Made by a program: the position numbers and the translations under genes | Part shown: one piece after another, positions 1 through 64,000 of the stretch | Position numbering within the stretch: the stretch's first letter is position 1 | How the letters are laid out: each line of letters begins with the position of its first letter | The notes under the pieces: model-generated | What the model was told of the DNA's origin: nothing | Seen by the model: the letters and a program-made list of their open reading frames with translations, nothing else | Databases searched by the model: none | NCBI GenBank assembly: GCA_039105265.1 | Contig: JAPFFF010000002.1 | Coordinates: 3,038,001 to 3,102,000 of the forward strand | Origin: Tritrichomonas musculus | Taxonomy: Eukaryota; Parabasalia; Tritrichomonadida; Tritrichomonadidae | Length of the DNA: 64,000 nt | Direction of reading: 5' to 3'

Positions 1-38
1 TAAAAACTAAAGGCCAATTAATTGTAAACAGTGGAAAA

Positions 39-3000
39 ATGCTCTCAGATGAGCAGCTCGCTCAACTCGAAGCAACAATTGATATATTATATAAGAGCGG
101 GGATCATCCAGATCAAAAAACAATATTAAATTCTTATACAACTGACCCATTAAAAATACCAATTTTACAAAAAATTTTAGAAAATCCAAATCCTTCTGAT
201 AATATGACTCATTTTGCGCTTACTTCTCTCAGGTCATTATTTGAAATTATTTATATTCAATGGAATCCAGATATATATTTTTCATTTCAAGACTGGTGTT
301 TGCATCTTCTTTTCAATAAAGCTGATTTACTTAATGCGATGAATTTGGAAGCGTTTTGTAAACTATATGGGGTTCTTTTTTCATGTGGAATCCGAATAAT
401 TCCAGATTTTCAATTTGTGTCAGATACCATTCAATTTTTTTTTGATAGCAGCAATATTACACATGTTCGAATCGGTCTCAATTTATGCACAAATATGATT
501 TATTCATTAAATAAAATTAAAGACCATATATTTAATCGTCAACAAGCTATTAAAGAAAAAACAATATTAACATGTTATATCATAGGTAGCAGCGTCTTTA
601 TTAATCGACAATTTTTTGATGATCAAAATGTTATCAGAGATGCAATAGTCTTATTAATTGCATGTTTATCATATGATGAAGATATTATCAAAGATACATC
701 AATGATTTTTTTGCCAAGAACAGAGCAATGGAACGATCAACTTTCAAATACGAATTACTTATTAACAACTATTTCAAATTTTTATTTTGATAATGACTTT
801 TCCGAAGAGTTACGAAAACCCATTCTAGATTTCATATTCTATCTTACTTCGATACGGCTTGATTATTCAATTCGTATAGAATACACCAATATCTTGACCA
901 ATATTATCATCAAAATTCTTCAAATGAATCCCCTCGTCAATGATACAGAGAACATTGGAAGAATAAACTGCATTATATCAAAAATAAACTTCTCAATTAT
1001 TTCAAAGGACATTTCGTTAATTTCCTCATTTGATGAATTTATTTCAACCGTTTTTTTCTATACAAATCAATATTTTCAATTAGATTTCTTTATTTCAAAA
1101 ATAAACGAATTTTCGGTTTTATTGAATTTTTGGTCAAATATTTGTTCAAAAATACCTCAAAAAGTGGAAGAATTAACGGTCATTTCTCAAAATTTATATA
1201 ACATTTTGATTGAAGTCGCGTCAAATGGCCTAAATTTGTGTTCACAATTTAGCCTTCCTTTTATATCGTATATTTCATCATTTGTATATAAAATTGGCCT
1301 GAACAACGATAGAAACTTTTTCAAACAAATCTTCACAAATCATGAATTTTTTCAAAATGAGCTCTACGGGTGCTACGATGCTTACAAACGTGGCAATGAA
1401 AGTTGTGCTCCGTTATTGAGTGCACTTGAATTAAAAGTGACACAGTCAGCATTGATTGTATCGTCTCCGATCATCTGCAAGATGACAATTCCCGACGACT
1501 TTTTGAGAGGATTTTCAATGCTTTATTTGATCAACTTTTTCAGAGAGTCCTGTGAAAAAGTTACAAAAAAGCCGAGAGAAATGAATCCAAATAGCGGTTG
1601 CTTTGAATGCTTATTTCTTGAAAATGTGGTTACATTTTTGATCACGAAAATTGAGAGGGGAAGCAAGTACTTGGAGAAGTCTTACACATCTTTCGTCATC
1701 TTGAACAGCTCCATTAAACTGATCGAAGAGATGCACCCATTCTTCCTCAACAGGCTTCTCTTCATTGTCAAGAACTACCCGACTGACCATCCAATCGTTG
1801 AGACAATTTTCAGTTCAATTCTATCGTTCTATTCATTGAATTTGAATGACGTAACGATAGTCTACTTGTGCAGCACTTTCTTATACGGGTTCCTCTACAA
1901 GAGCAATAAAGAAAACAACTTCCAAATAAGGCAGTGGCCAATTAAGGCCAGAATTAAATTTCACAGAATTTTCAGTACTTTGATGTCAAACAGCATGACT
2001 TTTCTGGCTGATTTTAACGAGAGAAAAATTGACTTCATCTCTTATTTGAATGACTTGAAAAATAGAATAGAAAACTTGGAGAAATGTCCAAATAAAGATA
2101 TACAAGCTAATTTGTATTTGAACGATTTGTATGGACTTTTCAGAGACATTCAAAATTCAGAAGCATATTCAATTTTGAATGACATTTTTTATCCGACCAT
2201 TTTTATATTCAAAAATTTTAAAGTGATGCATCATCTTATTTTGAAGTTTTTGGCAGAATTCACTGAAAACCGTCATAACCGCATCCTTTCCAAAAAAAGA
2301 GAGAAAACAAAATTGAAAGATCAACAAAAGAAAAATTTGAATGACCTCTTAATTTTCAAAGAGTGCGGTTTTTATCTTATCCAATTTTTTGAAAACTTCT
2401 CAAATTCACCTGAAAATTCTTTTTCTGATTTGAAGTATGCCTATCGTCTTCTCACAAATATTTTTGAAAGTTACTCTTCAGTCATTGGCGCTTTGAAATT
2501 CTATGAAAACAAGTTCTATGAGGACTTGTTGGCCGGTTTTATAAAGAACATTGATTACGTTGTTTCTTTTGCTGATCTGCAGAATTCGAAATTAACGTTG
2601 ATAATTTTGCAGTTTTTGGCGGTTTTCGGTATCAAAAAGTTACTCTTTTTGGATGTCTTCAGAAAAAGTGGTGACTTTTTCAATAGCATTTTAATATTAG
2701 TTTACAAAATCGTTCTTGACATCAACATGAAACCGATTTCAATTGAATCATTCAATTCAATGAAATCGTTTTTGGCGGTTTCTTTCAATTTGATGAATTC
2801 TGTTGTTTGCTTCTTCATTGAGGAATCTGATGCTAAAAACAGCCTCATCTTGCAGAATAGTGACAATAAGAGAAACTTGCTTTTTATTTTGGATAACTTT
2901 TTGGACGTTTTGGTCAAGTATCCGTCGTTGGCAAACGGAGACGCTGGAAGCTTCTTTTTGAATGCTCTCATATTGTGCCCCGAAATGGTGGAGAAGGTCA

Positions 3001-3128
3001 GAGACTCGGTGCTGATTATGCTGCAGAACACAGTCAACGGCGTCAATAACGAGGCCATTTCGGTTTATAAGTATGTCATTCATTGCTTGCCAGAGAAAGA
3101 AGCAGAAATTCCTCCGGATGATGAATAA
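39..3128 (+). CDS. Exportin-like nuclear transport receptor (exportin-7/RanBP16 type)
   Basis: A 1029-residue protein made almost entirely of amphipathic helices, the pattern of HEAT-repeat karyopherins. The first ~70 residues (a short acidic start, then LEATIDILYKSGD and a later LTSLRSLFE helix) resemble the N-terminal importin-beta/exportin repeat that binds Ran-GTP, and the order and length fit the exportin-7/RanBP16 branch (about 1,080 residues). The expected job is export of cargo through nuclear pores with Ran-GTP. No signal peptide or convincing membrane span is seen. The ATG at 39 follows only 38 bases of window, so a longer 5' end cannot be excluded. The stop codon is immediately followed by ACA, giving TAAACA; stop-overlapping TAAA is the polyadenylation signal known from Trichomonas. 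The branch assignment is tentative; the karyopherin class is more secure. Confidence 0.6.
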   Translation: MLSDEQLAQLEATIDILYKSGDHPDQKTILNSYTTDPLKIPILQKILENPNPSDNMTHFALTSLRSLFEIIYIQWNPDIYFSFQDWCLHLLFNKADLLNAMNLEAFCKLYGVLFSCGIRIIPDFQFVSDTIQFFFDSSNITHVRIGLNLCTNMIYSLNKIKDHIFNRQQAIKEKTILTCYIIGSSVFINRQFFDDQNVIRDAIVLLIACLSYDEDIIKDTSMIFLPRTEQWNDQLSNTNYLLTTISNFYFDNDFSEELRKPILDFIFYLTSIRLDYSIRIEYTNILTNIIIKILQMNPLVNDTENIGRINCIISKINFSIISKDISLISSFDEFISTVFFYTNQYFQLDFFISKINEFSVLLNFWSNICSKIPQKVEELTVISQNLYNILIEVASNGLNLCSQFSLPFISYISSFVYKIGLNNDRNFFKQIFTNHEFFQNELYGCYDAYKRGNESCAPLLSALELKVTQSALIVSSPIICKMTIPDDFLRGFSMLYLINFFRESCEKVTKKPREMNPNSGCFECLFLENVVTFLITKIERGSKYLEKSYTSFVILNSSIKLIEEMHPFFLNRLLFIVKNYPTDHPIVETIFSSILSFYSLNLNDVTIVYLCSTFLYGFLYKSNKENNFQIRQWPIKARIKFHRIFSTLMSNSMTFLADFNERKIDFISYLNDLKNRIENLEKCPNKDIQANLYLNDLYGLFRDIQNSEAYSILNDIFYPTIFIFKNFKVMHHLILKFLAEFTENRHNRILSKKREKTKLKDQQKKNLNDLLIFKECGFYLIQFFENFSNSPENSFSDLKYAYRLLTNIFESYSSVIGALKFYENKFYEDLLAGFIKNIDYVVSFADLQNSKLTLIILQFLAVFGIKKLLFLDVFRKSGDFFNSILILVYKIVLDINMKPISIESFNSMKSFLAVSFNLMNSVVCFFIEESDAKNSLILQNSDNKRNLLFILDNFLDVLVKYPSLANGDAGSFFLNALILCPEMVEKVRDSVLIMLQNTVNGVNNEAISVYKYVIHCLPEKEAEIPPDDE

Positions 3129-3292
3129 ACATTGTTTGTACTTTATCCTTATATTTTTTTCTTTTTCAAAAAACAAAAGTTTCTCAAAATGAATGATGAT
3201 CATAAATCATTATTTAATTCACAACATTCAAAAAAAAAAAAAAAAAAAAAAAAAACATATGTAAATTTATAAAATCTATAGTGTACTTTAAC

Positions 3293-3677
3293 GGTGTAAT
3301 TTATTAGTACATAGAACTTTTTGTATGCATATATGGTCTAAATAAACTTTTTGATTAATTATAATTTAAATTTTTTAACTAAATGGCATGACCCCCTATT
3401 CATGCTTTTTTTAATCTTTAAAAATATTTTAAAAATATTTGTTTTCTTATTTAATGCTGATTTTAACCATTAAATCCTAAATTATATCAATTTAGGAAGC
3501 CAAATACGCCATTTGATTATCTAAATCAACCATTTTTAAGAATAAATATTAATCAAATAATAATCTCATTTTTGAAAAATTTCGATTATTTCGCGTTTAA
3601 CATATTCTCTAAATTGCATAAATTATGAAATCAATAAAAAATACAATGAACGATTATTTTCTTCTGAAAAAGTTGTA
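3293..3677. repeat. Dispersed repeat, copy 1 of 2 in window
   Basis: About 385 bases that recur in the same orientation at about 37513-37950. Shared blocks include AACTTTTTGTATG followed by ATATATGGTC, the GACCCCCTATTCATGC block, a TTTAGGAAGCC block and CGATTATTTTCTTCTG near the end. Identity looks high, with small indels and a roughly 40-base extra segment in the other copy. No open frame spans it. It begins about 165 bases after the stop of the exportin-like gene; the other copy begins about 100 bases after the stop of the Myb gene. No terminal inverted repeat was found, so it may be a degraded element or a duplicated downstream segment. Confidence 0.75.
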
Positions 3678-3881
3678 TGTGCTATAAAGAATTCCTCTTA
3701 CTTTAAAATTGAAATAATCAGATTTTGAATATTCTATAGCTTGTTTATTTTTAATGAAGCATTTACAATGCAAAAATATTGATTCAGCAATCTTGTGCTT
3801 GATTATATGATGTTACACATTAGAAGAGCAGTGTTGCCAAAAAAATATGATTTTTTTTTTTTTTTTGTCAATCAAAATTAT

Positions 3882-4037
3882 AAAGTCGGATTCAAAATGC
3901 TTGGGACAACATTCAATTTTTTTCAATGTTTCTCAGAAAAAAAATCATTCAGCTTGGGACAAATTGACCTAAAAGATTTATAAATTTGACCTTATCGTTT
4001 TCAAAAAGTTTGTCCCAAGCCTTTTGAATCCGACTTT
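3882..4037. mobile_element. Short MITE with 30+ bp terminal inverted repeats
   Basis: Both ends read AAAGTCGGATTCAAAA then T or G then GCTTGGGACAA, one as the reverse complement of the other, spanning 156 bases. A third internal copy of GCTTGGGACAAA sits near 3954. The flanks are AATTAT on both sides (3876-3881 and 4038-4043), a plausible 6-bp target duplication. It has no coding capacity. An apparent 62-codon frame across it is an artefact of low-complexity DNA. Confidence 0.7.
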
Positions 4038-4113
4038 AATTATAAAAGAAAATTAAAAGAAAAAAAAAAAAGAAAAGAAATCAAACATTCATAAATTCAT
4101 AAATTTATATATA

Positions 4114-4246
4114 TTTGTTTATAAACTGGTACGCAAATGCTCGTACTATTCAAATTTGAATGACTTTTTCAAATATTGGATTGATTATTTTTTAAATTCA
4201 ATGAAATTGAATAGTACGAAAATTTGCGTACCAGTTTATAAACAAA
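4114..4246. repeat. Snap-back inverted repeat, 40-bp arms
   Basis: Arms 4114-4153 and 4207-4246 match as reverse complements at 38 of 40 positions (core TTTATAAACTGGTACGCAAA), separated by about 53 bases. The right arm ends only 6 bases before the stop codon of the minus-strand gene at 4253, so the structure lies in that gene's 3' untranslated region or terminator zone. It could be a tiny MITE or a transcription-end hairpin. No clear target duplication was seen. Confidence 0.7.
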
Positions 4247-4252
4247 TAATTT

Positions 4253-6580
4253 TTATTTCTGATCTACAATTTCAAAATCCAAATACGGGTAAGCAGCGCT
4301 CTGTATATAGAAATTAAATTTAGAAGGATCTTCGATGAACATGTCAATATTATCATTAATTTTCAAGAAATTTTCCAAGCACTTCTGCTGTCTTCCTCCT
4401 TTTGCCTGATTCTTATCATCGTCGATAATTTTTTTCAAAATTGCCAATTTCTTCTTGACTGTTTCAGCCAAATTTTTATTTCTATTTCTAAAATAATCGG
4501 TCATTTTATTATTCATGAAGATTACGTATTGATTGTAAATCTCCTCAATTTTGAAATCATCGATATTTTTGATTTTAACAAGATCTTCGTTATAAGTTTT
4601 GTAGATTTTAACTATACTCTTTAAAATTCTGAAGAACTTTTCATGAAAATCGTCAATTAACGAACTGATTAGAAATTCGGGATTTTCGTGATTTTTCAAG
4701 AATTTGTAACAAAGGATATAAAAACAACAATTGTAAATACGAATCTCTCTAACACGATGACCACTTTGATTTTTAACTTGCATTTCTTCTTCGTTCAAGA
4801 ATTCCTTCTTTGCGTTGTCGGCGCTTGCAAAAGGAAGAAGGATCAAATTAATGAACAGAAAAGAATACAAAAAAATCATGTCTTTGCAATCGCCGTTCGT
4901 TGTCAAATTGCTGAAGAAAAGATAGCAAATGTAGTACTTAAAATAAGAATGCAAAACGGAATAGAAAATATTCTTCATGTCTTTGTTAGCGAATATTTTC
5001 TTGGAATCATCAACGGTCCGATTGTCAAAATTGTAAATTTGCCAAATATTTCGAACCCATTGAACCACGGCGGTTTTTAACAAAGATTTCTGAAGTTTAT
5101 ATGGCCTGAAAATAAAGAGACGTAAGGCATATGAAAAAAATTTGCCTAATAATTTGACCATCTTCCCTTTGTGGTCCAATGGTAACTTTTTCACTTTTTC
5201 AATGATCGCAGAAATAAAGTCCTCAAAAGTAGTTGTGCGCGAATTTGGCCCATTCAACCGAAATTGATTCAATTGCCAGTTGATGTTGCAATAGACCGGA
5301 AAATACTTCCTGAAAAAGTAGAATCTGACAGCGGTTATGCTGTCAGGATGCGTCGAATTCCAGTCTAGAAAAAGATTCGTCAAATCATCAACTTTCGTAA
5401 CAGGAGGCGACTCTTTCGCATAGCTGTCAATGTAATTAATGTCGTTAAGAAGTGACGAATACTTGCTCTTAACATCGTCATAGCTTTTGATGTCAGAATT
5501 CAGCTTTATGGTAAATTTTAGATCTTCTTCGTTCTGAAAAAGTGAATTTTGAATGATCTCACAAAATCCAGGAGTATTAACCGCCATATCGTCAACCGTG
5601 TCGGGCAAAAGTGACAGTTCGAGATGGTTCTCATTCCGATCAGTAATGAATATGTCAATCAGTTGGCTCTCAAATTTTGAAAGGTTCAGAATTTCGAGAG
5701 CATATTTGGTCTTAAGGATAGCTGATCCGGTTTCTTCAATGATCTTAAGTTTTCTCTTAATGTTCTCAAAAAGGGATTTGAATGAGTCAAAAGCTTTGTT
5801 CTCTGAGGATTTTTGATTCTTGGATTCTTTAGATGATGAACGTTTTTGACTCGGTTTCGATAATGATGTCATGTTTTGGTTTTCTTTTTTAACAATATCT
5901 ACTATTGTTCCTTTCGAAATGACTAGTTCGTGCTTAAATCCTTCGATTTCTTCAACAATATTAAATGGTGACCATTCTTTAGTAAAAACTTGAGAAGGAC
6001 AATAAACTTCTTTTGAAATGTATTCAATGTTTAAGAATGAAACTAAAAATAATTGCATTATTGTTTTAAATAATTTAATCTTTAATAATTGCTGTGGCGG
6101 TAATTTGGAGTTTTCATCGGGATAAATTTCGTTAAATAAATATATGCATGTGAGAAATGATTCATGTGGTGAAAAACCATTAAAAACATCATACTGAAAA
6201 ATGAGTAATTTGATAATTATATTCCGAATTTGTTTTAATGTAAGCGATTTCGGTTCTGGAATTTTTCGATAAACAATTTTGCCATTTTCTTCTTGATAAA
6301 AAGATTTTTTTGAAAAAATAGAATCTAAATTTGATTGAATAAAAAATGATTTTGGAGTAGGTTTGGAATAGCCAGAATATTTAGAGTCTAAAAGTTTGAA
6401 TGCAAACGATTCTTTGTAATTATTTAGATGATCAAGTATCTCTTCTTTAGAATAATTTTCGTTTTGAGCCGGAGAGGCTTCTAGAAAATCATCAGGTACT
6501 ATTATTTCATCCGATTTTAATTCTTTTGATGCTTGATTAAAAAGATTAAGAAGATTTCGGCTTGTTGATCCTCCAGACAT
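4253..6580 (-). CDS. Hypothetical 775-aa helical protein
   Basis: Not recognised. The 775-residue product begins MSGGSTSRNLLNLFNQ, has a Ser/Lys-rich low-complexity linker near residues 240-262 (KPSQKRSSSKESKNQKSS), and is otherwise rich in Lys, Phe, Tyr and Ile with predicted helices. A hydrophobic stretch near residues 575-595 (MIFLYSFLFINLILLPFASA) could be one membrane segment or a buried helix. The long frame and clean ATG support a real gene. It is divergent from the sirtuin gene at 7032, with a 451-base shared upstream region. Two copies of ATTCAAAAAGT lie just upstream of its start, in gene orientation. The 3' end abuts the 4114-4246 hairpin. Confidence 0.75.
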   Translation of the reverse strand: MSGGSTSRNLLNLFNQASKELKSDEIIVPDDFLEASPAQNENYSKEEILDHLNNYKESFAFKLLDSKYSGYSKPTPKSFFIQSNLDSIFSKKSFYQEENGKIVYRKIPEPKSLTLKQIRNIIIKLLIFQYDVFNGFSPHESFLTCIYLFNEIYPDENSKLPPQQLLKIKLFKTIMQLFLVSFLNIEYISKEVYCPSQVFTKEWSPFNIVEEIEGFKHELVISKGTIVDIVKKENQNMTSLSKPSQKRSSSKESKNQKSSENKAFDSFKSLFENIKRKLKIIEETGSAILKTKYALEILNLSKFESQLIDIFITDRNENHLELSLLPDTVDDMAVNTPGFCEIIQNSLFQNEEDLKFTIKLNSDIKSYDDVKSKYSSLLNDINYIDSYAKESPPVTKVDDLTNLFLDWNSTHPDSITAVRFYFFRKYFPVYCNINWQLNQFRLNGPNSRTTTFEDFISAIIEKVKKLPLDHKGKMVKLLGKFFSYALRLFIFRPYKLQKSLLKTAVVQWVRNIWQIYNFDNRTVDDSKKIFANKDMKNIFYSVLHSYFKYYICYLFFSNLTTNGDCKDMIFLYSFLFINLILLPFASADNAKKEFLNEEEMQVKNQSGHRVREIRIYNCCFYILCYKFLKNHENPEFLISSLIDDFHEKFFRILKSIVKIYKTYNEDLVKIKNIDDFKIEEIYNQYVIFMNNKMTDYFRNRNKNLAETVKKKLAILKKIIDDDKNQAKGGRQQKCLENFLKINDNIDMFIEDPSKFNFYIQSAAYPYLDFEIVDQK

Positions 6581-6931
6581 TCACAAAGTTTTTATAAATC
6601 CACTTTTTGAATGAATTTCTTAATTAAACTTTTTGAATATGATATTCAAATAATCTATATGAAAAAGTTAAAAAGTCATAATCATTTGTATGTGTTTAAC
6701 ATGCCAATTGCAGCCATCGACATAACTCATAAATATTTTACCAGAAAAAGTAGCTAATAATGCAATTCTTACAAATGTTTTATGAGGAAATTCAAGAATT
6801 GCATTTTGGGTTATTTGAAATAATTTCGCATATTTTAGTTGAGGTCATAATATAACAATTTATTGGAGTCAATGATACTATTTTGTATTACATTATAAAT
6901 ACATATAAAACCTTTTTCTTTTTACATTCTC

Positions 6932-6965
<34 letters not shown>

Positions 6966-7031
6966 CAAAAGAAAATAATCGTTTTATTCATTATTCCGTT
7001 TAAAATGTAACCATATTTTATATAAAAAATC
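6581..7031. other. Divergent intergenic/promoter region with long poly-T
   Basis: Shared upstream region of the hypothetical gene (minus) and the sirtuin gene (plus). It contains an approximately 35-base T run around 6930-6965. Within 60 bases of the sirtuin ATG it has AATAATCGT (6974-6982) followed by TTCATT at 6987-6992, which resembles the trichomonad initiator TCA+1. No other gene is seen. Confidence 0.5.
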
Positions 7032-7871
7032 ATGTTATCAACTCAGGAAGGCATTAAACTTCTCTCTGGATTCATTAAAGACTTAAAAGTTCCGGGAACT
7101 GTTATTATTCAAGGAGCTGGTCTCTCCGTTGCAGCTGGAATTCCTGATTTTAGAACCCCTGGTACAGGTTTGTATAGTAAAATTAAAGATAAATTTAATC
7201 TTCCTACGCCAGAATCGATTTTTGATATATCATATTTCCGAAAAAATCCTGAGCCTTTTTATCAAATTGCTGGAGATTTAATGCCTGGTAAAATAAAACC
7301 AACATATGGACATTTCTTTTCTTCAATCCTTCATAGAAAAAGTAAAATGTTACGTCTTTATACACAAAACATAGATGGTCTTGAACGAGTTGCTGGATTA
7401 AGTGAAAACAAATTAGTTGAAGCTCATGGAAATTTCAGAGGTGCTCACTGCATTGATTGTCATCAAAAAGCTATTTTCCATGATGTTTACCGTCATATTA
7501 AACTAAAGATCCCTCCTCGCTGCAGTAAGTGCGGTGGATATGTCAAACCAGATATTGTATTCTTTGGTGAAAATTTGCCTGAAAGATTTTTCGACTGCAG
7601 TGAAACAGACTTTACAAAATGTAAGCTAATGATTGTTATTGGAACATCATTACTTGTCAATCCATTTGCAGCAATTATTGATTACGTGAAACCAGAAGTT
7701 CCAAGATTTTTGATTAACAATGAAGTTGCAGGTGATTTCCGATTTAATGAAAAAGGATCAAATGACTATTTCATTAAAGGAGATTGTCAAGATATATTGA
7801 AAGAACTAGCTAACCAGCTCGGATGGGATAATGATATTAAGAAAATGATGTCAAAATGCCCCATTAAGTAA
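7032..7871 (+). CDS. Sir2-family NAD-dependent protein deacylase (class I sirtuin)
   Basis: A compact 279-residue sirtuin. The Rossmann signature GAGLSVAAGIPDFR is at residues 28-41, the NAD/catalytic TQNIDGLE at 111-118, and the catalytic histidine in AHGNFRG is H132. Zinc cysteines are C140-x2-C143 and C164-x2-C167, followed by FFGENLPE and the IGTSLLVNPF loop. The two C-x2-C pairs and GAG-S signature place it in class I (SIRT2/SIRT3/Hst2-like) rather than class III. Expected reaction: removal of acyl groups from lysines using NAD+, giving nicotinamide and O-acyl-ADP-ribose. No targeting sequence is obvious, so nuclear or cytosolic action is inferred. The start is the first ATG after the initiator-like TTCATT about 40 bases upstream. 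Confidence 0.95.
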   Translation: MLSTQEGIKLLSGFIKDLKVPGTVIIQGAGLSVAAGIPDFRTPGTGLYSKIKDKFNLPTPESIFDISYFRKNPEPFYQIAGDLMPGKIKPTYGHFFSSILHRKSKMLRLYTQNIDGLERVAGLSENKLVEAHGNFRGAHCIDCHQKAIFHDVYRHIKLKIPPRCSKCGGYVKPDIVFFGENLPERFFDCSETDFTKCKLMIVIGTSLLVNPFAAIIDYVKPEVPRFLINNEVAGDFRFNEKGSNDYFIKGDCQDILKELANQLGWDNDIKKMMSKCPIK

Positions 7872-8005
7872 TTTTTTTTTTTTTTTTTTGTCCTGAACTT
7901 AGTTAAAATTTTAATTCTTAAATGAAGAAAAATTATCAATATGTAAACTATTTATTTAAAATGATATTTTATTAGTACATTAAATCGTTAATTAAAAAAA
8001 AAAAA

Positions 8006-9610
8006 TTAAAACTTTCTTGACCAATCTCCAATTTTCCAAACCTCAATATCATAACATAAGAATCTCGAATTTTTTGTTAATTGAGGGGAATTAAATGTGG
8101 GACATGGTTCTGAAACTGCATTCATCAGTTTCCCATCGATCCAAATAGCAGAATGACCGCCACCTCCGATGGAGATATCTGTTTGTGAACTGCAAACAAA
8201 GTATTGGTTCCTCCCGGGAGACCATTTAAAGACCTCGGCCCTTGGATTGAACCTAAATACGAAAATTTCGCCATTTCCATAATAGCGGGTTGAAAATTTT
8301 AATCCACTTGAAATATAAGCTCCAATTTTTTCTCCAGCGTTTGTTTGAATGAGTAAAACAACTGGAGCTGCCTTTTCTGTTAAATGATATAAAGTTGTGT
8401 AACTTGATCCATCACGTGAGAGTTTGTATAATAAACTCCAATTGCTGTTTCTACTTCTGTAAGGGAAGTTGAATCGTAGTTCGCCGATTTCTCGTTCATT
8501 TAAAATGGCTGAGTTGCCATGAATAAGCTCAATTCGTGGTAATACTGATAATGTTCGTCGTCGTCGCATAACTGTCTCGGATAGAGGAGGAAGTGGTTGA
8601 GAATTAATTGGTGGGATTGCCATCATCGATCCGATAGTAAATGGAGGTTCTAATTGTTTTGGTTTACGGTTTATATTATAATTTTCAAAATTAGAGTTAT
8701 CAATTGATACTTCTCCATCAGAAGTTGCCAAATTTTCTGAGGATTCGTTTTTAAGAGGTATATTTTCCGGATTTGGAGCAACTATTCCTTTATTCTTTTG
8801 TGCTTTCAGAGCTGTTGTTTCAATTAACTTTTTCATTTGGTTTGCTTGTTTATATGTTGTGCCAAAATATATTGCAGACATAGACGACTGATCATTAGAA
8901 TCTTTAAAGTATGACATCATGTATATATATGGTGTATTAGGGCGAGTTCCATCTGTCAAATCTGATGCCATAACCTCTGGATGAGGAAACACTACACTCT
9001 CAATATGGTTTAAAAGAGAGATATGTATTGGTTTTTCAGTTGGTGAATCTGGTTGAAAATTTAATACATTATTATTAATATTTATGGTGCCTGAAATACT
9101 TCTATCCTGAAGATTTGAGTGTAATAAACCAACATGAATCGGTTCTCCCTTCAGGGCTTCTTCAGGTGATGGAGGAGTAACATTTAAAACATCTCCTGGG
9201 AAAATAAGATCATTTATTAATTTATTTTGCATTTTTAGCCAATTGACACTTATATCAAATTTAATTGCAATTGATTGAAGAGTATCGCCTTTTTGGACAT
9301 TATATTCTTTTTGATTTTTTATTGCTTTGTTTTCATTGATTTCTGCGCAAATTAAAATGTTTTCGCTTTGTGAAGTTTTTGAATTGCTAGGTGGACTTTT
9401 GGCCAAAATACTTAATTGAGCGCAGTTTATATTGTTTTGATCATGTTGAATTGGTAATCTTGGTAGTGATGGCATTGAATTTGAAGAAGATAATATTTTA
9501 ATTTTGGGTAAAGGTGGTAAAGTGTGCAATTGAAGTCTCGGGGGGTTTTGGCTTGTGTTTGTTTCATTTTTTTTCTCTGTAGATTTTAAAAGATTTGGAG
9601 TTTCTTGCAT
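8006..9610 (-). CDS. LysM and TLDc domain protein (OXR1/NCOA7-like)
   Basis: 534 residues. A low-complexity Pro/Ser/Asn-rich N-terminus is followed by a LysM domain at about 102-146 (YNVQKGDTLQSIAIKF ... LIFPGDVLNV). A region at about 155-270 resembles the GRAM/PH-like part of OXR1. A C-terminal TLDc domain spans about 365-534 (EIGELRF, WSLLYKLSRDGSSYTTLY, GAYIS, FCGGGG-type SIGGGGHSAIWID). This order is that of animal OXR1/NCOA7, proteins linked to oxidative-stress protection and, for TLDc, to V-ATPase binding. The family role is established knowledge; the role in this cell is inference. It is tail-to-tail with the sirtuin gene, 134 bases apart. Confidence 0.92.
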   Translation of the reverse strand: MQETPNLLKSTEKKNETNTSQNPPRLQLHTLPPLPKIKILSSSNSMPSLPRLPIQHDQNNINCAQLSILAKSPPSNSKTSQSENILICAEINENKAIKNQKEYNVQKGDTLQSIAIKFDISVNWLKMQNKLINDLIFPGDVLNVTPPSPEEALKGEPIHVGLLHSNLQDRSISGTININNNVLNFQPDSPTEKPIHISLLNHIESVVFPHPEVMASDLTDGTRPNTPYIYMMSYFKDSNDQSSMSAIYFGTTYKQANQMKKLIETTALKAQKNKGIVAPNPENIPLKNESSENLATSDGEVSIDNSNFENYNINRKPKQLEPPFTIGSMMAIPPINSQPLPPLSETVMRRRRTLSVLPRIELIHGNSAILNEREIGELRFNFPYRSRNSNWSLLYKLSRDGSSYTTLYHLTEKAAPVVLLIQTNAGEKIGAYISSGLKFSTRYYGNGEIFVFRFNPRAEVFKWSPGRNQYFVCSSQTDISIGGGGHSAIWIDGKLMNAVSEPCPTFNSPQLTKNSRFLCYDIEVWKIGDWSRKF

Positions 9611-10265
9611 CTTAAATACAAAAAAATAAATCTGATATCAATAAGAGAAATTTTGAATTGAATTTTTTTATCGTTTTTTTTATTTAAAATATATTTATTT
9701 TCAATAATTTATATTTTCTATATATTCTTATACTATAAATAAAAACAGCATATTATAATAAAATATTTTTAATTAAATGTTTTTGTATTTATATAATATT
9801 GTCCTAAATAAACAAACTTTTAAATAATGTTTTTTGAAAATGTTATTCAATTTCAATCTTTCAAAATGTTATAAATAAATTATCAATATTTCAAAATAAA
9901 AGATTTTGTATTAACTTTTTTAATAAATAAATATAATATTCTGTATATTGATATGCTTCTTTTTTTGAGGATAAAATAGATTAAAAATATGAATTGATTT
10001 AAATAAATCAAATTTTTATTTCAGTATATATGAATATGAATAAAATAAAATTTTTATATAATTGAAAAAGTTGATGTTAATACTAATTTTGAATGATGGT
10101 CACATTCCTCCATAAAATAAAATGTTTGGATCACATTTCTCCATAGAAATATTTGTAGAATGTATATAATAGGTAGGAAAAAATAAGTAGAATGGCAGAT
10201 GCCAGACCCTAAAATATGATTTTAATCAAAAAAATTTATTGATAATATAGAATCTCATTCAATTT
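9611..10265. other. Gene-free spacer, 655 bp
   Basis: Very AT-rich spacer between two minus-strand genes, containing the upstream region of the TLDc gene and the downstream region of the phosphatase gene. An imperfect direct repeat (GGTCACATTCCTCCATA at about 10095 and GATCACATTTCTCCATA at about 10130) is the only structure noticed. Confidence 0.5.
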
Positions 10266-11841
10266 TTAAAAGAATCTTGGAAAACTGGCATATTTCATTG
10301 GTGGGTAACCAGCTGGAATTGGTTGTGCATCAAATTGTTGGAATTCTTTGCTTTGGAGTTTGAGATCGTCACCGAATTTGAGTAAAACGACAGCTCCTTT
10401 GTTTCCCATTTGACCAATGTAATTGGGTGCAGAGAAAACTGTAATGCATTTACCATTGTGCATTACGCCATATCCGTTTTCTTGAACTTGATGTGATCGA
10501 ATGAGTAAGTCTAAATGGTTCTTTGAAAGGAAGTTCTCTGTAATATCAGGGCCAAATGTTCTTGTTACTCCTCGAGGAGAAGGAGCAAGTCCCTTCTCTT
10601 CCATTGGATCACTCCATAATATATCGTTGAGAGGGCCACTTTCTGGTGGTTGTGAGATACGGTACATAGACTGGAGAGAATCGATAGTAACGCTTTGATC
10701 TGAGAAGAGACCTCCATGAACAATAAGAACTTGACCATTGAGAATATGTCCAAGGGGCATTGTGTTAAAGAAGTCACTAAAGGTTTCAAACATTTTACGA
10801 CTGTATTTTTTGGTGCATTCGTTTTCAAAACCATACATTTGGTTCATCATGTTAGTTTCACTAAAATGTTAGTTTACAAAAATAAAATAATAATATTGAA
10901 AAATGGAGATGAAAATTAAAAACATCGAAATCAATTAAAGCTTTTGATTGATTAACGATATAACCTTATTTTTCAAATCGCCATTTAACATTATTATTAT
11001 TTAAAAAAACATACTGATTACCTCTGTTCATGTATATTGAATCTGGTATTGCAAGCTTCCATGCGAAAAGAGCTAACACAATTTCAATTCCCATTGATCC
11101 ACGATCAACGTAATCGCCGTTGAACAAGTATGGATTTTCTGAACTTGGTTCACCATATAAAGTAAATATATGTCTTAAATCTTGATATTGGCCATGGGTA
11201 TCGCCAACAACTCGAATAATACCTTTTCTTTCAAGTTTAACTATGTTATCCATTTTAAGATTAATTTCTTTCATTTTTGCAATCATTGCATTAACAATAT
11301 GTGGTGACGGTCTTTTATCTTGAGACATTTCGTCCATTAATTGTCGAGCGTATTCTACTGTAAACTCTGGAAGAGGAGTTGTATCAACAAGTGTTTCTTC
11401 CTTTTCAGTTGTTTTTTCTTCAAGAAGATTATCGGAGCTCATAGCTTCACGTAATTTGCTTCCTCTAAATTTTTTTTTTGCTTCTTCCATTCTATCACGC
11501 CAGAATTTTACGTTTGGCTGTATTTTTGCCGCTGCTAAAAAAGAGTCATAAGCTCCTTTGAAATCAAGAGAACTCTGAAGTGCTTGGCCTTGTCGATAAA
11601 AAGCTTTTGTATTTGTTGGATCATATTCGATTGCTCTGGCTGCTGATTCAAGAGCTTCATTTGTTCTTTCAACTTTTAGTTGAGCAAAAGATAAGTTTGA
11701 ATATAAAATTGATAATTCTTTTTTGTCTGTTTCGGGGCATAATGATACAGCTGCTTCATAACAACGTAATGCTTCAAAAAATTTGTTTTGTCTAAAATAG
11801 TCGTTTCCTTTTGCTCTTTGGATTGCAGATTGCTCGGACAT
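10266..11841 (-). CDS. TPR-containing Ser/Thr protein phosphatase 5, with one intron
   Basis: The gene is read from 11841 down to 10266, with exon 1 11015-11841, an intron at 10861-11014 and exon 2 10266-10860. The spliced product would be 473 residues (human PP5 is 499). Three TPR repeats occupy about residues 5-110. The PPP catalytic domain carries GDTHG (about 214), GDYVDRG (about 243), GNHE (N275-H276-E277, split by the intron), RSH and SAPNY. The GNHE histidine codon exists only after splicing: CA ends exon 1 and T opens exon 2. Without splicing exon 1 runs into the intron and stops after 291 codons, before the rest of the metal site. PP5 dephosphorylates Ser/Thr substrates and is held inactive by its TPR until Hsp90 or lipid binds. 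Product and intron are both strongly supported. Confidence 0.93.
10861..11014 (-). other. Spliceosomal intron (154 nt) in PP5 gene
   Basis: In gene orientation the intron starts GTATGTTTTT and ends ACTAACATTTTAG. This matches the trichomonad rule of GTATGT at the 5' site and an ACTAAC branch sequence a few bases before the 3' AG. Removal restores the invariant GNHE phosphatase motif in frame. The intron interrupts a codon after its second base (phase 2). Confidence 0.93.
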
Positions 11842-12536
11842 TTTTCAGAAAAGAATTACCCTTTGTATATAAATCTTTGAAGGGGAAAAGTTTCGGTTAC
11901 TCTCAATTTTGAAAGATAAGAAAGAATAAAAAATATTGCTCAAATGCATTTCAAAATGTATTTTTTATTTGTAGTCATCATAATATAGCATAATTATCAG
12001 ATGCTGGCCAGAAATTTATTATACATTGCCCAATAAATCTGTTTGAACAAATTGAATTAAAATTTTTCAATCTATTTAATACAGAGAAAATTCGAGTCTA
12101 TATCATTATTTTTTAATAAAAATACAAATAATCATATTTATTTTAGTATAGTATTGGTATATTTTAGTTAATAATTTAGTGTTGTCCAAAAAATAATAAA
12201 ATAAATCTAGATATAATAATTGATGAAATTTGAATATAATTATTTACAAATTGAAATTATAAATGCTCATAAATTACATTTTAAAAAATACTACAAGCTT
12301 TTTCTTCATTTGCTTTTAAAAACAGATTAAATCTCACCCGTTTAAACTTCAGGTTCAGTTGTTATCCTGAATAAATGCAAGATTCTGCTTCATGAAAAAA
12401 AAATATTAACATATATCTTTAAAACATATGTGAAAATTAATAATGAGTTTAATATTTGGCGTTTTTTGTTTTTTTATGATATGAATTAACAAAATTTAAC
12501 TTTGTTGATTATTCATTTGTTTTTAACAGTTGGAGC
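11842..12536. other. Gene-free spacer, 695 bp
   Basis: AT-rich DNA upstream of the phosphatase gene and downstream of the coiled-coil gene. No open frame, tRNA or repeat with clear boundaries was seen. Confidence 0.5.
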
Positions 12537-13502
12537 TTACTTTCCTTTTTCTTTATTCCTATTTTGAAGGCGTTTTTCTAAAACATCAACCTTGGCAGAT
12601 AATTGTTGAATTTGATGTCTATAATCTGATTCTCTCAAATTCATATCTTCTTCTTTCTGTTCAAATTCTTTCTTCAGTTGGTTTATTTCATTTTGATGTC
12701 TTTTAACAAGATCATTTTGATCTCTTTTCATTTTATTAATGGTAGCTTCAAGGTTATCTTGAACTTTTAATTGATCCTTAAGTTTCTTATGTTCATGCTT
12801 AAGACGTTTGGTAAGTTTCTGGATTTTATCATTTGCTGTATTTAAATCTCTTGGTAATGTTGATATAGAAAGAGACTGAGAAGGTTGAATGCATGAAATT
12901 TGAGAATCTACGCACGGTGTTGTTCCTAAAAACGAGACTAAATCATCAAAATGTGAAAACTTGTTTTGGAAGAAGTGTTGAGCGTTTTCAATACATCTTT
13001 CAACTTTTCCATTTAATAACTTTTGCTCTAAATCACATTGATCTCTAACTTTATTTACTTGATCCAATTTTTCATAAAGATTGTCAAGTTGGGCTTTGCT
13101 TTGTTCTTTGATTTTTTGAATTTCCTTTTGCATTGAATCACGGTCGTGTTCTCTTGTTGCAAGAGCGATTTCATTATCACTAATTATTTTTCGGTTAAGC
13201 TCATCAATTGTTTTTGAACTAAGCTCAAGACGTTGATGTAAGTTATCAATTTTGATTTGGTATTCATGAACTGCAGATCTGAGTTGTTTGTTATCAAGGT
13301 GGACATTTTCAATGTTATTTGCTATTGAAAGAGCGTCTTCAAATTGAGCGCGAAGAGATGTATTTTCTCTCATAAGCTGATCAATTTGCTCGCGGAGTTG
13401 AACTATTTGACTTTCATCAATATAATTATTAGTTACTTCTGATTCTTGTGATCCATCAAAAGAATTTAGATGATCGAGTTCTGACATAGACTGATTAAAC
13501 AT
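12537..13502 (-). CDS. Coiled-coil protein, 321 aa
   Basis: Not assigned to a family. After about 30 acidic N-terminal residues the protein is continuous heptad-type coiled coil at about 31-170 (QIVQLREQIDQLMRENTSLRAQ and onward), a short non-helical segment at 185-225 (FLGTTPCVDSQISCIQ), and a second coiled coil at 228-321 ending in a basic tail RLQNRNKEKGK. Such a composition suggests a structural, cytoskeletal or tethering role. Upstream, in gene orientation, lie AAACGTAAAA within 20 bases of the ATG and ATTCAAAAAGCT about 50 bases further. Confidence 0.75.
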   Translation of the reverse strand: MFNQSMSELDHLNSFDGSQESEVTNNYIDESQIVQLREQIDQLMRENTSLRAQFEDALSIANNIENVHLDNKQLRSAVHEYQIKIDNLHQRLELSSKTIDELNRKIISDNEIALATREHDRDSMQKEIQKIKEQSKAQLDNLYEKLDQVNKVRDQCDLEQKLLNGKVERCIENAQHFFQNKFSHFDDLVSFLGTTPCVDSQISCIQPSQSLSISTLPRDLNTANDKIQKLTKRLKHEHKKLKDQLKVQDNLEATINKMKRDQNDLVKRHQNEINQLKKEFEQKEEDMNLRESDYRHQIQQLSAKVDVLEKRLQNRNKEKGK

Positions 13503-13941
13503 AACTAATTTTACGTTTACTAATTATGAGTAAACGTCCAATTGGTAGCTTTTTGAATAGGAATTACGAAATTAAGAAAAAAATGATGTTAAGGAACTTT
13601 TGTTTTTAATTAGTTGATATTTTGGAAAATAGTGTGTATTGAGACTTAATTTATTTATGATTACAAACCCTAAAAAAAAGATAACAGTTTCCTATAACGT
13701 ACTTTTAACGTACAAAATAAAGTTATTTATTCAAAAGTGAGAAAATAAACCATACAAAAAATAACATGATCATATTTGGAAATAACTCATGGAACTCTTA
13801 ATTTTATTACTCACTTCTCATTTAAAAAAAAAAAAAAAAAAAATATTGTATTTAATGATTAGTTTTATAAATTATCTTTTTTTTATAAAAGGACAGTTCT
13901 TTATTTTGGATTTGTCTTTTTAATTTTCTGAAATGATGAAA
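13503..13941. other. Gene-free spacer, 439 bp
   Basis: Upstream region of the coiled-coil gene and downstream region of the CK2 gene, both on the minus strand. It holds an A-rich run near 13825-13842 and nothing else recognised. Confidence 0.5.
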
Positions 13942-14964
13942 TTAAACCTCATTTCTAACATCATTGAAATATGGATGTTGTAAAGCTTCATCTGCAGTAA
14001 TTCTTTCTGTGTGATCATATCTTATGCATTTTGATATTAAATCAATTGCTTCAGGAGAAGCTAGCCTCTCATATCCCTTTTGAACAAATGATTCCCATCT
14101 CTTTGGTTTATTTTTCATGAGATGTTTTTCCATTTCAGGAGGTAAATCAATACCATACTTATTCAAATACTTATAAAATGAATCTGTACCAAGAACACCA
14201 GTAATTTTAGCAACCATATCAAAATCATCAGCGCCTTTGAAGAATGGCATACGATGAAAAATAATTCCTGCCATTGTAACTCCAAATCCCCAAATATCAA
14301 CAGAATAATCGTAATATTGATAATCAACAAGTAATTCAATTGCTTTGTAATGTCTAGATGCAACATGGATATTATAAGACTGTTGAGGATGGTAAAATTC
14401 TGCTAAACCCCAATCAATCAATCTAAGCTTTCGCGATTGCCTATCATACATTATGTTTTGAGGTTTTATATCACGATGCATGATTCCATGCGAATGTGAA
14501 TATTGGATAGCGCGTAAAAGCTGGAACAAATAGTATTTAACTTCTTTGTCTGTGAAATTTTGCAAAAGTGTAGTAAAATCACAGTTAGGTGTATATTCAA
14601 AAACAAAAGTGTATTGTGAAGTATCTTGATTTTGAACAATTTCATAAAGTTGTATGATATTAGGGCCATCTTTCAAATTAAATAAAATTTTGGCTTCACG
14701 GTTGTATTTAAGTGGTCGAACAGGTTTCATGATTTTCAAAGCAAGTTTTTGACTGCCACGATATCCGATAAAAACATCACTGTATTTACCAGTACCAATC
14801 CAATCTGCAATTTCGATACCTTCTGGAGATTCAACTGGAAGTTCCCAGTTTTCGCAATCATACCATTTTGGGCCTCGCTGTTTATTTACATCGCGGTAAA
14901 CCTTACTAACTGTAATAATCTTGTAAGTTGGGTTGTCGCGTTGAATCGCTCTTCCACGTGACAT
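13942..14964 (-). CDS. Casein kinase 2 catalytic (alpha) subunit
   Basis: 340 residues from the ATG at 14964; a longer frame would need a TTG two codons upstream. The kinase domain begins about residue 51, with a glycine loop GTGKYSDVF (57-65), ATP-anchoring K77, catalytic HRDIKPQN (163-170) and DWG (184-186) in place of DFG. DWG is a hallmark of CK2 and some relatives. The N-terminal DCENWELPVESPEG matches the CK2 region that contacts the activation loop. The C-terminus ends soon after the kinase fold, as in short CK2 alphas. CK2 is a constitutive acidophilic Ser/Thr kinase. One difference from canonical CK2 is HRDIKPQN rather than HRDVKPHN. Confidence 0.93.
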   Translation of the reverse strand: MSRGRAIQRDNPTYKIITVSKVYRDVNKQRGPKWYDCENWELPVESPEGIEIADWIGTGKYSDVFIGYRGSQKLALKIMKPVRPLKYNREAKILFNLKDGPNIIQLYEIVQNQDTSQYTFVFEYTPNCDFTTLLQNFTDKEVKYYLFQLLRAIQYSHSHGIMHRDIKPQNIMYDRQSRKLRLIDWGLAEFYHPQQSYNIHVASRHYKAIELLVDYQYYDYSVDIWGFGVTMAGIIFHRMPFFKGADDFDMVAKITGVLGTDSFYKYLNKYGIDLPPEMEKHLMKNKPKRWESFVQKGYERLASPEAIDLISKCIRYDHTERITADEALQHPYFNDVRNEV

Positions 14965-15663
14965 TTTCAATTATTTACGTTAACGGTCATGTTTCAAATA
15001 TATAATTTGGTTTTCTTTATGAATTGGTTAAATTTATATTATATTAAATATTTAAATCACATAACTACCTTTAAAATAAAGTTAAATAAATAAATGTTAT
15101 TAAAAAAATTCTAAAATATTTAAAGATATTTTAAATTTATTGAGAAGAAAATTCATAATAACGATTATTTATCTCAATGTGTTTTCAAAGTAGCCAACTA
15201 GATTTGTTTTTAAATATCTGGTATTATTGTTCATAAAAGATTTATAATGTTGTTTTTATATGTATCTAATTGTTTTGAATTTGTAAGATGAGATCTAAGC
15301 GTTATACATTTGTTTAGATTCCATTCGAAATAAAATATAATAACTCCACCACCTAACAAAATTGCATTTTATTCAAATTATAATTAAAAAAAAAAAGCGT
15401 TTTCAAGGAATCAACCTATTAGATACGAAAAAATAATTCAGTCAAAAAAAATATATTGACTAATGATATACTAATGATCTCAAAATTGCAGATATATAAA
15501 TAATAAAAAGCATAGTAGGCAGTTCGTGTTTGCCTCGAAATAAAGAAAAATGTTTGATTTATCAAACATTCATAATGCTATCACATATAAAATTTGTTTG
15601 ATCGTTTTCCCTTCAAAAAAGGTTTAAATCTTTACGTTAAGTAATCTAAAATTGTTTTTGGAA
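14965..15663. other. Divergent intergenic region
   Basis: Shared upstream region of the CK2 gene (minus) and the repeat/coiled-coil gene (plus). In CK2 orientation, AACGTAAAT lies about 15 bases before its ATG and AATAATCGT is at 15161-15169. On the plus strand TTTACGTTAAG lies about 30 bases before the ATG at 15664. No gene or RNA was recognised. Confidence 0.5.
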
Positions 15664-16533
15664 ATGAATCCCATAAACCCTTTTGAAGATGAATTTCATT
15701 GTCATTCAAAGTTTAGACCACCAGAAATTGAGGTGGTTGAGTTTAAAGCAAGACGAGTTTGGCCTGATTGGGATGATTTCCCCCCTTATCAAGATCAAAA
15801 TAATGTAAGTATTCGAAAAGATACATACGCAAATACCAATGAAAGAACAAAAAAGAGGTATAATATGGAAATAAAAAAAACGCAAAATGAAATTGAAGAA
15901 ATGACAAAGCGTTTTAGAAATCATGATTACTATAGTTATGAACCAAAAAATAGAGTTGCCAATGGCCCGCAGTCATATGATTTTTTTCAAACTAATGTTG
16001 ATACAGGATTTAGAAATCAAAGTAAATATGCTTATAATGTTGATACAGGATTTCGAAACCAAAGTAAATATGCTTATAATTCCCAAAATGATAATAATTA
16101 TTACAGTTCATTTACTAATAATTATAGATCATTGAATAATAATGATGATCAATATGAAAGTAGATTCTCTTATAATATTGGAAGTAATGCTCAAAATTTT
16201 AACAATAATTCATATTATCAATCACAGCAATTAAATATTTCCAATCATTCTTTTAGTAATACACAAGGAAGTTTCAGCCAATCTTTTAGTAAAAATGACA
16301 AAAAAGGAGAGGATGTGGATTATGAAATAACAGCAGCAGCAACATTAGAGGCAGGTTTACTAAGAGAGCAAAATGAAGCAATGAGAAAAAGAATTAATTA
16401 TTTGAAACAAAAATTAGAAGCTCAAAAAAATGAAAATCGAGTAGTTTTGAAAAAAATAGAAGCAAGTGAAATAGATAGGCACAAAATGGTAGAATATTTA
16501 AGTAATTCGCAAGTTAAAAAAATGACGTCATAA
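15664..16533 (+). CDS. Asn/Tyr-rich protein with tandem 14-aa repeat and C-terminal coiled coil
   Basis: 289 residues from the ATG at 15664; the longer frame would start with TTG at 15652. Not recognised. An acidic N-terminus (NPINPFEDEF) is followed by a Lys/Glu-rich segment and then two adjacent copies of NVDTGFRNQSKYAY, nearly identical at DNA level (42-bp units around 15994-16080). A long Asn/Ser/Tyr/Gln-rich disordered part follows, then a C-terminal coiled coil from about residue 222 (ATLEAGLLREQNEAMRKRIN). The recent-looking duplication suggests an evolving disordered linker. It is tail-to-tail with the Rab gene. Confidence 0.75.
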   Translation: MNPINPFEDEFHCHSKFRPPEIEVVEFKARRVWPDWDDFPPYQDQNNVSIRKDTYANTNERTKKRYNMEIKKTQNEIEEMTKRFRNHDYYSYEPKNRVANGPQSYDFFQTNVDTGFRNQSKYAYNVDTGFRNQSKYAYNSQNDNNYYSSFTNNYRSLNNNDDQYESRFSYNIGSNAQNFNNNSYYQSQQLNISNHSFSNTQGSFSQSFSKNDKKGEDVDYEITAAATLEAGLLREQNEAMRKRINYLKQKLEAQKNENRVVLKKIEASEIDRHKMVEYLSNSQVKKMTS

Positions 16534-16680
16534 AATCAATTGAATAATAATTGTGAACTGTAATAATTTAAAAATTCAATATGTTTTATCAATCAATTGA
16601 TGTTTCAGAATATTTCAGAATATTTTTTCAATCGATTTTTATTTAATAAACAACATAATTATATCGAAATATATAATTAT

Positions 16681-17241
16681 TTAACAACATGATTCTTGTT
16701 TTGCTGATTCTATTACAATAGATGTACTTCTCGGTTTATACTGCATCTTTGATAGGACTTGGATAATATAATCAAAAGCGGTCTGAATATTATCGCCTGT
16801 AAGAGCTGAAACAAAGAAGTGTTGAATTTCGTGTTGATTACACCAGTTCAAAACTTCATCTGTAGGATTTTTTTCTAGATCAATTTTATTTCCAAAAACA
16901 ACAATCACCACATCTTTTTCTGCATTTTTCATTCGATCTATCCATTTTGTTGTTTCTTCTAAAGGTTTGGGTGATGTAACTGAATAAACGATAATTGCAA
17001 GTACAGTTGATCGAAAATATAGAGTACAAATAGCTTGATATAATTCTTGACCTGCAGTATCCCATATATGCATTTTAATTTCTCTGTCCCCGTTATATAC
17101 AGTTTGTGAAATAAAATCAGCTCCAACTGTTGGATTAGTATATTGATCAAATCTTCCATTGCAATAACGTTGTAGAATGCTTGTTTTGCCAGCTTGTGCA
17201 TCACCACATAAAACAACTTTGAATACGTCTTGGGTCATCAT
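16681..17241 (-). CDS. Rab-family small GTPase
   Basis: 186 residues with all G motifs: G1 GDAQAGKTS (13-21), G2 threonine in NPTVGADF, G3 WDTAGQE (60-66), G4 NKID (118-121) and G5 SAL (145-147). It ends in CC, the double-cysteine geranylgeranylation signal of Rabs. It should cycle between cytosol and a membrane to control vesicle traffic. Subfamily is not certain (Rab5/Rab11-like features only). Trichomonads have very large Rab families. In the same window are a TBC Rab-GAP and a COG tether, though unlinked. Confidence 0.95.
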   Translation of the reverse strand: MMTQDVFKVVLCGDAQAGKTSILQRYCNGRFDQYTNPTVGADFISQTVYNGDREIKMHIWDTAGQELYQAICTLYFRSTVLAIIVYSVTSPKPLEETTKWIDRMKNAEKDVVIVVFGNKIDLEKNPTDEVLNWCNQHEIQHFFVSALTGDNIQTAFDYIIQVLSKMQYKPRSTSIVIESAKQESCC

Positions 17242-17680
17242 TTGTTTCTGTAATACAAAAAAACGACTAATGTAAAAAAAGTTTTTTAAATTTTCAATTG
17301 AATCAATTTGTCCATATTTTTTTGAAATTTTGTGTAAATTGAATTTTAAAGAACAGGAGTAATTTATATAATTTCATTCCGATTAGTAATCTAGCTCTAA
17401 ACATAACAAAATATTGAAAATATTTTTCTAAGCCAATATAGAAAAAATTGAATAAATTGTTTTTGTGTATATATGAATTTATATTTATGAATTTTCAATA
17501 GAAAAATGTTTTAAAAAATGAATAAAAGCATTTTTATCATTAAATTTAATAATTTAATTATGTCTTATAAATAAAGTATAAAAAATAAAGATAATAACAT
17601 TAGATACGTATTATATATTATTTTCAATTTTATTCAATCAATTTCACCATTTCTATTGAAAAAATTAACTTTACTGTTTA
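17242..17680. other. Divergent intergenic region, 439 bp
   Basis: Upstream DNA shared by the Rab gene (minus) and the COG5-like gene (plus). Very AT-rich; no motif or repeat with clear edges. Confidence 0.45.
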
Positions 17681-19168
17681 ATGGAAGAAGCAATTTCAAG
17701 TCTTGAAAGAGGAGAAATTACTTCTTCTGCTTTTGTTGCTCAAGCTTTTGATTCAAATAAAGATAATCAATCAGACTCTTCATCAGTATCGAATCCTCAA
17801 AAAGCTCTAGACCTTCTCAACCAAAGGCAGAGAGAACTTGAACGTGATCTCCGTGCAGCTGTTTGTGCAAATTCAGATGAACTTCTACAAAATGCTACAG
17901 ATGTCAAATATCTTCGTGATAATGTAACAAATTTAAAATCTCAAGTTATGCGAGTTCGTAAAGAAACAGAAAATGTTGCGAGCAGTCTCCTAGAACCATT
18001 TCGAGCTGTACAAACTGCTTCAATACAACTTAATTCTATGTACTCTACATGTAATAAATTACGAATTTTATGCAGATTTTTATCACTCACAAAACAATTT
18101 TATCGTTCGCCTTCTACTTCTTCTGCATTTTCAACCACAAAAAAAATTGACCGTGTTAGCAGTGAAATTAGAGGGCTTTGTGAAATTTGGCGTATTGCCC
18201 AAGGAGGAGAATTAAATAATTTAGTTGTTTTTCAAAAAATGTGGGAAAAAATTAAAACAAATTGTGACAATTTGATAAAATCTGCTGATAAACAGTTTAG
18301 CGATTCAATCGAAAAATTAAACGTTGAATCAGCTACAACAGCTGCTTCTGTTTTTATGTGTTTGGGGACAATACAAACAGTGGTTAAAAATAATTATTAT
18401 ACTAAATACCTTCGAAATATGAACGCTAATTTCACAAAATATGATAAGTGTTCAGCTGATACAATTTTCTCAATTCTTCAAAACGATTTCCAAAATGCAG
18501 CTCTCAATGTAACAAAAATTTCTTGCATTCATGAATCAGTTTCCGAAGCTATTAGAAAGGCATCAGATCCAGAAATGTTAATTCAATTTGATATACAAGA
18601 AATTGATCCATTGAAATCAATATCAGAATATTCAAAGAACTTAAAGCAAATTTTAATGAAAATCAGTAATCAATATCCAAACATATCAAACGAAATTATT
18701 ATCAAAATTCCAAATATTCGAAAAGAAATAATTGCATTTTCTCAGAAATTGCCACCATCAATAGATCAAAATTCAGCCTTTTCAATCATCGCCCAAGTTT
18801 TTTTAACATTTCAAGAATCTTTCATCAAGCAAACTTCAGAAGAAATCAAAAAACTTTTTTTCAAGCCTTTCTTACAAAGCTCTACTTCTTCAGCTGTATC
18901 AATTGATGTGAAGTCTATTCGGCTCAATTGTGAATCTATACAAAATAGGTTACTCAAGCTTGATTCTGACTTACTATGGAAATTTAGAGATTCAATTATC
19001 AATCTTGCAAGTCAGTTTGTTAGTATTAAAAAATCTCCTAAAGATTTATTGAAAAAATTAGCCATTAAAAATCAAGAAGCCGTTTCTGAATGCCTTCAAG
19101 CTATGGCAACGAGACTCTTTTCTGATGATGCTGCTACGCAAATTGCGCAAATTCTTGAATCTGCATAA
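17681..19168 (+). CDS. COG complex subunit 5-like vesicle tether
   Basis: 495 residues. The N-terminal ~170 residues match the COG5 pattern: a helix with RQRELERDLRAAVCANSDELLQNA, then an LRDNVTNLKSQVMRVRKET coiled coil, LLEPF, and a following STCNKLRILCRFLSLTKQF helix, as in COG5 where this part joins the B-lobe of the Golgi tether. The rest is helical without clear motifs. It is shorter than animal COG5 (about 840 residues), so C-terminal helical bundles are probably missing. It should act in retrograde intra-Golgi transport. Assignment rests on the N-terminal pattern. Confidence 0.7.
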   Translation: MEEAISSLERGEITSSAFVAQAFDSNKDNQSDSSSVSNPQKALDLLNQRQRELERDLRAAVCANSDELLQNATDVKYLRDNVTNLKSQVMRVRKETENVASSLLEPFRAVQTASIQLNSMYSTCNKLRILCRFLSLTKQFYRSPSTSSAFSTTKKIDRVSSEIRGLCEIWRIAQGGELNNLVVFQKMWEKIKTNCDNLIKSADKQFSDSIEKLNVESATTAASVFMCLGTIQTVVKNNYYTKYLRNMNANFTKYDKCSADTIFSILQNDFQNAALNVTKISCIHESVSEAIRKASDPEMLIQFDIQEIDPLKSISEYSKNLKQILMKISNQYPNISNEIIIKIPNIRKEIIAFSQKLPPSIDQNSAFSIIAQVFLTFQESFIKQTSEEIKKLFFKPFLQSSTSSAVSIDVKSIRLNCESIQNRLLKLDSDLLWKFRDSIINLASQFVSIKKSPKDLLKKLAIKNQEAVSECLQAMATRLFSDDAATQIAQILESA

Positions 19169-19432
19169 TTTTATATTTTATGTTATATTTTACCATATTA
19201 TAAATCTTTGTAATTAAATCATCTGGAATTTTTTTTAATTTGTTGATTTTATTCATTGTACTTATTCCGCCTGTCTCATTAGATTTGGTAATATCTGCAA
19301 TCATTAGAAATGATTTCTGGTGATATACAATATTTTTTTAAAATAGACAAACTAAAAGAACATAATTTATTTTATTTATAAATAAATTAAAAACAAAAAA
19401 AGATTATAAAAAAAAACAAGAAAATATAAAGA

Positions 19433-21235
19433 TCATGTTGGAGTCATTGATTCTGATCTTCTCCCACATGAAGAATAAGAATGTTCGCTTGTCACACTTC
19501 TTGAATCAGCTGGAGTATTATTTCCTCCTGTAACAGGTGATGCGATAGGAGGAAGTAGTGTACAATAATTAAATGATATATCTGGAGAGCATAATGACTT
19601 GGCGGGTGGACCTCTCCTTCCAGAAGTTTGACTCTTCTTCGTATCATTAGAATTACCAAGAAGAGTATCTGCATTTCCTGTAATCGTGTCATCCAAAGGA
19701 CCTGTTTCATTAATTTCACCATCAACCGTTTCCTTTTCGCCATTAGGTAAAGAAGATTTCGAAGATTTTGAACTTCCAGAAGCAGTTGATGCTCGAGATA
19801 GTCGCTGTGAACTATTCGATTTTTGAGTACGATTCAAAGAAGTTTGGTTTTTTCGTTTTTTCGGGAGTTGGGCTTCACGTTTTGGTAATGGCTCCTTTTG
19901 ACGAACTTCAACGACAGATTCCCTGTTAACAATTACTGCTTTTTCGGTTTCTTGTCTTGATAACATTACTTCACGCCAATGAACGCGATTTTTTATCAGA
20001 TGCGTCATATCATTATTTTGCTTCTCCACTAACTTGTCCTTGTCTATATGATAGTCTCGATTTGCCATTGCTTGACCTAGTGCAAGTTCTCTTTTAGCTA
20101 GTTCTTCAGCTTCAAGGCGTACAATTGCAGCTTCATCAAAACTTCCTGTTTTTGCCAGAAATTTCTCCATTCTCCATAGTTGGAGCAAACGAGCTGATGG
20201 TTTACTATACTTTCTGAGCGTTTTTTCCTCATTCCAATAGTCATCAAGGTCTTTACGCTCATCTTCCTGCTTTTTATTAAGATCATCAAGTTTTTTTTGC
20301 GTTTCTTGATCATATGTATCAACTTCATTTTGCCATCTATTGTGTTAGTGAATAAAAAAAATTGAAATAATAATGATCATTCAAATCACTTCATTAAATT
20401 TGAGTCAAGTTTTTTTTGAAGGAATCATATATTGTAATTCAAATTGAAAAAAAAAATTCTAATCAAAGTAAAAAAGCAAAATAGTTAATCCATTTTAGCT
20501 GAAAGTTAGTTAAAAAAAAAATGTAATGAAGTGAGTTGAATGATCAAAATTATTCAAAAAAAAATATCCATACCTTTCTTCCTGTTCTGCTTTCTTCTTT
20601 TCAAATTCTTGTTTTTCTTCTTCTGATCGTTCTTTATAGTTTTTCTTGTTATAAATTGCGTTTATTGTTTCGTCTGTCAATACTTTTGCTTTTTTGGCTT
20701 CTTCATAGTCTGCTTGAGAAGCAGTAAATTTGGTATATTCTTTTATATATTGAAAAAATTGATTGAGTTTCGAATGTCCTATTTGAGAAAAATCGTGTGT
20801 TTCCATAAGTTCGTCCTTTAACGAAATCATTTCTTCGTCATCAAGAATTGTTGGTTGTTTCTGTTCTGAATTGCTTTGTGACGTATGCTCTTCTTCTTCA
20901 TTATTCATATCCTGATCAATATCATCATTTACGATAATATCTTTATCATTTTGCTGTTTTGAATCATATTCGTTATTTTGATCATTTGATTGATTTTCCA
21001 CTTTATGATCGTTTTCATTTGGCGATTGTATTTGTTCGTTTGAAGAATTATCATTTTCTTTTTTATCATCATCTGGTTCAGAATCTTCTTGAAAAGTTTT
21101 GTTTGGTATTGTCGAATGAGTTGGTTTAACTCGTGGAACAGACTGTGTAAAGGCAAATTTTTTGGATGTAATACGACAATTTGGTGAAAACTCTTCCGGT
21201 AATATAGGTTTTAAAGGTTTCACTCTACTTTTCAT
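19433..21235 (-). CDS. Coiled-coil protein with one intron, 521 aa
   Basis: Exon 1 is 20574-21235 and exon 2 is 19433-20336, joined across an intron at 20337-20573. Exon 1 begins MKSRVKPLKPILPEEF, then a long Asp/Glu/Asn/Gln-rich acidic stretch, then a Lys/Glu coiled coil ending AEQEE. Exon 2 continues the same coiled coil into WQNEVDTYDQETQKKL and a conserved-looking helix LLQLWRMEKFLAKTG, then a Ser/Thr-rich C-terminal tail. Unspliced reading adds a Phe-rich tail and stops, whereas the spliced frame stays open through 904 bases. Family not recognised; the architecture suggests a cytoskeletal or scaffold protein. Confidence 0.82.
20337..20573 (-). other. Spliceosomal intron (237 nt)
   Basis: In gene orientation it begins GTATGG and ends ACTAACACAATAG. 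The 3' end is the trichomonad branch-plus-acceptor arrangement. The 5' site differs from the canonical GTATGT at position 6. Splicing splits an Arg codon after its second base (phase 2) and joins two long coiled-coil frames. An in-frame stop lies inside the intron. Confidence 0.87.
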
Positions 21236-21612
21236 TTTGATTTTTTTTCAGATATTTACGTTTATTTTCTCTACTTTATGATATTGAAAAATTTGTTTAA
21301 ATAACGATTATTTTTATTTGAGTGTATTCAATAATTGAAATGACATAAATTATGAAAAAATTAAGCTCCTCTAGTGATTTTGCATGAATACAATTTGTCC
21401 TTATATAAAACTCAAACCTGGATGCTTTCTTATTGTTTAATATTAAATCAAATTTATTTGGTTGATGAATTGTCTCTATAAATATTTCTTGTTTATGGTT
21501 TAAATTATTAAATTATTAAAATATATATATTATTGATTGTGATTTAATTTTAAATTTATTATTCTCCCTTTATTTTAAAGGAAATTTCATTTCATTTTAA
21601 AATAAACTTAAT
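21236..21612. other. Divergent intergenic region
   Basis: Upstream region of the intron-containing coiled-coil gene (minus) and of the hypothetical gene at 21613 (plus). In minus orientation it carries AAACGTAAAT about 20 bases before the ATG and AATAATCGT at 21304-21312. Confidence 0.45.
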
Positions 21613-22344
21613 ATGAATATTCTAAAGTATATCAAAAAATTGAAAAGAGATAGACAAATAGCATTTCAAAAAAAATTCATAATTCTTACAATTTGTATGT
21701 CAAACATACCTCAAACTTCATTTAGTCATATATGTCAAGCTGTCCTTGGCAGGCCACAATTACGTGCGAATTGGCCATGGAAATCTTCTTCATCTTCTTT
21801 TATTCAAATATTTTCTGATTTCCAAAAAATGAATATTCCTTGGTGGAAATTAGGTAAAATGGCTGGTATCTTCTTTTTTTATGATCATATTTTAATAAAT
21901 ATTGAGCTTTTAAGTCAAGCTACATCAGAAAACCCAGAGGCACTCCAAAAATCGATCGAACAAGATAACTTCACTCGAATAGAAACACCAAATTATCTTA
22001 AAGAACTTTTTCTCAATAACATTCAACTTCAAACCGATAATTGGGTACTTTATTCAATAAAAGAAGCATTTGATTCTGAAAGGCTTGTTGAACTTCTTCA
22101 CAAAATGAAATGTCCATCAATAACTAGCTTTCAAGGGGAGCAAGTTGAGAAAAAGCCGTTGCCATCGCTTTCTTACAATTATTTTGAACAAGCAAGTTAT
22201 CAGTCAAATGAAGAGCTTTTACAAAAATCTCTTGCTTTTGATCCATGCCCAGGATTATATTACCAAAGTTTAATTCCGTCTGAACGGCTTAGTACAGTAA
22301 CTAATAAGTGTTGGCTTTTTCAGACCCCAGAAGATTTATCATAA
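21613..22344 (+). CDS. Hypothetical protein, 243 aa
   Basis: Not recognised. Starts MNILKYIKKLKRDRQ; an internal ATG at 21697 (MSNIPQTSFSHICQ) is an alternative start that removes a basic, hydrophobic leader. The middle part is Trp-rich (ANWPWKSSSSSF, IPWWKLGKMAGIFFFYDHI). The C-terminal third has conserved-looking segments such as SLAFDPCPGLYYQSLIP. The codon pattern is like neighbouring genes and the frame is long for this AT-rich DNA, so it is probably real. It is tail-to-tail with the LRR gene. Confidence 0.65.
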   Translation: MNILKYIKKLKRDRQIAFQKKFIILTICMSNIPQTSFSHICQAVLGRPQLRANWPWKSSSSSFIQIFSDFQKMNIPWWKLGKMAGIFFFYDHILINIELLSQATSENPEALQKSIEQDNFTRIETPNYLKELFLNNIQLQTDNWVLYSIKEAFDSERLVELLHKMKCPSITSFQGEQVEKKPLPSLSYNYFEQASYQSNEELLQKSLAFDPCPGLYYQSLIPSERLSTVTNKCWLFQTPEDLS

Positions 22345-22563
22345 TTGTTTTTTGTTTGTTTGTTTTTCTGTAATAATCAATAAATGTGTATTAAAACGTA
22401 TATACGGAAACAATTTTATATGACTACTATTTTTATTATCTTTCCTTTGGCAGCAAAAAAAGAAAAAAAAAGCTAAAGCAGTTGTAGTAATAAGAATAGC
22501 ATTTTTTACACACATTATTTTTCTTTTAATTGACAAAATAAATAATTCAAAGTTATATGGAAA

Positions 22564-24624
22564 TCATTCTGATGAGTAGAACTTTTGAACAAGTGCAATG
22601 AGAGAATAAGTATTATTAAATTGTTGTAAAGGAATTGTGTTATCTGGTTCTGGTATATCTGGGTAAGGTAATTTCCATTCACTTCCATTTACTAAATCTT
22701 CGATCGAATCATTTTGTTGTTCGGAGCCAAAAGAAATTTCATCCTGTTTTTCATCATCTTCGAGTTCAATTGATTGTATTTTATCGTATGACTTTTTCAG
22801 TTTTAGAACTACTGAAGATCTAATTTTATTTTTTTTCTTTAAAAAATTTATATCTTCAATAGGAAACTCAAATTTGAGAGGGAACTTCCTCTGTTCCATT
22901 GAATCAAAAAATGAAACCAAAGCGTCAGATGAATCAATCTTATTACCCGAAAAGTTGATTGATCGAATTAATTTGTTTGACATTAGTAGATCTTGTAAAG
23001 CTTTTAAACCTGGTTCACCAAAATTATTATTTGATACATCTAAAACTTCAATGGAATTATTATTCTGCATCTCTTTTAAGAGAGGAATGATGGAAGTTCG
23101 TAAAACGCCGTATTCATTGCCTGATATGTTTAATTCTTTTAGCGTTGATGTTGATGAAACAAATTGACAAAATTGTTCAATTAATGGTGGATTATCTTGA
23201 CTTAAACTGCCAGCAATTGATAGCTTTTGTAAGCTTGGTAATCGTTTCAAAAATAAAATAAATTGTAATTTAATCGGATTAGATTCGAATCGAAGTTCTG
23301 TTATTTTTGCAAGCTTTTTAGAATATTGAGGTAAAATTTCATTGAAATCTCTCCAAATTTTATCTGTAGGCGTTGCGCCAGAAAAATCGAGTTTTAAATT
23401 AGAATTTGGTTGATGTTGTGAGAAACAAACCCATGCATCAATAAATGTATTTTGTTCCCATTGTATTTGTGAAAAAGTTATAGAATGTAGTGATTTAGGT
23501 ATTGTCATAGCTGTATTAATATTAGAAATAGCTTTGCCACATGTTATTTCTATCGTTTCTAAAACGTTTGTTATGGATATTGAATTTATAATTGTCGATA
23601 TGTCTTCTTGTGAGTTTGATACATCGTCTTCATCATTTAAAATTTTTAAATTTTTCAATCCTTTGAAATTTTTGAATATAAGTTGAGCGTCAACTCCTTG
23701 AAAATTAACTAATGATAAAGTTGTAATCTTACTTAAGTCTCCGACTGAAGCCATTTTGACTAAGAATGATGAATCACAAGCATTCGAAAAAGCAAGGCTA
23801 TGAACTTTTGCATTTGATAAAAAAGTCAATAATATTTGTGCATGTTCATTTTGAAACTGAGTATCGCAAAATTTAACTGCTTCAATCGTATATGTGATTT
23901 CTTCTGCTAGTTTAGAGAAAGAGGAATCAATTCTATCATGAAAAGAAATAAATGATAATTTTGAATTATACTTTAGAATTTTCTCTACAAAACGCCAATT
24001 TGATTTCTTCGGATTTGTTGGAACTGATAATGAAGTTAGAGAAGGCCCAATGGTAATTGAGTCAATAAGTAACTCTGAAAAGTTTGATGCAGAAGGATAT
24101 GATGCGAAATCAATCATTTGATGTTTCGCTAAATCTTCTTCATATCTTTTAATTAGTTTTTTTGGTGGTTTTAAATTTATTTTTGTTGTTAAATATAAAA
24201 ATCTTTGTAATTGAGGAATTTGGGTCGTCTCTGTCTGAACAAGAAAAGAACTGTCAACTTGAATATCGGGAAGTTCATTTTGAAAAAGAAAACTTTTTAA
24301 GTAGTTAATTAATTTGCTAACGATTAAAGATGAATCAGAAGATTGAATTAGATAATTTCCATTTTGATCAAAAACAGTAAAAGATGATTTATCAGACATT
24401 GTTATTTTTTTTAAAAATGGCCATTTGATTTTGCATAGTGCTCGCAGTTTGTATTCATTTTGAATTAAAACATAAAAGTTTGAATCTGTAATTAGTAATA
24501 TCGATGGTTCATTTATATGTTGTCGAATAGTACAATGTATATTTAAGCAAATTAATATTGATTCATCGTTGATAACTTCTAAAACAGTTTTAATTTGCTC
24601 AAGTAGTTTATAATCTATTTCCAT
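22564..24624 (-). CDS. CARMIL-like leucine-rich repeat protein
   Basis: 686 residues. The first ~115 residues look like a PH-type beta domain (LLITDSNFYVLIQ ... SSFTVFDQNGNYLIQSSD). They are followed by a long array of leucine-rich repeats from about 170 to 590, several of ribonuclease-inhibitor type (TLKELNISGNEYGVL, IEVLDVSNNNFGEPGLKAL, IRSINFSGNKIDSSDAL). This PH-then-LRR order is that of CARMIL/LRRC16 proteins, which bind actin capping protein and membranes. The C-terminal tail is short, and a capping-protein-interaction motif was not confirmed, so the actin role is inference. Its start lies 68 bases from the left end of the hAT element at 24692. Confidence 0.75.
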   Translation of the reverse strand: MEIDYKLLEQIKTVLEVINDESILICLNIHCTIRQHINEPSILLITDSNFYVLIQNEYKLRALCKIKWPFLKKITMSDKSSFTVFDQNGNYLIQSSDSSLIVSKLINYLKSFLFQNELPDIQVDSSFLVQTETTQIPQLQRFLYLTTKINLKPPKKLIKRYEEDLAKHQMIDFASYPSASNFSELLIDSITIGPSLTSLSVPTNPKKSNWRFVEKILKYNSKLSFISFHDRIDSSFSKLAEEITYTIEAVKFCDTQFQNEHAQILLTFLSNAKVHSLAFSNACDSSFLVKMASVGDLSKITTLSLVNFQGVDAQLIFKNFKGLKNLKILNDEDDVSNSQEDISTIINSISITNVLETIEITCGKAISNINTAMTIPKSLHSITFSQIQWEQNTFIDAWVCFSQHQPNSNLKLDFSGATPTDKIWRDFNEILPQYSKKLAKITELRFESNPIKLQFILFLKRLPSLQKLSIAGSLSQDNPPLIEQFCQFVSSTSTLKELNISGNEYGVLRTSIIPLLKEMQNNNSIEVLDVSNNNFGEPGLKALQDLLMSNKLIRSINFSGNKIDSSDALVSFFDSMEQRKFPLKFEFPIEDINFLKKKNKIRSSVVLKLKKSYDKIQSIELEDDEKQDEISFGSEQQNDSIEDLVNGSEWKLPYPDIPEPDNTIPLQQFNNTYSLIALVQKFYSSE

Positions 24625-24966
24625 TCTGTTTTGAGAGAAAACTTGTTCATAACGTCTTTGGAATTGAAAGAAAAAAAAATGAAAACATAATTATACCTTG
24701 AAAGAGGTACCCGCATTACCCATTTTTTTCGGGTCATTGCAAAATGGGTCATTCATGACCTGAGGTCATGATTTACCATAGTACCGAAAGGTAGTTCATG
24801 ACCCAATATAATTTTAATAAAAATGTCGATTATTTGATAAATTATTTATAAATAAAGTTTATATAAAATATTATTTTAGTTGTTTATTTATTATTATCTT
24901 TGATTCTGCATTTTCTAATTTCAGTTGAAATTTTTCAGAGTAAAATTCAATGAGCTATCACAATTT

Positions 24967-26829
24967 TTAATTCATATCACAATATTCATTTAAAAAAATG
25001 TTTCTTGCTCTTTCAATATTTGCTTTGACAATACAAAGGGCGCTAAAATGTTCCATTGTCATTGATGACCTTTTATCATCTGCCATATTTGCACATAAAG
25101 AAAAAAATCTTTCACATGCCACAGATGATCCTGCATGAACAAAAAGTGACTTTGCAAATTTTTTCAAATGTTTATGTCCAGTGTGCTCATTCCAGTAATG
25201 GAAAGGATTATCACATCTTCTTTCAAATGGGCGAACTTTTTCAAACCAATGTTTCACTTCATCATCGTAATTTATTTCTTTCGGTTTTCAGTATTTCTTT
25301 TCAACTGGATCCAATTCTTGTGTTTGGTTTTGAATAATTGGTGAATTTGTTGAACTTGTTTTTTGACCAATTTTATTACGAATATAATTCAAAATATCAT
25401 CTAACTGGCAATTTATTTGAGTTGGGATTTCTGTTATGTTTGGGTCCAATATTACTGAAGCTTTGAGATTCTTAGTAAAAATATTATCATTATAAAAAAT
25501 TTCTGAGTTAATTGAATCAATTAAAGAACAGCAATTATCATGCCAGCAGCCATCATTATGTTTTATAGTAAAATTGTATATTTCGTCTTGAATAAAACAT
25601 ATTGTAATAAGCATTTTAGATAGATATATTTCTTTAGATTCCAAGATTTTAAAATTTTCGGTTATTGTTTCAAAAAGTGGAACAATTTCTGATATCATAA
25701 CAAAATCAGATTCCAAAATTTCTTTGTCTGGGTTGGGGACATATCTTTTCAAAATATGCTTATTTTCCCATTTTATTTTTTGAAAGTTCAAAATTGGCTT
25801 TTCAAACCTAGCCAGCTCTTTTATTTCTATTAAATGGGTAGCCCATCTGGTGTCACTTCCAATGGTAAAATTCCTCTTTTTTCCTAAATTTTCATACTCA
25901 TGACCATGATGAAACATGTATTCATTCCAATTGGAATTAGAATGCATTATTGTAGCTATTGCATGAACTTTATGAAGCCTTTCTACAGCTTTATTCCAAA
26001 AATCTTTGATCATCAAATGTAACAAATGAATAATGCATCTATCCCATTCAATATCTAGTAAAATAGATATTTTTTCCATGTCTTTTGCACCATCACTGGC
26101 AACTGAAAGCCATTTTTTCCTCTCTATCTGAAGTTTTTTCATTGTTTGTTTTATCATTTGGCTCATTTCTTCAGAGCCTAAAGTATAATCAGGAGTTTCT
26201 ATCAATTCAACAGGAGTTTCTATCACTGAATTACCTAATGAATATCTTAAAACAACTCCAAGCATACGGACTCCTCGAGGATGACTCCAACCATCACATT
26301 CTATTGTGACTTTTTTGGTATTTGCTATCTCTTCTTTGATATTTTGTTGAACCTTGAGTTTAATATCATTTATCATTGAGAGCACTGTAGGATATGATGG
26401 AAAGTTTGGAAATACTTCTTTTCCATCATTGCTGCATAAAGCAGATAGAGGTACATAATGGTTTATACAAAACAAAAGAATCATATAAATATTTTCTTTT
26501 GTTGAGTGAGGTGTTTCACTAAAACAATTACCTTGATAATGTCTACACAAATTCCCTCCATCACATGATCTAACTCTTAAGCACCTGACACAGAAAAATT
26601 TGGTAATTATAAATTTGTTGTTTTTAAAGCAAAGAATTTTCATAGCATTTTGATACTTTTTACTTTGTACCAGTCCTTGAAAGTTTTTGTCTTCCATTTC
26701 TTTTTTAGAGCAAATGCATAACTTTTCTGTTTTCTTATAAGTGTTTTTATCTTTAATATAAACATATGAATTTGAAAAGAGAAGATCTTCTTCTTGAGCA
26801 GTAGGAAACATTAAAAGTGAAGTTAGCAT
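24967..26829 (-). pseudogene. hAT transposase interrupted by one in-frame TGA
   Basis: One reading frame from ATG at 26829 to the stop at 24967, broken only by TGA at 25288-25290 (complement); both sides stay in frame (513 codons, stop, then about 107 codons). A BED-like zinc-finger segment lies near residues 75-105 (CVRC ... CRHYQGNC). The RNase H-like core shows the first acidic residue in IECDGW, the second block VASDGAKDM, and GSDTRWATH. After the stop comes the hATC dimerisation block SLFVHAGSSVACERFFSLC. The stop separates the core from the dimerisation domain, so product activity would need readthrough or supply in trans. The start codon lies inside the first minisatellite unit. Confidence 0.93.
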
Positions 26830-27374
26830 TTGTATTGAAAAGAATCATCAGTTGTATTGAAAGTGTCAGCATTTGTATTGAAAAGAATCATCAGTTGTAT
26901 TGAAAGTGTCAGCATTCGTATTGAAAGTGTCAGCATTCGTATTGAAAAGAATCATCAGTTGTATTGAAAGTGTCAGCATTCGTATTGAAAAGAATCATCA
27001 GTTGTATTGAAAGTGTCAGCATTCGTATTGAAAGTGTCAGCATTTGTATTGAAAAGAATCATCAGTTGTATTGAAAGTGTCAGCATTTGTATTGAAAAGA
27101 TTCATCAGTTGTATTGAAAGTGTCAGCATTCGTATTGAAAAGAATCATCAGTTGTATTGAAAGTGTCAGCATTTGTATTGAAAAGATTCATCAGTTGTAT
27201 TGAAAGTGTCAGCATTCGTATTGAAAAGAATCATCAGTTGTATTGAAAGTGTCAGCATTCGTATTGAAAAGAATCATCAGTTGTATTGAAAGTGTCAGCA
27301 TTCGTATTGAAAAGAATCATCAGTTGTATTGAAAGTGTCAGCATTTGTATTGAAAAGAATCATCAGTTGTATTG
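26825..27374. repeat. Minisatellite, 43-bp unit x12 plus two 21-bp half units
   Basis: The 43-bp unit contains AGCATTYGTATTGAAAAG, AATCATCAGTTG and TATTGAAAGTGTC. There are 12 copies, the last truncated by 8 bases, and two extra 21-bp forms lacking the AATCATCAG part (near 26911 and 27017). The total is 550 bases. Variants are few (Y at one site; AGAATC or AGATTC), indicating recent homogenisation. 43 is not a multiple of three and all frames stop, so it is non-coding. It fills the space between the two divergent genes of the hAT element. Confidence 0.97.
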
Positions 27375-27413
27375 GTTATTTGAATTTCGAAATCATTTTT
27401 TAAAAATCAATTA

Positions 27414-28202
27414 ATGATCTACAAAGAAGCAACTCTGGATGTATTGGTGCGTCAGCAAATACAACTTAGACCAAATAATTTTGAAACACAGGATTTAAAT
27501 TCATATTTAAAAGAAAACAAAGAGCAAATACTATCTATATGTAATAGGATCATAGAAAATGAAGATTTCAATGATATACATGTTATCGAATATATAAGAA
27601 TACTCATTCAACATCCCGAATATGATTTGTTTACAGAACGTCTTTTTAAAAAAATTGATATTATTTTAGTTATCAATGAATTTTACTTGTTTCTCCAACG
27701 GAACCCCGGCAATTTATTATTAAATAAAATAAGTGTACCTGAACTTAAAAAAAGAAATGATGAAATATCATGGAGCATAATTGCCAGATTAATAGCTATT
27801 AATGAAGTTGATTGTAAAGATGTTTTTGTAAACTTTTTCAATGCAAATCTTTCAAATAGACTGTTTATAGAAATTCTTGAACTAATTCTATCAATTATAT
27901 CTATTATTCGGTGGTTTGATGAGATGACATTAGACTTGATCAGCAAATCAAAAAATATAATTGCTTCATATCATTTTGAGAAAAAAATGCTCATGTATGA
28001 AGTTATTAAAAAAAAAATAATTGCAAATCTTTCAGTATTATTCTTACTGATATTTGATGAAGACCTTCTTTCATCTTTAGGTGATATTAATTTTTGTTGT
28101 TCAATTATTCATCAAATCAGAAAACATTTTCCAAATGATAAAGAATTTGAAAAATACTTTGATATGGATAAATTTAATAATAGTATAAATCCCGATCAAT
28201 GA
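27414..28202 (+). CDS. Passenger gene inside hAT element, 262 aa, unknown
   Basis: Not recognised. A 262-residue, Ile/Leu/Asn/Phe-rich helical protein (DLNSYLKENKEQILSIC ... DIHVIEYIRILIQHPEYDLF), possibly armadillo- or HEAT-like. It begins 39 bases after the minisatellite and is transcribed away from the transposase. It lies wholly between the terminal repeats and so moves with the element. It could be an accessory transposition protein or a captured host gene. It has no stop codons or frameshifts, unlike the transposase. Confidence 0.72.
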   Translation: MIYKEATLDVLVRQQIQLRPNNFETQDLNSYLKENKEQILSICNRIIENEDFNDIHVIEYIRILIQHPEYDLFTERLFKKIDIILVINEFYLFLQRNPGNLLLNKISVPELKKRNDEISWSIIARLIAINEVDCKDVFVNFFNANLSNRLFIEILELILSIISIIRWFDEMTLDLISKSKNIIASYHFEKKMLMYEVIKKKIIANLSVLFLLIFDEDLLSSLGDINFCCSIIHQIRKHFPNDKEFEKYFDMDKFNNSINPDQ

Positions 28203-28289
28203 TCTTCGAGTCAGATATCAAATTAATAAAAATTTAATATCTTTTTTTTTATTTGTAGTTTTATTATAATAATAATGAAAAGGAATGTT

Positions 28290-28480
28290 TGTATTTTGTT
28301 TTATAATAAGCATTCTTGATGAATATTGTATTAAAAATGGAGATTCTTATATTAAAATTTGGAATCTGTAAAAACGTTTAGCGAAATGAATGATGAACAA
28401 TTGAAAGAAAAAAGGAACGCATGTATTTTATTTTGCAATAAGCATTCTTGATGAATATTGTATTAAAAATAGCGATTCAA
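28290..28480. repeat. Direct repeat pair inside hAT right arm
   Basis: The block ATAAGCATTCTTGATGAATA followed by TTGTATTAAAAAT occurs at about 28305 and again at about 28437, with matching flanking TGTATTTT. Unit offset is about 132 bases. Possibly a subterminal duplication within the transposon. Confidence 0.7.
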
Positions 28481-28772
28481 AAAAATATTTTCTAAAAATT
28501 TTATGATACATATTATATTTTATTTCACAAGTCAAATAGTCAAAATATTGTTATTATTATTATTATTATTTTTATTAAAAAATCAAGTTTTAATGTTATA
28601 ACATTAATATTTAAGGAGGGAGCCAAATTTTTTCAAAAAAAAAAAAAAAAAAAAATAAGAAAAAAATGGGTAAAACATAAACCCTTCACTTTTTTTTTGG
28701 GTATTACCCGACCCAAAAAATCACGGGTAGGGTCAATTTTTTCGGGTTACCTTTCGAAGGTATAAACATAAT

Positions 28773-29213
28773 GTAACATTGAGATACCTTTGTTTATGTT
28801 AATTTATCAACAATCATATTATGTATGTCAGATAGTCCCATTTTACTTTTTCTAATCCAAATGGGATTAAAATCTGGGATTTATGGGATTTTGTTATTAT
28901 AACCATATTATAATTTAAGTTTTTAATATAACCATATTATACAGAATATCTTAATAAATAAAGGTGTGAACTTAAAAGGTCAACAAATGTTCAACTGAAA
29001 TCTACTCAAATTTTTGAATCAAATACGATCATGAAAGGTCAAATAATTGCCTTTTTAGTAAATGATCTAAATCCCAAAAAGAATTAAAATTATTCCCATT
29101 TTCAAATTTTAATCCCAATGTGTCATCCTTAATAATATGAATTAATAAGTTTTTTCTTAATTTTTTCTTTTCTTTTGACAGATTATGATGATTTTAAAAA
29201 AGCTAACTTTTTT
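28773..29213. other. Gene-free AT-rich stretch with weak inverted repeat
   Basis: Between the hAT end and the fragment below. ATGGGATTAAAAT near 28860 faces ATTTTAATCCCAATG near 29103, and other GGGATT/AATCCC words recur, suggesting a decayed MITE. Edges could not be fixed. Confidence 0.35.
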
Positions 29214-29234
29214 GCTAGCCCTTCGGCGGTTAGC
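29214..29234 (+). other. Hairpin with cUUCGg tetraloop
   Basis: GCTAGCC and GGTTAGC pair around CTTCGG, forming a short stem with a UUCG loop closed by C-G and one bulged base. It sits in otherwise AT-rich DNA 17 bases before the gene fragment at 29251. Could be part of a structured RNA or a terminator; no neighbouring gene explains it. Confidence 0.4.
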
Positions 29235-29250
29235 TTACATCCATATATAG

Positions 29251-29463
29251 TTCACTATTGCGGAAGATTACCTCAAAAGAGGAAAAAGAATTAGAGTTCC
29301 AAACTACGCATTTAAACACGCTCGTAACGTTGCTACCGCTAGTCCAATGTCTTTTTTCGGAATAACCCAAAATGATGATGCTGATGAAACCGATGATGAA
29401 TCCGAATCTGAAAATGAAACCAATGATTTATCATTTTTAATGTCGAAATTATCCATTATGTAA
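29251..29463 (+). pseudogene. 3' gene fragment with acidic tail
   Basis: An open stretch of 70 codons without an ATG start, preceded by TAG. It reads FTIAEDYLKRGKRIRVPNY... and ends in an Asp/Glu/Ser-rich tail (DDADETDDESESENET) and LMSKLSIM before TAA. Base composition is richer in GC than its surroundings. It looks like the last part of a coding gene cut off at its 5' side; the parent family is not recognised. Confidence 0.5.
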
Positions 29464-29884
29464 TTTTTGCTTGCTATTACTTATTTTTGTGTTTTCTTTT
29501 TCACCTTTTATCTTCATGAAAGTAGTAATGTTAAGGAGGGCTACGTGTCTTAGGCCCATACGCCCATCCTTAACGCTTCTGGAGCTCCAAACGACTTTGA
29601 ATTTCCTAAAAAACCACGTCCATTTCATGAATTCTGAGGGTGAAATCATTTGTTGATTTTTTTCTTTGAGCTCATAAATATTGAATTTCATGAATTTTAA
29701 GGGTACAACACATTTATAAAATTTTCATTATATATAAATTCTCTAATGAAATACTAATAATTTATCCCTACCATCCAGAAGCTTAATACACCTGCCACAG
29801 TCACGCTACTTGCCAATACTGGATAAAGTAGACTATAATAATATGTATTTTTAGTGCTAATTGTGGCAAAAACCTAATGATATA

Positions 29885-30894
29885 TAGTCCTATCAAAAAG
29901 TGGCCACGCTCTCTTTTAAGTGGCCACGGTGATTTGACACCTATATTTCATTAAATTCAAAGGGGGTAAATTGGCATACTCACAATTTAAAAAAATTCAG
30001 AAGAATATTTTTTTATTTTTTAGTGGCGATCATGCAAATGTCAGATTATCAAAATCTCATTTAAAATCAAATGGTTTAATATGGCATACTCTCAATTTTC
30101 CACTTTTTCTTTAAAAAACTAAAAAATAAACGAACTTTTATTTAATACTGTCAAAAAAATGAATTATCATTCAAATACAAGTGGTGCAAAACGACATTTA
30201 TAAAAAAATTATGACCACGGTTAAATAAAAAAAAAAAAAACCCCAATAGAAATTCAATGATTCTATTGATTTTAGGTCAATAAATTTGATCAAAAAAAAA
30301 AAAAAAAAAAAAAAACACGACCATTTTTTCAAATCATTATCACTTTAATTTAAGATCAACAATAGACAACAAACAAATAAGCAGCAACAGCGCTTATACA
30401 TTCACTTTTATCTTATGCTCTTCGACACTCATGAGATGCTACGAGAATCATAATGCTTCACTTGTAAACAACAAACAAACAAACAAACAACAACTAAACA
30501 CAAACAAATAAACAATAACAACACGTATACATTCACTTTTATCTTACGTTCTTCGACACTCATGAGATGCTACGAGAATCATAATGATTCACTTGTAAAC
30601 AACAAACAAACAAATAAACAATAACAACACGTATACATTCACTTTTATCTTTCATTTATTCTTTTTCATTTTTTCTTTTTTTTTTAATATTTTATCTATT
30701 AATTTATTGAAATCACCTTTATTAATAAGCCTTTATAATTTTCTTATTCTGCTTTTTACTATTTTTTTGTAAAAAGTCTTATTATTTATATGAAAAAATT
30801 TTTCTAATACATAAGATTATATTTTTTAACTTTTTGAATTAATCTGACACCGTGGCAACTAAATTGAGAGGGTGGCCACTTTTAGACAGGACTA
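29885..30894. mobile_element. Non-autonomous element with 50-bp TIRs and TA target duplication
   Basis: Left end TAGTCCTATCAAAAAGTGGC; right end, reverse complemented, TAGTCCTGTCTAAAAGTGGC. Similarity runs about 50 bases (CTCTC, GCCACGGTG). TA flanks both sides (29883-29884, 30895-30896), as in the Tc1/mariner superfamily. Its 1010 bases have no open frame; inside is a 131-bp tandem repeat. The TAGTCCT terminus is shared with the element at 57624-60012. Confidence 0.85.
30363..30652. repeat. 131-bp tandem repeat, about 2.3 copies
   Basis: Block with TACATTCACTTTTATCTTA, CTCTTCGACACTCATGAGATG, CTACGAGAATCATAATG and CACTTGTAAACAAC, followed by AACAAACAAA runs. Full copies start at about 30363 and 30494, with a partial third to 30652. 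Lies inside the TA-flanked element. Confidence 0.85.
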
Positions 30895-31259
30895 TATGTT
30901 TATTAATGTCTATGATCTATTAAAATAGGTAAAATGACTATATTAATATGAATTTGTTTTATAATTTTCCAGAAGCCCAAAACCACGTATGGTTCCCCAG
31001 TTTACCCTTCCACAGACATCTCAAACCGGCTTTTTTTCATGTGTTTTAAGGTTTTAAAGCATTTTCATGAAAGAGTAAAACTGTGGCAAATAAACCAACG
31101 AAATATATAAATGATTTAATCACAATAATATATTGAATACTTTAACCGAAATAACTTTTCCCACTTTTAACCACTTTTAACGAGTATTATATGAGAATTT
31201 AATAATAGAAAATCCAGTTTCGGTCGGATGCAAAAATAAATGTGTACAATCTATACAGT

Positions 31260-31681
31260 TTAATAATATTTAGCACGAATTCTTGAAACACTAACATATG
31301 GTTTGATAGGTTTATCTATATATTTAAAAGATTTAGTATTTGGATCGTAATATCTGGATTTATATGAATATGTATTACTCTGTTCTAGTTCTGTATTCTT
31401 TCTTGGTATTATTTTAGATACATCACAAAATTTACCATTACGTTTGGTGAATCGCTTTGTTTCATGTGGAATATCTTCATTAAGTGTTCTGGTATTGAAA
31501 TTACTAGCATTTGGGTTAAGTTAAATAAAGTGTTAAGGGTCTTATAATCTTGTTTAGCTGTTAACTCTGCAATTGATCTCTTAAGTGATGTAAAGTTATT
31601 TGTGGTATATAACTCTTCTAGACTTGGCTGTGTTGTATTTTTACTCTTACTCTTCGATGAAGAGGTTTCACTGAAACTCAT
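31260..31681 (-). pseudogene. Frameshifted small gene of compact cluster
   Basis: Starts at ATG 31681 (MSFSETSSSKSKSKN...). Near 31510 the likely frame shifts by one base: the first frame soon runs into unrelated residues and stops at 31409, while the adjacent frame continues with a normal composition (HETKRFTKRNGKFCDVSKIIP ... RIRAKYY) to a stop at 31260-31262. Product family unknown. It lies 16 bases after the small gene at 31698-31868, on the same strand. Confidence 0.6.
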
Positions 31682-31697
31682 TTCTATGTAATTATAC

Positions 31698-31868
31698 TTA
31701 CATAATACTTACATCAAGAACCTCATCAAGTCGTTGGTTGAGTTGGTCAATTTGGAGCAACAAGTAAGTCTCAGTATGGTCTATCTTTGCTTCAAGCTTT
31801 TGCTTTTCATCCATGATTTTAGTGTTGAGCATTTCAGTGGTCAATCGTATCTTCTTATCGATATTCAT
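31698..31868 (-). CDS. Small coiled-coil protein, 56 aa
   Basis: Reads MNIDKKIRLTTEMLNTKIMD and continues as one amphipathic helix to LNQRLDEVLDVSIM. A heptad pattern of Leu/Ile supports a coiled coil. Its stop is 16 bases before the next start on the same strand, the compact spacing typical of viral or Maverick-type blocks. No upstream host-type promoter was identified. Confidence 0.5.
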   Translation of the reverse strand: MNIDKKIRLTTEMLNTKIMDEKQKLEAKIDHTETYLLLQIDQLNQRLDEVLDVSIM

Positions 31869-31935
31869 CAAAGAAAAAAGTGAAATGACTAAATATTTTT
31901 CTATTGTTCATTTCATTTTTTTTATTTCTGCATAA

Positions 31936-32199
31936 ATGGCTTATTACATGACCATAAAAGAGCGTATATATATCCTCTATAAAATAGTATCTAACCTCTA
32001 TGAATATAGATGTGAGACTAATGAGGGAGTATGTAATATTTTAATTAATAAGATAAAAGAGTTAGCTGCTGAGTATTTCGAACCTGAATTTCTTGGTGTA
32101 ATGATGAAAGATGGTGATTTGGAATTTATCGACCAAATAGAACATTTTGCCTTTGAGTTCTTAGAGTACCAAATATCTAATCTGCCCTCGCATTTATAA
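31936..32199 (+). CDS. Hypothetical small protein, 87 aa
   Basis: MAYYMTIKERIYILYKIVSNL..., helical with an acidic C-terminal half. Not recognised. It faces the small minus-strand genes and overlaps the 3' end of the HNH gene by 23 bases, a tail-to-tail overlap. Confidence 0.45.
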   Translation: MAYYMTIKERIYILYKIVSNLYEYRCETNEGVCNILINKIKELAAEYFEPEFLGVMMKDGDLEFIDQIEHFAFEFLEYQISNLPSHL

Positions 32200-32512
32200 T
32201 TTTGGGCATATCCCTGTTATAGTTACTATCAGTTGGGGTTATCCATCTTAAGTTGCTTAGATGGTAGTCAGCCCTATTCCTATTGATATGGTCTACCTCT
32301 ATTTTATGTTGTGGGTCATCATTAGGTATGAACTGTCTTGCTATAAGTACATGTTTCAAGTAGTAGTCGCCATTTAGACATACTCGTATATACCCCTTTA
32401 TATGTTTTGCATCTTTGCATATAAAATGATTACTCTTACGTCTTATAGTAAAGGGGTACCTATTCAGTATCTCATAGTCGTTAGTAAAGCCTTTGAGTGG
32501 TACAAATGACAT
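32177..32512 (-). CDS. HNH homing-type endonuclease (NUMOD4-like plus HNH)
   Basis: 111 residues. The N-terminal part (YEILNRYPFTIRRKSN) resembles the NUMOD4 DNA-binding motif. The C-terminal HNH block reads VDHINRNRADYHLSNLRW followed by NYNR, with the expected His-Asn pattern (H in VDHIN, N in HLSNL). Such free-standing enzymes cut DNA and spread by homing; they are typical of phages, large DNA viruses and selfish elements. Finding it in a trichomonad nuclear region beside a helicase remnant suggests a viral or mobile origin. Confidence 0.88.
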   Translation of the reverse strand: MSFVPLKGFTNDYEILNRYPFTIRRKSNHFICKDAKHIKGYIRVCLNGDYYLKHVLIARQFIPNDDPQHKIEVDHINRNRADYHLSNLRWITPTDSNYNRDMPKIINARAD

Positions 32513-32536
32513 TTACATATAGAAAGAAATAGGTAC

Positions 32537-32760
32537 GAGATTCTCGGGGCAGGTACCTGTGCCGTTTCATAGATGGGCGGTTGTGGGGTGGGGCCCCTGT
32601 GCCGTTTCATTGATGGTGGACAGTAGTGAGAACAAAAATATTTTTTTTTTATTTTCTTTTTTTTCTTTTTTCTTTTCTTTTCTTTTTCTTTTCTTTTTTG
32701 ACTAGTTCGTGTTGACGCGTGGGCAGCCTGTGCCCCGCGGAAACCGACTAGTATATACTA
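32537..32760. repeat. GC-rich direct repeats and polypyrimidine tract
   Basis: CCTGTGCCGTTTCAT then A or T then GATGG occurs twice (about 32550 and 32592), and a partial CCTGTGCCCCGCGG near 32729. Between lies a long T/C-only tract (about 32640-32698), flanked to its right by two copies of GACTAGT (about 32699 and 32747). These GC-rich words contrast sharply with the roughly 25% GC surroundings. No gene is present. Confidence 0.6.
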
Positions 32761-33441
32761 CTACTCCTTCAATATTTTGCACTCTTTCTTATCTTCTATC
32801 TTTAATAATACTTTATCGTATTTAATTCTCTTTGTATTGATTAAGTTTACTATCTCAGCACGTTGTTCATCAACATCTGGTATCAACTTATTAACATTGA
32901 TGTTTCGATTATTTTTCTCATTAATACATGGATTAACGATTATGTAATCTCTAAAGCACGCAAAGTGTTTAATATCTTCAGCTGTTGCACTTATTAAAGC
33001 TACTTTATCGAACTCTTTGGTTATTTCAATCAAACTTATATGTTATAACAACAAGTGAGCTTCATCTATTACAAGAAAGTAATCGAGTGGTTGTTTTCTT
33101 TCATAATATTCTTCAATTAAGTCACCTAAACACTTAGAAGCAGTATTGTAAGTTGTAATAATTAAATTAATTATATTATGTACAGCTTTGTGGAACACTT
33201 TAAACGCATTTTCTTCTACACACAACCGCATGGACTTAATATTCATATTATTCAGTTTGGTATAGAATTCTTCAGCAATATTCACTGTTGGAACTATTAC
33301 CATAAATTTATTCGTTTTATGTGAAGATATCCATTTACGAATTGCAGTAGATTTACCAGAGCCGATTGGTGCTTCACAGATGAACTTTTTCATGCTAATC
33401 TGTTTGGTAATTTTACGTAAATCATACTTGTTATGATCCAT
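32761..33441 (-). pseudogene. DEAH-type superfamily 2 helicase remnant, one in-frame stop
   Basis: From ATG 33441: Walker A APIGSGKSTA near residue 25, motif Ia-like VIVPTVNIAEEFY, TTYNTASKC, and the Walker B/DEAH motif VIDEAHLLL at the end of the first frame. A single TAA (33043-33045, complement) follows, after which the same frame continues with motif III-like ALISATAEDI to a stop at 32761. The C-terminal RecA lobe is missing or short, so the gene is truncated as well as interrupted. Comparable helicases occur in large DNA viruses and their relatives. Confidence 0.8.
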
Positions 33442-33556
33442 ATAATAATAATCATCATAATTGGTGTAATCAAGAAAACATCTGATGTGAACGATCCGAC
33501 TATGACATCTAATGTAAACGGTTTATCTATAGTATTGAAACACTAATGTACTTTAA

Positions 33557-33746
33557 ATGACATCATTAACAGAACTCTTCACAATGAATGACATGGACAA
33601 GTTGAAGTATGACCTCGTTAGACTTGTCTAATCGCTAGACTATAAGATTTATGAGGAAATTTTTCATTCTAAAAAATGGATTAATTTCATGAAAATAATA
33701 CATGCCAAACTTATGTCAAATAAATTAAAACAATACAATGAAAGTG
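33557..33746 (+). pseudogene. Decayed small gene interrupted by transposon insertion
   Basis: Frame from ATG 33557 (MTSLTELFTMNDMDKLKYDL) with one in-frame TAA after 24 codons, then open to the left edge of the 33747-34202 element. The right target duplication restores the frame for a few codons to a stop near 34219. The insertion therefore hit the 3' tail of this frame. Function unknown; part of the compact cluster. Confidence 0.4.
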
Positions 33747-34202
33747 TAGGCTTGTTAAGTCTCGATTTTCGATATCGATAATTGATCTATTTTTCTGATA
33801 TCAATATCAAATCAAAAATTTTATCTCTGATATCAATAATGAATAAAAATAAAAAGATCGATTATCAATATTGAAAATTTTTTAACGTATCAAAATTTTT
33901 AAACTTTTTTAACTGATTATTTCACATATCTGTTATTAAATTTAATAAAAACTGATTCTTTTATATAATAAGTTAGAATATATTTATTTTATGCCATTAA
34001 AATACTATTTTTAATGGTTTTTTCAGGTATTAATTTTGATTAATCAAGATTCGATATCAAAAGAATATTTTTTTTGTATCACATTTCATACTTGATAATC
34101 GATTTCATCAATTAAAAGTTCCAATCGATAACATTTTAATATCGATTATCTGAGTTAAAAAAAGTGCCAAACCTGATAATTGATATCAGAATAACAAGCC
34201 TA
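33747..34202. mobile_element. 456-bp element, TAGRCTTGTTA family, 8-9 bp target duplication
   Basis: Ends are TAGGCTTGTTA in inverted orientation. TGAAAGTG flanks both sides (33739-33746 and 34203-34210; a preceding A could make it 9). The interior is dense in GATATC, ATCGAT and TTATCGAT words and has no gene. The same terminus occurs at 54889-56683 and 57535-57623. An 8-10 bp duplication fits Mutator-like or hAT-like elements. Confidence 0.85.
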
Positions 34203-34250
34203 TGAAAGTGAAGAATAATCAGATCATTATGATAACGACAAATCTGAAGT

Positions 34251-34555
34251 TGAATATAATAATAACTACCGTAATTCAAAGAATCTCAGACATAAAGAAA
34301 AATTCTCAGACATTTTTGAGAAAACTCACTGAAAGACTTTCAATTTTTTTCAAAAAACTTTCAAAATTCCTACTTTTTCAATGAAAAATAAAAAGGTCAA
34401 ATATCATTGTCAATTCAAATCATTGAACAAATATACTCTTAAAATAATTCTATAGATTGAATAAATTCTTTCAAATAATTAAAAGTTTTCTCAAAAATGT
34501 CTGAGATTAATTGAATATATCTGAGATTTTTGGAATTATGGTATTCAATTATCAT
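34251..34555. repeat. MITE-like inverted repeat with CTCAGACATTT arms
   Basis: CTCAGACATTTTTGAGAAAA at about 34305 faces its exact reverse complement at 34485-34505, and outer parts (TAATTC, AATCTCAGA, TTGAATA) also match in inverted order. Loop about 160 bases. No coding frame. Confidence 0.7.
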
Positions 34556-34602
34556 CTTACAAAAATTGAATAAATTATAATCGTATAAACTTAAAATCAA
34601 AA

Positions 34603-34616
34603 GTCCGGCCGGACCC
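34603..34616. repeat. GC palindrome GTCCGGCCGGAC
   Basis: A perfect 12-base GC palindrome in AT-rich DNA about 250 bases upstream of the gene at 34866. Possibly a protein-binding site or an element end. Confidence 0.35.
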
Positions 34617-34865
34617 ATTTTTTTGTCTCAATTTTTTTGGAATAAATATTTTCTCACAATTTCCAAATTTTTTCATTTTTTTCTCACAAATAAATAGATA
34701 TCTTCTATGAAAAATTCTTAAAATAAAATTTTCATGAATGGAATCAAGTTTTTATTCGGAAAAATCTCAATTTTTGAATAGTTTACAGTACAACATTTGA
34801 ATTGTTTATAAATATCCCGCCAATTTTTTGGTCAAATATAGGTCAAAATAGGTACGACTTTTGAG

Positions 34866-35891
34866 ATGAAGTTTATTATGAATAAATACCAAATTTTCCT
34901 TAAACCAATTCCTAAGAGTCAAAAATATTTTGTTTTTAATGAAAAAAAGTTTCTTATTGACTTCGAACTATTAAAAAACAATTCATTTTTTTTTTTCAGA
35001 AACCAAAATCAATATGAAAATGTTGAATGCATTAATCTTTTCCAAAGTACGGAAATCGAATCATTTAAAGGTATATCTGATAAAGCAATCAAAGATTTTA
35101 TTTCTTTATGCCAAAATGAAGCTTGCCAAATCAGCAATTCAGATTTATATGACATTCAATACTTAGCTCGAAAGTTTGAAGTTACCGAATTAACAAAATT
35201 GATTACTAATATCATCTCAAATAAATATAAAGAGCTTGCTTTTGACTCATTTTTATTTCAAAACACTCAAAATGACTCCCTCCATAATACATTTTCTGTT
35301 TTCTCAGAAGAATACACTGAAGTCATATCTAATAATTTAATTGAGTTTATTAAAGATGATCGTCTTTTACGTTTCCCTATATCAATTCTTTATCAAATTA
35401 TCAATAAGTATAGAAACAAATATTATAAAATTCATGAAAAAGAATTTAAATCATCAATTAAAAATAAAAACTATTTAAATGATTGGCAACAAATTATTGA
35501 ATTTTTATTCAAATACCTAGATAGTTATGGAAGAGAAGCATCCATTTTATTTTCACTTATTGATTTCCAAAACGATTGCTCCAAGATAATCAATAGAATT
35601 CTCGATAATTATTTAAATGATTTCGATTTTGACATGATCAGCAACTTGATTCTTAAATTTTCGCTTGAAGCAGAAAGAAAAAATTCGAAATTGAAAATAA
35701 AACATTCATATTTTACTTTAGAGATGGCAAACTCATTTGAAATACCAGAAAATAAAAATTTAAAATTTGAAAATGGAGCTGGTGATTCGAATAACCATGA
35801 AATCAATATTATTCAAGTTGAAACGAATTTTCGGAACGAAAATTCACTTTCTATTTTTAACTTTTCCGATATTATTATTATTGAAAATTAG
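34866..35891 (+). CDS. BTB/POZ-like trichomonad protein, 341 aa
   Basis: Residues about 10-125 follow the divergent BTB-like layout common in trichomonad and amoeba protein families: a beta start (YFVFNEKKFLIDFELLKNNSFFF), then FQSTEIESFKGISDKAIKDFISLC, NEACQISNSDLYDIQYLARKFEVTELTKLITNII. The remainder is helical, like a BACK region. The ankyrin repeats often found in this family are absent. It may act as an adaptor for ubiquitin ligase or scaffold complexes, by analogy only. The ATG at 34866 is first; a second in-frame ATG lies four codons later. Confidence 0.6.
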   Translation: MKFIMNKYQIFLKPIPKSQKYFVFNEKKFLIDFELLKNNSFFFFRNQNQYENVECINLFQSTEIESFKGISDKAIKDFISLCQNEACQISNSDLYDIQYLARKFEVTELTKLITNIISNKYKELAFDSFLFQNTQNDSLHNTFSVFSEEYTEVISNNLIEFIKDDRLLRFPISILYQIINKYRNKYYKIHEKEFKSSIKNKNYLNDWQQIIEFLFKYLDSYGREASILFSLIDFQNDCSKIINRILDNYLNDFDFDMISNLILKFSLEAERKNSKLKIKHSYFTLEMANSFEIPENKNLKFENGAGDSNNHEINIIQVETNFRNENSLSIFNFSDIIIIEN

Positions 35892-36394
35892 AGTTTTTAC
35901 TACCTTATTGAAATCTGGTTCTTACAATATTCAACTAAACTTCAATATTATAAGGACAGAATATTTGCAAAAAGGGAATGAATTTAAGAATATCAATTTT
36001 AATTCAATTTTTTATTAATATGCTGTTAATGGCGTATTATTTTTTTTTTATCCTCTTATGTTCAGAAGGTTTCCTCAATGATACATAATTTGTGCATCTG
36101 TTTTTTTGTTCAAATTGCCATTGAATAATAATTCAACGATCATCAACATTTAGAAATAAATGAATTTTTTCTATTTTGACAACTTTGTTTTCATCTGTGC
36201 GCTTAAACATACTTCAAAACTTCCACTTTTTCCAATTCCTCTTCTACCGGACACCTTTTTAAAATCTCAATTATTTTTTACCTTAATGAATCATTTTTTA
36301 TGTCCATAAAATAAAAAAGACGTTAATTTTTCCTCATAATTTTTTTTCTATCAAAAAGTGGTGGTTACGTTTATATTCATTTCACCTTTAATTA
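35892..36394. other. Gene-free spacer, 503 bp
   Basis: Downstream of the BTB-like gene and upstream of the Myb gene. Near the Myb start are CAAAAAGTGGTGG (about 36354), TTACGTTT and TTCATTTC, the last resembling a trichomonad initiator about 15 bases before the ATG. No gene seen. Confidence 0.5.
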
Positions 36395-37414
36395 ATGAAG
36401 TGCAGCAGACTTAGCTCTCCACTTGCACCAACTCGTGCACGTGTTAGAGGTTGCACAAGCACAACTCAAGCAAAATGGACTTCGATTGACGATAAAAAAC
36501 TACTAGAACTTGTATCATCTGTGTCAGAACCATCTTGGTCTAAAATTTCTTTAAATTTTCCAGATAAAACAGTACATCAGGTTGTCGATCGTTGGGAAAA
36601 AGTTGTTAATCCTTCTTTGGTTAAAGGCTCTTGGACTCGAGAGGAAGATGAGACTATTATTCAATGGGTTAGAATGCATGGCGCTACAAGTTGGACGAAA
36701 CTAGCTGAACATCTTCCTGGAAGAATTGGGAAGCAATGCCGTGAAAGATGGCACAATGGACTCAATCCTGAGGTTGTTAAAACGACTTGGCTTCCTCAAG
36801 AAGACCAGTTAATTGAAAAATTACAAAAACAATGGGGAAATAAATGGGCAAGAATTGCAGAGCTTTTGCCAGGAAGAACAGACAATGCCGTAAAAAATAG
36901 ATGGAACTCAACTCTTAAAAGAAGAGTAAAAAATACATCAAACGCGAATGAAACTAATAATGACTTTTCAAGTCTCAAAAGTGACGAATTAAATTCTTCA
37001 CCTTCTGAAATGATTGATTCAATAAAAGTTGAACAGAATAAATTCAAACCAAATCAACAATTCCAAATCCAAATTCGGCCACAATCTCTAATAAGACCTA
37101 ATATTAACCAAATCAACCCTCAAGTTCATATTCAGCCTTTTATTCACCCTCATTTTCAACCAAATCAAGTTAAGAGACCTTTAGTGCCATTACCCATAAT
37201 ACCATCAACTGTTGATGAATTTGTACTTAACAACGATTCATCAATTTCTGATAAATCAAATACAGATTTTGAAGCACAGACGAATGATTACTTTGAAACT
37301 CCAGGATGGAAAGACCAAATTGATTTGGCCTATGACATCTCTTCAAAGTTTGATTTCCTCGATGATAATAGCTTTTTAAATCCACAGTTTATTGATGAGT
37401 TTAGTTTTGTTTAG
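36395..37414 (+). CDS. Three-repeat Myb transcription factor (R1R2R3)
   Basis: 339 residues with three Myb repeats: R1 at about 27-71 ([13 protein letters not shown] ... WSKIS ... VVDRWEKV), R2 at 78-123 ([15 protein letters not shown] ... [20 protein letters not shown]) and R3 at 130-175 ([15 protein letters not shown] ... [20 protein letters not shown]). R2 and R3 are close to c-Myb/3R-Myb; R1 is more divergent. The C-terminus is Asn/Gln/Pro-rich with an acidic end, a likely activation region. Trichomonads use many Myb proteins as promoter regulators, some reading the initiator or MRE sites. Nuclear action is expected. Confidence 0.95.
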
Positions 37415-37512
37415 AAATAGAATGAATTTTTAATTAAAATGTGTCTTCATCCGCAATAAAATCTATTTTTTTTTTAAAACAATTATTTTAATAAAGACAA
37501 ATATTAATTTGG

Positions 37513-37950
37513 GTGTAATTTTTTAGCACAGTGCTGCAGCACAGAGAACTTTTTGTATGTATATATGGTCCAGATAAACTTTTTGAGAAATTGAAATTAA
37601 TATTTTTTAAACAAAATAGCATGACCCTATTCATGCTTTTTTTATTCCTTTAAAATAATTTAAAAATATTTGTTTTCTTATTTAATATTGATTTTAACCA
37701 TTAAATCCTAAATTTTATCAATTTAGGAAGCCCAACAAGCCATTTGATTCTCTAAATCAACCATTTTTGAGAAGAATTATTAATCAAATAATAATCTCAT
37801 TTTTGAAAATTTTCGATTATTTCGCCTTTAACATATTCTCTAAATGGCATAAATTAAGAAATCAATAAAAAATACAAGGAACTTTTAATCTTTTCTATGT
37901 CAAATAAAGCTCGAAAAAATGGACGATTATTTTCTTCTGAAAAAGTTATA
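37513..37950. repeat. Dispersed repeat, copy 2 of 2 in window
   Basis: Second copy of the repeat at 3293-3677, same orientation. Differences include an inserted palindromic AGCACAGTGCTGCAGCAC stretch near its start and an extra roughly 40-base piece before the CGATTATTTTCTTCTG block. It begins about 100 bases after the Myb stop codon. No open frame. Confidence 0.75.
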
Positions 37951-38267
37951 TATAACTTTTTTTTTCAGATGTACGCGAATTCAGAAATGTAGCACTTGAA
38001 CTACTAATATATCAAAATTAATCATTTGCTGAATATTTCCTATTGAGTATTTTTTTAATTTACTTTTTTTTTCAAAAATATAGAAAAAATGGACGATTAA
38101 TAGAGGAATTCCTCTATTAATTTTAGTAATAAAAATTTAATTCATATATTAAAAATAAATGAAATCCATTATTAATGTTAAAGAATAAAGGGGAAAATGG
38201 ATAAAATCATGAATGTTTACAAAGCTTTGAGGCTTATGGGCTATTTATTATGAAAATGAAAAATATA

Positions 38268-38675
38268 GGACAATCGTTTTTTTCTACGCCACTTTTTGAA
38301 TGGTTTTTCTATCCATGAATAGCTATTCATGGAAAGTAAAAAACCGCCATCTTAAGGTGAAATTTAACTTACTCTGTTAAGAAAATTAACCAAAAAAATC
38401 GTAAATTTAAATTTTTCTTTAAAATTATAACTATTTGCTTTTTTTGATATAATTCTTTTTTATTTTTACATAATTTTTCAGGAATTTACGCACCAGTGAT
38501 CACCACAGGGCTGCGCGAAGCCGAATCAGGCTCCTTGAATTGCAGGATGAATCGGGAAGTCATTTGAACTTTATATTTATGCATTATTTAGCAAAAATTG
38601 AATAAAAAATGTATAAAAAAGTATTCAAAAAGTTTAAAAGTTTTCAAAAAGTGGCGTAGAAAAATACGATTCCCC
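38268..38675. mobile_element. 408-bp MITE with 9-bp target duplication
   Basis: Ends are inverted copies around AATCGT then TTTTTCTACGCCACTTTTTG, with outer GGAC/GGGG differing slightly. AAAAATATA flanks both sides (38259-38267 and 38676-38684), a perfect 9-bp duplication as made by Mutator-like elements. A GC-rich core (about 38490-38560, GGGCTGCGCGAAGCCGAATC) is unusual for the region. It has no coding frame and lies just downstream of the minus-strand gene ending at 38724. Confidence 0.85.
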
Positions 38676-38723
38676 AAAAATATATTTTTGTATTTTTCAA
38701 CCTCTGTATGAAACTTTATTAAA

Positions 38724-41468
38724 TTATGATTTATTTGCATTTTCATCTGACTCTATATCAACATCAATGATAAAATTCCTTAGAAAATTAATTTGATTGT
38801 CTGAAAAAAATTTTTCAATTTCATTTAATTCATAGCATTGGCCAAGATTTTCTTTTTTGCTAGTCTTTATTTTACCACGTCCGAGATCTATTGATTTCTT
38901 CCCCTTTATAATATTATATGAGCTATTATTGAAAGAAATTAAAAAAAACCTATTAGCGAAATCTATAAATGAACTATTTAGATCAATACCTTTAGGAGCA
39001 ATAAACTTGATTTTTTCATTATCTATCCAAAAATTAGAATTTTGGTCTTTGTTATTAATATATTTTAAAATCTCTATACTTAATTGGCATAGATCGAATG
39101 ATGCTGGATAATAATGATAGGTTTCCAATAAATTTAATAATCTATCGAAAACAGATGAGTCATTATTTCCTGAATTACTTTTATTTTGACTTTTAATATC
39201 AAATATTTCGAATAGACATAAAATTCGTTCAGCTTCAAGTGATAATTCGCGAATTTTTGCCTTAATTTTAACATCTTCAATTTGTTCGAGAAAATCAATT
39301 TTACTTATCGAAAATTCATCAAAGAACGGTTTATAAAACTTACACAAGAATGGTATTTTAAATGAAAGCGTATTTTTGTTAAAATTTTCTTGTGTTACAT
39401 ACTCTGATTTTGCACCGTTTTGAACATTTTCATTTTTAAATACTAATTTCGAAATTTCATAAAAGAAAATATTATATTCATCACTATTAATATCTAAATC
39501 GATAATATAATTGAACTTTGAAAATAAAAGTTGGAAAAATCGAACTCTTCCTAACAAAATATAGTACACAATTTCAAAACGCTTATTTTCTATACTGCTA
39601 TTTATACTGTAATTTGCAAATTGTAAATAATAGATTGCACAATTATCGACACCAATTTTTTCCCATAATTTTATTCGACTAAAAAGTCCTTCATAATTAT
39701 TTCGATCAATAAATTTGCTGATGTAATCTGCATTTGTATATTTTTCTTCTTCTATTAACTGTTTAATACTTTCATTTATCGCTTTTTGATTGAACAATAA
39801 AGCTGCCATGTATAAATTGAATTTATATTTCTTTTCGTCTGATATATAAAGGTTTTTATATAAATAGTATTTGATACGATTACGGTTAGATTTATAAATG
39901 CGTGAAAGCTGATAAAATGAATCTGAGTTAAACGAGGAAACGGCACTGATTTCAAAGGATTTTGTCATTAAATTGAAAATATCAATTTTAAAATGTTTAT
40001 CATATTTCATTTGTATAATCCAGAATAAAGTCTTCCCCAAATAATTATAAAAGGCGCCATACGATTCTATTATTTCAAATGAATGCGATTTTATTTTTTT
40101 TAATTTGCTCTGAGTTTTTTCATCATTTAAATTTAATTCTTTTTCAAAATCATTTAAATTTGTTATCAGTTCTTTAAGTGATTTGTGGACAGAAATAAAA
40201 TTATTATTAACAATATCTTTGACATTTTTAATTTTACCTTCTTTTAATTTTTTGTAATAATTGATAAAATTATCATCTTTGCTATTTTTAGCATGAGCAT
40301 TTTTTAAAAATGTAAATACATATTTCCAATGCTCATCAAGCTTATTCGAACTTTCACTTCTTTGAATCGAAAAATAATCACAATAATTTTCTTTTAATTC
40401 TTTAGAAAAATCCTCGGATGATTTCTGACTGGAATTATTTATTTTCATAGAGGCATATTGATCAAAATGAAGCAAATACTTGTAAATAGTATCTACATCA
40501 AAGACGTCATAATTAATTTCTTTTTGTAGTAAATCAAAAGGAGAATCATTAAAAACTTCAGAAAGCTTTTCTTTCATTGCATTTTCTTTTTCTTTTTCCA
40601 AAAATAAATCAAAAACATATTCTTGTTTTTTTTTTAGCCAGGAATCTTTCTTCTCCTGAACAATATCCGCAATTTTCTTTTTTCCATTATTTAATAATGA
40701 TAGTTCATTCAAAAAAAGACATTTATTTTTTTTTCTTTCGCAATTTTGATGATCGTTGAGATGTTCCTTCACGATTTTTAAAAAAATTTCTTTAGAATTT
40801 CCACACTTATTAAAAAGGCTATCGGTGAGGTTGTTTTCGAAGGAAGTTAATCCTTCATTGTCTTCGAAATTGCCAAATAAAGGAATGATATTTAATTCAT
40901 ATGATTTAGAACTAGGCGAAATTAAAAAATTATCATCGAAATTAAATGACCAAAAGTTAATTAATTCTTTTAAATTGAGAAGTTTTATATCATGATAAAA
41001 TAGAAATATTAGCTGATCCGTTATATCTCCAGCTATCGTTTTACGTTGGGTTAACACTTTTCCTTTTTGTTTAAAAGATTGAAAATTTTTTTCTTTAGGG
41101 TATAATTGATGAATGACACATAATTCGAAGCTTGGAACTGCTTCATTATCATGAATAAAGCCCAATTTGACATAATGAAAAAGAATTTTTTTTCTATATT
41201 CTCGATAAAGTAGAGTAATAATTCGCAAGCAATCAAAAAACCTGCATAAAATCAAATAATTTTTCTCATAGGTTGAAAATTTTTCATCTTTAATTTTTTC
41301 GACAATCATTTTTTCATCTTTACTTTTGGAAAAAGATAATACTATTGATGATTCTGTACCAGCAATTTTTATTATTTTTTCATTGTTTTCATTGTTTTCA
41401 TTTTGTAAATCATTTACCGAAATATCTTGAAAACCGAACAAATGCAAGTACTTCAAATTAAAGGACAT
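38724..41468 (-). CDS. Large hypothetical helical protein, 914 aa
   Basis: Not recognised. Lys/Asn/Phe/Tyr-rich and mostly helical: an acidic, Asn-rich N-terminus (NDLQNENNENNEK), a Lys-rich coiled-coil part near 290-320 (KKKQEYVFDLFLEKEKENAM), and a second half (about 520-660) with repeating helix pairs (KFNLYMAALLFNQKAINESIK, YTNADYISKFIDRNNYEGLF, IYYLQFANYSINSS) that could be TPR- or Sel1-like solenoid. No signal peptide. Size and integrity support a real gene. The nearest upstream gene is frataxin on the same strand at 42209. Confidence 0.72.
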   Translation of the reverse strand: MSFNLKYLHLFGFQDISVNDLQNENNENNEKIIKIAGTESSIVLSFSKSKDEKMIVEKIKDEKFSTYEKNYLILCRFFDCLRIITLLYREYRKKILFHYVKLGFIHDNEAVPSFELCVIHQLYPKEKNFQSFKQKGKVLTQRKTIAGDITDQLIFLFYHDIKLLNLKELINFWSFNFDDNFLISPSSKSYELNIIPLFGNFEDNEGLTSFENNLTDSLFNKCGNSKEIFLKIVKEHLNDHQNCERKKNKCLFLNELSLLNNGKKKIADIVQEKKDSWLKKKQEYVFDLFLEKEKENAMKEKLSEVFNDSPFDLLQKEINYDVFDVDTIYKYLLHFDQYASMKINNSSQKSSEDFSKELKENYCDYFSIQRSESSNKLDEHWKYVFTFLKNAHAKNSKDDNFINYYKKLKEGKIKNVKDIVNNNFISVHKSLKELITNLNDFEKELNLNDEKTQSKLKKIKSHSFEIIESYGAFYNYLGKTLFWIIQMKYDKHFKIDIFNLMTKSFEISAVSSFNSDSFYQLSRIYKSNRNRIKYYLYKNLYISDEKKYKFNLYMAALLFNQKAINESIKQLIEEEKYTNADYISKFIDRNNYEGLFSRIKLWEKIGVDNCAIYYLQFANYSINSSIENKRFEIVYYILLGRVRFFQLLFSKFNYIIDLDINSDEYNIFFYEISKLVFKNENVQNGAKSEYVTQENFNKNTLSFKIPFLCKFYKPFFDEFSISKIDFLEQIEDVKIKAKIRELSLEAERILCLFEIFDIKSQNKSNSGNNDSSVFDRLLNLLETYHYYPASFDLCQLSIEILKYINNKDQNSNFWIDNEKIKFIAPKGIDLNSSFIDFANRFFLISFNNSSYNIIKGKKSIDLGRGKIKTSKKENLGQCYELNEIEKFFSDNQINFLRNFIIDVDIESDENANKS

Positions 41469-42208
41469 TAATTTAAATATAACATAACGAACAAAATTTA
41501 TATTTTTGGTTAATTAAAATTAGTTAAAAAGATAACCAATAAAAGTTATTTTGAAATTAACTTATTTTCTTTTTCATATATATAGTTCACTGTAAAACCC
41601 TCTACCACTGGAAAAGAAAAAAATGATAAGTGACCAAAGTTGAAACGAAAGTTCACCAAAATATGATTTTGAATAATCTCATAATCGTGATTATCTAAGA
41701 TATCTTAGATAATCTCAATTTATCTTAAAAAATAAAGAGTCAATAAAAAATTAATAATGCTATTTCCTTTTATAATTTAATGATAAATATAAATATTTAA
41801 TAAATAGTTCTAATCACTTTAATTCATTTATTCTTTTTTATTTTTTTTATAGGAAAACCCGATTAGGCATGTCATTTCGCAAAATATTCGCAAATTTGCG
41901 AAAAATTTGAATGATTTACTATAATTAAAATATTGAATATTTTACCTATTCTTACCGCCAGCCGCAGGGTCTCGACTCGGCTTTGCTTCGCTCAGCCTCG
42001 CTCGACTAACTATACTTTAGTTGATCCTTGATTTATTATATTTTATACATCAAAATAATAAAATGATGGTGTAAAAATATTTGTTTGATTACGATTTCCC
42101 TAAATTTTGAATAGTTTATGTTCTCTTTTCCAAACCGACTCTATTATATCTAACACGTTTTGAAATAGTGAATACTTGTAGAAATTTGCAAATTGTTAAA
42201 AACCTTCA
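41469..42208. other. Spacer with palindrome and GC-rich islet
   Basis: 740 bases between the large hypothetical and frataxin genes. It holds a perfect 26-bp palindrome at 41689-41714 (half site GATTATCTAAGAT). At about 41945-42005 is a GC-rich islet with GGGTCTCGACTCGGC and repeated CTTCGCTC/CCTCGCTC words in DNA that is otherwise roughly 25% GC. No tRNA fold or reading frame was found for the islet. Confidence 0.5.
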
Positions 42209-42544
42209 TCAATCTACTTTCAATGTTTTTTCTACTTCGTTAATTAATGATTGGCTTAGATCAAGTTTATCATCCTTTGTGTCAACCCATTTATTTGAAT
42301 TCGAGTCATATTCAAATTTCAAAGATCCTGAAACAGGAGATAAAACCCATATTTGACGATTTGGCGATTGTCTGCTGCATAATATATCATGTTTTGTGGT
42401 ATGGAATGATAAAGAATCGTCCTGGGCATCAATAATGAAAGAATCGCCAAGTTTTTCATATTTCGAAGAGAAGAAATCGGCAAGATCATAAAATGTATCT
42501 GCGACTTTAGTTTTAAATTCAGCCTCATTGGAAAATGCTGCCAT
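42209..42544 (-). CDS. Frataxin (CyaY family), Fe-S cluster assembly
   Basis: 111 residues matching frataxin: an acidic first helix (EAEFKTKVADTFYDLADFFSSKYEKL), a beta core with NRQIWVLSPVSGSLKFEY (compare the family's NKQIWLSSPxSGPxRF), and the W in NKWVD. Frataxin binds the NFS1-ISCU complex and speeds sulfur transfer in Fe-S cluster synthesis; in trichomonads this pathway is in hydrogenosomes. No clear presequence is present from this ATG. The in-frame bases just upstream encode FKRFFAKG, which looks presequence-like, but no ATG precedes them before a stop, so targeting is unresolved. Upstream carries two TTGAAAAAGT/ACTTTTTGA words. Confidence 0.9.
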   Translation of the reverse strand: MAAFSNEAEFKTKVADTFYDLADFFSSKYEKLGDSFIIDAQDDSLSFHTTKHDILCSRQSPNRQIWVLSPVSGSLKFEYDSNSNKWVDTKDDKLDLSQSLINEVEKTLKVD

Positions 42545-42753
42545 TCCTTTTGCAAAGAAGCGTTTAAAATGATAAGTAGAGCATATTGGAAATTTTTAGC
42601 AAAATTGAAAAAGTTTAAAACTTTTGAACTTTTTGATACATGATTATTAAATTTTCATCTTTCTTTTAATCTCAAAAAGTTTTAATCTTCAAAATACAAA
42701 TTCATGGCATATATTGTTTGAATACTTATTTATTCGGATAATTAGATTTTAGA

Positions 42754-43719
42754 ATGGGGAAAGACTATTACCAAATACTTGAAATATCTCGAAATGCAAG
42801 TCAGGATGAAGTCAAAAAAGCATACAGGCGGCTTGCTATGAAGTGGCATCCAGATAAAAACAAGGGAAATGAAGAAGAGGCAAATAAAAGATTCACAGAA
42901 ATATCAGAAGCCTATCAAGTGCTGAGCGACCCTGAAAAAAAGCAAATATATGATAAATATGGTGAAGAAGGCCTAACTCGAGGTGGTGGAGGCGGAGGAG
43001 GTTTTCATCATATTGACCCAGAGACAATTTTCCGCCAATTTTTCGGCGGCAATGACTCATTTTCGTTTTTTGGAGGATCTCCTTTTGGAGGTAGTTTCTT
43101 CAGAATGGGCTCAGGCTTTGATGATGATGATGACTTTTTTAGTGGTGGATTTCCGTCCACATTTTCACGCCGTCGAGCAGGTCCAAGAATGCAGCCACCT
43201 CAAGTCCACACTGTTTCTTGCACTCTTGAGCAATTGTTTACTGGTGATACGAAACACTTAAGAATTACGAGAAGAATTAATAATGATGAAGAAGATAACA
43301 TAATTGAATTAAAAATTCCACCTGGAACTCTTGATGGCACTAAGTTCACTTTTCCTCATGAAGGTGACATTATTCAAGGGTACGAAGATCAAGATGTCAC
43401 CTTTGTAATAAAACAAACCGGGCATAAACTATTCACCAGAGAAAAAGATACACTGAAATGCAAACTAACCATAGCTTTAAAAGATGCTTTGTGCGGTGTT
43501 TCAATGGATATCAAAGGAATTGATGGAAAACCTGTTCATATTGAAACGAATGATCAAGTTATTAAGCCTGATACTGTATTAAGGCTCAAAGGTTATGGAA
43601 TGTCCAATAAGCAAAGGGGAAGAGGTGATTTACTTGTCAGTTTTAATATTCAATATCCCGATCAAATAGATAGCGAAATCAAACAAATTTTACTTGAAAT
43701 TCTCCCTGATTTATCATAA
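42754..43719 (+). CDS. Class B DnaJ/Hsp40 co-chaperone (DNAJB1/Sis1-like)
   Basis: 321 residues. J domain at about 3-70 with the HPD motif (MKWHPDKN), then a Gly/Phe-rich linker ([10 protein letters not shown] ... [12 protein letters not shown]) at 75-150. Two C-terminal substrate-binding beta domains follow ([39 protein letters not shown]). It has no CxxCxGxG zinc repeats, which makes it class B. It stimulates Hsp70 ATPase and delivers clients. A cytosolic location is likely, as there is no signal. The frataxin gene is head-to-head 209 bases away, so the two share a promoter region rich in CAAAAAGTTT words. Confidence 0.95.
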
Positions 43720-43970
43720 AAATACGGTATTTTTGTCTTACACATATATGTTAAAGCTATAAACAAGGATCTCACTAATTTGAAAAATCAATTTTTATTT
43801 TCCCCTTACTTTTAGAGTTTTTGATACCTAATTTAATTCAAAATTTGCTCTTTTTTACACGATGAACCATTAAGTAAATCTAAAGTCTATTTTTGCTTGT
43901 TTTTCACATTTGCGAATTAATTTATATTGAAAATTTTACATTATTCAATTTTATTTGAAAAAGTGGTCAA

Positions 43971-44987
43971 ATGTTGACTGATATTGTTTCTCTTGATCGT
44001 GTTCAAGCAGCATTTCAAACGCACACATTTGCTGTTCATGATAGGCAATCAGCTATTGATTTTTTACACTCTAAAGATCTTTCTAAATCGCATACATCGA
44101 GATATATTTCATGGATGATTTTACTAGACGGAATTCCCGAAGATCCTAAATTATGGCCTTTAACATTTTACCATATTATTCGCAGTTACCGTTCTAAACT
44201 CGATTATTATTTGAGCGATCCAAACAAAAAAGTTTTCAATATACCAAAATGCCTAGATGATAAAAGTACAGATGCAATAAGATCAGATGTTAACCGTGCA
44301 ATGACATGGTTTCGACGTTTTGCCAAAACTATAGGGAACGACGATAACTTAATTGATGATCCTGAAATTGAAACTCGAATTGTTAGGATGATATGTATTA
44401 TGATTCGTGAAGCACCACAATTTCATTATCTTCAAGGTTATGAACGCTTTGCTTTCATAAGCTTTTCTTTATCCTTATATTTTTCAGTCAAAATTGGTTT
44501 AAGCTTGATTGAAGCAGAAGCCTTTTCAGTTTCTCTTTATCGCCGTTTAATTAGCTTAAGTGAGGTTGCATCTTTTTTAAAAAATGAATCTTTTATAATG
44601 CAATATTTTTCTGATATCGACGGATATTTGATGTCAGCAAATAGTAAGATGATGTTTACATTACAAAAAATACCTGTTACAAGTGTCGACTTTGCATCAA
44701 ATTGGGTAGGCGTTCTTTTTGCAGATAACCATACACCACTTTCCTGTCTATTAATTTGGGATCATATTTTACTTCATCAAAAAGACTTTAAAAAATTTTT
44801 CAATGCTTTGATTTCGGCTCATTTGAAGCAAGTTGAGAATTTTGATGATCCTTTTGAACAACTAACTGCAATTCAAAATTTTGGCGATTGGAACGTTGAA
44901 GAATTGATCGATGAAGCGGAAAATCAAATGAATGAACCTATTCTAAAGCGAACATCGGTAATTGGTTTTACAGCATTTTGGCTGTAA
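43971..44987 (+). CDS. TBC-domain Rab GTPase-activating protein
   Basis: 338 residues, almost entirely a TBC domain. Fingerprints are the LLDGIP-PxxW start, the catalytic Arg-finger motif IxxDxxR seen as IRSDVNR, and the glutamine-finger YxQG seen as YLQGYERF. After these come a long helical half with SCLLIWDHILL near the C-terminus. It should speed GTP hydrolysis on a Rab. Between YLQG and the end the sequence is divergent, fitting trichomonad TBC families. GAAAAAGTGG lies directly before the ATG. Confidence 0.88.
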   Translation: MLTDIVSLDRVQAAFQTHTFAVHDRQSAIDFLHSKDLSKSHTSRYISWMILLDGIPEDPKLWPLTFYHIIRSYRSKLDYYLSDPNKKVFNIPKCLDDKSTDAIRSDVNRAMTWFRRFAKTIGNDDNLIDDPEIETRIVRMICIMIREAPQFHYLQGYERFAFISFSLSLYFSVKIGLSLIEAEAFSVSLYRRLISLSEVASFLKNESFIMQYFSDIDGYLMSANSKMMFTLQKIPVTSVDFASNWVGVLFADNHTPLSCLLIWDHILLHQKDFKKFFNALISAHLKQVENFDDPFEQLTAIQNFGDWNVEELIDEAENQMNEPILKRTSVIGFTAFWL

Positions 44988-45820
44988 ATCAATTTCTTTT
45001 CCTCTTTATTTTACTATTTGGTTTATATAGAAAATCTAGAAAAAAAATGGCTTGCATGCTTGTTTTATTGTGTTCAATACTTTTTTTTTTATATTATCTT
45101 TTCATTTCCATCTATCTATTTTCAATTTAAATGTAATAATAAATCTTGAATTATAAATACAATTATTCCATTATTTATTAATTTGAATTCTATATTTTTA
45201 GAAATTGAAATTTAGGAGTGCAGTGCAAATGCATTTGAAGCAAAACTAATATGTAGATTCACATACTCAATTCCTATCCTCACCACAAAAAAAATTTAAA
45301 TAAAGGAGATTGTTAACTTAGCAGCTAATAAATTGATTTAAAATATTTTGATATCAAATTGTTCGCTATACTTAAAAGAATCCATAGATGATACTTAAAT
45401 ACAATATATTACGCAATTTTACGAAAAATTGAATATTATCAGTAACCTCATCAAATATTTGTAAATACCAAAATAAATAAAAAATGATTATTGTAATGTA
45501 ATATATATACATATATCAATATAAAAATAAATTAATGAAATAATATTGAAAATTAAAGATTGTTATTGTGATAATTGTATTTTTAAAGTAAAAATAATCA
45601 TTCAAATTTGAACACAAATAAACTTTTTGTTAAATTTTAATTGAATTGTCATAAAAACTTTTTGAAAGAGTTATCCTTGAGAAATGAATACTTGTATCTT
45701 CAAAATTACAGAAATAAAATTCTAATATTTTAGATATTATATTATAAATATATAAATAACAAAATAATGTGCTGACATAATAAGGGCTAACCTCAAAGCC
45801 TTGGCCCCACATTTTTATTA
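44988..45820. other. Gene-free AT-rich DNA
   Basis: Downstream of the TBC gene up to the first 1364-bp element. No frame, repeat with edges, or RNA was recognised. A weak 95-codon minus-strand frame runs across the element boundary and is treated as chance. Confidence 0.5.
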
Positions 45821-47184
45821 CCCAGGTTAACCTTAGAATTGATATTTTGTAAAATATTGAATTTTTTGGAAATAACGAATAAATTAAAAAAATAACGATT
45901 TTAGATAATTTTTTCAATGAAATTAACGAGAAAATTTGAATGGGAAAAACGTATTAAAATTAATTTTGCATTTTTCTTCAAATAAAAAATAGTAAGATAT
46001 GATTTTTATTATTTTAAATAAATAAGTATTTAATAAAGATAATAATATATAAAAATGGTGTAAAAATAAATAGTGAAAAACTGTAATATTTTTAATATTA
46101 TACTATTGGAAAAGTATTTGAGTTTTCCAACCTAGCCCAAATTTATGTCGGTAACGAGTACTTTAAAATATCTGAAATTAATTTTTGGATGCTTCTTCAT
46201 CATATAATAATAAGAAATATTTAGAGATATATTGAAATTTTCGAGTTAAATTCAGCATAATAAGCAAAGGTTATTGATCCTCAATTAAATAATTAATGTT
46301 AAATCTTACAATATTGAACTAAATTTAGGATGTAGTAATAATAATCTTAAATTTTAAGGAAATTTGAAAGCTATTGAAGATTTTTTCACGGCACAAGTTA
46401 GTCACTATTGAATGTACTTTTGATTAATGCAATAATTAGATTTTGGAATTTGGGCGCAATTTGTGTAATGAAAAATTGAATTGGGATTTCATAAAGAACA
46501 TCATAAAAATAATTCTTATTCATCCAATAAAAATTAGCGTGCAAAATGAAATCGTTTTTAACCTAAACAAAAAGCGAAAATAGGTATTTAGAATATTCAT
46601 AATAAAATTTCTATAAAGTAGCAAAAATAGGTTTTGTAAAAGCATTGTCGGGCTCAAAATGAATTTTTATGAAAAAATAAATAAACTAAAGAGCTTGCAT
46701 TTAGTAAAAAAAGTCAAGTTATTCCAAAAAATTAAAACGTTTGAGAGTTTGAGCTTTTATCGAATACGCATCAATAGATATACCAGTTATTATAGCATAA
46801 TTTTGTATAAAGAGTTTAATTTTGGGTTTTGCTAAAAAAAAATTATCAACATAAATAAGTTGAATTTGGAGTTGAATTGTCAAGAGCGCATGTCAAATAT
46901 ATAGTTTGATTGATTAAAATCGTTGTTTTAATTGCTCCATCATCATAAATTACGAGAAGTTGCTTTTTTCCTTTTAAATAATGAAAAATGTGCCGTTAAA
47001 GTGGTGATATGATCAATTGAAATATTCTAGTATTCCAAACTTTTTCAAAAAGGTTAACAAAATAAATGTTAACCAAAATTTTAAAAAAATCTTTCTTAAT
47101 AAAATAAAAGAAAAAAATGTTAACCAAAAAATCAAAAAATATTTTGAATATTTTACAAAATATCAATTCTAAGGTTAACCTGGG
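45821..47184 (+). mobile_element. 1364-bp non-autonomous element, copy A
   Basis: Starts CCCAGGTTAACCTTAGAATT and ends with the reverse complement; terminal repeats run about 38 bases through GATATTTTGTAAAATATT. TA flanks both ends (45819-45820, 47185-47186). It has no coding frame. Copy B at 48239-49602 is the same length and is its reverse complement with only a few percent differences. The TA duplication suggests a Tc1/mariner-type transposase acting in trans. Confidence 0.93.
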
Positions 47185-48238
47185 TAGTTTGATCAGAAAT
47201 AAATTGAAGATTTCTCATTGAATTTTATTGTTTCTCTTTTATATATAACGTTTGTTATTTAATTCCAGGATAACCGTTTAAGATGGGATTATAAAAAAGG
47301 TAAGGAAAAAATCATAAATTTTTAAAAAAAATACGAACTTTTTATATGAGCTTATTGAAATTTTATTATTAAAAAACGGTTATCCTGCAAAAAACGTTTA
47401 TAATTTTTTTACATCACAAATACTGTAAACGTATTTTTAACGTCTTTTTTCATAAAAAAACGATTTTTTGAGTTGTTATAATGAAACTTTTTGAATGTGA
47501 ATAAATTTTTTTAATTTTATGAAGAATTAAAAATAATATAATTTAATTTGAAAAACATTTTATTATCTTATCATTTTATTTTAAAATTATTTAAAACATT
47601 TTTAATTAAAAAAAATAATTGTAGATCAAGATAAAAATAAAAAATTAATTTCGAGAAAATAACGTATTTACAATTGTAATTTTTAAACGGACAAGTTGTA
47701 TACAATTGTAAATACAAAAACCAAGGCTTACTACCAAATGGAAAACTTCCCTACCAAATCTCTATATAAAAGAGTTAGAATTATTATATTATATATACAC
47801 ATAGATAAAATGTTTATTTGATAAAATGACTATTATTAATCCTGCCCATTTTGGATTTTATCGTAGGATAACCGTAATCCTGGATGGAAAAAAAATCCAG
47901 CTTGGATTTTTCATTTTTTCATATAATAAATCAAAAGTTTTAATAAATGGATTTTTATTCTCAAAAAGTTCATAATGTAAACTATAGAATGGATTTTTTT
48001 GAATACTGTAAACCATTGAATGAATTTTTTTCTGAGAAAATCCAAAATAAACCATTGAATGGATATATAAAAAATCCATTCTATAGTTTACATTAATATT
48101 TTTGGATTTTTTGTAATTTCTGCCATTTCCTTTATTTTGCATCAAAGAAAATTAAAAAACCCAATTCATAACTAATTTAATTAACAGCAAATGCACAAAA
48201 ATATGCAAAAATAAAGAATTTATTGGGCTTTTTTAATA
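47185..48238. other. Spacer between the two inverted element copies
   Basis: 1054 bases without a gene. It contains a small hairpin with AGGATAACCGTTT (47270) and its complement (47374-47386), and another AGGATAACCGT at about 47866. It also has a perfect 26-bp inverted repeat with arms 47974-47999 and 48069-48094 (AATGTAAACTATAGAATGG). A 95-codon minus-strand frame here is built from these repeats and is not a convincing gene. Confidence 0.6.
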
Positions 48239-49602
48239 CCCAGGTTAACCTTAGAATTGATATTTTGTAAAATATTCAAAATATTTTTAGATTTTTTAGT
48301 TAACATTTTTTTCTTTTATTTTATTAAGAAAGATTTTTGTAAAAACTTGGTTAACATTTAATTTGTTAACCTTTTTGAAAAAGTTTGGAATACTAGAATA
48401 CTTCAATTGATCATATCACCACTTTAACGGCACATTTTTCATTATTTAAAAGGAAAAAAGCAACTTCTCGTAATTTATGATGATGGAGCAATTAAAACAA
48501 CGATTTTAATCAATCAAACTATATATTTGACATGCGCTCTTGACAATTCAACTCCAAATTCAACTCATTTATGTTCAAAATTTTTTTTCAACAAAACCCA
48601 AAATTAAACTCTTTATACAAAATTATGCTATAATAATTGGTATATCTATTGATGTGTATTCGATAAAAGCTCAAACTCTCAAACGTTTTAATTTTTTGGA
48701 ATAACTTGACTTTTTTTACTTAATACAAGCTCTTTAATTTATTTATTTTTACATAAAAATTAATTTTGAGCCCGATAGTGCTTTTTTAAAACCTATTTTT
48801 GCTACATTACAGAAATTTTAATATGAATATTCTAAATACTTATTTTCGCTTTTTGTTTAGGTTAAAAACGATTTCATTTTACAAGTAAATTTTTATTGGA
48901 TGAATAAAAAATGTTTTTATGATGGTCTTTATGAATTCTCACTTCAATTTTTCATTACACAAATTGCGCCAAAATTCCAAAATCTAATTATTACCTTAAT
49001 GAAAAGTACATTCAATAGTGACTAACTTGTGCCGTGAAAAAATCTTCAATAGCTTTCAAATTTCCCTAAAAATTAAGATTATTATTACTACATTTTAAAT
49101 TTAGTTCAATATTGTAAGATTTAACATTAATTATTTAATTGAGGATCAATAACCTTTGCTTATTATGCTGAATTTAACTCGAAAATTTCAATGTATCTCT
49201 AAATATTTCTTATTATTATATGATGAAGAAGCATCCAAAAATTAATTTCAGATATTTTAAAGTACTCGTTACCGACATAAATTTGGGCTAGGTTAGAAAA
49301 CTCAAATACTTTTACAATAGTATAATATTAAAAATATTGCAGTTTTTCACTATTTATTTTTACACCATTTTTATATATTATTATCTTTATTAAATACTTA
49401 TTTAATTAAAATAATAAAAATCATATCTTACTATTTTTTATTTGAAGAAAAATGCAAAAATAATTTTTATACGTTTTTCCCATTCAAATTTTCTCGTTAA
49501 TTTCATTGAAAAAATTATCTAAAATCGTTATATTTTTAATTTATTCGTTATTTCCAAAAAATTCAATATTTTACAAAATATCAATTCTAAGGTTAACCTG
49601 GG
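48239..49602 (-). mobile_element. 1364-bp non-autonomous element, copy B (inverted)
   Basis: Same termini as copy A and the same 1364-base length, in reverse orientation, flanked by TA (48237-48238, 49603-49604). Long identical blocks (the region with GTCGGTAACGAGTACTTTAA) show recent common origin. With copy A it forms a 3.8-kb inverted repeat with a 1054-base loop, which could fold or produce double-stranded RNA if transcribed through. Confidence 0.93.
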
Positions 49603-49755
49603 TAATTCTATATAGACAAATAGTAATTCAAAATAAAACCGTTATCCAAAATTTAAAAAAAAAAAATCCAAAAAACAGTTAAAATATCCAATTTGGACAC
49701 CCTTACTATTATTATTTAAAAAATATTCATTTTATATTTAGATATTAGTATTTAA

Positions 49756-49986
49756 GGTACAAATCTAGTACGTTTAGAAACCGTAAAATTTTTTGACACT
49801 TTATTAAACTAAACGACATGTTATATAAAAAAAATATTTTTATCATAATATTTTTATAAAAAAAAAAAAATAAAGTTCAGAATTTCAAATCTGACACTCA
49901 TTCAAAATAAAACTTTTTCAATAGGGTAAGGGGTCTCAAATATATAACGTTCTTTCTCTCAATTTATAACGTACTAGATTTGTACC
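49756..49986. mobile_element. 231-bp MITE flanked by TTAA (piggyBac-like)
   Basis: Ends GGTACAAATCTAGTACGTT and the exact reverse complement. TTAA sits at both sides (49752-49755 and 49987-49990), the target site of piggyBac transposons. No frame inside. A related end is found alone at about 62853-62899. Confidence 0.85.
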
Positions 49987-49999
49987 TTAAAAATGCAAT

Positions 50000-50610
50000 C
50001 TATTCAATTTTTTTATCGAAAAATTGAATAAAAAATGATAGGTGAGTTTTCCACCTATGTACTTTTTGCCGCCATTAAAGGCCAAAAATAGGTGAATAAA
50101 AATGGTAGGGTTTTTTCCATTGGTGGGGATGGGGGGTTTCCAGTCGACTTTATATTAATTTTTTAGATATCCAATATTTCTGATTAAAACGATAAAAATG
50201 CTATCAAATTATATATTATTAAATATAGTTTTATTGCATTCAATTTATTAAATTAGGAGAAAAAATACTTTTAAATAGATATAAAACGATAATTATATTA
50301 ATATATTTGTATATTTTTTTTAAAAAAATATATGTGATATTTATTGATTATTTTTGACTTACATTAATCCATCTTGTCTCACATTTTGGCCCATGATTTT
50401 TAAAAAATATTATTTTGGGCCAATTTGACCATCCTAAAAAAAGGTAATTTAATAAGCGTTTTTATATGGCAAAATACGTTGTCTCTTAGTATCAAAAATG
50501 CAGCAATGTGCTTTTTGGGCAAATTTGTTGGCTACCTTTATATACAAATATAGATAAATATGATTTTAAAATATAATTAATAATAATAATAAATTTATAA
50601 ATGATAACAT
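50000..50610. other. Gene-free DNA before NPF-rich gene
   Basis: AT-rich; a G-rich patch GGTGGGGATGGGGGG near 50135 stands out. Nothing else recognised. Confidence 0.4.
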
Positions 50611-51765
50611 TCATTCGATTAGTGTATGAGCTAATTCTTTGAGTTCTTTATCAATTTCCTCCCAGCTAATGCCAGGCTTGATTCTATGCATCATTTCGTA
50701 AAATTTAATAACAAAATCTTTTGGTAAATCATATGTATTAACAGGCTTTTTATTTGTTGCTGCTCTTCCTTTTTTGTAAAATTCAGAATTGCTATTGGAA
50801 CCAAAAAGGTTCTGCTGACAAGTACTTTTTGAAACATTAGAGGAAGTGGTAGTAAAACTCATTTTAGAATTACTTTCAATCTCTTTATCACTGAAAGGGT
50901 TACCTGTTTTTCCCTTCTTTTCGGCTTCTCCTTTGTTTTCTATTTCTCCCTTCTTCTTTTCTAATTCTGACTTTTCATCTGTTTTTGTTTGGTTTGCTGG
51001 TTGCTGTGCAGGTTTAGTTTCTGGTTGCTGTGCAGGTTTAGTTTCTGGTTGTTGTGCAAGTTTAGTTTCTGGTTGTTGTGAAGGTTTAGTTTCTGGTTGC
51101 TGTGCAGGTTTAGTTTCTGGTTGTTGTGCAAGTTTAGTTTCTGGTTGTTGTGAAGGTTTAGTTTCTGGTTGCTGTGCTGGTTGGTTTGTTGGTGTAGCTA
51201 GTTTGAGAGTAAATGGATTTGAGGCGAGTACTGATTGCTGCACTGCTTGGTTTGTTGGTGTAGCTGGTTTGAGAGCAAATGGATTTGAGGCGGGCACTGA
51301 TTGCTGCACTGCTTGGTATGCTGGCGTCCCTGGTTTGGAAATAAATGTATTTGAGTTTGCTGTTGTTTGAATTTTTTTCAAAGCTTCAATATCAGGATTA
51401 GAGACAAAGAAGCTATCTGGAGGTGGATTGATAACAGCATAATTTGATTTTGATACTAAATTTACATTTGCGTTTTGAATCGGTTTTGCGTTTGACTGAT
51501 TTGCAGTTGATTCAGTTGAATTTGAATGAACACTATTATTTCCAGTTGCTAAAGCGGAAAAGCCTCCTTTAGGATTAGTAAATGAGTTCGTAGATGCATT
51601 AGCTGCTGCTTTAAAAGGGTTTTGACCTGCAAAAGCAAAGGGGTTCGTTTTATTTGGACCGCCTTGAGCTGCTCCAAAAGTGTTCGGATTATTTGGTGCA
51701 CCTTGACCACCAAATGGATTTGGGTTGCCCCAACTTGTATTGCTTAATCCTTGACCAAATGACAT
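50611..51765 (-). CDS. NPF/FG-rich repeat protein (nucleoporin-like or EH-ligand)
   Basis: 384 residues. The N-terminal third is Gly/Asn/Pro/Phe-rich with six NPF motifs overall and FG-type spacing (SFGQGLSNTSWGNPNPFGGQG), which suggests an FG nucleoporin or an EH-domain-binding endocytic adaptor. The middle carries two about 26-residue repeats (ASNPFALKPATPTNQAVQQSV) and then seven QQPETK(P/L)(S/A) octapeptides. A Lys/Glu-rich region follows and a conserved-looking C-terminal helical tail (DLPKDFVIKFYEMMHRIKPGISWEEIDKEL). Location (pore or endosome) cannot be decided from sequence. Confidence 0.75.
   Translation of the reverse strand: MSFGQGLSNTSWGNPNPFGGQGAPNNPNTFGAAQGGPNKTNPFAFAGQNPFKAAANASTNSFTNPKGGFSALATGNNSVHSNSTESTANQSNAKPIQNANVNLVSKSNYAVINPPPDSFFVSNPDIEALKKIQTTANSNTFISKPGTPAYQAVQQSVPASNPFALKPATPTNQAVQQSVLASNPFTLKLATPTNQPAQQPETKPSQQPETKLAQQPETKPAQQPETKPSQQPETKLAQQPETKPAQQPETKPAQQPANQTKTDEKSELEKKKGEIENKGEAEKKGKTGNPFSDKEIESNSKMSFTTTSSNVSKSTCQQNLFGSNSNSEFYKKGRAATNKKPVNTYDLPKDFVIKFYEMMHRIKPGISWEEIDKELKELAHTLIE
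50998..51180. repeat. Coding tandem repeat, 24-bp unit in 72-bp higher order
   Basis: Seven 24-bp units encode QQPETK plus PS, LA or PA. The order PS-LA-PA occurs twice, so a 72-bp block was duplicated. Third-position differences are few, implying recent expansion. Confidence 0.9.
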
Positions 51766-52268
51766 TTTGAAAATAGAAAATGATTATGAGCTCATTATCT
51801 GAAAAAATTCTGTGAGGTATCACAATCTTAAAAACTTATTTTAATAAAACTTTTTCAGAATTTTCAAAAATGATAATATCATATTAAATACACTATTTTT
51901 AACTCAACAAATGATATATTTAATATTAAAATAATCATTATCAACTATTATTCTATAAATGAATCAATAGACTATACAATCATTTATAAATGAGATATTT
52001 CAATTTCTAAATAATTTTGCGATAAGCTTTTAAAATATTATCATAAGAATTGTTGGCATGAAAAAACTGGTAAAAAGTGATTTTTGAATAAAAGTATCAT
52101 AAAAGATACCTCCTACTCATATTAGCCAAAAAACACTATATAACAACAACAAATATAAATGTTTTATTTTTGAAGCAATCTTGTTATTTTTTATTTAAAA
52201 ATATCCATTAAAATTTAAAAAAAAATTAATTATCCAATCAATTTTTTAAAGATATACAGTGATTATAA
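51766..52268. other. Gene-free spacer, 503 bp
   Basis: Upstream of the NPF-rich gene (minus) and downstream of the gene at 52269 (minus). CTGAAAAAGTTTTA lies about 80 bases upstream of the NPF gene in its orientation. Nothing else seen. Confidence 0.45.
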
Positions 52269-52808
52269 TTATACAGTTGTCTTGTAGATATCATTAAATG
52301 TAGAATTTCCTTGAACATTAGCAAAATAATCTTTTTGACGAGTCCATAATTGAGGTTCATCTGTATTCGGTTGAACCTTTCTAACTAAAACTGTATTCTC
52401 TTGAATTTGATCGGCAGTTCCTCCAATAGGGTTCAAACAATCAAAATTAATAACAGGTTGATCAGGAATTAATATAGGATTAGGTGACCTGGATTCGACA
52501 AGGAGTGATGGACATCCAATCCCTTGAGGAGTCTGAGCTTTTGGCTGAAGCTGCTTCGATTTTGAATCTCGAATAATTTGGACTTCACCTTCAACTGAAT
52601 TAATTGAATTAGACATTGCTATTAATTCTTTATTACAGTCAGAAAGCGTATTGAGACAACATTTGGATAATTCAAGAATAGAACTTTCAAGAATTGCCAT
52701 ATTTTTGGTTGCAGCTGCTTGAAGTGAACCATATGAAGTTGTAGCTGTTTCAGCAGATTTTTTCATATCTTGAAGTGACTTTTCATATTTGGAAATGATT
52801 GCATCCAT
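52269..52808 (-). CDS. Hypothetical protein with N-terminal coiled coil, 179 aa
   Basis: Not recognised. Residues 1-80 form a helical coiled coil (ISKYEKSLQDMKKSAETA ... LSKCCLNTLSDCNKELIAM). The rest is Pro/Asn-rich and probably extended, with DSKSKQLQPKAQTPQ and a C-terminal FNDIYKTTV. It has a strong candidate promoter word, AATAATCGT, about 32 bases upstream of the ATG in gene orientation. Confidence 0.7.
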   Translation of the reverse strand: MDAIISKYEKSLQDMKKSAETATTSYGSLQAAATKNMAILESSILELSKCCLNTLSDCNKELIAMSNSINSVEGEVQIIRDSKSKQLQPKAQTPQGIGCPSLLVESRSPNPILIPDQPVINFDCLNPIGGTADQIQENTVLVRKVQPNTDEPQLWTRQKDYFANVQGNSTFNDIYKTTV

Positions 52809-53117
52809 TACTTGTTATTTAGAATTTTGAGAGAAGATGACGATTATTATAGATGTACCATCACTCTTCCAATTTTTTTTGCTGAATTTTTCAAACAATT
52901 TATTTTATTTTATATTTTTATAAATCAGTATTAAAGTATATTTATCAAATTATTTTTCAACTTCCATCGGTGAATTTAGAGATATTTATATTTTTTTAAT
53001 TTGTATACCTCACAAAATAAAATATATTCAAAAAGTTTCTGATAATAAAAATAATAATATTTGCTTCTTTCCTATTCATAATTAGAAATTCTGTTTTTTC
53101 TTTTCTTGTATTAGGTT

Positions 53118-54171
53118 CAGGGTTGTCGATCGATGATGATAAATATCGATTATCGGCTCATTATCGATAGTCCGATAATATCGATAAAAATTTGTTCGAT
53201 AACCAATAATTATCGATAAATACGTTAAGCAAAACCGCCGATATTTGGTCACTATCGGACGGTTACGGTTCGATATTCTCCGATATTTTATAATAAAATT
53301 TCCATACTTTTTTTTTACATTTTTGATTAAAATTTGGAATTTTATATTTTTAATTGTACTTCAATAGTGCATGCTGAAATAAGCGAAATAAGGTCAGGGT
53401 GCATTATATGTCCAATATAATAATGAGAAGCTAAAAAATCAGGTTTTTGATTAATACATAAAAAGATTATTTTCAAAATTTTTAAAAAAGAACCAATTGG
53501 CCAACAAAAAAAGATTATGATTAAGAACAAAATTATAAGACGATAATTTCCTCATATCTTCTCAGTATTAAATTATTTCCATATTTGCAAATTAACGAAT
53601 CTTAATATGTAATGAAATATTAATGCAATGCTACTAAAATAATTTGCGTTTTTTTTTATTAAAAGAATATCAAGTCTAAAAATATTTAGAGAAATGGAGA
53701 GAATTTTATTAATTTACAAAAAGTTATCGTGTTCACTTTTTGATAAATTTAATTTTTTTGCCAAAATAAAATTATCTTTATTGATTTTAAATTTTATACT
53801 TAAATATTATTAGAATTATAATATATTACTTATCTTTTATTATAATAAAAGTTAATTTCCTATGAAATATAAAAAATCTTTTTTAATAATTTGATCATTT
53901 GTACATACAAGCTTTTTTATATGTCATTACTTGAAAAAATAACTTTTATATAATTATATAACAATTAAATAGCCATAATTTCTAGTAAATATTATTTCTT
54001 TACCTTAAAAAAGTTAAAAATATCGGTCATTATTGGCCATGAAAAAACCGTTTTTATCGATAATGATATTTATTATCGGATAGTATCGGTTATTCTACTC
54101 TACTCCCGATAATATCGATAATATTGGCAACGTATTTAACCGTTATCGGACACTATCGATAAACATCCCTG
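53118..54171. mobile_element. 1054-bp non-autonomous hAT element with 8-bp target duplication
   Basis: Ends CAGGGTTGT and, reverse complemented, CAGGGATGT, the classic hAT CAGGG terminus. ATTAGGTT flanks both sides exactly (53110-53117 and 54172-54179). The subterminal regions are packed with ATCGATAA, TATCGG and CCGATAAT words in both orientations, probable transposase binding sites. No transposase frame is present; a 62-codon frame inside is chance. Confidence 0.93.
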
Positions 54172-54888
54172 ATTAGGTTATTAAATAAAAAGGTTTTAAT
54201 TTATGATTAGTTATAAAGAAAAAGTTTAATAACTATTTTAAAATGGTTGTTTCAGCAATAATCGTAACGCTCTTTGTATGATGGATGATTATTTTATTCA
54301 TCAGAAATATAAGAGAATCGCTATTCAAATTTTAGAAATTTCTGAGAAATGATCGTTTATACTAATACGTTAAGTTCTGAAAAAGAGAGAACTTGAAAGC
54401 TGTTTTTGGAAAAAATGGCCGTTTCCACAGCTCCCAAAATTTGCATATCTTGCTAGATAACAATGAAATTTGATTTTAAATCATAAAAATCACTTGAAAA
54501 ATTCTACTTTTGGAGATATTGAAAATGTTGATATATTTTGCACACCAAATTTAATTTTGCGTCAGTAACAATCCAACATAAAGTTCATGCTTGGAATAAT
54601 TTCATATCATAATTTTACCTACAAAACTTTATTATCCATTAACTTATCAAGCTTTTAAAATTCAGAAAAAAAGTTCGTTTTTTTTTGAGTGAAGGTACAT
54701 CTATTATTATTATTTTATATTTTACTTGTTAATCAAATTTGAAAGAATTTAAGAAAATATTATATGAGGTTTAACAAAATTGAATGCTTGTGCTGTTTTT
54801 GTCCTAAAAAAAGTCTCCCATTATCCTATATACTCTCATCATTTTACTTTATTCTCATTTTTTTCATCTGTCACATCCAAATTCAATA

Positions 54889-56683
54889 TAGACTTGTTAT
54901 TCTCCGATTCTCAAGATCGATAATTGATTGACTTTTTGATATCGATACATTAATATACACAGATTCACGAGATCGATCTCAGAGATCGAGAATTGTTTTT
55001 CTCAGCTTTTGATATCAGAATATTCAATTAAACTTTTTGATAAATATATGATCGTTATTTATTCTCAATTATTTCATAAAAAAGAAGAGAAATGATAAAT
55101 AGCACACTGTTAAGGTGAAGTGACCATCACAGTATTCAAAAATAAAAACTTTTTGATAAATGTAATAAGAACTTTTTGATAAATGTAATAAGAACTTTTT
55201 GATAGATGTAATAAGAACTTTTTGATAAATGATATTTTATTTTGGCGCCTTTTATAATTTAAATGAATAAATTACTTATTGAATATTATTTTTATGAACA
55301 TTTGATATTTTAATAGATTAAAAGTAAAAATATTGGAATCATTAATATTTTACTAAAATTGTGAGAGCTTTAACAAATTTTGAAAATATTAAGAAAAAAT
55401 TCAAATATATAAATATTGATGGATATCTTACAATATTGTAAGATATTAAAAAAAATGCTAGTAAAATCCTAAAGTTTTAATAAATATGAATAGTTTTTTT
55501 TTTAGTTTTTAATTTATAGCAACATGGTTTCAGAATTATTTAAATGTAGTATTTTAAAATCTCAATTAATCATTTTTTTCATCTTGCTTGTACAAATTTA
55601 TTATAACTAACTGTTTTTACAGAAATTTATTCGACTGTTTCTCAGTAATATAATTTAATATTAAATCAATATATTTTAAAAGGATACGCCAACTGTTTAA
55701 AAATCTAATTTCTCTTTTATGAGCTTATTTTATAAAAAAAATGAGACTTAGGTTGATTAAATGAAAGTTTGTTTTTCGAAATAATTTTAATTATAAATTT
55801 TCTGCTAGATTTGGAATTCAGGGAGTAGCCATTTGTGTCAATATTATAATCATTAATAAAAGTAACGTATTTTATACTGTTTTTTTGGCAACACATTACA
55901 TATTATTATTTAATCTGGTTTAAATATGGTCATAGTGGCGCTTGCTCTATATTTTATTATCTTTTTGAGGAATTAATTTTGTGGATAATATATCTTTTTG
56001 AAGACTTCCATATTAATTATTACCAATTTTGAATATCAAGTTTAAATTAGAGTAAAATACCAGTAACTTCAAGAATATTATTGTAATTATGTCGCTATAT
56101 TCCATAATAGTTTCATTTCGGTATTACTATATTCCCAAATAATTTTAGATCTATAATTTAATTTCACAAAAAGTTCTTATTACATTTTTCAAAATGTTCT
56201 ATTACATTTATTAAAAAGTTCTTATTACATTTATCAAAATGTTCTATTACATTTATTAAAAAGTTCTTATTACATTTATCAAAAAGTTCTTATTACATTT
56301 ATCAAAAAGTTCTTATTACATTTATCAAAAAGTTTTATTTTTTGAATACTGTGATGGTCACTTCACCTTAACAGTGTTAAATCTATTCTACCCCAAAAAA
56401 GAATGTATTTTTTGATTTTAATCTTAAAATAAACATCAATACATTCTATTATTTATTTTTAGATATTATAAAATCACAAATAACAATTATAAAAAAAGAT
56501 AAATCTGTTTGAGATCTCGAGATCTCGGTAATTGATATCAAGTTTACAATTATTTTCATATCACATTTCATATCAGATATCTTGATAATCGATAATCTCG
56601 ATATCAGATTTGTAAACTGATAATCGAGTATCAGATGTAAAAAAGTGACGTTTTTGATATCGATTCTCAAAATAACAAGTCTA
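54889..56683. mobile_element. 1795-bp element, TAGRCTTGTTA family
   Basis: Left end TAGACTTGTTATTCTCC; right end is its reverse complement with small changes. ATTCAATA flanks both sides (54881-54888 and 56684-56691); the match can be stretched to 10 bases by moving the edge. The outer regions share GATATC/ATCGAT words with the 456-bp member at 33747. The interior is a second nested inverted repeat. No gene is carried. Confidence 0.85.
55105..56376. mobile_element. Nested element or inner repeat with perfect 38-bp TIRs
   Basis: Starts CACTGTTAAGGTGAAGTGAC and continues through CATCACAGTATTCAAAAA; the right end at 56339-56376 is the exact reverse complement. Just inside both ends are tandem arrays of a 23-bp unit AACTTTTTGATAAATGTAAT (four on the left at 55150-55232, about seven on the right at 56165-56335, inverted). 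No target duplication was found, so it may be an older insertion or an integral part of the outer element. Confidence 0.8.
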
Positions 56684-56691
56684 ATTCAATA

Positions 56692-57534
56692 TGCTGGGAC
56701 TTTTTTGGACTTAATAGTTTTTTTTTTAATCATATTATGATATGTTTAATTATATGAGATTATCTTTAATTACACCGATACGATTATTAAATATTTATTT
56801 GTATTTAAAGATAATCATATTTTAATCTTAAAATAGAAAATTGAAAGGAATATCATTCAAAATTTTGAGAGAAATTTAGTATGGTTGAGATGTACCTGGA
56901 CTAAGTTATTTCGGGTTACAAAAGAGTTTCATGAATTATATTTTTTATTTATTAATAATATAATATTTATTTAAAAATAAATGGATACATTTATAATAAT
57001 TACTTTTTTATAAATATATAATCATATTTTAATAATTGAGAAAATAATCAATTTAATATTTGTATTGATTATTTTATTACATTGAAAATATAATTTCCAT
57101 ATATTCAAAAAGTTACTAATATAAAAAAAAATCTCTGAAATTTTTTTTTTTTGTGATTACTTATAGAAAATTTGAATACTTTTTCCATTTCGAAAGATGC
57201 TAAGCCAAGCTCTTTAAATAAACTTGATATTCACATAATATACATCTTTTTATAGAATATGGCTAAATCAAATTTCCAAATGGTAGGACCAATTTTGCTG
57301 TAGCAATTTTCATTCAATTTTTCACTTTTTAAATTGATTATTCATAAAAAATAAAAAAAATTCAATGGTACTGGTACATCTTATGGTTGTTCCACTTTTG
57401 TAACGATAAAATCCACTTTCGTAACGAAAAATGTAACCACAAAATTTTTATTTCGTAAGTTTCAAAATAGAATGATATATGAATTGAAAGAAAAAATATC
57501 AAAATAAGGCATCTTGTGCATAATAAATCCGAAA
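56692..57534. other. Gene-free AT-rich DNA
   Basis: No reading frame, RNA or edged repeat recognised. CTTTCGTAACGAAAAA-type words recur near 57398-57440. Confidence 0.4.
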
Positions 57535-57623
57535 TCGATTTCGAGAATCAGTGCATATTAATATATCGATATCAAAAAAATTAATCAATTATCGATCTCG
57601 AAAATTGGAGAATAGCAAGCCTA
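57535..57623 (-). mobile_element. Truncated end of TAGRCTTGTTA-family element
   Basis: Reverse complement reads TAGGCTTGCTATTCTCC followed by GAGATCGATAATTGATT and TTGATATCGATA, closely matching the left end of 54889-56683 for about 90 bases. No partner end is found nearby. Its last TA doubles as the target site of the 57624 element, so that element inserted at or beside its tip. Confidence 0.75.
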
Positions 57624-60012
57624 TAGTCCTAGCACGAGAAAATTTTCATTTTTACACGAGAAAAAAATAAAAATTCTTTATTTCTATTCAAATTTTCAAT
57701 AAAAATATAGAAAAATTCATGAAAAAATTTTATCGCGCAGAAAAAAAAATCAAAAATTTATGAAAAAAAATTTTGACGAAAACGGTTTTTGATGCTACGA
57801 ATTAACTAAAGTGTGAGGCGAAAGCGGTTTTAGAGAAAAAAATGAAAGTTCAGGCACAAATATTTAAAAAAAAGTCAAAAAAACAAAAACAGGAAGTATT
57901 TGATTTTTTAATCTCATCATTTTTGCCAAAAAAAAAAAGCATTTTTACATCAAATTTCATTTATAATAAATTTTTGATTTTACAAGCGAAAATGAGCTTT
58001 TACTCATGAGTAATAAATGTTTTTCCATTAAATTTAAATAATCAGAATTAATATAATATATTCATATATATATGTAGAATTCATAAAAAAGTAATATATA
58101 TATATATTATGAAATGAATATATAATATGACACCCATAAATTTTTAACTAATTTTCAAGAGAATAAATATGATAATATCGATTTGATTAATTTTAATATT
58201 TTGTGTTAAAAGCCAACCAATACAATTAGTTTCTTGGTATAAAATGGATTTTAGGGCGATTTTTTTTACCAAATAGGTTCAAGCCTTTATTTTCTCTTTT
58301 TTTTTTCCATTAAAAACTCAATCAAATTTTTTCAAATACGAATGCCAAAATATTTCGATGATTTATTTATGAATATTCATTTTTTAATATAAACCATTTC
58401 TAAATTTCTTTTTTCAAATATTAAATTTAAATACTTGGTGTGAAATATATGCATTGAAAAAGAGATAATGCCAATGATTTTGAGCTCTTTTATTGAATTG
58501 TTTTGATTGATTATTGGAATCTTGTTCTTTTAAAAAGAATGCTTATATACATGTATACATTGGCATTATCTATTTCAAATGCTTTTCTTTTGAATGAATT
58601 TAATGATGCTTTTGATATAATATTTTGATAGATTTCAGACCAGATAACAATTGAAAACTTATTTTAACCCTTCAGAATTTTCGATTATTTGTAAGCATTA
58701 CTTCTAAGAATTGAATTACTTTGATTCAAAACTGATTTGTAAAAAATGTCTATGTCATATTCTATCATCTTTAAAAGCATTGATAGGATATTCTAGCAAG
58801 AGCTTTAATTGATTTTTGAAACTTCTTAATAATCTGATAATCACTCTTATCTTGAAATTCTTATCTCTTACTGCTACATACATGATATAGAATCTGGTTG
58901 TATTTGATTTGGTTTATAATAATTTGAGTATTAAATAATTTAGAATTTGGAATTGATCTTGTTGGTGCTTTATAAAAAAAAAAATATTAAACGTACAAAA
59001 TATAAAAAGGTAAAGAATTTGATTTGTAAAGATTTTAATATGAAAATCAGCTCTTAAAACCATTGTTTTTCATATTACAATTAGATTGTCTGGTTCTTAA
59101 CACAAAATATTAAAATTAATTAAATTGATAATCATCTTATTATTCTCTTGAAAATTAGTTAAAAGTTGATTTTGTTTTTATAATTATATTAATAATGGAA
59201 TTTATAATATTTTTATGTATTAAATTTATTTATATTTTTTATACTGAGTTCAAAATGATTAAAAATGTCTTTAAAAAAATAAACGGTTTCTGTCAGGTTT
59301 TCCTAAAAAATCAACATTTTCCTTAAATTCAACAGGATTATAATTTATATATAAAGTAATTTAACAAGTTTCTAGTATATCAAAAACTGTAATATTATAA
59401 AATACATTAATGAAAACTCAATCATCAATTATATTAATAAATTCTTAATCATCAAATACATTAATAAATACTCAATTATCAAATACATTAATAAACATTT
59501 AATCATCAATTACATTAACAAATACTCCATCATCAATTACATTAATAAATACTCCATCATCATTTATATTAAAAAATTCTTCAATTTTATATCCAAATCT
59601 CTATTATTAAAAGTCGGAAACATAATGTTATACCTTTTTTTAAATCCATAAAAAGATTTTGTATGATTAACAAATCATTTTAATTATAAAAAATTTGCTC
59701 AGAACATTTTTCTTTAGTCATTATATTATTAGAATAAGTTTTTTTGTTTTGATTTTTTTGATGAAATTTCTAGTTTTTTTGACATACAATTTTTTCGTTA
59801 TTTGTGCATTATTTTTTCTTCATTAAAAACCGTTTTCGGAATAAAATTTTTTTTATTAAAATTTTGAAATTTTATCTTCGGGTAAAAAATTTTTATTGAA
59901 AAATCAAATTTTTTTCCAAACAAAATTTTTTCCCTTCTGAAAAAGTTGATCATAATTATCAAAAAAAATTTTTTTCTCGTGTAAAAATGAAAATTTTCTC
60001 GTGCTAGGACTA
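57624..60012. mobile_element. 2389-bp non-autonomous element with TA target and TAGTCCT ends
   Basis: Left end TAGTCCTAGCACGAGAAAAT; right end is the exact reverse complement, matching for about 45 bases. TA flanks (57622-57623, 60013-60014). Inner inverted repeats are at about 58141-58260 and 59045-59165 (arms with AACTAATTTTCAAGAGAATA). A smaller hairpin GAGATAATGCCAATG/CATTGGCATTATCT is near 58470 and 58558. No gene. The TAGTCCT terminus is shared with the 29885 element. Confidence 0.85.
59401..59583. repeat. About 30-bp tandem repeat, six imperfect copies
   Basis: Unit contains TACATTAATAAATACTC and AATCATCAAT, repeated head to tail with variants. It lies within the 2389-bp element. Confidence 0.75.
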
Positions 60013-60238
60013 TATTTAAGTCTAAGAATTGTTTGCTTTATGGTAAGCCATATTGATCAAATTATTCTTTTTTATAAAATATAACATTAGAAACATATGT
60101 AATATATAACAACAATTATAAATATTTAGTATTTATTAAGAAATTTAAGTTTCAAATTTTTGTATAATATATAACATTGAATTCAAAACGATCACATTAT
60201 TAGTTCATAAAATTTTATTTGAACAGAAATTTTTATTG

Positions 60239-62050
60239 ATGTCTATTCCAGTTGGATTTGATTTTGGTGATCAATATTGCGTTATTGGGATATATAGAAA
60301 CAATGGTGTCGACATTCTTTCAAATCAATGCTCTAATCGACTGACACCTACATTAGTTACTTATTCAAATTCACGGCGCTATGCAGGTGAAGAATCACAG
60401 CAACGCCGAATGGAAAATGCATCCACTACATTTACTTATTTGAAAAGGCTTTTAGCTCTTCCATTTACTAGTCCATTATGCGAACGATTAAAATATGCTG
60501 TTCCTTTTGAACTTGTTGAAATTCCTGGTGGATTCACTGGCATTACTATTCAACACCAAGATCGAAATATGTCACTTTATCCAGAACAATGCATTGGATA
60601 TTTATTGAAAGATATTGACTACCATATTGTACATCCAGTAACAGAATCAAACGAATATGTCATATCTGTTCCACAATGTTGGTCAGAAATTCAACGGCGC
60701 TCTTTACTTTTATCTGCAAAAATAGCAGGGATCCATGTCAAATCTTTTTTAAATTCAAACACAGCAGCAGCTCTTTGTTATCATAATCGCAGGGGTCCAG
60801 AAACATTTGATGAAAATAAACCAGAATACATTGTTTTAATCGATGTTGGCAATTCTGCAATTAATGTTGCAGTTTCCAGTTTTAAACGAAATTCAATAGA
60901 AATTCTTTGCTGTGATTCAGATACAGAGCTAGGAGGTTCACATTTAAGCGAACCATTAATACAATATCTTCTAAATCAAGTTAAACGACGATACAACATT
61001 GACCCAACTTCCCAACATCGTCCACTTTTACGATTTCTAGAGGCAGTTGAGAAGACCAAAAAAAATTTAAGTGTAAACAAAGTTGTTCAATTTGAAGTTC
61101 ATTCAATAATGGGGGTTGATATTTCAATAACGGTTGAACGAGAAACATTTCATTCACTCATTCAAAATCAACTTTTACGGATACCCAAATTGATTGACAA
61201 ATGCCTCAAGTCTTCTTCGCTTACAAAGAAAAAGATTAATACAATTCTCGTTCTTGGAGGAGGCTCTCGTGTTATAGCTATAAAAGAAACCATTCAAAAT
61301 TACTTCCAAAAGGAGCCATCGGCTTCTCTTGATCTTGAAGAATGCTTCGCAATGGGGTGCGCAATTTTCGGCTATTTGACCACAATTAAAAATCCTAAAG
61401 AAAAGCCATTTATTATTAAAGATATTTTACCATACGATATAACAGCAGTATGGACAGAACTCAATAAAGAAAAAAAAGTAGTTTTATTCAGAAAATATTC
61501 ACTTTTAAGGTCAAAAAAGATTTTTGATGTGCGAGTGACAAAAGGAAATTTGTCGATCTCCATTTTCTCAAAAGGAGTTCCTATAGGACTGGCTAATATA
61601 ACAACAGATGTTTCCAGCATTTCACAAATGGTTTCACTAACTGCCATGATTGATCGAAATGGAATCTTATCATTCAACTATTCGAAAGAATGCACCCTTT
61701 TCTCTTACTCACCAACCAATTTTGTACCACCGCAAACTATTGATGGCTTCTGCCAGTTCGAGGAAGAAATGTGGTTAAATGATATCGCTCAGACAAAAAT
61801 TGATGAGGCAAGAAATGAGCTCGAATCTATGATATTCAAGGCTGAAAATTCAATAGAAAGAGATCTTGCCGAATTCTTCACTCCCGAGGAACTTACAAAC
61901 GCACAAAAAGTTCTAAATGAATGCAAGCTATGGTTCGAAATGCATGAATTTGATAGACTGGAGGTCGATGAATACCTGACACGTGCACAGCTCCTCAAGG
62001 ATTCGATATCTGACCAAGAGAAAAGAAAACAGGAAAAAGATTGTTTTTAA
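60239..62050 (+). CDS. Hsp70-superfamily protein, Hsp110/Sse-like
   Basis: 603 residues from ATG 60239 (the frame opens with a TTG one codon earlier). The actin-fold ATPase domain is clear: phosphate-1 loop GFDFGDQYCVIGIY (residues 5-18), NRLTPTLVTY, phosphate-2 DVGNSAINVAV, DTELGGSHLSEPL and adenosine loop LVLGGGSR. Residues typical of Hsp110/SSE nucleotide-exchange factors (GFDFGxxxCVI, SNRLTPT) fit better than canonical DnaK (GIDLGTT). The substrate-domain half is short and divergent and there is no EEVD tail. It probably acts as an exchange factor for cytosolic Hsp70. No signal peptide. Confidence 0.88.
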   Translation: MSIPVGFDFGDQYCVIGIYRNNGVDILSNQCSNRLTPTLVTYSNSRRYAGEESQQRRMENASTTFTYLKRLLALPFTSPLCERLKYAVPFELVEIPGGFTGITIQHQDRNMSLYPEQCIGYLLKDIDYHIVHPVTESNEYVISVPQCWSEIQRRSLLLSAKIAGIHVKSFLNSNTAAALCYHNRRGPETFDENKPEYIVLIDVGNSAINVAVSSFKRNSIEILCCDSDTELGGSHLSEPLIQYLLNQVKRRYNIDPTSQHRPLLRFLEAVEKTKKNLSVNKVVQFEVHSIMGVDISITVERETFHSLIQNQLLRIPKLIDKCLKSSSLTKKKINTILVLGGGSRVIAIKETIQNYFQKEPSASLDLEECFAMGCAIFGYLTTIKNPKEKPFIIKDILPYDITAVWTELNKEKKVVLFRKYSLLRSKKIFDVRVTKGNLSISIFSKGVPIGLANITTDVSSISQMVSLTAMIDRNGILSFNYSKECTLFSYSPTNFVPPQTIDGFCQFEEEMWLNDIAQTKIDEARNELESMIFKAENSIERDLAEFFTPEELTNAQKVLNECKLWFEMHEFDRLEVDEYLTRAQLLKDSISDQEKRKQEKDCF

Positions 62051-62361
62051 TTACTATGTAGAATTTATATATATTAATAAATATAGATTTTATTTAATGA
62101 AAAAATTATTATTACTTTGAATCCAAATATATTTTGTTATTTTACTTGCTTTAGATTAAAGTTGGAAAAAGATTGAAATCAATTCGCAAGTTTTAAAAAT
62201 TCTTTTGGCAATTTCATGAATATGAATGAAATTAATTTGAAGTATGCAATGATAATTTCAAATAACATTATATTGTATCATTTTGACAGATTTCTAATAA
62301 TAATGATTTCATCATAATCGATAATTCTATTTTTTTCTATTTCTACATTATATTTATTTTC

Positions 62362-62553
62362 TCATAATGAATATTGTTTTGCTTTTGAGATGATTTCATT
62401 AATTGGAATATCTTCTAGACGTGAAAATTTCAATTTGAACTCAATCTCAAATATTTGTAACACATATTCATGAATTGGATGTTGATGAACAACAAAGCAT
62501 ACACAATCTGTTAATATTTTCTTTACTTCATCATTAAATGCTTCGTTTCTCCA
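62362..62553 (-). pseudogene. 3' gene fragment
   Basis: 63 codons without a start ATG, preceded by TGA: ...WRNEAFNDEVKKILTDCVCF ... EYVLQIFEIEFKLKF ... ISKAKQYSL then TGA. Upstream the adjacent frame carries coding-like residues (FQKILNKLMEKR), so a frameshift probably disabled the gene. Family not recognised. Confidence 0.45.
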
Positions 62554-62852
62554 TCAATTTATTCAATATTTTCTGAAATAGATTGGCTTTTCCAAAAATA
62601 CATCATAACTTTATTTTATGATATAACTGTAACTCTTTTGGTAAGTCTTTTTTGATTATCATCAACATTCATACACTCAATTGTTATATCAAAATGTTGC
62701 TGATTTCAATTGAAAGGAAATTTGGTCAGCTTTTTTTTTTGAACTTTTTAGATTTTTTCTTCTCAATTTGGTTTTTTTAAATTGTAAAATAATGTTCAAA
62801 AACAAACCTAATCAATTTAAACTTTTTCAGAGACATGCAACTATTCAAATAA

Positions 62853-62899
62853 TAAACGTTCTCACATTCAAAAAATAACGTACTGGATTTGTACCTTAA
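62853..62899 (-). mobile_element. Solo end of TTAA-type MITE
   Basis: AACGTTCT followed by AACGTACTGGATTTGTACC and TTAA matches the right end of the 231-bp MITE at 49756-49986 with one or two changes. No other end is nearby, so this is a remnant. Confidence 0.65.
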
Positions 62900-63748
62900 A
62901 AATTCAAAAATTAATATTTTTTTCAGGCCATTTAATAATACAAAAAGTTTTGACGATAATTCTGTAATGTATAATCTGTTTGCCGTAATGATTTTTAATA
63001 AGTAAACTATTCAAAAAAAGGTGAAGTTGCCGTATTTTATATAACCGCCGAAGGTCTAATTTTTCTGTCCAGCACAATAACTTGTTTATTAAATTTATAA
63101 GTAAAGACTATTAACCATTTATTGTTATAATTATTTTTACTATTAATAAATTGATTCATAAATCATGCTTTTGTTAAATTGATTTTTTTATGATTTTTGA
63201 TGGCCGAAAAAACTTTTGTTTTAATATCTTATGATAATAAATGATTATATTATATAAATAATATAATTTTGAAATTGATTTTGAAAAATATTTTTTATTT
63301 ATGGAGATAAATATAAAATAAATTATAAAAAAATACGTTATTTTGACTCGTACCTCTAAGTTGAGTAATTTAATTTCTAACAAGTTTGATATGCAAATTT
63401 AGATTCATTTTCAAGTAATTAGAGATTTTGAGATTATAAATTCGAATAACATCATAAATATTAGTAAATTATGATGGCCTGACAAAATATGATATATATC
63501 ATTTTGTAATAATCAATTTGAGAAATTATATTTTTTTTGTATACTTTATTTTTATCAATTAAAATATTACTTAACTTTTTGAGAAAATATATCTCAACTC
63601 ATAAAAATCATATATAATGCATAAATCAATGCATTATTAGAAAATTAATGAATAATACGGAAAAAGCTTTTTTTATTGTTATGCGTTTTTAAAAATATTA
63701 TTTCAATCATTTTCAAATAGCAACGATAATTGAAATAATACTTAATTA
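62900..63748. other. Gene-free DNA upstream of C2 gene
   Basis: AT-rich; a 69-codon minus-strand frame here is Ile/Tyr/Lys low-complexity and not credible. CAACGATAATT about 25 bases before the C2 ATG resembles the Myb recognition element TAACGATA described in Trichomonas. Confidence 0.45.
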
Positions 63749-64000
63749 ATGGCTTATAAGTTACACGTACGTGTCATAGAAGCAACAGATATCGCAAAGA
63801 TGGATGCTAATGCATCTGATCCATATTGTATTTTAAAAACTAGTTCCGAAACTCAAAAAACCAGAGTTATTAAAAATGATATGCATCCTCGTTGGAATCA
63901 AGAATTTCATTTCACCATTAGTTCCCCACAAAGTGGATCCCTTAACATCAAAATGAAGGATAAAGATATTATAAAAGACGATGACATGTCAACACTTGAT
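63749..64000 (+). CDS. C2-domain protein, 5' part (runs off window)
   Basis: 84 codons from ATG 63749 to the window edge, all in frame: MAYKLHVRVIEATDIAKMD..., a C2 domain with the calcium loop 1 Asp pair (KMDANASDPY) and loop 3 acids (KDKDIIKDDD). The central NDMHPRWNQEFHF strand pattern is typical. C2 domains bind Ca2+ and phospholipids, and trichomonads have many short C2 proteins. The remainder of the protein is outside the window. Confidence 0.9.
   Translation, partial: MAYKLHVRVIEATDIAKMDANASDPYCILKTSSETQKTRVIKNDMHPRWNQEFHFTISSPQSGSLNIKMKDKDIIKDDDMSTLD

Follow-up and report, generated by a model that had tools for sequence, protein, structure and literature searches.

A complete hAT transposon of Tritrichomonas musculus with two divergent genes and a tandem array between them

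Cut-and-paste transposons of the hAT superfamily typically have a single gene, and the classical members Hermes, Ac, and hobo encode a transposase alone. In the genome of Tritrichomonas musculus, a protist of the mouse gut, a stretch of 64,000 nucleotides (the window) contains an element that, unlike these, has a second gene on the opposite strand and a tandem array between the two genes. This raises the question of whether the second gene belongs to the transposon or is only carried by it, and of what the array does there, for which an earlier, sequence-only reading of the window had proposed a promoter, a transposase-binding site, or a product of slippage.

The window holds a complete two-gene hAT with divergent genes (Table 1). 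The ends, the exact 8-bp duplication, the length, and the placement of a transposase and an intact gene on opposite strands are as the sequence-only reading had them, and the duplication is now backed by other insertions. Within this subfamily and its relatives, 12 independent insertions are readable on both sides, and 11 of them have exact 8-bp duplications (the window, C36, C67, C1:6.81M, C4:4.55M, C14:1.09M, C34, C28, C18:1.65M, C1:4.36M, and C9), and in the twelfth (C12) the duplication is offset by one base. Hence, a chance origin of the duplication in the window is excluded. This count leaves out C487, a small contig with the same copy as C36 (flanks identical at 2226/2226 bases on the left and 2286/2286 on the right), C207, which is identical to C18 over 3138/3138 bases, C18:0.62M, at whose locus no left end was found, and the places with one side lost or unread (C51, C14:2.07M, C42, C61, and others). 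The words GGGT/ACCC are concentrated at the extremities of the element, with 13 of the total of 17 lying within 150 bp of its ends.

Table 1. Features of the element, in positions of the window
Feature	Position	Strand	Remarks
Complete hAT element, 4073 bp	24692-28764		Bounded by TATACCTT (from 24692) and AAGGTATA (up to 28764) and by the AACATAAT duplication
Left target-site duplication, AACATAAT	24684-24691	none	
Right target-site duplication, AACATAAT	28765-28772	none	
Left terminal inverted repeat	24692-24715	+	8 exact bases, imperfect further in
Right terminal inverted repeat	28741-28764	-	
Left subterminal region	24692-24841		Clustered GGGT/ACCC words; candidate transposase-binding region
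Right subterminal region	28615-28764		Clustered GGGT/ACCC words
hAT transposase gene, one in-frame stop	24967-26811	-	Start aligning with P0003; longest frame from 26829 (24967-26829)
In-frame stop codon in transposase	25288-25290	-	Window copy; absent from the C51 and C14 copies
Array, 25 half-units (22 and 21 bp; 43-bp unit x 12.8)	26825-27374	none	Between the genes
Second gene, 262 codons	27414-28202	+	Intact; without known domain

The C-terminal piece of the window transposase matches Pfam Dimer_Tnp_hAT (E 2.3e-7), and PF05699 is above its cut-off in this piece, in P0002 (the transposase of the C51 copy), and in P0003 and P0004, two relatives in public data (60% and about 59-61% identity, respectively). 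The element transposase carries the NCBI name Tritrichomonas musculus M9Y10_031873. There is also a profile match to the Hermes transposase (E 0.0012), which at the C-terminus covers the ER(F/T)FSL stretch, the N-terminal match being not significant (0.4 bits). Conserved columns of the transposase alignment contain candidate catalytic aspartates. An N-terminal BED zinc finger is common in the superfamily without being universal; no BED model is reported at E 0.1 for P0002-P0004, though inspection of the sequences reveals a C-x2-C ... H ... C pattern. The 8-bp duplication, the short inverted ends, and the C-terminal dimerisation region are what the element has in common with the hAT superfamily (Hermes, Ac, hobo).

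A search of the genome (193 Mb, 746 contigs) with the whole element scored 40 of 107 candidates, so that copy counts are lower bounds, and found at least two further long copies of the window subfamily, C51 and C14. The search for full-length copies that the sequence-only reading had called for thus returned long copies, both of them cut in the second gene. The C51 copy has the left end, an open transposase frame of 620 aa, and the initial part of the second gene, and joins foreign DNA at about element position 2870. The C14 copy has the left end minus its first two bases, another insertion at about position 694, and a break at about 2853. Between the window and C51 there are 8 differences in 2035 aligned bases, and the window and C14 are separated by four substitutions plus a 21-bp deletion within one segment and by two substitutions within the other. 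Because C51 is this close and its frame is open, the comparison supports a recent decay of the window transposase, one of the two readings offered earlier. The other reading took the intact gene beside a broken transposase as a sign of selection. For the window copy alone this was rejected: the second gene is the cut part in both other long copies, so that the window copy by itself is no sign of selection. At none of the loci examined are both genes intact: the window copy has a stop in its transposase, and C51, with its open transposase frame, has the second gene cut. Given the few differences among copies and a stop present only in the window copy, the window subfamily is a young group with copies damaged at different places.

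There are also shorter derivatives, such as a 489-bp copy in C36 that joins element positions 1-325 to 3936-4073 and is flanked by the duplication ATGACAAA. Copies lacking the second gene or the array, which the sequence-only reading had named as evidence against itself, therefore exist, but they lack the transposase as well and are thus ordinary deletion derivatives. As they moved without the second gene, this gene is dispensable in cis.

The 550 bp of 43-bp repeats between the genes, correctly recognised from the sequence, can be refined into paired half-units of two kinds, A with 22 bp and B with 21 bp, both starting GTATTGAAA. With one variant of each kind (one variable site each), the window array is ABAbbAbAbBABabABabAbAbABA, i.e., 25 half-units. 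The proposed comparison of array length between copies gives a clear contrast, as the C51 and C14 arrays both are ABABABA (7 half-units). Because these two copies agree and yet occupy different places, seven half-units is probably the ancestral length, with the window array having expanded since its separation from the other copies. The direction of this growth, from about 7 to 25 half-units, is well supported by the comparison of copies, which bears out the proposal of a slippage product; slippage or unequal exchange, with repeated duplication of short blocks, would account for it.

The probable starts of the two genes lie 602 bp apart, and 550 bp of this is array, so that any shared promoter must sit within it or at its edges; since it is nearly all there is between the genes, we lean somewhat towards the stretch with the array holding both promoters. 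A stronger proposal gives the array itself a function, as a bidirectional promoter or enhancer that serves the two genes and tunes both through its repeat number. Besides its position, this proposal has in its favour that the intergenic stretch with the array is retained in 3/3 long copies and that the word TCAYTW, like the T. vaginalis initiator, lies close upstream of both element genes (9 and 21 bases), for a background of 6.5% of ATGs. However, the same word is upstream of only 2/20 host genes in the window, near background; hence, it is not established as an initiator and places no promoters in T. musculus. On the transposase strand, every half-unit further contains TTTCAATAC, and the regions upstream of host genes have TTCAA somewhat often (14/19, with 7.1 expected), but this signal is weak and emerged when many words were scanned. 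Some of the T. vaginalis promoter words come from PMC7370421. Finally, 7 versus 25 half-units between near-identical copies fits functionless slippage, and we consider a regulatory array possible but rather doubtful.

The history of the second gene can be followed further than that of the array. A search of the whole genome with the second protein, in which 22/22 candidates were scored, gives 10 matches, and all 10 are inside hAT copies: three belong to the window subfamily (window, C51, C14) and seven to a related one, hereafter subfamily B. Elements of subfamily B start TAGACCTT and end AAGGTTTA. Their left end is present at 7/7 of the second-gene places, and matching 8-bp duplications are found at the four of the seven with both flanks readable (C67, C1:6.81M, C4:4.55M, C14:1.09M); the whole-element matches include right ends close to C42 and C61, and near C51:161895 no right end was seen. 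The C67 element is 2836 bp long, and the matches of 14 subfamily-B places to it are 98-100% identical, bar one short piece at 94%. Neither of the two transposase pieces has a match in the C67 element or at the C42 place. The second-gene remnants of subfamily B, with 39-45% identity to the window protein, retain only the C-terminal portion, which begins near residue 107 in C42 and near residue 130 elsewhere. A third group, C, consists of 988-989-bp elements with ends in common with the others. Within this genome, the second gene is thus shown to be a resident of the element lineage. Its capture from the host by the window copy alone was rejected as an explanation.

Outside this genome, the second protein has few relatives. 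In a database of 5.8 billion proteins, a search with the single sequence (up to E 10) finds one, P0001, which is full-length and identical at 257/262 residues. A profile of four sequences, for which only the 7991 candidates with most words in common were scored, finds at least four more (P0005, P0006, P0007, P0008). P0005, P0007, and P0008 are fragments resembling subfamily B. P0006 is full-length (258 aa), aligns with 41% identity, and starts with MIYK, as the window protein does. Searched against this genome, it matches only the places already known (best 43%), and hence represents a third lineage, from elsewhere. There is no Pfam family above cut-off for the second protein and no relative among PDB sequences (best E 0.16). 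Plasmid records give no match, and viral contigs yield no relative for the alignment of either gene. AlphaFold models built from two and three sequences consist of helices throughout, with mean pLDDT of 48 and 65; Foldseek gives no match for the better one (pLDDT 65) at E <= 0.001 (best 0.56), and so no fold is assigned. The protein is probably fast-evolving and, to judge from these models, all-helical.

Evidence for past selection on the second gene has to come from these deeper relatives. The frame is open and collinear across the divergence from P0006, which argues for past selection. The comparisons with subfamily-B remnants argue in the same direction: differences at the three codon positions are 66/34/68 for the window against C67 (dN 0.47, dS 1.54) and 57/37/72 for the window against C42 (dN 0.52, dS 1.09), values to be read with dS near saturation, a codon alignment guided by the proteins, and, for C67, first codon positions that vary as much as third ones. 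For these same reasons, the comparisons support past selection but do not prove it.

One can still conceive the second gene as cargo, i.e., a host gene acquired once by an ancestral element and carried since then without a role in transposition. The lack of a known domain and the movement of deletion derivatives without the gene are consistent with this, as is its state in subfamily B, where it is truncated at 7/7 places, split between frames at 6/7, and whole at none. Yet no host source is apparent, since all 10 matches in the 193-Mb genome sit in hAT copies and the ordinary host gene named by the sequence-only reading as its refuting case was not found; none of the relatives from the protein searches to E 10, one for the single sequence and four for the profile, has a name. 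Moreover, any capture would have to be older than the divergence between the two subfamilies (42-43% identity), and the P0006 lineage still has the frame at full length. We hence regard cargo as unlikely. As for the array being a transposase-binding or replication site required for movement, tandem repeats bind transposases in some transposons, but among the 61 loci examined the array matches only the window, C51, and C14 copies, and the 489-bp derivative with its own duplication as well as the examined B and C elements moved without it, so that the array is not required in cis for transposition and this very improbable role was rejected, the GGGT/ACCC words at the ends being the better candidates for transposase binding.

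The best explanation, to which we give a probability of about three in four, is therefore a cut-and-paste hAT with two resident divergent genes, the second aboard since before the subfamilies split. Under this explanation, transposase from an intact copy would bind the GGGT-rich ends, and cut-and-paste movement would leave the 8-bp duplications that are observed. The window copy would have inserted recently and its transposase acquired the stop afterwards; with this stop, it would depend on transposase from elsewhere and be mobile only when this is supplied. The second protein would be made from the opposite strand and would most likely assist or regulate the transposase. Such a role is suggested by the persistence of the gene with its lineage and by analogy with other two-gene transposons, and we hold the odds that this is an accessory or regulatory protein of transposition to be even.

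In MuDR and Harbinger, the transposase gene is accompanied by a second gene with a helper role; the two-gene layout is in common, and these elements belong to other superfamilies. Among hATs, a gene for a TET/JBP dioxygenase is found in the hAT7 families of fungi, which make 7-bp duplications (PMC12730594). They resemble the T. musculus element in being hATs with a second, non-transposase gene, and differ from it by their known enzyme and 7 bp, where this element has 8-bp duplications and an orphan protein without known domain. Kolobok lineages have several accessory proteins (PMC9587614). One of these lineages, KolobokP, is likewise a DNA transposon in which transposase and accessory protein are encoded on opposite strands, but it is of the Kolobok superfamily, with TTAA duplications and a second gene that lies downstream of the transposase and encodes a His-Me finger nuclease (PMC9587614). 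Among the titles found in the open-licence literature, none names a two-gene hAT from Tritrichomonas or Trichomonas or a hAT with a central array; an earlier description is possible.

Two-gene hATs are thus already known, and the interesting part is the second gene as an orphan resident of the lineage. More tentatively, with odds a little short of even, there may be a parabasalid branch of hATs with a standing second gene, in which different species would retain an orphan helical accessory protein and a promoter common to both genes would drive its divergent expression, as the hAT counterpart of the two-gene systems of MuDR, Harbinger, and Kolobok. If the second protein persisted across deep divergence, it would offer a natural system for what helps or controls a hAT transposase, and the copies at hand, C51 with an open transposase frame and the window copy with its two ends and an undamaged second gene, make the helper question testable. 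The length of the array and the break in the transposase are both ordinary and of recent date, the array being an instance of a minisatellite that grew within a transposon while the sequences diverged by only about half a percent.

The two other long copies of the element's own subfamily, on contigs C51 and C14, both end inside the second gene, at positions no more than about 20 bp apart, and the DNA beyond the breakpoint differs between them. The near coincidence of the two breakpoints may reflect either chance or a fragile site.

Each of these copies has a further alteration. Near element position 100 (counted along the 4073-bp element), some 60 additional bases are present in the C51 copy; they are similar to the right end of subfamily C, the 988-989-bp elements, and give the impression that a foreign end had been copied in. 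The C14 copy is split by a stretch of 7.4 kb, which is suggestive of a Tc1/mariner-like insertion because its borders, examined by eye, are inverted repeats starting CCCGTATTGTACACAATCC and adjoining TA. Within the diverged subfamily B, the C42 copy contains an insertion of about 6 kb, which carries 122/123-bp tandem arrays of its own in which GCAGGTGGAA is abundant.

Two small contigs, C487 (with the 489-bp deletion derivative of the element) and C207 (with another hAT insertion place), are exact duplicates of stretches in the larger C36 and C18, respectively. The assembly is therefore redundant in places, and raw counts of copies come out too high.

In the window, the element (starting at 24692) lies upstream of a leucine-rich-repeat gene of 686 codons, 67 bp from its ATG, a placement by which the promoter of this gene may have been displaced or altered. 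The right flank includes pieces that recur at many places in the genome (at least 42 matches, with 40 of the 98 candidates scored).

Coordinates of the features in the window and in other copies
Feature	Location	Strand	
Leucine-rich-repeat gene	window 22564-24624	-	
Right flank	window 28765-29764		
Tandem duplication, 131-bp unit, 2.1 copies	window 30357-30625		
C51 copy	C51:612500-622000		
7.4-kb stretch in C14 copy	about C14:2068370-2075812		
Subfamily-B copy	C42:327189-336900		
C51 and C14 breakpoints	element positions 2853-2870
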